Shown here piece by piece: positions 1-42,400 of a DNA stretch of 42,400 bases. Numbering within the stretch: position 1 is the first letter of the stretch; every line of letters begins with the position of its first letter. A model generated the notes under the pieces. The model saw only the letters and a program-made list of their open reading frames with translations. It ran no database searches and was not told the origin of the DNA. The stretch lies in NCBI GenBank assembly GCA_947623925.1, contig CANQID010000009.1, forward strand, positions 1 through 42,400, given 5' to 3'. The stretch comes from an uncultured Bacilli bacterium. GTDB lineage: Bacteria > Bacillota_I > Bacilli_A > RF39 > UBA660. The position numbers were made by a program, and so were the translations under genes.

Positions 1-7
1 TCATAAT

Positions 8-50
8 AAAAATCTCTCCATTTCTTTTATTTTATCATGGAAAGATTTTT
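8..50. terminator. hairpin, probable transcription terminator
   Basis: Arms at 8-20 and 38-50 pair at 12 of 13 positions around a 17-base loop, and both ends are flanked by T or A runs. It lies downstream of the minus-strand transposase operon (101-1568) and could end that transcript. It could equally end a forward gene lying before the window. Confidence 0.5.
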
Positions 51-100
51 TATTTACACAATTTTATTTACAGACTCTGAAAACATTCTTTTTTGTAATT

Positions 101-295
101 TTAAGAATTTTTGATATCTAAAATTAAGTATATTATTTCTGTTATTTCTTCATCTATTTTAGCTAGTGTTGTTAGTTCTTCTAATATTCTTGAATCTACT
201 AAACTATCTTTTAAATCTATTTCATTTTTTAACATATTAAATACTTTTTTTACTTTCCTCTTACTACTTCTTAATTTGTTTATTATTTTGTACAT
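101..295 (-). CDS. small ORF translationally coupled to the ISL3 transposase
   Basis: A 64-residue, lysine- and glutamate-rich, probably all-helical protein with no recognised domain. Its ATG at 295 lies inside the end of the transposase gene, with a 32-base overlap. It is preceded by a strong GGAGGCGG ribosome binding site about 7 bases upstream, itself within the last transposase codons. That arrangement supports real translation, probably coupled to the transposase. Role unknown: it may be an accessory or regulatory product of the element, or a host small protein left under transposase control. No homology is claimed. Confidence 0.5.
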   Translation of the reverse strand: MYKIINKLRSSKRKVKKVFNMLKNEIDLKDSLVDSRILEELTTLAKIDEEITEIIYLILDIKNS

Positions 296-1568
296 TTTTA
301 ATTCCGCCTCCTAATTTTTTATTAAATATATATAATATTCTTTTCCTAAAAAATTCAAAATTTTTATACCCAAATCCATTCCTTTTTATTACTTTTATTT
401 TATTATTTACCCCTTCTGTAAATCCATTACTATATCTTTCATCTATAAATGAATTTACTATATATTCTAACCATCTTTCTATTGTTCCTGATGCTTCTAT
501 GAATTCGTCTATACCACTTGCTTTACATAACTCTATCCATCCTAATATTTCCCTTTCTGCTTCTTCATATGTTGCATGATTTATTATATCTAAAAATAAT
601 TCTTTTAACTCATATCCTCTTTTTAATTCATCTGATATTCCTTTTATCTCTCTTAATATATCACTTGGTAACATTTTTACCATATGTCCATTTTTGTATC
701 TTTCAACTTCTACCCACCAATTTATTTTATTTCCATATCTTCTTAATAAGCTTACATTCTTTTTATTTTTTAATAATTTATATTCGTGGCTTTTTTCTCC
801 ATATTCCTTTTGTAATCTTATTCTAATTTTATCTAGTGCTTCCGTTATATATCTGATATAATGAAATCGGTCTACAACATATTTTGCTTTTGGAAACATT
901 ATTGTTGTGACCACTAAGTATGGTTCGTACATATCACTTATGACGAACTCTACGGAATGTCTATTTTCGGTATATGTAAAATATTGAATTAGATATTCCT
1001 TTTTTCTTTTTGGCAATATATCCAATACTTTTTTATGTATTGGATCATTTATTATAAAAGCATATTTCCCTTCTTTTGTATCTGCTTTAAATTCATCAAA
1101 TGATATTACTCTTGGTAAATTCTTTAAATGTTCTGGTATTGTATTTGTTGCTTCTTCTAATTCTTTTCTTACTATATATTTTGATACATGATTCTTTTTA
1201 GCTATATAATCAATAGTTAAGTTATAATCCATTAAATCTTTTCTTATCTGTATCTTTATAGCATTTGATATACTACCATTTTTACCTGTTAAATTCATTT
1301 CTTCTGTAAATATTTTATTACATTTATAACAATGAAATCTTCTTTTATGTATTATTAAATTAACCATTTGACCACAACTATCCAAATATACACTTTTTAT
1401 TGGTTTCAATTTACCATGAATACTTTTTGTAAAAGTATTACATATTGGACATCTCACCTTCTTCTTTTGACTACTTAGTTCAACCTCAATTATTCCCTTT
1501 TCTTTTTTTACTGCCATTATTTTATATTCCTTTCTATTTAATCTTAATAAGGTATAATATTCTTTCAT
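264..1568 (-). CDS. ISL3-family transposase
   Basis: A 434-residue DDE transposase that would cut and paste its own insertion sequence. An N-terminal zinc ribbon has CxxC pairs at Cys40/Cys43 and Cys80/Cys83. A helix-turn-helix-like region follows at about 110-140. The DDE catalytic core has candidate acidic residues Asp158 (SFDEF), Asp212 (SDMY) and Glu385 (NGFTEG), and the C-terminal block NGFTEGVNNKIKVIKRNGFG is typical of ISL3 enzymes. The start at 1568 is chosen because GAGGTG lies just upstream; a start at 1595 lacks such a site. The frame is intact and of usual family length. The terminal inverted repeats could not be fixed by eye. Confidence 0.92.
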   Translation of the reverse strand: MKEYYTLLRLNRKEYKIMAVKKEKGIIEVELSSQKKKVRCPICNTFTKSIHGKLKPIKSVYLDSCGQMVNLIIHKRRFHCYKCNKIFTEEMNLTGKNGSISNAIKIQIRKDLMDYNLTIDYIAKKNHVSKYIVRKELEEATNTIPEHLKNLPRVISFDEFKADTKEGKYAFIINDPIHKKVLDILPKRKKEYLIQYFTYTENRHSVEFVISDMYEPYLVVTTIMFPKAKYVVDRFHYIRYITEALDKIRIRLQKEYGEKSHEYKLLKNKKNVSLLRRYGNKINWWVEVERYKNGHMVKMLPSDILREIKGISDELKRGYELKELFLDIINHATYEEAEREILGWIELCKASGIDEFIEASGTIERWLEYIVNSFIDERYSNGFTEGVNNKIKVIKRNGFGYKNFEFFRKRILYIFNKKLGGGIKNVQNNKQIKK

Positions 1569-1646
1569 CTTTTCACCTCGTTTCTTTACTATCACTTAAT
1601 AAGATCAATAATTATTGTAATTTTTTTTGTTTGTTTTTCCACCAAA

Positions 1647-1674
1647 AAAGAGTGAGATTTTTTTCTCACTCTTT
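1647..1674 (-). terminator. hairpin terminator reading leftward
   Basis: A perfect 11-bp stem (1647-1657 with 1664-1674) around a short T loop. On the minus strand it is followed by a run of six T, so it fits a terminator shielding the transposase gene from transcription entering from the right. Confidence 0.6.
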
Positions 1675-1675
1675 C

Positions 1676-1784
1676 TTCACACTAGAAATCCTAGCTTTTT
1701 TTCTAAATTTCACACTAGAAATTCTTGTTTTACTTTTTTTCGCATTAGTTTTTTAGTATTTTTACTTCACACTAGAAATTCTAG
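1676..1784. repeat. direct repeats upstream of the transposase gene
   Basis: The sequence TTCACACTAGAAAT is present at about 1676-1689 and 1709-1722 and again at 1766-1779. A degenerate copy (TTCGCATTAG) lies at about 1739-1748. Spacing is about 27-33 bases. The last copy continues into CTAGAAATTCTAG, an odd-length palindrome. The repeats sit between two terminators, just upstream of the transposase gene. They could be transposase-binding subterminal repeats or operators; this is inference. Confidence 0.55.
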
Positions 1785-1792
1785 AGCCGAAA

Positions 1793-1819
1793 AAATATGA
1801 GAAATTCTCATATTTTTTT
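1793..1819. terminator. bidirectional terminator after the CBS gene
   Basis: A 10-bp perfect stem (1793-1802 with 1806-1815) with a 3-base loop and a T run on each strand. It abuts the stop codon of the leftward CBS gene. Confidence 0.75.
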
Positions 1820-2276
1820 ATAAATAAAATTCATCTATTTCTGTTTTATATGTATCATCGTTTTTTTCAATACTCCATATAGATTTAATAGTATCAATTA
1901 TTTCATAACTGTTATCATAACTATTTACTATATCAGATATAGATATTACTCCAACTATTTTCTCACCATTAACAACTATCAGCCTTTTAAGTTTATTTTT
2001 CTTCATTAAATTTAAACATTCGCTAATAGATGATTCTTCTTCTATTTTTATGACTTTGTTATTTACATAGCTCTCAATATTATTTTTATAACTTATTTTA
2101 TTAGTAATCATATTTACTACTATATCCCTATCTGTTACAACACCAATGATTTTTTTATTTTTTTCTATAGGAATAAAACCAATGTTATATTTTTTCATAA
2201 TGTTACTAATATTAACAACATTTATATCGGAAGAACAAACTATTAAATTTTTACTCATAATTTCTTTTACTTTCAT
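1818..2276 (-). CDS. CBS-domain protein
   Basis: A 152-residue soluble protein consisting almost wholly of a tandem CBS pair (about residues 7-56 and 70-118) with the repeated signature (I/V)GV(V/I)(T/S)xxDI. CBS pairs bind adenosine nucleotides and act as energy or redox sensors. With no catalytic domain attached, the target cannot be named. The start at 2276 is chosen over the upstream TTG (2288) and GTG because GGTGAT lies at the right distance before this ATG. The gene is divergent from yunB and ends at a strong terminator, so it is probably monocistronic. Confidence 0.85.
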   Translation of the reverse strand: MKVKEIMSKNLIVCSSDINVVNISNIMKKYNIGFIPIEKNKKIIGVVTDRDIVVNMITNKISYKNNIESYVNNKVIKIEEESSISECLNLMKKNKLKRLIVVNGEKIVGVISISDIVNSYDNSYEIIDTIKSIWSIEKNDDTYKTEIDEFYL

Positions 2277-2342
2277 AATAATCACCAATTATATTATTAT
2301 ATATTTTTATATTATTATACATAAAATTTTATAGGTGAAATC

Positions 2343-3092
2343 ATGACAAGGAATATGAATTTGAAGAAAAAATTTGTACTAAAAAAATTAAATATTTTAA
2401 TTTTATCATTAATATTTATATTTATTTTAATTGTTGTATCATTTAAAATAATTAATGAAAAAGTTAATCCTATATTATTTAGTTATGCAGAACTTGAAAC
2501 AAGAAAATTTGCAAGTATTATAATAAATAAAGCTATTGAAAAAAATGTTGTAAATGATCTTACAATTGATGAATTATATATAGTAAATAAAAATCAAAAT
2601 AACGAAATTTCCTCAGTAGATTTCAATCCTGTTATTGTAAATAAGTTTTTAACAAAAGTTACTAGTAGTGTTCAAATGAATATAAAGAATTTAGAAGAAG
2701 GAAATTTAGATTTATTAGAAGTTAGTGAAGATATTTTAATGTATTATGATAAAGAAAATTTAAAAAAGGGTATTATATTTAAAATACCAAGTGGTATTAT
2801 ATTTAATAATTCTTTGCTTGCCAATTTAGGACCTAAAATACCTGTTAGATTTACATTAGTTGGAGATGTAGTAACAGGAGTAAAAACAAATATAACAAAT
2901 TATGGAATAAATAATGCATTATTAGAAGTTAATGTAAATGTTAAATTAACGCTTAAAGTAATACTTCCAATTTCTACAAAAGATGTAAGTGTAGAAACTG
3001 ATGTTCCAATAGCAATAAAAATGATACAAGGTAATGTTCCAAACTATTATTCAAATGGAATAAATAATGGTTTTTCAGTACCATTACAGTAA
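2343..3092 (+). CDS. yunB: sporulation protein YunB
   Basis: A 249-residue protein with one N-terminal transmembrane helix (about 16-38) and an extracytoplasmic domain. The block YAELETRKFASIIINKAI just after the helix and the C-terminal region ending PISTKDVSVETDVPIAIK are characteristic of YunB. In Bacillus subtilis this is a mother-cell (sigma-E) sporulation protein, reported to be needed for full spore formation, with unknown biochemistry. GGTGA at 2334-2338 sets the start. The next gene is yutD; in B. subtilis the yun and yut genes are also neighbours, which supports both names. Confidence 0.85.
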   Translation: MTRNMNLKKKFVLKKLNILILSLIFIFILIVVSFKIINEKVNPILFSYAELETRKFASIIINKAIEKNVVNDLTIDELYIVNKNQNNEISSVDFNPVIVNKFLTKVTSSVQMNIKNLEEGNLDLLEVSEDILMYYDKENLKKGIIFKIPSGIIFNNSLLANLGPKIPVRFTLVGDVVTGVKTNITNYGINNALLEVNVNVKLTLKVILPISTKDVSVETDVPIAIKMIQGNVPNYYSNGINNGFSVPLQ

Positions 3093-3095
3093 ATG

Positions 3096-3124
3096 TTTAC
3101 ATAAAAACAATAAATTGATATAAT
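3096..3124 (+). promoter_or_regulatory. sigma-A-type promoter of yutD
   Basis: TTTACA (3096-3101), a 17-base spacer and TATAAT (3119-3124). The predicted start of transcription at about 3131 falls on the ribosome binding site of yutD. Confidence 0.75.
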
Positions 3125-3140
3125 TAAGTAGGTGATTATT

Positions 3141-3422
3141 TTGAGTAAAAAGATTGTATTAAATGATAAACAGTATGAAATTATAGAAAACTATAAAGAT
3201 GGGTTTATATTAAATGAATTAGAAAGTAAATTTACCGATTATTTTTATGATTATGATTATATACTAGGTGATTGGGCATATGGAAGTTTAAGATTAAAAG
3301 GTTTTTATGATAGTAATAATAAAAAATGTAATAAAATAAATGACTTTAAAAATGTAAAAGAATACATTAAAACTAGTTGTGCATATGATTGTAAATATTT
3401 TATAGTTAAAAAAGTAGATTAA
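3141..3422 (+). CDS. yutD: YutD family protein
   Basis: A 93-residue protein with the family signature DYILGDWAYGSLRLKGFYD (about residues 39-57). YutD-family proteins are small, widespread in Bacillota and of unknown function. The start is TTG at 3141, because AGGTG lies six bases upstream; a GTG at 3132 would sit inside that site. A good promoter overlaps the end of the intergenic space, giving a predicted leader of only about 10 bases. The four Cys residues are not arranged as an obvious metal site. Confidence 0.82.
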   Translation: MSKKIVLNDKQYEIIENYKDGFILNELESKFTDYFYDYDYILGDWAYGSLRLKGFYDSNNKKCNKINDFKNVKEYIKTSCAYDCKYFIVKKVD

Positions 3423-3496
3423 ATGTAAAATAAAATTTTATTAACTTCATTAATTATGGGTGTAAATAAAAATTATATTATATTTAAATACATAAA

Positions 3497-3530
3497 AAAA
3501 ACAGAATTTTACATATATTCTGTTTTATTT
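3497..3530 (+). terminator. terminator after yutD
   Basis: A 10-bp stem (3497-3507 with 3517-3526) with A flank and T-rich tail, 75 bases after the yutD stop. Confidence 0.75.
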
Positions 3531-3545
3531 TATGTTAAAGTATTC

Positions 3546-3630
3546 TTGTAAAATAATACAAAATATAATATAATCATTAAGTGTAAATATTGTCAAAATT
3601 TATTCTTAAATTTATAAACTTATAAATTTA
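3546..3630 (+). promoter_or_regulatory. dusB promoter and palindrome in its leader
   Basis: TTGTAA (3546-3551), a 17-base spacer and TATAAT (3569-3574). Downstream, 3607-3617 and 3620-3630 form a perfect 11-bp inverted repeat with a 2-base gap. It lies about 7 bases before the dusB ribosome binding site and could be an operator or an RNA hairpin that masks translation. Confidence 0.55.
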
Positions 3631-3647
3631 TTTAAAAGGTGATATTA

Positions 3648-4631
3648 ATGAGTTTTAAAATAGGGAATGTAGAAATAAAAAATCAAGTAGTTTTAGCTCC
3701 CATGGCAGGAATATGCAATAATGCATATCGAACGATAATAAAGGAGATGGGTTGTGGTCTTATAGTAGCAGAAATGGTAAGCGATAAAGCAATAGTTTAT
3801 AATAACGAAAAAACAATTGATATGCTCTATATGACAGATTTTGAAAGACCTTTGTCACAGCAAATATTTGGTAGTGATAAAGATTCATTTGTAAAAGCAG
3901 CAAAATATATTTATGAGCATATGCACCCAGATATAATAGATATAAATATGGGATGTCCGGTACCAAAGGTTGCTTTAAAAGCGCAAGCTGGGAGTGCTTT
4001 ATTAAAAAATCCAAAAAAAATATATGAAATTGTATCAGCAGTAGTACAAAGTGTTCCAATTCCAATAACAGTGAAAATTAGAAGTGGTTGGGATGAAAAA
4101 ACTATAAATGCAAAAGAGGTTGCAAAAACAATAGAAAAAGCAGGTGCTAGTGCAATAACAGTTCATCCTAGAACAAGAAAACAAGGATATAGTGGTATTT
4201 CAAATTGGAATATAATTAAAGAAGTAAAAGAAAATGTAAATATACCAGTTATAGGTAATGGTGATATTAAAACATGTTATGACGCTAAAAGAATGATAGA
4301 ACAAACAGGCTGTGATGCAGTTATGATAGGTCGTGCATGTTTAGGGAATCCATGGCTTATAAAACAGACAGTTGATTATTTAGAAAAAGGAATAGAACCT
4401 ACTTTAATAACTAAAAAAGAAAAAATTGAAATGATAAAAAAACATATGAATTATTTATTAAAAATAAAAGATGAAAAGGTTGCATTACTTGAAATGAGAG
4501 GACATGCTTGTTGGTATTTAAAAGGATTACCTAATACATCTAAATTAAAGCAATCTATAAATCAAATTAAGACTAAGGAAGAACTTATAAATATATTAAA
4601 TGAATATGAGGAGGAACAAAATGAATGCTAA
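3648..4631 (+). CDS. dusB: tRNA-dihydrouridine synthase
   Basis: A 327-residue FMN-dependent enzyme that reduces uridine to dihydrouridine in the D-loop of tRNA. It shows the TIM-barrel start VVLAPMAG, the catalytic motif INMGCPVPK (Cys about residue 104), the substrate/FMN segment VHPRTRKQGYSG and the FMN phosphate site GNGDI plus MIGRACLGNPW. The start at 3648 follows AAAGGTGATATT. It is the first gene of a forward run into lysS; dusB upstream of lysS is also the order in Bacillus subtilis. The end overlaps the next gene by 11 bases. Confidence 0.93.
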   Translation: MSFKIGNVEIKNQVVLAPMAGICNNAYRTIIKEMGCGLIVAEMVSDKAIVYNNEKTIDMLYMTDFERPLSQQIFGSDKDSFVKAAKYIYEHMHPDIIDINMGCPVPKVALKAQAGSALLKNPKKIYEIVSAVVQSVPIPITVKIRSGWDEKTINAKEVAKTIEKAGASAITVHPRTRKQGYSGISNWNIIKEVKENVNIPVIGNGDIKTCYDAKRMIEQTGCDAVMIGRACLGNPWLIKQTVDYLEKGIEPTLITKKEKIEMIKKHMNYLLKIKDEKVALLEMRGHACWYLKGLPNTSKLKQSINQIKTKEELINILNEYEEEQNEC

Positions 4632-5223
4632 TTTTTTAAAAAGAGCAGGTGCTTTTTTAATAGATACATTTATTATAGGTGCAGTACTAGCTTTAGTAAG
4701 TATTATTTTTACAACACAAAATGCTTATAAATTAAGTGATGAATTTTTAAAGTTAAATGAGCAAATAATGGTAAGCGATTCTGATATTGGAGTTTATTAT
4801 AATAGGGTTTCTGATTTAACACTTTTATTGGATAAAGAAAACTTTATGATAAATGTAATAAATTGTGCTATAATAATCTTGTATTTTGTAGTTTTACCAC
4901 TTTATCAAAAAGGACAAACATTAGGTAAAAAAATATTTAAAATTCGTATTGTAAGAGAAGATAATGAAGATTTAAGTGCAAATGAACTTATAATAAGAAG
5001 TGTAATAATAAACGGATTATTAAATACATTACTTTCATTTTGTTTAGTATTTTTATTATCTGGATTTGAATATTTTACAATTGTTTCAATACTAGGGCTT
5101 ATTCAATTAATTTTAATAATAGTAAGTATTTGTATGATGATATTTAGAAAAGATAAAAAAGGTTTGCAAGATATAATAACAAAAACACATGTAATAGATG
5201 AAAGTTCGGAGGTAAGAGTATGA
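4621..5223 (+). CDS. RDD family membrane protein
   Basis: A 200-residue protein with an RDD-type N terminus (KRAGAFLIDTFIIGAVLAL), a second helix at about 80-100 followed by the typical QTLGKKIFKIRIV block, and two further hydrophobic segments at about 125-185. RDD proteins are small polytopic membrane proteins, some implicated in ion transport; the substrate here is unknown. The start at 4621 is set by GAGGAGG at 4608-4614. Its stop overlaps the lysS start (ATGA), so the two are probably translationally coupled. Confidence 0.82.
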   Translation: MNANFLKRAGAFLIDTFIIGAVLALVSIIFTTQNAYKLSDEFLKLNEQIMVSDSDIGVYYNRVSDLTLLLDKENFMINVINCAIIILYFVVLPLYQKGQTLGKKIFKIRIVREDNEDLSANELIIRSVIINGLLNTLLSFCLVFLLSGFEYFTIVSILGLIQLILIIVSICMMIFRKDKKGLQDIITKTHVIDESSEVRV

Positions 5224-6692
5224 GAGAGTTTAGTGAACAAGAAATAGTTAGAAGACAAAAAGTAGAAGAAATTAGAAATTTTTGTAACCCATATCCAGAA
5301 AGATATGAGGTAAATGCAAGTTTAAAAGAAGCTTCACAATTAGAAGATGGAACAAAAGATGTATCTGTTGCTGGAAGAATTGTTTTTATGCGTAAAATGG
5401 GTAAATTAAGTTTCTTAAAAATAAGAGATATAGAATCAGACTTACAAATATCAATAAAAATTGATTTAGTTGGAGAAGAAAAATACGAATTTTTTAAATC
5501 TAATATAGATGTAGGAGATTTTATAGGTGCAAAAGGAGAAATGTTTACAACACATACAGGAGAAAAAACATTAAGAGCAGATTCTTTTGAGTTTTTAGGT
5601 AAAGCATTAAAACCACTTCCAGAAAAATTTCATGGACTACAAGATCCTGAACTTTGTTATAGAAATCGTTATGTAGATATGATAATGAATGAAGAAACAA
5701 GAAACAGATTTTTAATTAGATTTAAATTTATAAGAGAATTAAGAAATTACCTAGATAATTTAGGTTATTATGAAATAGAAACACCTATATTAAATAATAA
5801 ACCAAGTGGAGCAGTTGCTCGTCCATTTATTTCACATCATAATGCACTTGATTTAGATGTATACTTAAGAATTGCTCCTGAAACTTATATGAAAAGAGCA
5901 GTTATTGCGGGAATTCCAAAAGTATATGAAATTGCTCGTTGCTTTAGAAACGAAGGAATGGATGCAGCACATTTACAAGATTTTACTATGATAGAATGTT
6001 ACCAAGCATATTACAATTATAAAGATAATATGAAATTAATTCAAAATATGTTACAAACAATAATTAAAAACATTTTTGGTACATTAGTTATTAAAATAGG
6101 TGATAAAGAAATAGATATAAGTGGAGAATGGAAAAAAGTATCATTTAGAGAATTAATTATAAAATATGCAAATATAGATATAAACGAATATAATACTAAA
6201 GAAAAATTATTAGAAAAAATAAAACAAGAAAAAATAGAACTAGAAAGTGAAACACCAATAGAAAATTTAGGATATGGTAATTTAGTTGATTACCTTTATA
6301 AAAAAGTTGCTCGTCCTCATATGATAGAACCTGTATATTTAACAGAACACCCATCATCACTTTCTCCTTTAGCCCGTGCTAATGATGAAAACAAAAATAT
6401 TTCAGATAGATTTCAGCTTGTTATAAATGGAGCAGAAATAGTAAATGGTTATTCAGAATTAGTTGATCCACAAGAACAAGAAAGAAAACTAATTGAACAA
6501 GCAAATTTAAAAGCACAAGGTGATGAAGAGGCTATGGATATGGATTATGATTATATAGGCGCTATGGAATATGGAATGCCACCAATATCAGGTTGGGGTA
6601 TGGGAATAGATAGAATAATTCAACTTTTAACTAATAGTGAAAATATAAAAGATGTTGTAATGTTCCCATTAATGAGACCAGAAAAGGATTAA
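5220..6692 (+). CDS. lysS: lysyl-tRNA synthetase, class II
   Basis: A 490-residue class II enzyme that charges tRNA-Lys. The N-terminal OB fold (about 48-130) binds the anticodon. Motif 1 is around GYYEIETPIL (182-191), motif 2 is CFRNEGMDAAHLQDFTMIE (241-259) and motif 3 is GWGMGIDRI near the C terminus. Motif 2 departs from the common THNPEFT form, with AHLQDF in place of it, so this is a divergent branch; the class II core is still complete. A tRNA-Lys(CUU) gene lies about 9 kb downstream. It is coupled to the RDD gene by a 4-base overlap. Confidence 0.94.
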   Translation: MREFSEQEIVRRQKVEEIRNFCNPYPERYEVNASLKEASQLEDGTKDVSVAGRIVFMRKMGKLSFLKIRDIESDLQISIKIDLVGEEKYEFFKSNIDVGDFIGAKGEMFTTHTGEKTLRADSFEFLGKALKPLPEKFHGLQDPELCYRNRYVDMIMNEETRNRFLIRFKFIRELRNYLDNLGYYEIETPILNNKPSGAVARPFISHHNALDLDVYLRIAPETYMKRAVIAGIPKVYEIARCFRNEGMDAAHLQDFTMIECYQAYYNYKDNMKLIQNMLQTIIKNIFGTLVIKIGDKEIDISGEWKKVSFRELIIKYANIDINEYNTKEKLLEKIKQEKIELESETPIENLGYGNLVDYLYKKVARPHMIEPVYLTEHPSSLSPLARANDENKNISDRFQLVINGAEIVNGYSELVDPQEQERKLIEQANLKAQGDEEAMDMDYDYIGAMEYGMPPISGWGMGIDRIIQLLTNSENIKDVVMFPLMRPEKD

Positions 6693-6694
6693 AA

Positions 6695-7219
6695 ATGAAA
6701 ATATATATAGTAAGGCATGGAAAAACAGAGTGGAATGTTTTAGGAAAAATGCAAGGTTCAACTGATATACCATTAAATGAAACGGGATTAAAACAAGCAG
6801 AAATGGTAAAAGAAAAACTAGAAGGTAAGTTTGATTTATGTTTTTCAAGTTCACTTGAAAGAGCAGTTGTAACTGCTAAAATAATATCAGGTAAAGATCC
6901 AATTATAGATGATAGATTAATAGAAAGAAAAATGGGACAATTTGAAGGAAAACCAACTATACTTTACGATAATAAAAAATATTGGGATTACAAAGCAAAT
7001 CATGGTGATAATGGAGTAGAGCCAGTACAAGATTTGTTTAAAAGAGTTAAAAGTTTTATAGAAGAATTAAAACAAAAATATAGTGATAAAGCAATATTAA
7101 TTGTTTCACATGGTGCAACCATAAGGGCACTTCACTTTGTTATTTCTTCTTATAGTGAAGATGAAGACTTCTTAAATTTTGATGTTCCAAATTGTAAAGT
7201 TTTTGAGTATGATTTATAG
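6695..7219 (+). CDS. histidine phosphatase family protein
   Basis: A 174-residue phosphatase of the phosphoglycerate-mutase-like superfamily. The phosphohistidine motif is VRHGKTEWN (residues 6-14), the second arginine is in SSLERAVVTA, Glu lies in MGQFEG and the second histidine in VSHGATIRA. This set fits a phosphatase (GpmB or CobC type) rather than a glycolytic mutase; substrate unknown. It starts 2 bases after lysS, with the AAAGGA site inside the end of lysS. Confidence 0.85.
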   Translation: MKIYIVRHGKTEWNVLGKMQGSTDIPLNETGLKQAEMVKEKLEGKFDLCFSSSLERAVVTAKIISGKDPIIDDRLIERKMGQFEGKPTILYDNKKYWDYKANHGDNGVEPVQDLFKRVKSFIEELKQKYSDKAILIVSHGATIRALHFVISSYSEDEDFLNFDVPNCKVFEYDL

Positions 7220-7233
7220 AAAGAAGGAAGAAT

Positions 7234-8412
7234 ATGAAAATATTATCAGTAAATACAGGCAGTTCATCATTAAAGTTTCAACTTTATGAAATGCCAGAAG
7301 AAAAAGTTTTAATATCAGGGGTATTTGAAAGAATAGGAATAAAAGAAAGTTTTTATACAATAAAAATAAATGGAGAAAAGATAAAAAAAGAAGTTGATTT
7401 AGAAAATCATAAACAAGCTTTTAAAATATTAGTAGATGAATTACTAAATAATAATATTGTGGATTCATTAAAAGAAATAAAAGGAATTGGAAATAGAGTA
7501 GTACAAGGTGGAAGTTATTTTGATTCATCAGTTGTTGTAGATGAAGAAGTTATTTCAAAAATAGACGAATTAAGTGCACTCGCTCCCTTACATAATCCTG
7601 CTGCAATAGTTGGAATAAGAGCAGAACAAGAAGTATTTCCAAATGCTTTATTAACAGTAGTATTTGATACTGCTTTTCATCAAACAATGGAAGAAGAAAC
7701 ATATCTTTATGCTTTACCATATGATTGGTGTAGTAAGTATGGAATAAGAAAGTATGGGGCACATGGTACAAGTCATAAATATGTATCATTAAGAGCAAAT
7801 GAAATATTAGGAAAAAATGATACTAAATTAATAACTTGTCATATAGGAAATGGTGCAAGTATAAGCGCTGTTAAAAATGGAAAATGTATCAATACTTCTA
7901 TGGGTTTAACACCTAATGCTGGACTTATAATGGGAAGTCGTTGTGGTGATATAGATGCAACAATTGTTCCATATATAATGGATAAAGCAGGTTTATCTAC
8001 TAAAGAAATAGATAATATTATGAATAAACAAAGTGGCCTACTTGGAATAAGTGGTGTAAGTAGTGATTCTAGGGATATAGAACAAGGTATTGAAGATGGA
8101 AATGAAAGATGTGTTCTTGCTCATAAAATGTTTGTAAGAAGAATAATTGATTATATAGCTAAGTATTATGTTGAATTAGGTGGCTGTGATGCAATTATAT
8201 TTACAGCTGGAATAGGAGAAAATTCTAAAGATACAAGAAAAGATATTATGAATGGATTAAGTGTACTTGGTGTTAAAGTAGATGATGAAAATAATTCATT
8301 AAGGGGTAAAGAAGTAAGAGTAAGTGCTGAAGATTCAAAAATCCCTTGTTACGTAATTCCTACAGATGAAGAAGTTATGATAGCAAGAGATACATATGAT
8401 TTTATAAAGTAG
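7234..8412 (+). CDS. ackA: acetate kinase
   Basis: A 392-residue enzyme of usual length that interconverts acetyl phosphate plus ADP and acetate plus ATP in the cytoplasm. It shows the N-terminal phosphate-binding block VNTGSSSLKFQLY, the HNPAA loop, catalytic Asp in VFDTAFHQTM, the segment YGAHGTSHKYVS, the ATP site HIGNGASISA and the C-terminal FTAGIGEN. A ribosome site AAGAAGG precedes the ATG. No phosphotransacetylase gene is seen next to it; the partner must lie elsewhere. Confidence 0.96.
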   Translation: MKILSVNTGSSSLKFQLYEMPEEKVLISGVFERIGIKESFYTIKINGEKIKKEVDLENHKQAFKILVDELLNNNIVDSLKEIKGIGNRVVQGGSYFDSSVVVDEEVISKIDELSALAPLHNPAAIVGIRAEQEVFPNALLTVVFDTAFHQTMEEETYLYALPYDWCSKYGIRKYGAHGTSHKYVSLRANEILGKNDTKLITCHIGNGASISAVKNGKCINTSMGLTPNAGLIMGSRCGDIDATIVPYIMDKAGLSTKEIDNIMNKQSGLLGISGVSSDSRDIEQGIEDGNERCVLAHKMFVRRIIDYIAKYYVELGGCDAIIFTAGIGENSKDTRKDIMNGLSVLGVKVDDENNSLRGKEVRVSAEDSKIPCYVIPTDEEVMIARDTYDFIK

Positions 8413-8424
8413 AAGGAATAAAAA

Positions 8425-9393
8425 ATGTCAAAAAGAATATATAAGGAAATATTAAAACAAATAAAAAAATACGAAACAATAGTAATTGCGAGACATGTAG
8501 GCGCTGATCCGGATGCACTTGCTAGTCAAATAGCTTTAAGAGATATAATAATAAATAATTTTCCTTCAAAAAAGGTATATGCAGTAGGAATGCCTGCAAG
8601 TAGATTTAAATTTTTAGGAACTCTTGATAAATTTACAGATGATATGTATGAAAATTCATTGTTAATTGTTACTGATACTCCAGATAAAAAAAGAGTAGAT
8701 GGTGTGGATCCATCAAAATTTTCTAAAAAGATTAAAATGGATCATCATCCTTTTGTTGAAAAATTTTGTGATATAGAGTATATAGATGATAAATCAAGTA
8801 GCGCTAGTCAAATAATAATTGATTTTGTATTTGATACTAAACTTAAAATAACTAAAGAAGCAGCAGAAAAATTATATATTGGTATTGTTGCTGATACAAA
8901 TAGATTTATGTTTTCATATACAACACCAAAAACATTTGATCTTATTTCCAAATTAATAAAAGAAACAAATATTAATTTTACATCTTTATATGAAAATTTA
9001 TATTTAAGAAATTTAAAAGAATTAAAATTTCAAAGTTATATTATAAATAATTTAGTTGTAACTGAAAATAAATTTGCTTATATAAAACTTACAGATGATA
9101 TTTTAAAAAAATATGATGTTGATGCTGCAACAGCAGGAAATATGGTAAATAATTTTAATTATATAGAAGATTTTATAACTTGGGCAGTATTTACAGAAGA
9201 TAAGACAAATGAATTTATAAGAGGTTCTATAAGGTCTAGGGGACCTGTTGTAAATGAGGTTGCTGCATCTTTTGGTGGCGGAGGTCATAAGTTTGCAAGT
9301 GGAGTTAGAATGAATGACTTTGAAACTGTAGACGAACTTATAAAAGCACTTGATAATGAATGTATGAAATATATCTCAAATAGAGAAATGTAA
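8425..9393 (+). CDS. nrnA: DHH/DHHA1 phosphoesterase, NrnA-like
   Basis: A 322-residue protein of the DHH superfamily. NrnA members degrade nanoRNA and pAp; related members cleave cyclic dinucleotide products. Metal-binding motifs are present: HVGADPDALAS (24-34), VTDTPD with Asp84, the signature DHHP (106-109) and a later VADTNRF. The DHHA1 substrate motif SFGGGGHKFASG is near residue 285. The missing N-terminal GGDEF or PAS domains separate it from GdpP. NrnA versus a related pAp or oligonucleotide phosphatase cannot be settled here. It is the last gene of the dusB-to-nrnA forward run. Confidence 0.88.
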   Translation: MSKRIYKEILKQIKKYETIVIARHVGADPDALASQIALRDIIINNFPSKKVYAVGMPASRFKFLGTLDKFTDDMYENSLLIVTDTPDKKRVDGVDPSKFSKKIKMDHHPFVEKFCDIEYIDDKSSSASQIIIDFVFDTKLKITKEAAEKLYIGIVADTNRFMFSYTTPKTFDLISKLIKETNINFTSLYENLYLRNLKELKFQSYIINNLVVTENKFAYIKLTDDILKKYDVDAATAGNMVNNFNYIEDFITWAVFTEDKTNEFIRGSIRSRGPVVNEVAASFGGGGHKFASGVRMNDFETVDELIKALDNECMKYISNREM

Positions 9394-9419
9394 AAATGTG
9401 TTAAAGCACATTTTTTTTG
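9394..9419 (+). terminator. terminator after nrnA
   Basis: Stem 9394-9400 with 9407-9413, a 6-base loop and an eight-T tail, directly after the stop codon. Confidence 0.85.
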
Positions 9420-9468
9420 TTGAATAACTATATGAAAAGTATTATAATTGGGTTAAAGAGGTGATATT

Positions 9469-10938
9469 ATGAAGGAATTTGGGGAAGAATATTTAAAAGA
9501 GGCATCTAAAAATTTACATTCAGAAATAACAGAAGAAGGAGTATGGAAGAAATATAGTCAAGGAACCAATCCAGAAATATTATTTAATGATATATATGAA
9601 AAAGGAACAGGCTGGAATATAGCAGAACAAATAACAGTAACTACTAAAAATATAATAGGGGGAGACATTTATATATATTATACAAAAGATAAAGAAGGAA
9701 ATTTTACAATACCAAGAATAGCTATAAGAATGGAAAATAATAAAATAGGAGAAATAAGAGGGGTAGCAAAAGATCAAAATATAGAATCCAATATGGAAAG
9801 AGTAGTAAAAGAAAAACTAAATGAATTTCCAGATAAAGAAGAATATTTAAAAAAAGTAAAAGATATGGAAATGCTTACATATGTGTATACAAAATTTGAA
9901 AATAAAGTAGAATTAACAAAAGAAGATTTAAGATTTTTATATGAGATAGATGATAAAATAATAGGATTTGGATATGAAGAAGATTCAAGAATACAGGAGA
10001 TAAAAGATAATAGAAATATAAGAAAAGATTTAGCGATTGCATTTGATTGTAAAGAAGAAGAAATATCATTTACAAAAGAAGAAGCATTAAGTGGAAATAT
10101 AAAATATCATTGTGGAGATTTAGATTTAAATAGTTTAACAAGTGCCGAAGGCTTGAACTTACCAGAATATGTGGGTGGATATTTAGATTTAAGAAATTTA
10201 ACAAGTGCCGAAGGCTTGAACTTACCAAGATATATAGGTGGAGATTTAAATTTAAATAGTTTAACAAGTGCAAAAGGTTTGAACTTGCCAAGCTATATAG
10301 GTAGAAATTTAATTTTAGGCAGTTTAACAAGTGCGAAAGGCTTGAACTTACCAAGCCATATAGGTGAAGGTTTATCTTTATTCAGTTTAACAAGTGCGAA
10401 AGGTTTAGAATTGCCAAGCCGTATAGATGGAGATTTAGATTTAAATAGTTTAACAAGTGCCGAAGGCTTGAACTTACCAGAATATGTGGGTGGATATTTA
10501 GATTTAAGAAATTTAACAAGTGCCGAAGGCTTGAAATTACCAAACAATATACGTGGAAATTTATTTTTATGCGGTTTAACAAGTGCGAAAGGCTTGAACT
10601 TACCAAGCCATATAGGTGAAGGTTTATTTTTATTCAGTTTAACAAGTGCGAAAGGCTTGAATTTACCAAACCGTATAGATGGAAGTTTAAATTTAGAAAG
10701 TTTGACAAGTGCCGAAGGCTTGAACTTACCAAGTTATATAGGTGGATATTTAGATTTAGGAAGTTTGACAAGTGCCGAAGACTTGAACTTACCAAGCCAT
10801 ATAGGTGGATATTTAAGTTTAAGAAGTTTAACAAGTGCCGATGGTTTAAACTTACCAGATAATTTTGATGGCTATTTAGTGCTAAGTGATGGAATTCACT
10901 TAATTAACCCAATTTATTCAAAAGGAAGATCAAAATAA
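9469..10938 (+). CDS. LTSAEGLNLP tandem-repeat protein
   Basis: A 489-residue protein of unknown function with no signal peptide or membrane helix. Residues 1-220 form a charged N-terminal domain with the block GTGWNIAEQITV and IPRIAIRMENNKIGEIRG. From residue 223 there are twelve tandem 21-residue units of the form LTSA(E/K)GLNLPxxIGGxLxLxS, with leucines spaced as in a leucine-rich or beta-solenoid repeat. The likely role is a cytoplasmic binding scaffold, but no partner is visible. TATAAT (9443-9448) and GAGGTGAT precede the ATG, and it is flanked by terminators, so it is probably a single-gene unit. The repeat DNA is richer in G and C than its surroundings. Confidence 0.85.
   Translation: MKEFGEEYLKEASKNLHSEITEEGVWKKYSQGTNPEILFNDIYEKGTGWNIAEQITVTTKNIIGGDIYIYYTKDKEGNFTIPRIAIRMENNKIGEIRGVAKDQNIESNMERVVKEKLNEFPDKEEYLKKVKDMEMLTYVYTKFENKVELTKEDLRFLYEIDDKIIGFGYEEDSRIQEIKDNRNIRKDLAIAFDCKEEEISFTKEEALSGNIKYHCGDLDLNSLTSAEGLNLPEYVGGYLDLRNLTSAEGLNLPRYIGGDLNLNSLTSAKGLNLPSYIGRNLILGSLTSAKGLNLPSHIGEGLSLFSLTSAKGLELPSRIDGDLDLNSLTSAEGLNLPEYVGGYLDLRNLTSAEGLKLPNNIRGNLFLCGLTSAKGLNLPSHIGEGLFLFSLTSAKGLNLPNRIDGSLNLESLTSAEGLNLPSYIGGYLDLGSLTSAEDLNLPSHIGGYLSLRSLTSADGLNLPDNFDGYLVLSDGIHLINPIYSKGRSK
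10114..10860 (+). repeat. 63-bp tandem repeats with a block duplication
   Basis: About twelve 63-bp units encode the 21-residue repeats. A 107-bp stretch at 10114-10220 recurs exactly at 10429-10535, an offset of 315 bp or five units. Units 3-5 also resemble units 7-9, an offset of four units. This points to recent unequal exchange within the array. Confidence 0.9.
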
Positions 10939-10960
10939 AAAAATGTAAAATAATATAAAG

Positions 10961-10985
10961 AACACATAAAACATGTGTTTTTTCT
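10961..10985 (+). terminator. terminator after the repeat protein
   Basis: A 7-bp stem (10961-10967 with 10973-10979) followed by a T-rich tail. Confidence 0.75.
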
Positions 10986-11029
10986 TTTAATAAATTTTTA
11001 ATTAGTGTATAATATAAATGGTGAAACTA

Positions 11030-11764
11030 ATGATAAAGCAAATAATGAATACAGATGTTAATTATATAAATTATGGAAATAAAGAAGGAAAAACAGTTGT
11101 TTTATTACATGGTTGGGGACAAAATATAGAAATGATGAAACCAATTGGAGATGCTCTACAAAATAAATACAATGTAATAATAATTGATTTACCAGGATTT
11201 GGAGAAAGTTTAGAACCTACTTATGTATGGCAAATAAAAGATTATGTAGAATGTGTACATGAATTATTAAATTACTTAAAAGTAAAAAAACCTATAATGA
11301 TAGGTCATTCATTTGGTGGAAAAATAACTTTACTTTATTCAAGTATGTATGAAACAGAAAAAATAGTACTATTTGGAAGTCCTTATACAAAAGAAGTACA
11401 AAAATTATCATTAAAAACAAAAGTACTTAAAGGGTTAAAAAAAGTACCTGTAGTAAATAAATTAGAAGGATTTGCTAAAAAACATATAGGTTCAACTGAT
11501 TATAGAAATGCATCAGAAATGATGAGAAAAATATTAGTAGAAACAGTTAATTTAGATATAACAGAAGATGTAAAAAAAATAAAAGTGCCAACACTTTTAA
11601 TATGGGGAACATTAGATGAGGCAGTACCTATTGATTTAGGAAGAAAATTAGAAAAATTAATTTCAGATTGTGCTTTAATAGAATATGAAGGTTGTACTCA
11701 TTATGCATACTTAGAAAGATTAGAACAAACAATAAATATTTTAAATAGTTTTTTAGGAGGATAG
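11030..11764 (+). CDS. alpha/beta hydrolase
   Basis: A 244-residue cytoplasmic alpha/beta-fold hydrolase. The oxyanion region is LLHGWGQ (25-31), the nucleophile elbow GHSFGG puts Ser at 94, and the triad is completed by Asp196 (GTLDEAVP) and His224 (CTHYAYLE). Substrate unknown. The start at 11030 is preferred to the ATG at 11018, because GGTGA lies at 11020-11024 and the TATAAT at 11008-11013 would start transcription at about 11020. The gene ends one base before murF and probably shares its transcript with murF and ddl. Confidence 0.85.
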   Translation: MIKQIMNTDVNYINYGNKEGKTVVLLHGWGQNIEMMKPIGDALQNKYNVIIIDLPGFGESLEPTYVWQIKDYVECVHELLNYLKVKKPIMIGHSFGGKITLLYSSMYETEKIVLFGSPYTKEVQKLSLKTKVLKGLKKVPVVNKLEGFAKKHIGSTDYRNASEMMRKILVETVNLDITEDVKKIKVPTLLIWGTLDEAVPIDLGRKLEKLISDCALIEYEGCTHYAYLERLEQTINILNSFLGG

Positions 11765-11765
11765 T

Positions 11766-13355
11766 ATGGGTTATTTTTTATTTAGTTTGATAACATTTTT
11801 CCTATATATATATTTAAAATCATCTAAAGCACTACATTCATTACAACAAAATTGGTATAATGATGGGAATAGATATATAAAATGGATAAATAACAATAAA
11901 GAAAAAGTTTTTTTAAACTTTGATATGTTATTTTTAATAGTAATCATTATAGGATTTTTTGGTGATACAGAAATACAAATAGTTTCTTGGGCAACTTTTT
12001 ATTTGATTTGTTTATTTATTTTAAATAGAAAAAAAGAACAAGTAAAAATACCACTTAAATATACAAGTAGAGTAAAAAGATTATTATTTACAATAACACT
12101 TATATATTTAATACCAGTAGTAATAATGTGCTTTAATTATTTTGATTATTCATTAAATATATATTATATAATATTAGGTGTTTTAGCTTACTTTAACTAT
12201 TATATAGTTTATTTAGCCAATATTATAAATAAACCAGCAGAAAAATGTGTTTATTATTACTATAAAAATAAAGCATCAAAAAAATTAAAATCAATGAATA
12301 ATATGAATGTTATAGGAATTACAGGAAGTTATGGTAAAACAAGTAGTAAAAATATACTATCAGATATTTTAAATGTAAGATATAATGCTTTACCAACACC
12401 TAAAAACTTCAATACAACATATGGAATAATGAGAACAATAAATGAATATTTAGATAAATTTACAGACACATTTATAGTAGAAATGGGCGCATTTAGAATG
12501 GGTGAAATAAAAATACTTTGTGATTTTGTTAAGCCTAAATATGGTATTATAACTACTATAGGAACCGCTCACTTAGAAACATTTGGAAGTAGAGAAAATA
12601 TATGTAAAGGTAAATTTGAACTTATAGAATCATTACCTAGTGATGGAATAGGTATTTTAAATGGTGATGATGAATATCAATTAAATTATAAAATAAAAAA
12701 CGATTGTAAAATACTTATGATAGGAATTAATAATAAAAAAGTTGATTTATATGCTGATAATATTAAATTATCAAGCAGTGGAATGAGTTTTGATGCACAT
12801 TTTAAAGGAGATAAAAAAGCATATAAATTTGAAACAAAATTATTAGGACAAGCTAATATATATAATATTTTAGCGGCAGTACTTTTAGGTAAAAATTTAG
12901 GAATAACTATAGATGAATTAATAAGAGCTGTAAAAATGGTAAAAGCAGTAGAACATAGATTAGAATTAAAGAAAATGGGAAATATTAATATAATAGATGA
13001 TGCTTATAATTCAAATCCTGTTGGGTCTAAAATGGCACTTGAAGTATTAGATTTAATGAAAGGTAAAAAAATAATAGTAACACCTGGAATGATTGAATTA
13101 GGTGAAGAACAATATAATATAAATAAACAATTTGGTGAAAATATAAGTGAAGTATGTGATGAAGTTATATTAATAGGAGAAGAACAAACAAAACCTATAT
13201 ATGATGGATTAATAGAAAAAAAATATGATAAAAAACATATTCACATATTAAATGATGTAAAAAAAGCGTTCCCACTGATGCAACAATTAAGTGGAAAAGA
13301 AACATATGTGCTTTTAGAAAACGATTTACCAGATATATTTAATGAAAAGGAGTAG
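11766..13355 (+). CDS. murF: MurF-like Mur ligase with N-terminal membrane domain
   Basis: A 529-residue protein. Residues 1-155 hold about four to five hydrophobic helices (roughly 4-20, 52-87, 105-125, 132-155). Residues 180-529 form a Mur ligase: ATP loop GITGSYGKTSSKN (184-196), NFNTTYG, VEMGAFRMGEI, TTIGTAHLETFGS, GQANIYNILAA and DDAYNSNPVGSKMALEVL. This matches UDP-MurNAc-tripeptide:D-Ala-D-Ala ligase (MurF) best. The family is usually soluble at about 450 residues, so the membrane domain is an addition that would hold the enzyme at the membrane. Ddl, which makes its dipeptide substrate, is the next gene. Confidence 0.87.
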   Translation: MGYFLFSLITFFLYIYLKSSKALHSLQQNWYNDGNRYIKWINNNKEKVFLNFDMLFLIVIIIGFFGDTEIQIVSWATFYLICLFILNRKKEQVKIPLKYTSRVKRLLFTITLIYLIPVVIMCFNYFDYSLNIYYIILGVLAYFNYYIVYLANIINKPAEKCVYYYYKNKASKKLKSMNNMNVIGITGSYGKTSSKNILSDILNVRYNALPTPKNFNTTYGIMRTINEYLDKFTDTFIVEMGAFRMGEIKILCDFVKPKYGIITTIGTAHLETFGSRENICKGKFELIESLPSDGIGILNGDDEYQLNYKIKNDCKILMIGINNKKVDLYADNIKLSSSGMSFDAHFKGDKKAYKFETKLLGQANIYNILAAVLLGKNLGITIDELIRAVKMVKAVEHRLELKKMGNINIIDDAYNSNPVGSKMALEVLDLMKGKKIIVTPGMIELGEEQYNINKQFGENISEVCDEVILIGEEQTKPIYDGLIEKKYDKKHIHILNDVKKAFPLMQQLSGKETYVLLENDLPDIFNEKE

Positions 13356-13359
13356 TTTT

Positions 13360-14571
13360 ATGAAGATTAAAGTTGGAATAATTTTTGGAGGAGACACAGT
13401 TGAACATGAAGTAAGTGTTATTTCTGCAATTCAAGCAATGAATCATATTGATCAAGAAAAGTACGAAGTAGTACCTATATATATTACAAAAGATAAAATT
13501 TGGTATACAGGTAAAATGCTTATGGATATTGAAATATATAAAGATATGGATTTATTAAAAAGATACGCTTCAAAAGTTACTTTATGTAAAAGAGAGGATG
13601 GATTTTATTTAATAAAAACAAATGGAATGTTTAGAAAAGATGTAGAACAATTAGATATTGCATTCCCAATAGTACATGGAAATAATGTAGAAGATGGAAC
13701 TTTACAAGGTTACTTAGATACAATAGGAATACCTTATGTAGGTAGTAAAGTAATAGGTTCTGCTATAGGTCAAGATAAGGTTATTATGAAACAAATATTT
13801 GAATCTGTTGGATTACCTGTTGTTCCATATACTTGGTTTTATGATACAGAATATATGAATGATTCTGAAACAATTTTAAAAAATATTCAAAAATTAAAAT
13901 ATCCTGTAATTGTAAAACCAGCTAATTTAGGTAGTAGTGTAGGTATTAAATTTGTTGATTCTAAAGAAAAAATAGAAGAAGCAATAATGGAAGCAATTAA
14001 ATATGATACTAAAATAATTGTAGAAAAAGTTGTTAGTGATATGATAGAAGTTAATTGTTCTGTACTTGGAAATTATGAACATCAAACTACTAGTGAAATA
14101 GAAGAAGTTATGAGTACAAAAGAATTTTTAACATATGCTGATAAATATATTGGTTCTTCTAAAGTAAAAGGAAAAATGAATATGGGTTCTAAAGGTATGG
14201 CAAGTGCAAAAAGAATAATACCTGCTCGTATTACAAAGGAAGAAAGAACACAAGTTGTTGAGTATTCAAAAGAAGTGTTTAGAGCTTTAAATTTAAGTGG
14301 TGTTTGTAGAATAGATTTTATGATTGATAAAAAAGATAAAAAGGTTTATGTAAATGAACCAAATACAATACCTGGCTCTTTGTCTTTCTATTTATGGGAA
14401 CCAATTGGAAAAAGTTATACTGAACTTTTAGATGAAATGATAACTTTAGCTATTAAAGATTATAAAAATAGAAGTAAAAAAGTTTCATCTTTTGAAACAA
14501 ACATATTAAGTAATTTTAATGGTGCAAAAGGTGTTAAAGGTTTAAAAGGAATTAAAGGATTAAAAAGATAG
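13360..14571 (+). CDS. ddl: D-alanine--D-alanine ligase
   Basis: A 403-residue ATP-grasp enzyme that joins two D-alanines for peptidoglycan. It shows the N-terminal loop IIFGGDTVEHEVSVISA, VHGNNVEDGTLQGYLD, the ATP-grasp segment VIVKPANLGSSVGI, the ADKY segment expected of D-Ala-D-Ala (not D-Ala-D-Lac) ligases, and the Mg site RIDFMIDK plus VNEPNTIPG. The start at 13360 follows AAAGGAG at 13346-13352. The C-terminal tail is longer than usual and ends in a Gly/Lys-rich GVKGLKGIKGLKR stretch of unknown use. Paired with murF. Confidence 0.94.
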   Translation: MKIKVGIIFGGDTVEHEVSVISAIQAMNHIDQEKYEVVPIYITKDKIWYTGKMLMDIEIYKDMDLLKRYASKVTLCKREDGFYLIKTNGMFRKDVEQLDIAFPIVHGNNVEDGTLQGYLDTIGIPYVGSKVIGSAIGQDKVIMKQIFESVGLPVVPYTWFYDTEYMNDSETILKNIQKLKYPVIVKPANLGSSVGIKFVDSKEKIEEAIMEAIKYDTKIIVEKVVSDMIEVNCSVLGNYEHQTTSEIEEVMSTKEFLTYADKYIGSSKVKGKMNMGSKGMASAKRIIPARITKEERTQVVEYSKEVFRALNLSGVCRIDFMIDKKDKKVYVNEPNTIPGSLSFYLWEPIGKSYTELLDEMITLAIKDYKNRSKKVSSFETNILSNFNGAKGVKGLKGIKGLKR

Positions 14572-14596
14572 TATTAGAAATTTCTAATACTTTTTA
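14570..14596 (+). terminator. terminator after ddl
   Basis: A 22-base near-perfect palindrome (14570-14591) overlapping the ddl stop and followed by five T. Confidence 0.85.
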
Positions 14597-14604
14597 AGTA
14601 TCAG

Positions 14605-14632
14605 TTGATTTTAAATTTGAGTGGCGTATAAT
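14605..14632 (+). promoter_or_regulatory. promoter of the serine hydrolase gene
   Basis: TTGATT (14605-14610), 16-base spacer, TATAAT (14627-14632). Transcription would begin just before the GGTGG ribosome site at about 14640. Confidence 0.7.
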
Positions 14633-14650
14633 ATTCTCTGGTGGTATTAA

Positions 14651-15739
14651 GTGAATGAAAAACTGAAAGAAATTATTAATGAATTGGTGCTTAAAGATGC
14701 AACTTGTGGAGTTAATTATGCAGTTATAGATAATAAAACAATATATACAGGGTCAATAGGATTAAAAGCAAAATATAATTTAAAAGAAGATAAACTAATA
14801 GAGCAATTGGAAGATAATAATATAAATACAATATATGATATAGCATCTTTAACTAAGGTAGTTTGTACATTATCAATTATTTTTAGACTATATGAAAAAG
14901 GATTATTAAATTTAAATGATAAAGTTCAAAAATATTTGAAGGCTTTTAAATATGACGATATTACGATATATGATTTATTAACTCATACATCAGGATTACC
15001 TGCTGATTTTTCCTTTAAAGATATAATTCCAAAAACAGATGCAATAAATATTTTATATACAATGGATAAAATTAATCCAAAAGGCACGGTTTTATATTCT
15101 GATATTGGATACATGTTACTTGGATTATTAATAGAAAAAATATGTAATAAACCACTTGATAATGTATTTAAAGAAGAAGTTACAGATTTACTTGAAATGA
15201 ATAATACATGTTTTAATCCAAAAAATAAATTATTAGCCGCACCAACTGAAATAACAAAAGAAAGAGGCGTTGTAAGAGGAGTAGTACATGATGAAAAAGC
15301 TATGTCTATGGAAGGTATAGCTGGACATGCTGGAGTTTTTTCTAATATAGAAGATTTAATTAATTTTTCACAAATGATTTTAAATAATGGAAAATTTAAA
15401 AATAAGCAATATTTAAGCGAATCAACAATTGAAAGTTGGTATGAAGAAAATGTTATAGATGATACAGAGAAGAGGTCATTTAGTTGGTTTGTTGGAAATA
15501 ATTCAATAGTTATAGAAAACAAAAATGCAATTTCATTTAATGGATTTACAGGACCAAGTATATCGATAGATAGAAAAAACAATATAGCGATTATATTATT
15601 AACTAATAGAGTTCATCCTACTAGAAGTAATACTTTAATTAGTAAAATGAGACCAATTATTAGTGATAAAATATATGAATTAATTCTTAGTAATAGAAAA
15701 GAAAAATTTTATTCTGAAAATCATGTAAGAAAAATATAA
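14651..15739 (+). CDS. beta-lactamase-family serine hydrolase
   Basis: A 362-residue member of the serine beta-lactamase / penicillin-binding family (class C-like, PF00144 type). The nucleophile motif ASLTK has Ser66 and Lys69; the second motif is Y149-S150-D151; THTSGLP, RGVVHDEKA and GIAGHAGVFS are typical of this branch. No signal peptide or membrane helix is visible, so it appears cytoplasmic. Members act as esterases, peptidases or muropeptide enzymes; resistance to beta-lactams should not be assumed. The start is GTG at 14651, after GGTGG. Confidence 0.85.
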   Translation: MNEKLKEIINELVLKDATCGVNYAVIDNKTIYTGSIGLKAKYNLKEDKLIEQLEDNNINTIYDIASLTKVVCTLSIIFRLYEKGLLNLNDKVQKYLKAFKYDDITIYDLLTHTSGLPADFSFKDIIPKTDAINILYTMDKINPKGTVLYSDIGYMLLGLLIEKICNKPLDNVFKEEVTDLLEMNNTCFNPKNKLLAAPTEITKERGVVRGVVHDEKAMSMEGIAGHAGVFSNIEDLINFSQMILNNGKFKNKQYLSESTIESWYEENVIDDTEKRSFSWFVGNNSIVIENKNAISFNGFTGPSISIDRKNNIAIILLTNRVHPTRSNTLISKMRPIISDKIYELILSNRKEKFYSENHVRKI

Positions 15740-15770
15740 TAAGTTTGAATCATGATTTTAAAAGTAGTTA

Positions 15771-15823
15771 TTGTATTTTTTTTAAAATATGATATACTAT
15801 AGTAGTAATTTAATATTACTACT
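15771..15823 (+). promoter_or_regulatory. promoter and 5' hairpin of tRNA-Lys
   Basis: TTGTAT (15771-15776), 16-base spacer, TATACT (15793-15798). Immediately after it, AGTAGTAAT and ATTACTACT form a 9-bp hairpin at about 15800-15823 that would sit in the precursor just before the mature tRNA. Confidence 0.6.
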
Positions 15824-15826
15824 TAT

Positions 15827-15902
15827 GGACTGTTAGCTCAGTTGGTAGAGCAACTGACTCTTAATCAGTGGGTCTAGGGTTCGAATCCCTAACAGTCCAC
15901 CA
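15827..15902 (+). tRNA. tRNA-Lys (anticodon CUU)
   Basis: A 76-base cloverleaf with acceptor GGACTGT/ACAGTCC, D arm with GTTGGTAGA, anticodon stem ACTGA/TCAGT around loop CTCTTAA, and T loop TTCGAAT. Discriminator A and CCA are encoded (15899-15902). Reads AAG. Confidence 0.98.
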
Positions 15903-15912
15903 GATTGATAGG

Positions 15913-15941
15913 AAACTCGAACTTTTATGGTTCGAGTTTTA
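15913..15941 (+). terminator. terminator of tRNA-Lys
   Basis: A perfect 10-bp stem (15913-15922 with 15930-15939), a 7-base loop and T tail, 10 bases after the tRNA. Confidence 0.85.
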
Positions 15942-16013
15942 ATATAATTCAATTTATGATAAAATAATATATAGAAATTTTTATATATCAAAATATTTTA
16001 AAGGAGGTTTTGA

Positions 16014-16874
16014 GTGAATAAAGAAATAATAAAATCAGAAATTAATGTAAATAATAATAAAATTAATGTTATGAGAATTGGAAATAAAGAATATATTTCC
16101 CTTACTGATTTGGCTAGATATGCTGATGAAGATGATCCAAGATATCCTATTCAAAACTGGATGCGGAATAAAGATGTTATTGCTTATTTAGGGTTATGGG
16201 AAAAATTAAATAATGAGAATTTCAAAGGTGTCGAATTCGACACGTTTAAAAATGAAGCTGGTAGTAATAAATTTAAAATATCGCCTCAAAAATGGATTAA
16301 AGAAACCAATGCAATCGGAATAATATCTAAATCAGGTAATAATGGTGGAACATATGCATGTAGTGATATAGCTTTAGAATTTGCAAGTTGGCTATCTCCA
16401 GAATTTAAATTATATGTCATACAAGAGTTTGAAAGATTAAAAAGAAATGAAGCATATCAGTATAATGTTGATTGGACAGCTAGTAGAATGTTAGCTAAAT
16501 CTAATTATCATATACATACAGATTCGATTAAAGAAAACATCATTCCAAAATTAACTGAAAAACAGAAGCAATATGTATATGCTGAAGAAGCAGACGTTTT
16601 AAATGTTGCTTTATTTGGCATGACTGCTAAAGAATGGAGAAATAAAAATCCTAACATACAAGGAAATGTTCGTGATTATACTGATTTAAAACATTTACTT
16701 ATTTTATGTAATTTAGAAAATACTAATGCTGAACTTATTAATGAGGGTTTACCACAAAGAGAAAGATTAATAAAACTTAATAATTCAGCTATTAGACAAA
16801 TGAAAATTTTAGAAAATGATAAATCTATAAAAGAGTTAGAAAATTTAAATAAAAAATTAATAGGTATTAAATAA
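16014..16874 (+). CDS. KilA-N domain protein
   Basis: A 286-residue protein. The N-terminal part (about 15-140) resembles a KilA-N DNA-binding domain: EYISLTDLARYAD, PIQNWMRNKDVIAYLGLWE, then KWIKETNAIGIISKSGNNGGTYACSDIALEFASWLSPEFKLYVIQEFERL. The C-terminal region (about 175-286) has helical blocks and a FGMTAKEWRNKNP segment also seen in such proteins. KilA-N proteins are typical of phages and mobile DNA and are presumed DNA-binding; the function is unknown. The start is GTG at 16014, after AAAGGAGG. It lies directly after tRNA-Lys, a common insertion place, but no attachment repeats were found. Confidence 0.87.
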   Translation: MNKEIIKSEINVNNNKINVMRIGNKEYISLTDLARYADEDDPRYPIQNWMRNKDVIAYLGLWEKLNNENFKGVEFDTFKNEAGSNKFKISPQKWIKETNAIGIISKSGNNGGTYACSDIALEFASWLSPEFKLYVIQEFERLKRNEAYQYNVDWTASRMLAKSNYHIHTDSIKENIIPKLTEKQKQYVYAEEADVLNVALFGMTAKEWRNKNPNIQGNVRDYTDLKHLLILCNLENTNAELINEGLPQRERLIKLNNSAIRQMKILENDKSIKELENLNKKLIGIK

Positions 16875-16966
16875 TTATAATAATTTATAAAACACACTTA
16901 CAAATTGACAAGGTCAATTCTGATATACAGTATAATACAAATATTAATGAGGTATAGCTTATTGTT

Positions 16967-17244
16967 ATGAGTAAAATAATAAAAAACATATTTTATAAAA
17001 AAAGAGCATAGAAATTAAAAAATTATATAATAAGTAATTTTTTTATCAAAGAAGAATAATATAGTTATTCAATTGTAAGAAGTCACTTAAATTGCAAACA
17101 TACATTTATGAAAAATATTAGATTAATAGAACATATTTAGTATTAAAAGAAAATGCTGAATTTTATGTGGAAAATGAAATAATACATCTAAATAAAGAGA
17201 AAATGTTAGTGGTATCTAAAAACACAAAACATGCATTTAAGTAA
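16967..17244 (+). pseudogene. decayed small gene
   Basis: From ATG 16967 one frame reads through two in-frame stops (TAG and TAA), giving segments starting MSKIIKNIFYKKRA and ending FMKNIRLIEHI. After a third stop, the next frame continues with a well-formed coding-like stretch TYLVLKENAEFYVENEI and on to a TAA at 17242-17244. The pattern suggests a broken gene of about 90 codons. A possible promoter lies upstream (TTGACA 16905-16910, TATAAT 16931-16936, unusually long 20-base spacer). Family unknown. Random AT-rich reading is a real alternative. Confidence 0.4.
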
Positions 17245-17473
17245 CATTTTGATTTTATTTTTCTTATAAAAAGGTTGTTTTTATTTTTCTAATAAATATA
17301 TTAATAATGTTTTTTATAAAAAAATAGGATACTTATTTATAATAACTAAGTACTATTTTTATATTGTATTAAAAATCTACTTATAAAAATATTATAAAAA
17401 ATAAATAAAAATGTATTATATTTTAAAAAAAAGTGATACAATATATCGTATGTTGATTTAGTGGGGAGTAACT
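17245..17473. other. AT-rich non-coding stretch
   Basis: No gene is supported. An imperfect inverted repeat (AAAATAGGATACTTA with TAAGTACTATTTT, about 17323-17358) could be a hairpin ending the decayed gene. The last 40 bases hold a weak extended -10-like TGATACAAT before the next gene. Confidence 0.4.
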
Positions 17474-18781
17474 ATGGAATTATTTAATGAATTTAAAACA
17501 TGGATTGAAAATTTTAAATATTTTCATTTAAAAAGAAAATACTTTTTTTCTTCTAAAAAAGAAGTGATTAAATGTAGAAAAAATTATAAAGTAGAAGAAG
17601 ACAAAATAATAGATTTGATATTTAATAAAAACTTTTTATCAGAAGAAGACATGAGACAAATAATAAAATCAATACAATTATTATCAGATACTCATAAACT
17701 TAGATTTGATAGTATGATATGTAGACGTATAAATGAAGAAAAAATGAAATTTACTTTTAAAGAAAAAGGTTGTGTATTTGTAGATTATACTTTATTTGAT
17801 AAATTACAATTACTATCAAAATATTATAAAGAAAATTATATTTTAAAAGATAATAGAATAATTAATAAGAAATATAAAACTGATTCAAAAACATATTATA
17901 AATCAATTTCAAAAGATTATTATAAATCATTAGAGTGGATGCATACGTTAGTATTATTTGAAATTAATAATACTCAAGATACAATATTATCTAATTATAT
18001 TTTACCTGAATTAAAAAATATGAAGTGTAATTCTTTATATTTAGATGAAACTAGAACATATAATGAAAAGGTAGTATCTAAAAAAAGGAAAAATTTGGAT
18101 TATGAATATAATACATGGAAAAATTTTATTAATAACAAGTCAGTAGAAGAATTATCATATGCTTTTCCAAATAGTTATAAAGTAGATATTAGTTATGATT
18201 ATATTGATAATTGTTTAGATGATTCTGATGAATCTTATTTAAATAAAATTTATATAAAAAATAAAATAGATAAAATAGATGAACAAATAAAAAATTTATA
18301 TGTTTATAAGGAAAAATTAAAATTTGATAATGACAATTATATAAAATTATGTAAAGATATGTTAGAATTAACAAAATTAAATTTAATTAAAGAAAAAGAA
18401 CAAGAAATATTTAACATTAAAACAAAGCATTTTGACGCTTTTCTTGCACAAAATAAAAGAAATTTATATTTTTCAGATAAAGATATAGTTTCACCTTCAA
18501 TATCTAAAGAAGATTTAAATAAATTTTCTTTTGCATTAAAATCATGTGATAATTTAAATGAATTTTTAAATAAATATAAGAAAATGGTTTTGAAAAAGCA
18601 AAGTATTAAACAAAAATTAGATGAATATTTGTATGATTTAGATAGATTAATTAAAGAAAAAGAACAAGAAATATTTGAATTAAAAAAATCATTAGGATTT
18701 ACTCAAGATATTAAACAATATCAAATAAATTTAATTTATTCTGAAATAGAAAAATCAAAACAAGAGCGTATTAACATATAA
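17474..18781 (+). CDS. unknown 435-residue coiled-coil-rich protein
   Basis: Not recognised. It is lysine-, asparagine- and tyrosine-rich, soluble, with no signal peptide or membrane helix. Residues 1-200 are mixed helical with several cysteines. From about residue 255 the sequence is strongly coiled-coil-like. The decapeptide LIKEKEQEIF occurs twice, 88 residues apart, encoded by an identical 30-base stretch (18383-18412 and 18647-18676), which suggests internal duplication. The start is supported by GGGGAG at 17463-17468. It sits alone in the tRNA-Lys-adjacent accessory stretch, and composition looks more AT-rich than its neighbours. Confidence 0.75.
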   Translation: MELFNEFKTWIENFKYFHLKRKYFFSSKKEVIKCRKNYKVEEDKIIDLIFNKNFLSEEDMRQIIKSIQLLSDTHKLRFDSMICRRINEEKMKFTFKEKGCVFVDYTLFDKLQLLSKYYKENYILKDNRIINKKYKTDSKTYYKSISKDYYKSLEWMHTLVLFEINNTQDTILSNYILPELKNMKCNSLYLDETRTYNEKVVSKKRKNLDYEYNTWKNFINNKSVEELSYAFPNSYKVDISYDYIDNCLDDSDESYLNKIYIKNKIDKIDEQIKNLYVYKEKLKFDNDNYIKLCKDMLELTKLNLIKEKEQEIFNIKTKHFDAFLAQNKRNLYFSDKDIVSPSISKEDLNKFSFALKSCDNLNEFLNKYKKMVLKKQSIKQKLDEYLYDLDRLIKEKEQEIFELKKSLGFTQDIKQYQINLIYSEIEKSKQERINI

Positions 18782-18820
18782 AATTATTTCACTTTTATTA
18801 AAAGATATGATAGAATGTAG

Positions 18821-18920
18821 TCGTAATCAAGTTACGAGATGAATAGGTTAATAATATTACATTTATTTGTTTTATTTAAAAATTCGTTTCCTAGTTTAAA
18901 ACAACCTATTGGTTGTTTTT
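18821..18920 (+). promoter_or_regulatory. structured leader with terminator before DUF1848 gene
   Basis: A possible promoter TTCACT-17-TAGAAT (18788-18816) is followed by hairpin TCGTAA/TTACGA (18821-18837). AATAGGTT (18842-18849) is complementary to AACCTATT (18903-18910). AACCTATT overlaps the 5' arm and loop of a terminator (18898-18906 with 18911-18919, then T). The two pairings exclude each other, as in an attenuator. The DUF1848 ATG is 28 bases after the terminator. It may instead be a simple terminator of the 435-residue gene. Confidence 0.4.
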
Positions 18921-18947
18921 ATATAATTTTTTAAGTTTGGTGATTTT

Positions 18948-19826
18948 ATGATATTAATGGTAAGTGGTAGAACCGATGTAGTAGCATTGTATTCTAAATG
19001 GTTTATGAAAAGATATAAAGAAGGATTTGTAGATGTTAGGAATCCCTTTAATAATAAAATGGTAAATAGAATTTATTTTAACGATGTAGATGCAATTTTA
19101 TTTTGTACAAAAAATCCACTACCAATATTAGATTATTTAAAAGAAATAAATAAACCTATTTTATTTCATGTAACATTAACACCATATAAAAAAGATATAG
19201 AACCAAATATTATACCTAAAGGTATAATTATTGAATCAATAAAAAAATTATCAAATATAATCGGTATTGATAATTTATATATAAGATATGATCCAATATT
19301 TTTAAGCGATAAATATAATTTAGATTATCATAAACAAGCATTTGATAACATGTGTTCATTATTAAATGGATATGTAAAACATATTATTGTTTCATTTATT
19401 GATATTTATAAGAATGTAGTTAAGAATGAAAAAATATTAAAATTTAAAAATTTTGAAGAAAACGATTATAAAGAAATAGGAATTTCTTTTAGTAAGAGCG
19501 CAAAAAAATATGGAATGACAGTGCAAACATGTTACGAAGAAAAAAATTTGATTGAATATGGTTTTATAAAAGGTGAATGTTTATCACATAATTTAGCATT
19601 TAAATTAACAAAAAAGGGTTATAAAAATTGGAAAGCAAGAAATTGTGGATGTGTAGAAATGGTAGATATAGGGGTATATAATTCATGTAAACATTTTTGT
19701 AAGTATTGTTATGCAAATTATGATGAAGAAAAAGTAAACATTAATTATAAAAATCATGATCCTAATTCAACATTATTAATTGGTAAATTACAAAAAGATG
19801 ATATTATCAAAATAAGAAAAAAATAA
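18948..19826 (+). CDS. DUF1848 family protein with CX3CX2C motif
   Basis: A 292-residue protein matching the DUF1848 pattern: MILMVSGRTDVVALYSKWFM at the start, DVRNPFN, the block LFCTKNPLPILDYL, and HVTLTPYKKDIEPN. Its C terminus has CGCVEMVDIGVYNSCKHFCKYCYANYD, which contains a CX3CX2C motif as in radical SAM iron-sulfur sites, placed C-terminally. Iron-sulfur binding is likely; the reaction is unknown. GGTGATTTT precedes the ATG. A structured leader lies just upstream and a bidirectional terminator follows. Confidence 0.85.
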   Translation: MILMVSGRTDVVALYSKWFMKRYKEGFVDVRNPFNNKMVNRIYFNDVDAILFCTKNPLPILDYLKEINKPILFHVTLTPYKKDIEPNIIPKGIIIESIKKLSNIIGIDNLYIRYDPIFLSDKYNLDYHKQAFDNMCSLLNGYVKHIIVSFIDIYKNVVKNEKILKFKNFEENDYKEIGISFSKSAKKYGMTVQTCYEEKNLIEYGFIKGECLSHNLAFKLTKKGYKNWKARNCGCVEMVDIGVYNSCKHFCKYCYANYDEEKVNINYKNHDPNSTLLIGKLQKDDIIKIRKK

Positions 19827-19849
19827 AAGGTTATTTAACCTTTTATTTT
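19820..19849. terminator. bidirectional terminator between convergent genes
   Basis: A perfect 14-bp inverted repeat (19820-19833 with 19836-19849) that overlaps the stop codons of both the DUF1848 gene and the leftward 120-residue gene. Confidence 0.85.
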
Positions 19850-20205
19850 GTAAGTTTTTTTGTTGAAATTAATGTTTTTTCACTACAATATGGCATCAAT
19901 GAAGAATTATCAACGTAATAAGGATTTTCATCAGTTGGAATGCAAGAGATTATTTCATTTTGCTTTCCTAATAAGTAGCTGAAATAACTTTTAATATTTA
20001 GTTTATTCAAATTTATATATTGATTGTCTTTAAGTTTAAATAGAACTGTATTTTCCTTATATTTATTTGTTTTAAATAAATTTCCATATTTATAATCACG
20101 TGATTGGTAACCATTTTCATCAATATAATCATCTGTTGTTATTACTTTGTATTTTTTTGATTTATTTATATTACCAATAAATAATTTGCTAGATTTTACA
20201 AACAT
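19843..20205 (-). CDS. unknown 120-residue protein
   Basis: Not recognised. A soluble, lysine- and tyrosine-rich protein beginning MFVKSSKLFIGNINKSKKYKVIT, with no signal peptide or membrane helix; the alternating hydrophobic pattern suggests mostly beta structure. A very strong ribosome binding site (GGAGGGGG) lies 6 bases before the ATG, so the gene is probably expressed. It is convergent with DUF1848 and shares its terminator. Confidence 0.7.
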   Translation of the reverse strand: MFVKSSKLFIGNINKSKKYKVITTDDYIDENGYQSRDYKYGNLFKTNKYKENTVLFKLKDNQYINLNKLNIKSYFSYLLGKQNEIISCIPTDENPYYVDNSSLMPYCSEKTLISTKKLTK

Positions 20206-20363
20206 ACTTTCCCCCTCCGCTACGCTATTATAATCTAAAACTTTTAATAAATCAATAGTTTTTATTAAATTATATTTTAATTTTAATATAAAATTGATAA
20301 AATATGAATATAAAAATCTTGATTTGAATATTATTTGATAGTATAATTTGTTTAGGTGGTTTT

Positions 20364-20783
20364 ATGACTTTTTGTTGGTTGATTATAATACTTATTTTAG
20401 TTTTTGTAGAAATATCAACTGTTAGTTTAACGACTATTTGGTATATTGCAAGTGGTATAGTATCACTTATTGCATCTATATTTACAGATTCTATTATTAT
20501 ACAATTTTCTATATTTGTTTTATTAGGAACAATATTATTAATTACTACAAGGAAAACACTTTTAAAATTATTTAAAATAAAAAATGAAGAAACAAACATT
20601 GAAAGAATATTAAATATGAATGGAGTGGTAACAGAAAATATAGAAAAAAATAAATATGGAGAAGTAAAAGTGGATGGCAAAAGGTGGACTGCATATTCAG
20701 ATAGTAACTTAAAAGTTGGAACAATTGTAAAGATACTTAAAATTGATGGAGTAAAAATAAAAGTAGAGAAAGTAGAGGAATAG
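20364..20783 (+). CDS. NfeD-like membrane protein
   Basis: A 139-residue protein: two to three transmembrane helices (about 3-25, 27-48, 50-62) and then a soluble OB-fold domain (about 80-139) with NGVVTENIEKNKYGEVKVDGKRWTAYS. This is the short NfeD form without a protease domain. NfeD proteins work with SPFH (flotillin/stomatin-like) partners at membranes, and the SPFH gene is next, starting one base after this stop. AGGTGG sets the start. Confidence 0.88.
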   Translation: MTFCWLIIILILVFVEISTVSLTTIWYIASGIVSLIASIFTDSIIIQFSIFVLLGTILLITTRKTLLKLFKIKNEETNIERILNMNGVVTENIEKNKYGEVKVDGKRWTAYSDSNLKVGTIVKILKIDGVKIKVEKVEE

Positions 20784-20784
20784 T

Positions 20785-21675
20785 ATGGAAATATTAATAG
20801 TTATTTTAGTTTTAGTAGTAGTTATAATTATACCTTGTATAAAAATAGTACCACAGGCAACAAGTTATGTAATTGAAAGAATAGGCTCTTATCATGAAAC
20901 ATGGAAAAATGGATTACATTTTAAAATACCATTTATTGATAGAGTAGCTAATAAAGTAAGTTTAAAGGAAATAGTAAAAGATTTCGCACCACAACCTGTT
21001 ATAACAAAAGATAATGTAACAATGCAAATAGATACAGTTGTTTATTTTCAAATAACTGATTCTAAACTTTATACATATGGTGTTGAAAACCCAATAAGCG
21101 CAATTGAAAATTTAACTGCAACAACACTTCGTAATATAATTGGTGAACTAGAATTAGATCAAACTTTAACATCAAGAGATATAATAAATTCAAAAATGCG
21201 TTCAATATTAGATGAAGCAACTGATCCATGGGGAATAAAAGTAAATAGAGTAGAAGTTAAAAACATAATTCCACCAAGAGATATACAAGAAGCCATGGAA
21301 AAACAAATGCGTGCAGAAAGAGAAAGAAGAGAAAAAATCCTTCAAGCTGAAGGAGAAAAGAAATCAAGTATATTAATAGCTGAAGGAGAAAAAGAAAGTG
21401 CTATTTTAAGGGCGGAAGCTAAAAAAGAAGCTCAAATAAGAATAGCAGAAGGTGAAGCTGAGGCTCTTGTTAAAACAAAACAAGCTGAAGCAGAAGGAAT
21501 AAAATTACTTAAAGAAGCTGGGGCAGATAAGGCAGTATTGACATTAAAAAGTTTTGAAGCATTAAGTAATGTAGCAAATGGTCAATCAACTAAAATTATT
21601 GTTCCATCAGACTTACAGAATTTAGCGACTATAGGTACAACTATAAAAGAAATGATGAAAGAAGATAAAAAATGA
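20785..21675 (+). CDS. SPFH/band 7 (stomatin-like) protein
   Basis: A 296-residue protein with an N-terminal membrane helix (about 2-22), an SPFH domain (about 25-180; KIVPQATSYVIERIGSYH, TKDNVTMQIDTVVYFQITD, NIIPPRDIQEAMEKQM) and an alanine/glutamate-rich coiled coil (about 175-250) with AEGEK(E/K) repeats. Such proteins form large membrane rings that organise membrane domains and regulate proteases. It is coupled to NfeD upstream and its stop overlaps the CPBP gene start (ATGA), so all three form one operon. Confidence 0.92.
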   Translation: MEILIVILVLVVVIIIPCIKIVPQATSYVIERIGSYHETWKNGLHFKIPFIDRVANKVSLKEIVKDFAPQPVITKDNVTMQIDTVVYFQITDSKLYTYGVENPISAIENLTATTLRNIIGELELDQTLTSRDIINSKMRSILDEATDPWGIKVNRVEVKNIIPPRDIQEAMEKQMRAERERREKILQAEGEKKSSILIAEGEKESAILRAEAKKEAQIRIAEGEAEALVKTKQAEAEGIKLLKEAGADKAVLTLKSFEALSNVANGQSTKIIVPSDLQNLATIGTTIKEMMKEDKK

Positions 21676-22499
21676 AAACTTTAGATTATATAAAAAATAT
21701 AATCAAAGTTATGATTTGGCCAATTCTATTTGGGATTGGTCAATTTTTTGTAATTTTGATTTTTACATTCTCATTTAATAATAATATTTACAATAATTTA
21801 GTACAAAATAATAGTAATTTATCAACAGAAGAAATAAATGAAATGTTTAATTTATATACAAGTAGTGATGAATATAGTACATTACTTACAAATTATATTA
21901 ATGATAATACATTATGGATAGTACTTATAGTAGCTGTAATTTTTATTCCGTTGCTTATTTTTAAATATAAAAAACAAAAAAAATTAAATTTTAAAATAAA
22001 TAAAAATATTATATTTGTAATATTAGTAGGATTTTCAATATCTATTTTACTTAACTTAATAATAATTAATATTAATAAGTTATTTAATATAAATAATAAT
22101 TTGCTCGATTATAAATATTTAATACAGACAATAATTGCTTCTTGTTTACTTGGACCAATTATAGAAGAATTATTATTTAGAGGTGTTATGTTTAATAAAA
22201 TTAAAACTTTTAATGATTTGAATGTTTCTATTTTATTAACAACATTTATCTTTGCCTTTTTTCATGATTCTATAACACAAATGATATATGCGTTTATAAT
22301 AGGTTATATTTGTATAAAATTATATGTAGAATATGATACATTATTAGTTCCTATTATATTTCATATATCGTGTAATTTAGTTGTTCCTTTGTTAAATAAT
22401 TTTTTAGTAAATCTAAATTATATTTATACTATATTAATAATAATTGTTAGTTTAATAATTTTTATAATTTTTTACAAAAAAATGTATAAAAAAAATTAA
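21672..22499 (+). CDS. CPBP family intramembrane metalloprotease
   Basis: A 275-residue polytopic protein with about seven to eight hydrophobic segments. The CPBP (CAAX protease/Abi) motifs are present: EELLFRG with Glu165-Glu166 and Arg170, FFHD with His198, and HISCN with His231 and Asn235. The family cleaves within or beside membranes; substrates are mostly unknown. It is coupled by a 4-base overlap to the SPFH gene, suggesting a joint role in membrane protein quality control (inference). Confidence 0.88.
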   Translation: MKTLDYIKNIIKVMIWPILFGIGQFFVILIFTFSFNNNIYNNLVQNNSNLSTEEINEMFNLYTSSDEYSTLLTNYINDNTLWIVLIVAVIFIPLLIFKYKKQKKLNFKINKNIIFVILVGFSISILLNLIIININKLFNINNNLLDYKYLIQTIIASCLLGPIIEELLFRGVMFNKIKTFNDLNVSILLTTFIFAFFHDSITQMIYAFIIGYICIKLYVEYDTLLVPIIFHISCNLVVPLLNNFLVNLNYIYTILIIIVSLIIFIIFYKKMYKKN

Positions 22500-22517
22500 T
22501 TTGTAAAATATAATAAT

Positions 22518-22586
22518 GTGAATATCAATTATTCACGCCACAAACTCCACATAATGTGGAGTTTATTTGTATTTAAATTGATATTT
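22518..22586 (+). terminator. terminator region with alternative pairings
   Basis: A small hairpin GTGAATA/TATTCAC (22518-22536) is followed by a 10-bp hairpin (22542-22551 with 22555-22564). In addition AATATCAATT (22521-22530) is an exact complement of AATTGATATT (22576-22585), which would enclose the second hairpin. The simplest reading is the terminator of the NfeD-SPFH-CPBP operon. Confidence 0.6.
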
Positions 22587-22647
22587 TTATATATTCTATT
22601 CTTTATTTTTGTAATCTAATATGCTAAAATAATCATAGGGTGAGAAT

Positions 22648-23613
22648 ATGAATCTAGAAGACTTAGAAGTAGAAAAAGAACTAAAAATAATATTTATGGG
22701 AACTCCTGATTTTGCAGTTCCAATATTACAAGCATTAATAGATAACTATAAAGTGCGTGCTATTGTAACTCAACCAGATAGAGAAGTTGGAAGAAATGCA
22801 GAAGTACGATTTAGCCCAATAAAAAAAGTAGGAATGGATAATACTATATTAGTTTTACAACCTGAAAAAATAAAAGATGAAATAGAAACAATAAAAAATT
22901 TAGAACCTGATTTAATAATAACTTGTGCTTATGGTCAAATATTACCACAAGAACTACTTGATATACCTAAAATAGCTTGTATAAATGTACATGCATCCCT
23001 TCTTCCAAAATTAAGAGGAGGTGCTCCAATACATAGAGCTATTATGAATGGGTATAAAACAACAGGAATAACAATAATGTATATGAACTCTAAAATGGAT
23101 GAAGGAGATATAATAAGTAGCGAAGAAATAGAAATAGATTATAATGATACTGCTTCAACTTTACATGATAAATTAAGTAAATTAGGCGCAAAATTATTAA
23201 TAGAAACATTACCTTTAGTAATAAATGGAACAAATGATAGAATAAAACAAGATAGTACACTTGCTACATATGCGTTTGTAATAAAAAGAGAAGATGAAAA
23301 AATAGATTTCAGCAAGACAAAAAGAGAAATATACAATAAAGTTAGAGGATTGAATTCTTGGCCGGGAGCATATGCAATGTGTGATTCAAAAATATTAAAA
23401 ATATGGGAATGTCATGAAACAGATAATTTTTTCCCAGAACTATTAGATGGACAAATTACAAAAATATATGAAGATGGAATAGGTGTTAAGGTTAGTAATG
23501 GGGAAATAGTTTTAACTTTAGTTCAACCAGAGGGAAAAGGTAAAATGAAAGCTGTTGATTTTGCTAGAGGATTGTCTAACAAAGGAAATGTAGAAGGGAA
23601 AATATTAAGTTAA
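22648..23613 (+). CDS. fmt: methionyl-tRNA formyltransferase
   Basis: A 321-residue enzyme that formylates initiator Met-tRNA using 10-formyltetrahydrofolate. The N-terminal catalytic domain shows IIFMGTPDFAVPIL, the active-site Asn and His in INVHASLLPKLRGGAPIHRA, and Asp in MDEGDI; the C-terminal OB-like domain starts near RGLNSWPGA. Length is normal, with a 12-residue N-terminal extension if the ATG at 22648 is used. GGGTGAGAAT and an extended -10 (TGCTAAAAT at 22622-22630) precede it. Confidence 0.95.
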   Translation: MNLEDLEVEKELKIIFMGTPDFAVPILQALIDNYKVRAIVTQPDREVGRNAEVRFSPIKKVGMDNTILVLQPEKIKDEIETIKNLEPDLIITCAYGQILPQELLDIPKIACINVHASLLPKLRGGAPIHRAIMNGYKTTGITIMYMNSKMDEGDIISSEEIEIDYNDTASTLHDKLSKLGAKLLIETLPLVINGTNDRIKQDSTLATYAFVIKREDEKIDFSKTKREIYNKVRGLNSWPGAYAMCDSKILKIWECHETDNFFPELLDGQITKIYEDGIGVKVSNGEIVLTLVQPEGKGKMKAVDFARGLSNKGNVEGKILS

Positions 23614-23618
23614 GATTT

Positions 23619-24335
23619 ATGAAGTTAATAGAAAAAATAAAAAGTAATAATGTAATAAGCAAAATAATAGAAATATGGAAAAACAGAAGATATAGAGGAC
23701 TTATAATACTTGGATTTTGGTTTGTATTTTTCTTTTTTGTTATTATGCTTTTAAGAGTAAGTGTAAAAAATCAAGAAAATTTTGAAGCATCAATAAAAAC
23801 AATCCCTGAAATATTAGAAAATATTAAAAATTATGAATTTTCATATGAAATAACAAATGATGATATTAATTACAATATAAATGGATTATACATAGATAAT
23901 GAAACATTATTCATTTATAACGAAAATACATATTTTATTAAAGATAAAATATATATTGTAAATAATGAACAATTACAAGAAGTAGAAAATCCAATAGAAA
24001 TAGATATTTCAAAATTAAATATAGAAAATATATATAATTTAATAAAAGATAAAGAAAAATTATATGAAACAAAAGAAAGTGGAATAAAATCTACAGTTTA
24101 TAAAATAAGTATAAACGAGTTTTCAAAATTGTTTGGACTAGATATTGAAAGTGAAGATTTTATAGAGATAACTATTGAAACAAAAGATAATAGTTATGAA
24201 TCAATATATATGGATTTAACCCAATATATGAATTATTATGAATTAAAATATAGAAAGTACAATATAAAATTAGAACTAAATTCTATAAATGATGTAGATA
24301 AAAGTTCATATAGTAGTTTAGTAGAAGGAGAGTAA
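23619..24335 (+). CDS. unknown single-pass membrane protein
   Basis: Not recognised. A 238-residue protein with a basic cytoplasmic N terminus, one hydrophobic helix (about 28-48) and an acidic extracytoplasmic domain rich in Glu, Asn and Ile with alternating beta-strand-like patterns. It starts 5 bases after fmt, without a clear ribosome site, and is followed 2 bases later by the next gene, so it is probably co-transcribed with both. No catalytic motif visible. Confidence 0.72.
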   Translation: MKLIEKIKSNNVISKIIEIWKNRRYRGLIILGFWFVFFFFVIMLLRVSVKNQENFEASIKTIPEILENIKNYEFSYEITNDDINYNINGLYIDNETLFIYNENTYFIKDKIYIVNNEQLQEVENPIEIDISKLNIENIYNLIKDKEKLYETKESGIKSTVYKISINEFSKLFGLDIESEDFIEITIETKDNSYESIYMDLTQYMNYYELKYRKYNIKLELNSINDVDKSSYSSLVEGE

Positions 24336-24337
24336 AA

Positions 24338-24655
24338 ATGGATGTAGTTGCGGTAATAGTTTTAGCAGTAATAGTAATACTTGTTTTCTTTGTAAAAAGA
24401 ACATTTAGTGGATTTGTATATTCAGTTGCGATGATTGATATATTTTTAAGAATAGTTAATGCATTAAATTATAGAATATTTGATGGAAAAGGAGACATAG
24501 GAAGTTTTATATCTAATTATCTTCCATCATCATTTGAAAGTATAATTATAAAATATACTGATAGTATACTTCAAACTGTATTAATATGGGGTTATATAGC
24601 GATAATGATAATATTTGAATTTTATATTATCAAAACATTTTTTCATAAAAAATAG
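24338..24655 (+). CDS. unknown small polytopic membrane protein
   Basis: Not recognised. A 105-residue protein with hydrophobic segments at about 3-19, 24-43 and 78-100, and a short loop (FDGKGDIGSFISNYLP) between them. It starts 2 bases after the preceding gene with a good AAGGAG site, so the pair probably acts together in the membrane. Confidence 0.7.
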   Translation: MDVVAVIVLAVIVILVFFVKRTFSGFVYSVAMIDIFLRIVNALNYRIFDGKGDIGSFISNYLPSSFESIIIKYTDSILQTVLIWGYIAIMIIFEFYIIKTFFHKK

Positions 24656-24691
24656 TTTTCACTATTTATTCATATAAATTTCACATATCAC

Positions 24692-24700
24692 TGTTATACT
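24692..24700 (+). promoter_or_regulatory. extended -10 promoter of a candidate small RNA
   Basis: TGTTATACT matches the extended -10 form TGnTATAAT with one change. There is no convincing -35 element. Predicted transcription start is about 24707. Confidence 0.4.
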
Positions 24701-24706
24701 TTAAAT

Positions 24707-24871
24707 AGTGGAGGTGATAATAAGAATAAAAACAATAAAAAATTGACACAAAATAATAATTAAAAAATACGATTCTCTATAAAATATATACGGTTATATT
24801 ATTAAAGATATCTTCACTCCTTACTATTGATATCTAAATAATATAAAAAGACACTTAATGTGTCTTTTTGT
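24707..24871 (+). ncRNA. candidate structured small RNA or leader
   Basis: No gene fits this 165-base stretch, but it has strong RNA features. Near the 5' end is GGAGGTGAT (24711-24719), with no good ORF after it. A long stem then follows: 24794-24803 with 24837-24846 and 24806-24812 with 24829-24835. Its 16-base loop contains TCACTCC. It ends in a strong terminator (AGACAC/GTGTCT, 24849-24865, with five T). The loop TCACTCC is complementary to GGAGGTGA allowing one bulge, so it could pair with the 5' end or with ribosome binding sites of other messages. The downstream prepilin gene has its own promoter, favouring an independent RNA. Confidence 0.45.
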
Positions 24872-24899
24872 TTACTATTTTTTAAATTTATGGTACTAT
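24871..24899 (+). promoter_or_regulatory. promoter of the prepilin-like gene
   Basis: TTTACT (24871-24876), 17-base spacer, TACTAT (24894-24899), directly after the small-RNA terminator. Confidence 0.55.
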
Positions 24900-24921
24900 T
24901 TATATAGTAAGAAGGTGACTT

Positions 24922-26031
24922 ATGAATAAAAAAGGATTTACTTTACCAGAAGTACTTGGGGTTGTAGTTTTACTTGCTATTATAGCTGTTATTTCAATTT
25001 CACAAATAACTAATAGAGTTAATAATTCAAAAGGTAAAATAACTGATGCACAAAAAGAACTTATACTTTCTGCTGCTAAATTATTTGTAGATGAAAATAG
25101 ATTAGAATATAAAAAAGAAGAAGGTAATGTTTATTGTATATTAGTAGAATCTATAGTAAAGGGAGGTTATTTAACATCACCAATATTAGATGTATCTGGA
25201 AATGAAATAGACTATAATACAAAAATTAAGGCATCATACATAAATGATAAATTTGACTTTGAATATAATCCAAGTGGTTGTAATAGAAAATATGAAAATG
25301 GGACACCAATTTATTTTAATCCTGTAACAAATTTAGTTTGTACAGAAGGGGAAGCAAATAAAAATATAAATAGTAATGGAACTCCAACAGGTATAAAAGC
25401 AGGTTGTATGAAATGGTATACATTTAATGATAGTAGTGATAATGATACAGTTAATTTAATACTTGATCATAATACAACACCACTTGTAGCATGGAATTCT
25501 GACAAAACAAGCACAGAAATGAAAGAAGTAAAAGAAGTATTAGTAAATGATACTCAAACTTGGAATGAGAATGTTAAAAAATCTGCTAGGTTAATATCAG
25601 CTGATGAGGTGGCTCAAATAACAGGAAATAGTAATTTTAATTCAAAAACTGCAACTCAAAATGATTACTTTTATTTTGATAGTAATACTTCAAATAAAAC
25701 AGTATCTGGTAAAGGAAATAGTAAATATGCATGGTTATTTGATTATACTAAAGGTTGCACGACTTATGGATGTAATGTTGCAGATGATAATAATTATAAT
25801 TTGTATAAAAAATTAGATGGAAACAATAGTCCAACAGAACAAAAATTTCAAATAAATGCTTATTGGACATCTTCAAGTGTTGCTAATATTACTGATGATG
25901 CTATGAAAGCAACAGGTAATATGATTTGGGATGTTGGATGCATTGGTGGATTAAGTAATACATATATTCATAATGTATATAATCGTGGTCTTCGCCCTGT
26001 TATAACGCTACCTAAAACAATACTTCAATAA
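24922..26031 (+). CDS. prepilin-like protein with YWTS...RPVITL C-terminal domain
   Basis: A 369-residue protein. The N terminus KKGFTLPEVLGVVVLLAIIAVISI is a type IV prepilin signal: cleavage after Gly5, Glu at mature position 5 and a hydrophobic helix. The rest is an extracellular domain with several cysteines, ending in YWTSSS, then WDVGCIGGL and YNRGLRPVITLPK, a pattern found at the C terminus of lectin- or sulfatase-modifying-like domains on gut Bacillota surface proteins. It is likely an exported pseudopilin-like surface protein. No pilus assembly or prepilin peptidase genes are in the window. GAAGGTGACTT precedes the ATG. Confidence 0.8.
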   Translation: MNKKGFTLPEVLGVVVLLAIIAVISISQITNRVNNSKGKITDAQKELILSAAKLFVDENRLEYKKEEGNVYCILVESIVKGGYLTSPILDVSGNEIDYNTKIKASYINDKFDFEYNPSGCNRKYENGTPIYFNPVTNLVCTEGEANKNINSNGTPTGIKAGCMKWYTFNDSSDNDTVNLILDHNTTPLVAWNSDKTSTEMKEVKEVLVNDTQTWNENVKKSARLISADEVAQITGNSNFNSKTATQNDYFYFDSNTSNKTVSGKGNSKYAWLFDYTKGCTTYGCNVADDNNYNLYKKLDGNNSPTEQKFQINAYWTSSSVANITDDAMKATGNMIWDVGCIGGLSNTYIHNVYNRGLRPVITLPKTILQ

Positions 26032-26034
26032 ACT

Positions 26035-26060
26035 AAAGTCATAGGTTTTCTATGACTTTT
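26035..26060 (+). terminator. terminator after the prepilin-like gene
   Basis: A perfect 10-bp stem (26035-26044 with 26050-26059), 5-base loop, short T tail. Confidence 0.75.
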
Positions 26061-26094
26061 AATGTAAATTAAAGCACAAAAATAATTAAATCTA

Positions 26095-26124
26095 TTGACG
26101 AACAAATGTATGAAGTGTTAAAAT
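26095..26124 (+). promoter_or_regulatory. promoter of the ruvA operon
   Basis: TTGACG (26095-26100), 18-base spacer, TAAAAT (26119-26124), 22 bases before the ruvA start. Confidence 0.7.
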
Positions 26125-26146
26125 GAAATAGAGGATAGGTGTTAAA

Positions 26147-26692
26147 ATGTACTCATATATAGAAGGAATAGTAAAAGAAATAGAAAGTAATTATATAACA
26201 TTAGAAAATAATGGAATTGGATTTTTAATATATACTGCAAATCCATATTCATTTAATTTAGATGAAAAATATAAAATATATTTATATCAAAATGTAAGAG
26301 AAGATGAATTAAATTTATATGGTTTTAAAACAAAAGAAGAAAGAAATCTATTTTTGAAATTAATAGAAGTTAAAGGATTGGGTTGTAAAATGGCACTTCC
26401 TATGCTTGCAATGGGAGAAACAAAAGGTATAATAGATGCAATAGAAAGAGAAAATATTTTATATTTAAAAAAATTTCCTAAAATAGGAGATAAAGTTGCC
26501 AGACAAATAATACTTGATTTAAAAGGAAAATTAGTAGGTAAACAAGAAGTAATAAAAACAAACGATGAATTAGTAGAAGCTTTAAAAGCACTTGGATATA
26601 AACCTGCTGATATAAATAAAATATTACCAAATATAAAAGAAACTGAAATAGAAAAGCAAATAAAAGAAGCATTGAGATTACTTTTAAAATAG
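26147..26692 (+). CDS. ruvA: Holliday junction DNA helicase subunit RuvA
   Basis: A 181-residue DNA-binding subunit that grips four-way junctions and loads RuvB. It shows the N-terminal OB fold (1-65; MYSYIEGIVKEIESNYITLENNGIGF), helix-hairpin-helix region (LIEVKGLGCKMALPML and KFPKIGDKVARQIILDLKGKL) and C-terminal RuvB-binding helices (EALKALGYKPADINKIL). It is somewhat shorter than the roughly 200-residue norm, mainly in the linker before the last domain. It begins the ruvA-HAD-ruvB operon. Confidence 0.94.
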   Translation: MYSYIEGIVKEIESNYITLENNGIGFLIYTANPYSFNLDEKYKIYLYQNVREDELNLYGFKTKEERNLFLKLIEVKGLGCKMALPMLAMGETKGIIDAIERENILYLKKFPKIGDKVARQIILDLKGKLVGKQEVIKTNDELVEALKALGYKPADINKILPNIKETEIEKQIKEALRLLLK

Positions 26693-26699
26693 GTGGTAT

Positions 26700-27251
26700 A
26701 TGAGAATAGGTATAGATATAGATGATACAATATGTGAAACTTGGGAATATGTAAAACCAATATATAAAAAACACTTTGATTTAACTGATGAAGAATTAAA
26801 TAAAAATAAATATTCTAGAGTTTTAAAATGTACAATAGATGAATATTACGATTTTTATAAAAAAATAATTTCACCACTACTAATAAATGTTCCTATAAAA
26901 AAAGATGCAGTAAAATATATTAACAAATTAAAAGAAGAAGGAAATGAAATATATTTTATTACTGCAAGAAGTACATTTGATATGTATAATCCATATGAAT
27001 TAACTAAACAATACTTAGAAAAAAATAATATAAAATATGATAAATTACTTGTTAATTCACTAAAAAAAGAACAAGTAGCTAAAGAAAATAATATAGATAT
27101 TTTTATAGATGATAGTATAAAGCATTGTACAAATGTATCAAAAGAAGGAATAAAAGTTTTTCTTATGGATAATATATACAACAAAAATTGCAATGATTTT
27201 CCAAAAGTAAAAAATTGGAAACAAATATATGAAAAAATAACATTAAATTAA
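26700..27251 (+). CDS. HAD-superfamily phosphatase, 5'-nucleotidase-like
   Basis: A 183-residue HAD protein. Motif I is GIDIDDTIC with Asp6 as nucleophile and Asp8 as acid/base; motif II is FITAR; Lys lies in the following region and motif IV is IFIDDS. The layout resembles the NT5C-type 5'(3')-deoxyribonucleotidase family. It starts 7 bases after ruvA with AGGTGG and is 13 bases before ruvB, so it is co-transcribed with recombination genes. The substrate is not known; nucleotide hydrolysis is the best guess. Confidence 0.8.
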
Positions 27252-27264
27252 AAGGACTGATGAT

Positions 27265-28254
27265 ATGGACGAAAGAATAATAACAAGTGAAAGACTAAAT
27301 GAAGATATAGATACAAATATAAGACCAAATAGTATAGACGAATATATTGGACAAACAGAAGTAAAAGAAAATCTAAACATTTTTATTAAAGCTGCTAAAA
27401 TGCGTAATGAATCATTAGACCATGTACTATTATATGGTCCTCCTGGATTAGGTAAAACAACACTTGCCTTTATAATTGCAAACGAACTTGGAACAAACAT
27501 AAAGACAACTAGTGGACCTGCAATAGAAAAAAGTGGGGACTTAGCCGCAGTTTTATCAACACTAGAAGAAGGAGATGTACTATTTATTGACGAGATACAT
27601 AGAATTCCAAGATTTATAGAAGAAATTTTATATTCGGCTATGGAAGATTATAAATTAGATATAATAGTTGGAAGTGATTCATCAAGTAGAAGTATAGAAA
27701 TAGACCTTCCGCCTTTTACACTAGTAGGCGCAACTACAAGAGCAGGAGATTTAACAGGACCTTTAAGAGATAGATTTGGTATAGTTTCAAAATTAAATTA
27801 TTATACAGATGAAGAATTGACAGAAATAGTTAAAAGAACAAGTAGAGTACTTGATTGTAAAATAACAGATGATGCTGCAGTAGAACTTGCTAGAAGAAGT
27901 AGAGGAACCCCTAGAATAGCCAACAGATTATTTAAAAGAGTAAGAGATTACGCATTAGTACTTGGTGATGGTGAAATAAATTTAGAAATAACAACATATG
28001 CATTAGATAAACTAAAAGTAGATAGTTTAGGACTTGACCAAACTGACTATAATTTACTTAAATCAATAATAGAGAAATTTAATGGTGGACCTGTTGGAAT
28101 AGAAGCAATAGCCTCTTCAATAGGAGAAGAACAAACGACAATAGAAGATGTGTATGAACCTTTTTTACTACAAAAAGGATTACTAAAAAGAACAAATAGA
28201 GGAAGAATAGTAACAGATAAAGCATATGAACATTTAGGAATAAATAAAAAATAA
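27265..28254 (+). CDS. ruvB: Holliday junction DNA helicase motor RuvB
   Basis: A 329-residue AAA+ ATPase that drives branch migration with RuvA. It shows [11 protein letters not shown], Walker A GPPGLGKT (about residues 57-64), Walker B LFIDEIHR, sensor 1 [20 protein letters not shown], and the C-terminal winged helix with [16 protein letters not shown] and [13 protein letters not shown]. Length is normal. Confidence 0.97.
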
Positions 28255-28281
28255 TTTGGAATTTATATTTCAAATTTTTTT
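28255..28281 (+). terminator. terminator after ruvB
   Basis: An 8-bp stem with one G-T pair (28255-28262 with 28267-28274) and seven T, immediately after the stop. Confidence 0.75.
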
Positions 28282-28359
28282 GTAAAGTATATTTACAAAA
28301 AATAATACATTTATCTCTTTATATGTTATAATTATTTTAGATAATTGGAGGAACATCTT

Positions 28360-30588
28360 ATGGCAAAAAAGAAAAAACGAAAAGATGAAAATAAAACAAA
28401 AAGTGGATATAAAGTAGAAGTAATAGGTATTTTACTTATATTAATAGGAATAATAGGAATATGTAAATTTGGACCTGTAGGGATGTTTATAAGTGGATTT
28501 GCTGCATTTTTTGTTGGAACAGCAAATAATATTTTACTTGCAATGTTATTTATAATAGGTGGATATATAATAGTTAAAAGAGAAAAACCAGTATTTTTTA
28601 CTTCAAAGTTAATTGGACTTTATATAATAATAATAGCTTTACTTGTATTAATGCATATTAATTATGTAAAACAATTAGATATAGAAGTTGGAGAAATACT
28701 TAAAGAAACACTAAACAATTTACTTGGGTATATCAAATCAGTAGAAAAATTGCAAGGTGGAGGAATGATTGGTGCACTTTTTGGAACATTGTTTGTTAAA
28801 TGCTTTACAATAAGTGGAACTAGTATAGTATGTTTTGCGCTTATAATATGTGGATTTATAATGTTTACAGGTTTATCTATATATGATATGATTGCATCAA
28901 GCAAAAATAAAATAAAAAATATAGTTAAAAAAGACAAGATTAATAGACAAGAAAAAGAAATTGCTGCAGCAGCAACAAAATATGAAAATGATAACAAAGT
29001 TGTAATATCGAGTGTTGATGAACTAATTCATCAATCAGATGAAGAAAAAGAAGAACAAAAAGAAGAAAAAATAGAAGGAAATCAAACAATAGAGCCACAA
29101 ATAAATATGGATGATGATTATATTGAAAATAAAGGATATAAGTGTCCTCCACCTACGATATTAACTCCTCCTACAAAAAAAGCAAAAACAATAACAAAGG
29201 AAGAAATAAAAGAAACAGCAGAGATATTAAGAAATGTTTTTCATGATTTTAATATAGAGGGACATGTAGTTGCTGTAAATGTTGGACCAGCAGTAACTCA
29301 ATATGAAATGGAAATAAAAGCAGGAACAAAAGTAAGTAAAATATTATCATTGAATAGAGAGATTGCACTTTCTTTAGCAGCGAAAGATGTTCGTATACAA
29401 GCACCAATTCCAGGTAAAAGAACAGTAGGAATTGAAATACCTAACAAATCAATTTCAATGGTAACAGTAAGAGAAATAATAGATTCTATACCAAAAAGTA
29501 TGGATGAAAGTAAACTTGCAGTAACACTTGGTAAAGATATAATGGGTAAACCAATATATTGTGAAATAAATAAAACACCACATCTTTTAGTTGCAGGTTC
29601 AACAGGAAGTGGTAAATCAGTATGCATAAATAGTATAATAATTTCTATTTTAATGAGAGCAAAACCAGATGAAGTAAAATTTGTACTTGTCGATCCTAAA
29701 AAAGTAGAACTTAGTATGTACAATGGTGTACCTCATTTACTTATACCTGTAGTAACAGATCCAAGAAAAGCAAATATTGCTCTTAAAAAAATAGTTGCTG
29801 AAATGGAAAGAAGATATGACTTATTTGAAGCAAGCGGTACAAAAAATATAGCTGGATACAATACATATATTGAAAAGAAAAATGAAGAATTGCCAGAATC
29901 AGAGCAAATCAAAAAATTACCATTTATAGTTGTAATAATAGATGAACTTGCAGATTTAATGTTGGTTGCTGCAAAAGAAGTAGAAGACTCCATAATGAGA
30001 ATTACACAGATGGCAAGAGCAGCAGGAATACATTTGATAGTTGCAACACAAAGACCTTCTACAGATGTAATAACAGGTGTAGTTAAGGCTAATATACCTT
30101 CTCGTATTTCATTTGCTGTATCATCAAGTATAGATTCAAGAACAATACTTGATATGACAGGGGCTGAAAAATTATTAGGAAAAGGTGATATGTTATTTCT
30201 ACCTCAAGGAGAAAATACACCTATAAGAGTTCAAGGAACTTTTATATCAGATGAAGATATTAAAAAAGTAGTTGATTATACAATATCACAACAAAAGGCA
30301 AGGTATGATGAAACATTACTAATGGATGATGAAGAAATGCATGCAACTACGATGGTTGAAAGTAATGAAAAAGAAGATTATGATGATCCATTATATAATG
30401 AAATTGTTGAATTTGTAGTAACTCAAGGTAAAGCAAGTGCTTCATTATTACAAAGAAGATTTAGACTTGGATATAATAGAGCAGCAAGATGTATAGATTT
30501 ATTAGAAGAAAGAGGAATAATAGGACCTGCAAATGGTTCTAAACCTAGAGAAGTATTAGTAAAATTAGAAAGAAAGGATGATGAATAA
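28360..30588 (+). CDS. ftsK: DNA translocase FtsK/SpoIIIE
   Basis: A 742-residue membrane-anchored DNA pump that clears chromosomal DNA from the division septum or moves it into a forespore. About four transmembrane helices occupy residues 20-190, followed by a charged linker (about 200-275). The motor has Walker A GSTGSGKS near residue 412, Walker B VVIIDELADLM, and ATQRPSTDVITGVVKANIPSRI. The C-terminal gamma winged helix ends LYNEIVEFVVTQGKASASLLQRRFRLGYNRAAR. The start at 28360 follows GGAGGA; an upstream TTG at 28345 lies in that site. The presence of yunB leaves open a sporulation role. Confidence 0.95.
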   Translation: MAKKKKRKDENKTKSGYKVEVIGILLILIGIIGICKFGPVGMFISGFAAFFVGTANNILLAMLFIIGGYIIVKREKPVFFTSKLIGLYIIIIALLVLMHINYVKQLDIEVGEILKETLNNLLGYIKSVEKLQGGGMIGALFGTLFVKCFTISGTSIVCFALIICGFIMFTGLSIYDMIASSKNKIKNIVKKDKINRQEKEIAAAATKYENDNKVVISSVDELIHQSDEEKEEQKEEKIEGNQTIEPQINMDDDYIENKGYKCPPPTILTPPTKKAKTITKEEIKETAEILRNVFHDFNIEGHVVAVNVGPAVTQYEMEIKAGTKVSKILSLNREIALSLAAKDVRIQAPIPGKRTVGIEIPNKSISMVTVREIIDSIPKSMDESKLAVTLGKDIMGKPIYCEINKTPHLLVAGSTGSGKSVCINSIIISILMRAKPDEVKFVLVDPKKVELSMYNGVPHLLIPVVTDPRKANIALKKIVAEMERRYDLFEASGTKNIAGYNTYIEKKNEELPESEQIKKLPFIVVIIDELADLMLVAAKEVEDSIMRITQMARAAGIHLIVATQRPSTDVITGVVKANIPSRISFAVSSSIDSRTILDMTGAEKLLGKGDMLFLPQGENTPIRVQGTFISDEDIKKVVDYTISQQKARYDETLLMDDEEMHATTMVESNEKEDYDDPLYNEIVEFVVTQGKASASLLQRRFRLGYNRAARCIDLLEERGIIGPANGSKPREVLVKLERKDDE

Positions 30589-31534
30589 TAGTATGCCTGA
30601 AAGAAAAAAAACTAGTAAAACAAAAAATAAAATATCAGATGTGAAAAAAGAAAATAAGACATTACAAGAACAAGAAAAAACTAATGAAATAGAAGAAAAT
30701 TTATTTAAAGAAGAAGTAGATTTAAAAGAATCATCAATAATGGATGACAAAATAAAAAAGAATTCATATTTAAAAAATATGTTTCAAACAATTATATTAA
30801 TATGTGCTTGCATATGTATAATATATGGGTTATATACTTTATTTTTTAAAAAAGATGATAATAAAACTACAAATAATAAACAATATGAACAAGGAATACA
30901 ACTAAAAGAAGTAAATGTTTTATATAGTTATATTTCTGATACATTTTTAAGTTCACCTTTCCACGAAACATCAGAATTAACTTTATCAGAAATAGATGAA
31001 AATGTTTTATTTGATGAGTTAATTATTTCAAAAAAATTTAATGAAGAAACATATGAATCATTAGGATGTGTAGATTATGATCAACCATGTAAAGTAGGTG
31101 AAATACAATATGATGAAGCATTATCAGAATTAAAAAGAAGATATGGTAATGTAAATTTAACTAGAGATAATTATTCTTATGGATTAATGACATGTAATAA
31201 AACAGATAATAAATATGAGTGTTATATAACATTAGGTGGAATTGAAAGTCCAATAAATAATGTTTCAAATATGACTAATTATATAGAAACAGATGGTAAA
31301 CTAGAAATTTATGATAAATATTTCACATATGAACTTTTAGATAATGTACAATGTTATACTGATAACAGTAGAACAGAATTATGCAATAATCAAGAACAAT
31401 TACAAAATGATTTAAATAAACTTACTAAAGAACAATTGTTAGATAAATATGGAAAAGAATATGTACATACATTTATAAAAGATTTAGATGGGAATTATTA
31501 TTGGTATAGTAGTAAACCAACTAATAGTAATTAA
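30578..31534 (+). CDS. unknown membrane protein with Cys-containing outer domain
   Basis: Not recognised. A 318-residue protein: a highly charged, Lys/Glu-rich N-terminal tail (about 1-65), one membrane helix (about 68-88; TIILICACICIIYGLYTLFF), then an extracytoplasmic domain of about 220 residues with paired cysteines (GCVDYDQPC, TCNKTDNKYEC, QCYTDNSRTELC) that could form disulfides. The start is uncertain: ATG at 30578, 30581 or 30593. The first overlaps the end of ftsK by 11 bases, with AAAGG upstream. Probably co-transcribed with ftsK. Confidence 0.72.
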   Translation: MMNNSMPERKKTSKTKNKISDVKKENKTLQEQEKTNEIEENLFKEEVDLKESSIMDDKIKKNSYLKNMFQTIILICACICIIYGLYTLFFKKDDNKTTNNKQYEQGIQLKEVNVLYSYISDTFLSSPFHETSELTLSEIDENVLFDELIISKKFNEETYESLGCVDYDQPCKVGEIQYDEALSELKRRYGNVNLTRDNYSYGLMTCNKTDNKYECYITLGGIESPINNVSNMTNYIETDGKLEIYDKYFTYELLDNVQCYTDNSRTELCNNQEQLQNDLNKLTKEQLLDKYGKEYVHTFIKDLDGNYYWYSSKPTNSN

Positions 31535-31551
31535 AAAATAATAAAGATATA

Positions 31552-32022
31552 ATGAAAAAAATTAAATTATTAATAAAATTATTTATTCCTATATTTATAT
31601 TAACCACTATAACTGGTTGCTTAAACAAAAAAGCAATTACATATAATGAATTTAAAAATAAAATGGAATCAATGAATTATATTGTACAAGATGTTAAAGA
31701 TCAATTTTACAATTATGATTATATAAATCAAGCATATATAGCGATAAATAAAGAAAATACATATCAAATAGAATTTTATGAATTATCAAATAATAATTAT
31801 TCAACTAGTTTTTTTAATAAAAATAAATCTATTTTCAAAAAATCAAAATCAGCAATTTCAATTGAAACATCAGTTGATTTAGGTAATAATTCAAAGTATG
31901 TTTTAGAAACAGATGGTAAATATAAAGTGATATCTAGGATTGATAATACTGTTGTTTATTTAGATGTTGATGATAAATATAAATCAACAGTAAATGATTT
32001 GTTAAAAAAATTGGGCTATTAA
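31552..32022 (+). CDS. unknown lipoprotein
   Basis: A 156-residue protein with a lipoprotein signal: basic start MKKIKLLIK, hydrophobic core and lipobox TITGC, with Cys at about residue 23. The mature part is about 130 residues and not recognised. It follows the ftsK-linked membrane protein by 17 bases and ends at a strong terminator, so it may complete that operon. Confidence 0.75.
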   Translation: MKKIKLLIKLFIPIFILTTITGCLNKKAITYNEFKNKMESMNYIVQDVKDQFYNYDYINQAYIAINKENTYQIEFYELSNNNYSTSFFNKNKSIFKKSKSAISIETSVDLGNNSKYVLETDGKYKVISRIDNTVVYLDVDDKYKSTVNDLLKKLGY

Positions 32023-32042
32023 TTTTATTTAAATAATATAAA

Positions 32043-32072
32043 AAAACTCTTCATAAATATTGAAGAGTTTTT
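32043..32072. terminator. bidirectional terminator
   Basis: A perfect stem (32043-32053 with 32061-32071) with a 7-base loop and T/A runs on both sides, between convergent lipoprotein genes. Confidence 0.85.
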
Positions 32073-32933
32073 CTATTCAAATACTTCTTGTCTAATTAAG
32101 TCTATATTTTCTTTCATTATTGATATGTAATCTTTTTTGTCATTTCTATCTTCTGCTGTTATTGTAGATAGACTTTTAAATGTTACTGATTTTGTTTTGT
32201 AAGTATCATTTAATTTTTTTATTGTTTCAGTTTCATTACTACTAGAAAGTAAGAAAATGTAATTAATTTTTCCATCTTTCATTAATTCAGAAACAATATT
32301 TATAGTTTTTTCATCATTTTTTTCTAATGAATAAACTGTAAAACCATAATTTTCTAAAAATTTAAATATATCATTTGATACAACTAAAGTAGGATTATTA
32401 GATGTTTCTGCTATTGAATGTAAAGTTGCAGACATTTGTGAAAGTTCTAATTTTAGATTATTGTAATTTTCATTAACTTCATTTTCTAAATAATAATTAT
32501 CTATATATTGATCCAATCCATCTTTTATGTTTCTTGCAATCATAAGTAAGTTGTTAGGATCTAACCATAATTCTTCAATATCATTTCCAAAGTCACTATT
32601 AGTTTGCATACTAAGGGTACTATCAATTATTTTTAAATCATTATTATTTTTAAGCATATCAGATAAATAATTTTTTTCATCACTTAATCCAGAAAATATA
32701 AATAATGAACCGTTTGAATAATCATCTAGTTGTTTCTCTGTTAATTTTGTTTCATTAGGATTGGTTCCATCTGGGTAAATACTTTGTATTTTACTATGAG
32801 TACCATATAGTCTAGTCGTTATAAATTCAAGTGGATAGTATGAAGTATAAATAGTAACATCTTCCATAGAATCCATTTTTAAACAGCCACAAAATAATAA
32901 ACTTATTAAACATAATATAAAAAACTTTTTCAT
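32073..32933 (-). CDS. ZnuA-like metal-binding-family lipoprotein lacking the histidine ligands
   Basis: A 286-residue lipoprotein (lipobox FCGC, Cys17) with the fold signature of cluster A-I (ZnuA/AdcA) substrate-binding proteins: YTSYYPLEFIT, then PDGTNPNETKLTEKQLDDYSNGSLFIFSGL, ELWLDPNNLLMIARNI, VVSNDIFKFLENYGF and the ending DYISIMKENIDLI. The positions that normally carry metal-binding histidines hold Asn60 (NPNE), Glu120/121 before LWLDP, and Asn187 (SND). The protein therefore probably does not bind zinc or manganese in the usual way. No ABC permease or ATPase gene is adjacent. It starts right at the yidD stop. Confidence 0.78.
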   Translation of the reverse strand: MKKFFILCLISLLFCGCLKMDSMEDVTIYTSYYPLEFITTRLYGTHSKIQSIYPDGTNPNETKLTEKQLDDYSNGSLFIFSGLSDEKNYLSDMLKNNNDLKIIDSTLSMQTNSDFGNDIEELWLDPNNLLMIARNIKDGLDQYIDNYYLENEVNENYNNLKLELSQMSATLHSIAETSNNPTLVVSNDIFKFLENYGFTVYSLEKNDEKTINIVSELMKDGKINYIFLLSSSNETETIKKLNDTYKTKSVTFKSLSTITAEDRNDKKDYISIMKENIDLIRQEVFE

Positions 32934-33152
32934 TTAATTCTTCCTTTCAGGTACTGGATCAAATCCTCCAATAGATTTTGGATTACATTTAAGTATCCTT
33001 TTAATACTTAATATAGTTCCTTTAATACATCCATGTATATTTATAGCCTCGATTGCATAATTAGAACAACTTGGATAGTATTTACACATTCCATGAGAAC
33101 TAAATGGAATCATTTGATAAACTTTTATAATTCCAATTAATATATATTTCAT
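32934..33152 (-). CDS. yidD: membrane protein insertion efficiency factor YidD
   Basis: A 72-residue protein of normal size with the family cysteines and signature CKYYPSCSNYAIEAI, the basic stretch and KCNPKSIGGFDPVPE. In Escherichia coli YidD assists YidC in membrane insertion. Usual neighbours (rpmH, rnpA, yidC) are not here; instead the stop is directly followed by the ATG of the ZnuA-like lipoprotein gene. Confidence 0.93.
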   Translation of the reverse strand: MKYILIGIIKVYQMIPFSSHGMCKYYPSCSNYAIEAINIHGCIKGTILSIKRILKCNPKSIGGFDPVPERKN

Positions 33153-33224
33153 ATGAACACCAAAAATATTATACTAAAAAATATTATAAAAGTAAAATAA
33201 TTATAAACTTTTAAAAAAATTTGA

Positions 33225-33230
33225 TATAAT
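33225..33230 (+). promoter_or_regulatory. -10 element of rnc
   Basis: TATAAT at 33225-33230, 16 bases before the ATG; transcription would begin at about 33237, on the GGGTGAT ribosome site. No clear -35 element (TTATAA at 33201-33206 is weak). Confidence 0.5.
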
Positions 33231-33246
33231 ATTTACGGGTGATAAA

Positions 33247-33912
33247 ATGAATGTATTAGAAAGATTTAATATAATACCAAATCATAAGTCATTGTATGAA
33301 AAAGCATTTACTCATACATCATATGCAAATGAAAATGGTACAACAAGTTATGAAAGATTAGAATATTTAGGAGATGCAGTTTTAGAACTTATTATGAGTG
33401 AATATTTGTATAAAAATACAGAATATGAAGAAGGTAATATGACTAAATTAAGAAGTCATTATGTTTGTGAAAACGCTTTATATGAATATTCAATCAGATT
33501 AGGTTTAAATGAATACTTACTTCTTGGAAAAGGTGAAGAAGAAACAGGTGGAAGGAATAGAAAAGCAATAGTTGCTGACATATTTGAAGCATTTACAGGA
33601 GCAATGTATTTAGATCAAGGATTAGAATTTGTAAAAAAATTTATATATACTAATATAATACCTTTAATAGAGAATAATGAAATTAATTTTTTTAGTGATT
33701 ACAAATCAATACTTCAAGAATATGTTCAAACAGATAAAAGAAGTTTGGAATATATAGTTGTTAATGAAGAAGGACCTGCTCATAACAAAACATTTGAAGT
33801 TGTAGTAAAGATAGATAATATAATATATGGTAGAGGTATTGCTCATAGTAAAAAAGAAGCAGAACAAGAAGCAGCAAAAGATGCACTCAAAAAAGCACAA
33901 AATGGGAATTAA
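33247..33912 (+). CDS. rnc: ribonuclease III
   Basis: A 221-residue double-strand-specific endonuclease that processes rRNA precursors and structured messages. The nuclease signature ERLEYLGDAVLELI (about 36-49) carries the metal-binding acidic residues, with the second acidic cluster in ADIFEAFTGAMYLD. The C-terminal double-stranded RNA-binding domain (about 150-218) ends HSKKEAEQEAAKDALKKA. Length is normal. Confidence 0.95.
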   Translation: MNVLERFNIIPNHKSLYEKAFTHTSYANENGTTSYERLEYLGDAVLELIMSEYLYKNTEYEEGNMTKLRSHYVCENALYEYSIRLGLNEYLLLGKGEEETGGRNRKAIVADIFEAFTGAMYLDQGLEFVKKFIYTNIIPLIENNEINFFSDYKSILQEYVQTDKRSLEYIVVNEEGPAHNKTFEVVVKIDNIIYGRGIAHSKKEAEQEAAKDALKKAQNGN

Positions 33913-33973
33913 TTAGTTGAAAAATCATATAAAATAAAGTAAAATAATATAAGTTATTAGAAAGAGGTTAATT

Positions 33974-34687
33974 ATGGGTAGAGCTTATGAGGTAAGAAAA
34001 GCAAGTATACAAAAGACAGGAGCAGCTAGAGGGAAAATATATTCTATGTATGCAAAAGAAATATATCTAGCTGCTAAAAATGGAGGAACAAGTACTGAGG
34101 CAAATGCAAGTTTAAAAAGACTAATAGAAAGAGCAAAAAAAGAACAAGTACCAAGTGATATAATAAAAAGAGCAATTGATAAAGTAAATAGTGGTGTTGA
34201 TGATTCATATGTAAGTGCAACATATGAAATGTTTGGACCAAGTGGTTCCACTTTAATAGTAGATTGCTTAACAGATAATTTAAATAGAAGTGTAAGTGAT
34301 CTAAGAGCAGTTGTAAATAAATGCCATATAAAGATGGGAGCAATAGGTAGTGTTTCATACAATTATGATAATTTATGTATAGTTGGATTTAAAGGAATAA
34401 ATGAAGAAGATGCATTAAATGCACTAATTGAAAATGGTGTTGATATCGATGACATCGAAACACAAGATGATATGGTAGTAATATATGGTGCACCACAAGA
34501 TTTATTTAAAATAAAAGATGCAATATCATCTATCAAAGAAGTAGAATTTGAACTTGATGAAATAAGTAAATTACCAAAAGAAAAAGTTATATTACAAGGA
34601 GAAGATTTAGAAACATTTAAAAAAGTTTTACAACTTTTAGATGATGTTGAAGATGTACAACAAGTCTATCATAATGTGGAATTATAA
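33974..34687 (+). CDS. YebC/PmpR family regulatory protein
   Basis: A 237-residue protein of normal family length and content: MGRAYEVRKASIQKTGAARGKIYSMYAKEI, then PSDIIKRAIDKVNSG, YEMFGPSGSTLIVDCLTDNLNRSVSDLR, NYDNLCIVGF. The family includes DNA-binding regulators and translation factors acting on stalled ribosomes. Some members are called YebC2, but I cannot choose between subtypes here. AGAGG sets the start. Confidence 0.9.
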   Translation: MGRAYEVRKASIQKTGAARGKIYSMYAKEIYLAAKNGGTSTEANASLKRLIERAKKEQVPSDIIKRAIDKVNSGVDDSYVSATYEMFGPSGSTLIVDCLTDNLNRSVSDLRAVVNKCHIKMGAIGSVSYNYDNLCIVGFKGINEEDALNALIENGVDIDDIETQDDMVVIYGAPQDLFKIKDAISSIKEVEFELDEISKLPKEKVILQGEDLETFKKVLQLLDDVEDVQQVYHNVEL

Positions 34688-34715
34688 TTAATTCCATATT
34701 TTTTTTATTTTTTTT
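34677..34715 (+). terminator. terminator after the YebC-type gene
   Basis: A perfect 8-bp stem (34677-34684 with 34689-34696) overlapping the stop, followed by a very long T-rich tail. Confidence 0.8.
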
Positions 34716-34768
34716 TTAAATTAAATAAAATATATGTTAAAATATTATTAGAAATTGGTGGTGATATT

Positions 34769-36052
34769 GTGATAAAAAATAATGTTTTACCTGCAGATAC
34801 ATTTGTAGTTGTAAATAAAACCATTTTAACAGAACAAGATAGAAAAATTATTACAATGTTATATCAACCAATAATAGGTTCCATATCAACGAATTTATTT
34901 TTTACTTTTTGGTCTTATTTAGATAAATTAGAATTAATGTCAATAGAGGAAACTCATCATCAATTAATGACTAATATGAAAATGAATTTAGAAGATATAA
35001 TAGAAGCAAGAGAAAAACTAGAGGGAATAGGTCTTTTAAAGACATATGTAAAAAAAGGAAATATTAATAGTTATATATATTGTTTATATTCACCATTAAG
35101 TGCCTATGAATTTTTTAATAACCCAATACTTGATGTTACATTATTTGATAACATAGGAAAAGAACAATACGAAAAATTATTACAATATTTTAAATTACCT
35201 ACTTTTAAAATTGAAAATTATGATGACATAACATGTTCTTTTAGTGATGTTTTTAAGTCTAATAAAATATTATATAATGAACATGAAGATATAAAAAAAA
35301 TAAATAAAAATGGGATAAATATAAATGAGGATTTTGATTTGGGTTATGTTTTTGATATGATACCAGATGAAGTATTAAATAAAAGAAAAGTAACAAAAGA
35401 AATAAAAACAATTATAGAAAAACTTTCATTTATATATAATTTAAGTGAAGAAGATTTAATTGAAATATTATTTAATTCAATCGATGATGAACAACATATA
35501 ATTGATTTAGAAAAATTAAAATCAAATTGTAGAAAATATTACTCATTTGAAAATAAAGGTAAAGTTCCTTCAATAGTATATAATACACAACCAGAATATT
35601 TAAGGAAAGAAGTAACTGATTTATCAGATAAATCAAAAATGATACATAAATTTGAAACAACATCTCCATTTGAAATATTATATGAAAAAAATAATTATAC
35701 AAAGCCTTCAGTATCGGATTTAAAAACTTTAGAATATTTGTTGATTGATCAAAATTTAACACCCGGTGTTGTAAATGTGCTTATAGATTATGTTTTAAGA
35801 ATAAATGATAATAAATTTTCAAGAAATTTTGTTGAATCTATATCTAGTCAATGGGTTAGAAGCAAAATAAAAACAGTAGAAGAAGCTATGAAATTAGCTG
35901 AAAAAGAATATAAAGGTAAAAGAAATACTACAACTAAAACAATAAAAACTATAGAGAAAAAACCTTCTTGGTTTGGAAAAGATATTAAAGAAAATTTGGC
36001 AACTGAACAAGAGCAATTAGAATTTGAAAGAAAATTAAAAAATATGAAGTAG
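34769..36052 (+). CDS. dnaB: replication initiation protein DnaB (Gram-positive helicase-loading type)
   Basis: A 427-residue protein of the Bacillus DnaB/DnaD family, which loads the replicative helicase at the origin. N-terminal winged-helix region: PADTFVVVNKTILTEQDRKIITMLYQPIIG. The C-terminal DnaD-like module contains PFEILYEKNNYTKPSVSDLKTLEYLL and LTPGVVNVLIDYVLRINDNKF, then a helix with SQWVRSKIKTVEEAM. The start is GTG at 34769, after GGTGGTGAT, with an extended -10 (TGTTAAAAT at 34735-34743). Followed 8 bases later by dnaI, the usual partner order. Confidence 0.9.
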   Translation: MIKNNVLPADTFVVVNKTILTEQDRKIITMLYQPIIGSISTNLFFTFWSYLDKLELMSIEETHHQLMTNMKMNLEDIIEAREKLEGIGLLKTYVKKGNINSYIYCLYSPLSAYEFFNNPILDVTLFDNIGKEQYEKLLQYFKLPTFKIENYDDITCSFSDVFKSNKILYNEHEDIKKINKNGININEDFDLGYVFDMIPDEVLNKRKVTKEIKTIIEKLSFIYNLSEEDLIEILFNSIDDEQHIIDLEKLKSNCRKYYSFENKGKVPSIVYNTQPEYLRKEVTDLSDKSKMIHKFETTSPFEILYEKNNYTKPSVSDLKTLEYLLIDQNLTPGVVNVLIDYVLRINDNKFSRNFVESISSQWVRSKIKTVEEAMKLAEKEYKGKRNTTTKTIKTIEKKPSWFGKDIKENLATEQEQLEFERKLKNMK

Positions 36053-36060
36053 GTGATAAT

Positions 36061-36975
36061 GTGCTTGATGTTAAAGATGAAATTAAAGAAATGGGATTTG
36101 AATTAAAAAACAATTTGGAAAAAGAATATAATATTGCTTGTAAAGATGAAAAATTTACTAATTTAGTAAAAAAAATAAAGTTGGATAATAAAACTTTAAT
36201 GAAATATACATCTCAATTACAAGAGTGTAGTTTAAATTATGACATATGTATAAATTGTAAAAATATATTAGATTGTAAACAAAAAATAAAAGGATATTGT
36301 TATTTACCTAAAGTAGTTGATAAAAAAATTAATTTTAATTATCAACCATGTAAATACAAAAAGAAACTAGATGCATCAAAAAAACATCTAAAAAATACAT
36401 TTGTACTTGATGAACCAATAGAAATAAAACAAGCTGATATGGATAAAATATATATGAAAGATAAAGACAGATTTGAAGCAATAGAGGCGATACATAAATT
36501 TTTAGTTGAATATAGGAAAGATAAAAATCAAAAAGGATTATTTTTATATGGAAGTTTTGGCAGTGGTAAAACATATTTAGTTTCAGCCCTTTTTAATGAA
36601 CTTGCTAAAGAAAATGTAAAAAGTGCTGTTGTATTTTGGCCAGAATTTTTAAGAAATTTAAAAGCAAGCTTTTCAACAGATTATAATGAAAAATATGAAT
36701 ATATCAAAAAAGTACCCCTTCTTTTAATTGATGATATAGGTGCTGAAGTAACAACACAATGGGGAAGAGATGAAATATTATGCCCATTAATACAATATAG
36801 AATGCAAGAAAAGTTACCAACTTTTTTTACATCAAATTTAGATATGGAATCGTTAGAACAACATTTTTCTATAAGTAAAGATGGCGTCGAAGAAATAAAA
36901 GCAAAAAGAATAATTGAAAGAATAAAGCAATTAACAAATGAAATTCAAATTATAAGCAAAAATTTAAGAAATTAG
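36061..36975 (+). CDS. dnaI: primosomal protein DnaI (helicase loader ATPase)
   Basis: A 304-residue AAA+ ATPase that loads the replicative helicase. The N-terminal domain has a cysteine cluster (CSLNYDICINCKNILDC and later GYC/QPC) consistent with zinc binding. The ATPase core has Walker A GSFGSGKT near residue 163, Walker B LLLIDDIGAE and sensor 1 FFTSNLDME. The start is GTG at 36061, after AGGTGAT. Operon with dnaB and the RNB-like gene. Confidence 0.93.
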   Translation: MLDVKDEIKEMGFELKNNLEKEYNIACKDEKFTNLVKKIKLDNKTLMKYTSQLQECSLNYDICINCKNILDCKQKIKGYCYLPKVVDKKINFNYQPCKYKKKLDASKKHLKNTFVLDEPIEIKQADMDKIYMKDKDRFEAIEAIHKFLVEYRKDKNQKGLFLYGSFGSGKTYLVSALFNELAKENVKSAVVFWPEFLRNLKASFSTDYNEKYEYIKKVPLLLIDDIGAEVTTQWGRDEILCPLIQYRMQEKLPTFFTSNLDMESLEQHFSISKDGVEEIKAKRIIERIKQLTNEIQIISKNLRN

Positions 36976-36991
36976 TTAGGTAGTAGGTTGT

Positions 36992-38782
36992 ATGGAAAAC
37001 GAGAAAATTAATGAACATTTGAAAGAAGTAACAAACTTAATTTTTCAAAAAAAAGATAATTTTGATTGTGTTAAAGATGAATATATTTTAAGAAAAATGC
37101 AATATATTTTAAAAAATATTGATAATATTACAGAAGAAGAGAGATTGAGCATTATAAATAATATTTCAATTTTATTACATAGAATTGAAAGTATAACAGA
37201 AGATGATATTTTTTTAAAAGAACATAGTGAAAATTTAGAAATAATTAAAGAAACTTTAAACACTATTTTCAATCATATTTGTTCTAATTACGATAGGAAA
37301 GAATATGAAGTTAAAAGATTATTAGGAATAATTATTTTTGAGTATAAGGATTATAATTTAGTAAAATTAATATTAAATAATTTTACTGAATTCGAAACTG
37401 AAAAAGATATATTTTCAGTTGTAATAGATAATTATATAAATTCACTTGTTTATAATTTAAATGATGTTGTTTATTATGAGAAAATTATAAGATTATTTTA
37501 TGAGACAGATAACTGTAATATAAATAGTAAGAATAGAAAAATTCTTAGAGACAAAATTTCACAAGCAAGTATTATGATATCTTCAAATCCAAATTTGAAA
37601 ACTAAAGCAAAAAGAAGAATAATAGATGAAATTAACTCTTTTTTTAAAAAAGGAATAGATAGAAAAAATATAATTGATATTGAAAATATTAATTCTAGAT
37701 ATGACATTAGTGAAAAATTTCCATTTGATAATTCTGAAATAATAGATGAAATTAAGTTAAATGAATTAAATAGTAGTGGTGAGTATATTGATTTAACAAA
37801 TGAATATGTAGTTTCAATAGATTCAAATGGTACATATTGTTTTGATGATGCATTTTCTTTTAAAAAGGATTTAGATGGTAATTATGTATTAACTATTTTT
37901 ATAGCAGATGTTGGAAATGTAATTTCATTTAATTCAAAAATTGATTTAGAAGCTTATAAAAGAGGATTTTCAATTTATATCCCAAAAAGTTATATTCCGA
38001 TGCTTCCAGACAAATTATCAAATCATTATTTGTCATTAAATAGATTAGGTATAAAGAAAGTATTTGCTTATAGATTTGTTTTTACACCTTCTATGGAATT
38101 AAAAAATAACGATGTAGAAATATTTAAGGCATTAATAAGAGTGTCTAAAAACTATTCATATACAGAGGTAGATAAAATTATAAAAAATAATAAAAAGGAA
38201 TCTGATTTTTTTACTTCTGTACTTGAATTTAGTGAAAAATTAACTATTTCAAATAATTGTTTTGATGAAAATGATAATTTCTCAAAAAATGCTAATAAAA
38301 GTGCTTTTTCAAAAGTGGTTTCTAAATTTATGATTTTAACTAATTATTATACAGCTTTAAAATTTTATAAATTAGATTTACCATTTATATATTGTGTAAA
38401 TGATAATTTAGTAACTGAACAAATTTTAAATTGTAAAGATTTAGATATATTTCAAAATGAAAAAATGGAGGATATAATGAATTTGATAAATCAAAATTAT
38501 TTTAAATCCTCTTATTCAACTGTAAATAAAGGTCATTTGGGATTTGGATTGGATGCTTATTGTAATACAACGAATCCTATTAGAAATTATGCTTCTATAA
38601 CAACACAACGTTTAATAGAACAATTTTTAATAGAAAATAAAATAAATTATGATTCTATATATTTTTGGGAAGATTATTTACAAAATCTAGTAAAATACTT
38701 AAATCAAAGAAAAGAAATTAATGGTTATTATTGTAGTGAATATATAAAAAATCAATTTATGTATAGAAAAACTAAAAAATGA
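36992..38782 (+). CDS. divergent RNB-domain protein with altered active site
   Basis: A 596-residue protein. Residues 1-250 are helical and not recognised. Residues 265-560 match the RNB catalytic domain of RNase II/R: TIFIADVGNVI, LEAYKRGFSIYIPKSYIPMLPDKLSNHYLSLN, and later HLGFGLDAYCNTTNPIRNYASITTQRLIEQFL. RNase II uses four aspartates spaced like Asp201, 207, 209 and 210. Here the same spacing holds Asp277, Cys283, Asp285, Asp286, so one metal ligand is lost. The cold-shock and S1 RNA-binding domains are absent. Function unknown: perhaps a non-nucleolytic RNA binder or weak nuclease. It follows dnaI by 16 bases. Confidence 0.82.
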   Translation: MENEKINEHLKEVTNLIFQKKDNFDCVKDEYILRKMQYILKNIDNITEEERLSIINNISILLHRIESITEDDIFLKEHSENLEIIKETLNTIFNHICSNYDRKEYEVKRLLGIIIFEYKDYNLVKLILNNFTEFETEKDIFSVVIDNYINSLVYNLNDVVYYEKIIRLFYETDNCNINSKNRKILRDKISQASIMISSNPNLKTKAKRRIIDEINSFFKKGIDRKNIIDIENINSRYDISEKFPFDNSEIIDEIKLNELNSSGEYIDLTNEYVVSIDSNGTYCFDDAFSFKKDLDGNYVLTIFIADVGNVISFNSKIDLEAYKRGFSIYIPKSYIPMLPDKLSNHYLSLNRLGIKKVFAYRFVFTPSMELKNNDVEIFKALIRVSKNYSYTEVDKIIKNNKKESDFFTSVLEFSEKLTISNNCFDENDNFSKNANKSAFSKVVSKFMILTNYYTALKFYKLDLPFIYCVNDNLVTEQILNCKDLDIFQNEKMEDIMNLINQNYFKSSYSTVNKGHLGFGLDAYCNTTNPIRNYASITTQRLIEQFLIENKINYDSIYFWEDYLQNLVKYLNQRKEINGYYCSEYIKNQFMYRKTKK

Positions 38783-38786
38783 TTTA

Positions 38787-38815
38787 TTGACAAACAAAAA
38801 TTATTAGAGTAAACT
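38787..38815 (+). promoter_or_regulatory. promoter of the T-box operon
   Basis: TTGACA (38787-38792), a 17-base spacer and TAAACT (38810-38815); a TATAAT at 38815-38820 is the alternative -10 with a longer spacer. Confidence 0.6.
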
Positions 38816-38824
38816 ATAATTATA

Positions 38825-39020
38825 AATGTGGTGATTAGGATAATATTATTAAGTTAGTATTTTAAAGAGAGTTATTGTTTGGTGTGAAATAACAAATACA
38901 TTAATAATTACTACCTATGAACAGAGTTCGAAAGAAATCTCCGGTTAAAGCCGTTATAAAATTAAGTTAAAAAAAGGATGGTACCGTGCATATGCACTCC
39001 TTAAGTACTATCCTTTTTTT
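38825..39020 (+). promoter_or_regulatory. threonyl T-box leader
   Basis: A tRNA-sensing leader. Stem I spans about 38833-38918; TTAGG near 38836 can pair with CCTA at 38914-38917. The specifier codon is then best read as ACU (38910-38912), for threonine. The T-box sequence AAGGATGGTACCGTG (38974-38988) carries TGGT, able to pair with the ACCA end of tRNA-Thr. A terminator (38969-38983 with 39005-39020, T run) competes with the antiterminator. Uncharged tRNA-Thr should allow read-through into the dUTPase-like gene and thrS. Confidence 0.9.
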
Positions 39021-39033
39021 TGGAGGTTATTGT

Positions 39034-39513
39034 ATGAGAAAGTTTGAGAAAATAAGTTTTGAACAATTTAAAAAAGATGTTGCAGATGATAAAAAGTTAT
39101 ATGATTCTTTTAGTTTACCTAAAAGAAGTACTCGTTTTAGTGCTGGATATGATTTTTTCTCGCTATTTGATTTTACATTAAAACCAAATGAAATAATAAA
39201 AATACCGACCGGTGTTAAAATAAAAATGAATGATGATGAAATGCTTATGCTTGTAGTAAGAAGTAGTCAAGGATTTAAGTATAATGTAAGAATGTGTAAT
39301 CAAATAGGAATTTTCGAAAGTGATTACTATAATAATGAATCAAATGAGGGACATGCATGGCTTAAACTACAAAATCATGGAGATAAAGATTATATAGTTA
39401 AAAAAGGTGATGCAATATGTCAAGGTATATTTACTAAATTTTTAACAGTAGATGATGAGGAAGAAATATTAGATTATAGAAAGGGTGGAATAGGTTCCAC
39501 AGATAAAAGGTGA
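39034..39513 (+). CDS. dut: dUTPase-like nucleotidohydrolase
   Basis: A 159-residue protein with the trimeric dUTPase motifs: motif 1 AGYDFFSL, motif 2 VVRSSQGFK, motif 3 NQIGIFESDYYNNESNEGHAWLKLQN, motif 4 GDAICQGIF and motif 5 RKGGIGSTDK. It would hydrolyse dUTP to dUMP and pyrophosphate. The motif 3 variant with an inserted YNNESNEG loop is seen in a clostridial/phage-like branch. The start at 39034 follows GGAGG; the upstream in-frame ATG at 38986 lies inside the T-box terminator and is rejected. Being first behind a Thr T-box is unusual. Confidence 0.88.
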   Translation: MRKFEKISFEQFKKDVADDKKLYDSFSLPKRSTRFSAGYDFFSLFDFTLKPNEIIKIPTGVKIKMNDDEMLMLVVRSSQGFKYNVRMCNQIGIFESDYYNNESNEGHAWLKLQNHGDKDYIVKKGDAICQGIFTKFLTVDDEEEILDYRKGGIGSTDKR

Positions 39514-39517
39514 TAGT

Positions 39518-41272
39518 ATGATAAATATAAAAGAAGATGAAAGATTAAGTAAATTAAATCATAGTTGTGCACATTTGCTTGCGCAAGCAGTAAAACATAA
39601 ATATCCACATGCTAAATTTTGGGTAGGACCTGTAATTGAAGAGGGATTTTATTATGATATCGATTTAGGTGATGATGTAATAAAAGAAGAAGACTTAGAG
39701 ATGCTAGAAAAAGAAATGAAAAAAATTTCTAAAGATGGTAAAAGAATAGTTAGACATGAAATTAGTAAAAAAGAAGCATTAGAAATGTTTAAAGATGACC
39801 CATATAAATTAGATTTAATAGAAAGAATGGACGATAAAGAAACTATTATTTCTTGTTATACACAGGGAGATTTTACTGACCTTTGTCGTGGACCACATGT
39901 AGATACAGTAAAAGAATTAAAATATTTTAAGTTATTAAAAGTAAGCGGTGCTTATTGGAAAGGTGATTCAAATAATAAAGTACTTCAAAGAATATATGGT
40001 ATTTGTTTTGATACAGAACAAGATTTAGAAAATCATTTGAAATATTTAGAAGAAGTAAAAGAAAGAGACCATAGAAAACTTGGAAAAGATTTAGAAATAT
40101 TTATGATGTCTGATCTAGTTGGTAAAGGGCTTCCAATGTGGTTACCAAAAGGCGCTACTTTAAGAAGAACACTAGATAGATATATAACAGATAAAGAAAT
40201 AAGTTTAGGTTATAAACATGTATGTACTCCTTCAGTTGGTAGTGTTGATTTATATAAAACAAGCGGACACTGGGAACATTATAAAGATGATATGTTTCCA
40301 TCTATGAAATTAGATGATGAAGAATATGTTTTGCGTCCAATGAATTGTCCACACCACATGATGATGTTTAAAAATAGTTTACATTCTTATAGAGATTTGC
40401 CAATTAGAATTGCTGAAATTGCAAATGATTTTAGATTTGAAGCGAGTGGTGCAGTATGTGGTATAGAAAGAACTCGTGCATTTACTCAAAATGATTCACA
40501 CATATTTTGTAGACCAGACCAAATAAAAGAAGAATTTAAAAATGTAATAGACTTGATTTTAGATGTATACAAAGATTTTGGATTTGAAAATTATAGTTTT
40601 AGACTTTCTTTAAGAGATAAAAACAATACAGAAAAATATTTTGGAAATGATTTATTATGGGAAAAATCAGAAAATGAGTTAAGAGAAGTTTTAGATGAAG
40701 TAGGGGTAGATTACTATGAAGCAGAGGGTGAAGCAGCATTTTATGGACCTAAATTAGATGTTCAAGTAAAAAGTGCAATAGGTCATGATGTAACACTTTC
40801 AACTATACAACTTGATTATCAATTACCTGAAAGATTTGAACTTACTTATATTGATGAACATGGTGATAAGGTAAGACCTGTTGTTATTCATAGAGCAATA
40901 TTAGGTTCTCTTGATAGATTTACTGCATTTTTAATAGAAGAAACAAAGGGTGTATTTAAAACATGGCTTGCTCCTGTACAAATAAATATTATTCCTGTTA
41001 ATAATGAATATCATTTAAAATATTCTAAGGAACTTGAAAAATATTTAAGTTCATTTGGATTTAGGGTTGAGTTAGATTCAAGGGAAGAAAAACTTTCTTA
41101 TAGAATGAGAGAAAGTCAAACTAAAAAAATACCTTTTACATTAATAATAGGTGATAATGAAAGAGATAATGATACTATAAGTTATCGTAAATTTGGAAGT
41201 AGAGATACAACAACTGTTTCAAAGAAGGAATTTGTAGATATGATTAAAGATTTAATTGAGACAAAAAAATAA
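39518..41272 (+). CDS. thrS: threonyl-tRNA synthetase without TGS domain
   Basis: A 584-residue class II enzyme that charges tRNA-Thr. The editing domain starts near residue 15 (LNHSCAHLLAQAVKHKYP, and later CRGPHVD). The catalytic core has zinc-ligand blocks MNCPHHMM (near residue 274), then FRFEASGAVCGIERTRAFTQNDSHIF, and VIHRAILGSLDRF as motif 3. The anticodon-binding domain runs from about 480. The N-terminal TGS domain, about 60 residues in Escherichia coli, is absent. AAAGGTGATAGT sets the start. Controlled by the T-box leader together with the dUTPase gene. Confidence 0.95.
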   Translation: MINIKEDERLSKLNHSCAHLLAQAVKHKYPHAKFWVGPVIEEGFYYDIDLGDDVIKEEDLEMLEKEMKKISKDGKRIVRHEISKKEALEMFKDDPYKLDLIERMDDKETIISCYTQGDFTDLCRGPHVDTVKELKYFKLLKVSGAYWKGDSNNKVLQRIYGICFDTEQDLENHLKYLEEVKERDHRKLGKDLEIFMMSDLVGKGLPMWLPKGATLRRTLDRYITDKEISLGYKHVCTPSVGSVDLYKTSGHWEHYKDDMFPSMKLDDEEYVLRPMNCPHHMMMFKNSLHSYRDLPIRIAEIANDFRFEASGAVCGIERTRAFTQNDSHIFCRPDQIKEEFKNVIDLILDVYKDFGFENYSFRLSLRDKNNTEKYFGNDLLWEKSENELREVLDEVGVDYYEAEGEAAFYGPKLDVQVKSAIGHDVTLSTIQLDYQLPERFELTYIDEHGDKVRPVVIHRAILGSLDRFTAFLIEETKGVFKTWLAPVQINIIPVNNEYHLKYSKELEKYLSSFGFRVELDSREEKLSYRMRESQTKKIPFTLIIGDNERDNDTISYRKFGSRDTTTVSKKEFVDMIKDLIETKK

Positions 41273-41293
41273 GCTCTAATTTAACCTAGAGCT
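41272..41293 (-). terminator. terminator at the thrS/ZIP gene junction
   Basis: Stem AGCTCTA/TAGAGCT (41272-41278 with 41287-41293). On the minus strand it is followed by a T-rich run, so it best serves the leftward ZIP gene; it also overlaps the thrS stop. Confidence 0.65.
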
Positions 41294-42084
41294 ACATCCA
41301 TAATCATCATTATGGAAAAACCAATAAGTGTAAAAAAGGCCATTAAGTCCTTTTTTTTGTTTGATTGACTTTCTGGAATTAATTCTTCAACTACTACATA
41401 TATCATAGCGCCTGCTGCAAACGCAAGCAAATATGGTAGTAAAAATCTTGCTTTAAGTACTATTAATGCACCTATAACACTTGAAATAGGTTCAACTATT
41501 GCACTTAATTGTCCATAAAAAAATGATTTTTTTCTTGATAATCCTTCTCTCCTAAGTGGAAGTGAAACGGCAGAACCTTCTGGGAAATTTTGTAAACCTA
41601 TACCAAAAGCTAACATAATTGCTGCACTTTCGGTAGCACCTTCTAATCCATATGCAAGTGAACCGAAGGCAACACCAACTGCAAGACCTTCTGGAATATT
41701 ATGTAGTGTTATTGATATTATGAGCATTAAACATCTTTTTAATTTGCCTTTTTGTTGGCTATTTTTTCTTTTCTTTTCAAGTTTATCGAATATTTTATCA
41801 CCAATAAATAATAATACTCCACCTAATATAAATCCTATAAATGCTACTAACCATGCATTCATATTTAATGATTTTGACATTTCAATTGAAGGGGAGAGTA
41901 AGGACCAAAAAGATGCTGCTATCATAACACCAGCTGCAAATCCAAGCATTGCGTCCATGACGCTTTTGTTTATTTTTTTAAATATAAATACTAAACTAGC
42001 GCCAATTGCAGTTATACTCCATGTAAAAATTCCTGCTATTAATGCTTGAATTATATAATTTAAATTACTAAACCACTCAATCAT
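41281..42084 (-). CDS. ZIP family divalent metal transporter
   Basis: A 267-residue polytopic protein with about eight membrane helices. The two metal-site helices carry HNIPEG (128-133) and QNFPEG (165-170), the hallmark of bacterial GufA/ZupT-type ZIP transporters, which import zinc and related metals. A charged loop (about 98-115, KLEKKRKNSQQKGK) separates helices three and four. The second motif has Gln in place of the usual His or Glu. The ribosome site AAAGGGGGA precedes the ATG. Monocistronic. Confidence 0.9.
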   Translation of the reverse strand: MIEWFSNLNYIIQALIAGIFTWSITAIGASLVFIFKKINKSVMDAMLGFAAGVMIAASFWSLLSPSIEMSKSLNMNAWLVAFIGFILGGVLLFIGDKIFDKLEKKRKNSQQKGKLKRCLMLIISITLHNIPEGLAVGVAFGSLAYGLEGATESAAIMLAFGIGLQNFPEGSAVSLPLRREGLSRKKSFFYGQLSAIVEPISSVIGALIVLKARFLLPYLLAFAAGAMIYVVVEELIPESQSNKKKDLMAFFTLIGFSIMMIMDVALG

Positions 42085-42126
42085 ATATCCCCCTTTATAT
42101 ATTCATGAGTATTTTATGTAATTATT

Positions 42127-42211
42127 TTGGAAGTGTTAGTGCTAATTTGTTATAATTTATATCGTGTCGAAATATGTCCCTAAAAAAGTTAGAAAAAGGG
42201 GATATTTTTGC
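42127..42211 (+). ncRNA. possible very short transcript: promoter plus hairpin
   Basis: TTGGAA (42127-42132), 18-base spacer and TATAAT (42151-42156) form a good promoter pointing to the tRNA. About 10 bases past the predicted start is an imperfect hairpin (AAATA at 42170-42174 and TCCC at 42177-42180, with GGGA and TATTT at 42199-42207) and T run. This would give a 45-50 base RNA. It may also be an upstream tRNA promoter with an attenuator. Confidence 0.3.
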
Positions 42212-42240
42212 TTGACATCTTAAATTAGTTTATGTATAAT
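42212..42240 (+). promoter_or_regulatory. consensus promoter of tRNA-Gly
   Basis: Perfect TTGACA (42212-42217), 17-base spacer, perfect TATAAT (42235-42240), 21 bases before the mature tRNA. Confidence 0.9.
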
Positions 42241-42261
42241 TATAGTTGCCTACTTAATTGT

Positions 42262-42335
<74 letters not shown>

Positions 42336-42346
42336 GTGACGTTTCT

Positions 42347-42371
42347 GTTCGAACTTTTATAGTTTGAACTT
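42347..42371 (+). terminator. terminator-like hairpin after tRNA-Gly
   Basis: An 8-bp stem with one G-T pair (42347-42354 with 42362-42369) around a 7-base loop. It shares the core CGAACTTTTAT and GTT with the tRNA-Lys terminator. The T tail is poor. Another stem-like sequence (TCAATCC/GGGTTGA, 42383-42400) runs to the window end. Confidence 0.5.
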
Positions 42372-42400
42372 AACATATATAATCAATCCGTTCGGGTTGA

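Follow-up and report, generated by a model that had tools for sequence, protein, structure and literature searches.

The window, the 42,400-nucleotide stretch of DNA analysed here, carries a row of genes on the forward strand, to which all coordinates below refer: dnaB (positions 34769-36052), dnaI (36061-36975), a gene for a divergent RNB-domain protein, here called RNB2 (36992-38782), and thrS (39518-41272). The dnaB product, a protein of helicase loading and DNA remodelling, was assigned by its DnaB_2 domain (Pfam PF07261, 45 bits) and scores 288 bits with the NCBIfam model NF052657, under the equivalog cut-off of that model. DnaI, the primosomal protein or helicase loader, passes the cut-off of its NCBIfam model (NF006505, 259.9 bits, cut-off 228), and the RNB2 gene starts 16 nt past its end, as an earlier note on this DNA, made from the sequence alone, had stated. 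The RNB2 open reading frame begins with ATG and encodes 596 residues without an internal stop. The next conserved gene is thrS, which stands directly after dnaI in several families of the class besides that of the window; ThrS has ~580-590 residues in the family of the window versus 634-660 in other families of the class, and may therefore lack an N-terminal domain, and the thrS tree conflicts with that of dnaI. A dUTPase-like reading frame at 38986-39513 is listed with a GTG start, and a 159-residue version in a sister genome suggests that the true start is 39034. A complete RNase R (706 residues), in which Pfam recognizes OB_RNB, CSD2 and S1 domains, is encoded on a separate contig of the same genome.

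The core of RNB2 is an RNB domain (residues 266-547, 37787-38632), which scores 165 bits with Pfam PF00773 (cut-off 29). An AlphaFold model, calculated from a 34-row alignment and with a mean pLDDT of 80, predicts twelve helices in residues 1-236 (helical to ~260), followed by the RNB fold and, at the C-terminus, a single long helix. By sequence and predicted fold alike, the closest solved structures are those of RNase R (PDB 8cdv, E 1.9e-22 for the model), RNase II and Dis3 proteins including Dis3L2; the fold matches in the PDB also include Ssd1, Dss1 and the Deinococcus radiodurans protein 2R7D. Profile search and model comparison thus agree with the earlier note on the RNase II/R core. The score of RNB2 with the NCBIfam RNase R model, 146 bits, is far under the cut-off of 598. 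Around the core, an all-helical N-terminal domain (residues 1-235, 36992-37696) replaces the HTH, CSD1 and CSD2 domains of RNase R, and the long C-terminal helix (residues 553-595, 38648-38776) lies at the place of its S1 domain; no S1 barrel follows the RNB domain in the model. Pfam finds no OB, CSD or S1 domain in RNB2, and the same scan recovers OB_RNB, CSD2 and S1 in the RNase R of this genome, which bears out the claim that the cold-shock and S1 domains are missing and that helical residues stand in their stead. For the N-terminal domain itself, the Pfam scan gave no match, and the fold search against the PDB gave none with E < 0.05, the best being helical-repeat proteins. YtxC (Pfam PF08812), encoded between dnaI and thrS in Bacillus, was considered as an identity for this domain and rejected, no match over the cut-off being obtained in RNB2 or in 98 relatives.

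The catalytic motif of RNB2, VSIDSNGTYCFDDAF (37820-37849), aligns with RNase R proteins as D277-x5-C283-x-D285-D286, the counterparts of D201, D207, D209 and D210 in RNase II. The spacing of the four aspartates is kept, and the set is incomplete: the second one is Cys283 (codon TGT, 37838-37840), in a column occupied by Asp (RNase II Asp207) in all 13 aligned RNase R proteins. The catalytic arginine is present as R531 (38582-38584), the equivalent of RNase II Arg500, within a PIRNYAS block that stands at the PIRRYPD of RNase R. The earlier note had read both the cysteine and this block in the same way. Y329 (37976-37978) falls in the column of a conserved RNase R tyrosine, which, judging by the motif, is presumably Tyr253 of RNase II.

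These positions were followed through an alignment of 56 divergent RNB proteins and the 13 RNase R proteins; in the former, 37 proteins, RNB2 of the window included, form a dnaI-linked set. All RNase R proteins read D-D-D-D-R at the four aspartates and the arginine. At the second aspartate the dnaI-linked proteins carry Glu (11), Val (6), Leu (5), Cys (4), Met and Ile (2 each), and Ser, Gln, Thr, Phe, Ala, Gly and Asp (1 each), so that Asp is missing in 36/37 and neither Asp nor Glu is found in 25/37; the aligned proteins are very divergent, and in those that diverge most the site may be called one residue off. The remaining positions are largely preserved: D201 in 37/37, D210 in 33/37, Arg500 in 36/37 and the tyrosine column of Y329 in 32/37, while the D209 position is Asp in 30 and Glu in 7. 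The second aspartate is among the least retained of the 72 columns invariant in RNase R, despite lying in the best-retained motif. Relatives without the dnaI link depart less from RNase R at this site (Asp 5, Glu 6 and Cys 4, n = 17). On a tree of the RNB domain, which is poorly resolved and has long branches, the site changed at least seven times between acidic and non-acidic residues. Since homologs carry Glu in 11 cases and Asp in one, cysteine is not the signature of the subfamily; what is conserved of the catalytic set described in the earlier note is the loss of the second aspartate, and Cys283 as a signature was discarded.

We consider it slightly more probable than its opposite that RNB2 is a lineage-specific RNase R paralogue now serving as an RNA-binding protein, either a pseudo-exonuclease or a crippled exonuclease. 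Its RNB fold, first, third and fourth aspartates, arginine and tyrosine clamp are kept and its second aspartate is replaced, as such a protein would have it; with one catalytic aspartate and the usual RNA-binding side domains lost, RNB2 probably binds RNA without normal cutting. In RNase II, all four aspartates and Arg500 matter, Asp209 being the most critical (PMC3293843), and fungal Ssd1-type proteins, in which the RNase II active site was lost repeatedly, act as RNA-binding proteins (PMC8097288, PMC8934651). RNB2 could operate in the following manner: RNA 3' ends would still enter the channel and be held there, as the conserved positions suggest. With metal binding at the altered site impaired, hydrolysis of the held RNA would be poor or absent. 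The helical N-terminal domain probably contacts a protein partner, with no fold match pointing to a specific one. RNB2 may thus act by binding, whether it traps 3' ends, serves as an RNA chaperone or belongs to a regulatory complex, and degradation would be left to RNase R. Against this reading stands the retention of three of the four aspartates, for which a pure scaffold would have no need.

The retained residues are also what speaks for a rather less probable account, in which RNB2 is an active, altered exoribonuclease that degrades RNA from 3' to 5' slowly or in a substrate-specific manner, its helical domain selecting substrates while bound to a partner. Three aspartates plus a glutamate, or an unusual metal site, would then suffice; D201, D209 (or Glu), D210, R500 and the tyrosine clamp are mostly conserved, and Glu is the commonest replacement of the second aspartate. 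Dss1, one of the PDB fold matches, has Glu at this very position, compatible with an active enzyme and taken as tolerated (PMC8097288), and by this analogy the Glu-type relatives of RNB2 may be active. However, a metal-binding carboxylate has no equivalent in Val, Leu, Cys, Ile, Met, Ala or Gly, and one genus has Val throughout; moreover, D209, which matters most in RNase II (PMC3293843), is replaced by Glu in 7/37, and D210 is lost in 4/37. The Cys, Val and Leu types are, to judge from these replacements, probably inactive or just weakly active.

Of 108 genomes sampled in the family to which the window belongs, 101 yielded a dnaI gene; 90 of these loci, with that of the window among them, were examined. 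At no fewer than 28 of them, RNB2 is the next gene after dnaI and has the same orientation; the true number may be higher, since some contigs break off shortly past dnaI. Of 20 further loci fetched by their RNB2 match, 13 also have RNB2 adjoining dnaI, and in all the same placement is seen at 14 loci beyond the 90. The gap between the two genes is -26 to +23 nt in most loci. The genomes of the relatives are mostly drafts in many contigs, and some gene ends or frameshifts may therefore be assembly errors. Elsewhere in the class, thrS frequently comes straight after dnaI, and a class-wide profile search returned from other families matches to the RNB part only (as in RNase R), none with the full N-terminal region; RNB2 therefore probably arose in, or was inserted into, the dnaI-thrS interval within the family of the window. 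With ~40 genomes from many genera sharing the helical N-terminus, the loss of the second aspartate and a place of its own after dnaI, the suggestion of an undescribed RNB subfamily is supported.

The neighbourhood is conserved in many genera, though some relatives sit elsewhere: three (L037, L147 and L154) lie between lepA-like and miaB-like reading frames, with miaA further upstream in L147, two (L148 and L151) adjoin a uvrA-like frame and others stand beside unrelated genes, all these names being taken from N-terminal motifs. Intact relatives are among those at other places, and the dnaI link is therefore preferred, not obligatory. Several loci of the family hold other long or additional genes. 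Directly after dnaI in L063, L078, L079 and L080 are reading frames of 771-858 residues (that of L080 cut by the contig end) without a confident Pfam match; they are mutually related, those of L079 and L080 to that of L063, and the RNB2 profile still matches weakly in L078 (E 2.7e-10) and L063 (E 4.6e-6), where Pfam RNB no longer does, and these two look like extreme RNB2 derivatives by sequence. Two successive RNB genes follow dnaI in L060 (4422-8240) and L108 (4410-7892), and the second one of L060 encodes a complete protein of the RNase R type in which the four aspartates are present. Additional RNase R-like genes, in tandem or fused, occur in L050 (G004:C36, 4609-8460), G003:C36, G030:C47 and L052 (G054:C12), one of them a 1283-residue reading frame with two RNB matches. 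RNB genes seem to multiply in this bacterial family.

The position after the helicase loader had led the earlier note to weigh a role tied to replication against a structural or RNA-binding one. RNB2 might work with DnaB and DnaI when replication is initiated or the helicase is loaded, and bind nucleic acid at R-loops or the fork; the trees of 23 loci having RNB2, dnaI and dnaB show that the three genes travel together: of 20 splits, RNB2 shares 9 with dnaI and 11 with dnaB, and dnaI and dnaB share 10, compared with 2 of 27 for dnaI and thrS. RNB2 is as faithful to the dnaB-dnaI row as dnaB itself. Together with the direct downstream, same-strand placement at so many loci, this is what favours a replication role. 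Neighbours are, however, often merely co-inherited, as illustrated by thrS, which follows dnaI in several families without a common function; at the majority of the family's examined loci no RNB2 is seen behind dnaI, and the link is further weakened by the intact relatives at other places. A part in replication is therefore unlikely, its tie consisting of position and co-inheritance, and the RNA-binding half of the proposal is judged the likelier one.

Being faithful to its row, RNB2 nevertheless changes fast. Over the 23 loci, mean distances are 3.45 for RNB2, 1.27 for dnaI and 1.24 for dnaB, and RNB2 distances are on average ~2.5-2.7 times those of dnaI; within genera, dN/dS is 0.20-0.79 for RNB2 versus 0.03-0.34 for dnaI, values which are rough because many dS are near saturation. 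Between the window (genome G000) and its sister G002, DNA identity in 200-bp bins is 92-96% over dnaB-dnaI, falls to 59-79% over RNB2 and returns to 93-100% beyond it, with edges at the ends of the RNB2 gene. The dS of RNB2 in this pair is 0.69, as opposed to 0.11-0.28 in the neighbour genes, which faster protein change alone does not explain; replacement by a divergent allele is therefore the simpler reading. The copy in G002 (L033, G002:C16, ~2350-2650) has a frameshift near the N-terminus, either real or an assembly error. The pair L185/L186 shows the opposite pattern (RNB2 dS 0.50, dnaI dS 0.92), which also fits allele exchange.

Such gene-sized divergence would be expected if RNB2 were driven by conflict, e.g. 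anti-phage or between strains, with alleles exchanged as whole genes. Replacement is, however, clear in one pair only, dN/dS stays below 1 (0.2-0.8), deep inheritance tracks dnaB-dnaI and PADLOC gave no defence match, so that we hold a conflict-driven gene to be just as doubtful as a replication factor. A defence-family identity was rejected on the PADLOC result. A phage origin was likewise dropped: the matches listed from phage records cover 54-60% of the query, from residue 191 or later (the RNB part), at 26-29% identity, and none of them covers 80% of RNB2. The joint proposal of an RNase-R-derived pseudonuclease family that traps RNA 3' ends, its whole-gene alleles exchanged and diversified under conflict, e.g. 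where phages interfere with helicase loading or with RNA, appears a shade more doubtful still.

Whether the altered site is maintained can be read from one genus, in which 17 genomes were searched and 14 gave an RNB2 match. RNB2 directly follows dnaI in 14/14, and in 14/14 the second-aspartate site is Val, within the frame TIDDxxxxVLDD (one member has TVDD); pairwise identity averages 45% for RNB2 versus 68% for dnaI, 68 of 588 columns are invariant, and the closest pair has a dN/dS of 0.20. Since Val is fixed at so low an identity, RNB2 is, on these sequences, a repurposed protein whose altered catalytic site is maintained and not decaying. A functionless, decaying RNase R duplicate, which highly divergent members and the frameshifted G002 copy might suggest, is highly improbable given that nearly all other RNB2 reading frames are long and intact (500-690 residues), that dN/dS is ~0.2 in close pairs, that the altered motif is fixed in this genus and that the position after dnaI is held over many genera. 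Likewise, RNB2 is not the lone degenerate copy beside a full RNase R that the earlier note had allowed for, because gene context and altered site are conserved; the full RNase R exists elsewhere.

Within the open-access literature searched, pseudonucleases of the RNase II family are described only from fungi, and no description of an RNB2-type protein was found, an absence which is not proof. A bacterial family that repeatedly and stably loses the same aspartate would show which aspartates are needed for binding and which for catalysis, in gut bacteria that form a large uncultured group with small genomes; the place after the helicase loader and the gene-sized divergence of alleles are good reasons to test its function. 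With RNase R and RNase II (VacB/RNB; PF00773, TIGR02063, TIGR00358), RNB2 shares the RNB fold, the first, third and fourth aspartates, the catalytic arginine, the tyrosine clamp and the GHxG and PIR motifs; it differs in the lost second aspartate, the missing OB_RNB, CSD2 and S1 domains and the helical N-terminus of ~235 residues. The Deinococcus radiodurans RNase II family protein (PDB 2R7D) is also an RNB protein with a non-standard N-terminal region; unlike RNB2, it keeps an S1 domain and the catalytic aspartate set. The yeast mitochondrial exoribonuclease Dss1 resembles the 11/37 relatives with Glu at the second position; Dss1 is active, whereas RNB2 of the window has Cys. The fungal pseudonucleases Ssd1 and Sts5, like RNB2, have the RNase II fold with one or more catalytic residues lost, and they have a nuclease-independent function such as the one proposed here. 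Ssd1 differs in that it keeps its cold-shock domains, carries channel-blocking inserts and arose in fungi independently of RNB2; the conservation of these cold-shock domains in fungi suggests that the non-nuclease role there resides in them, and their absence from RNB2 counts against the parallel.
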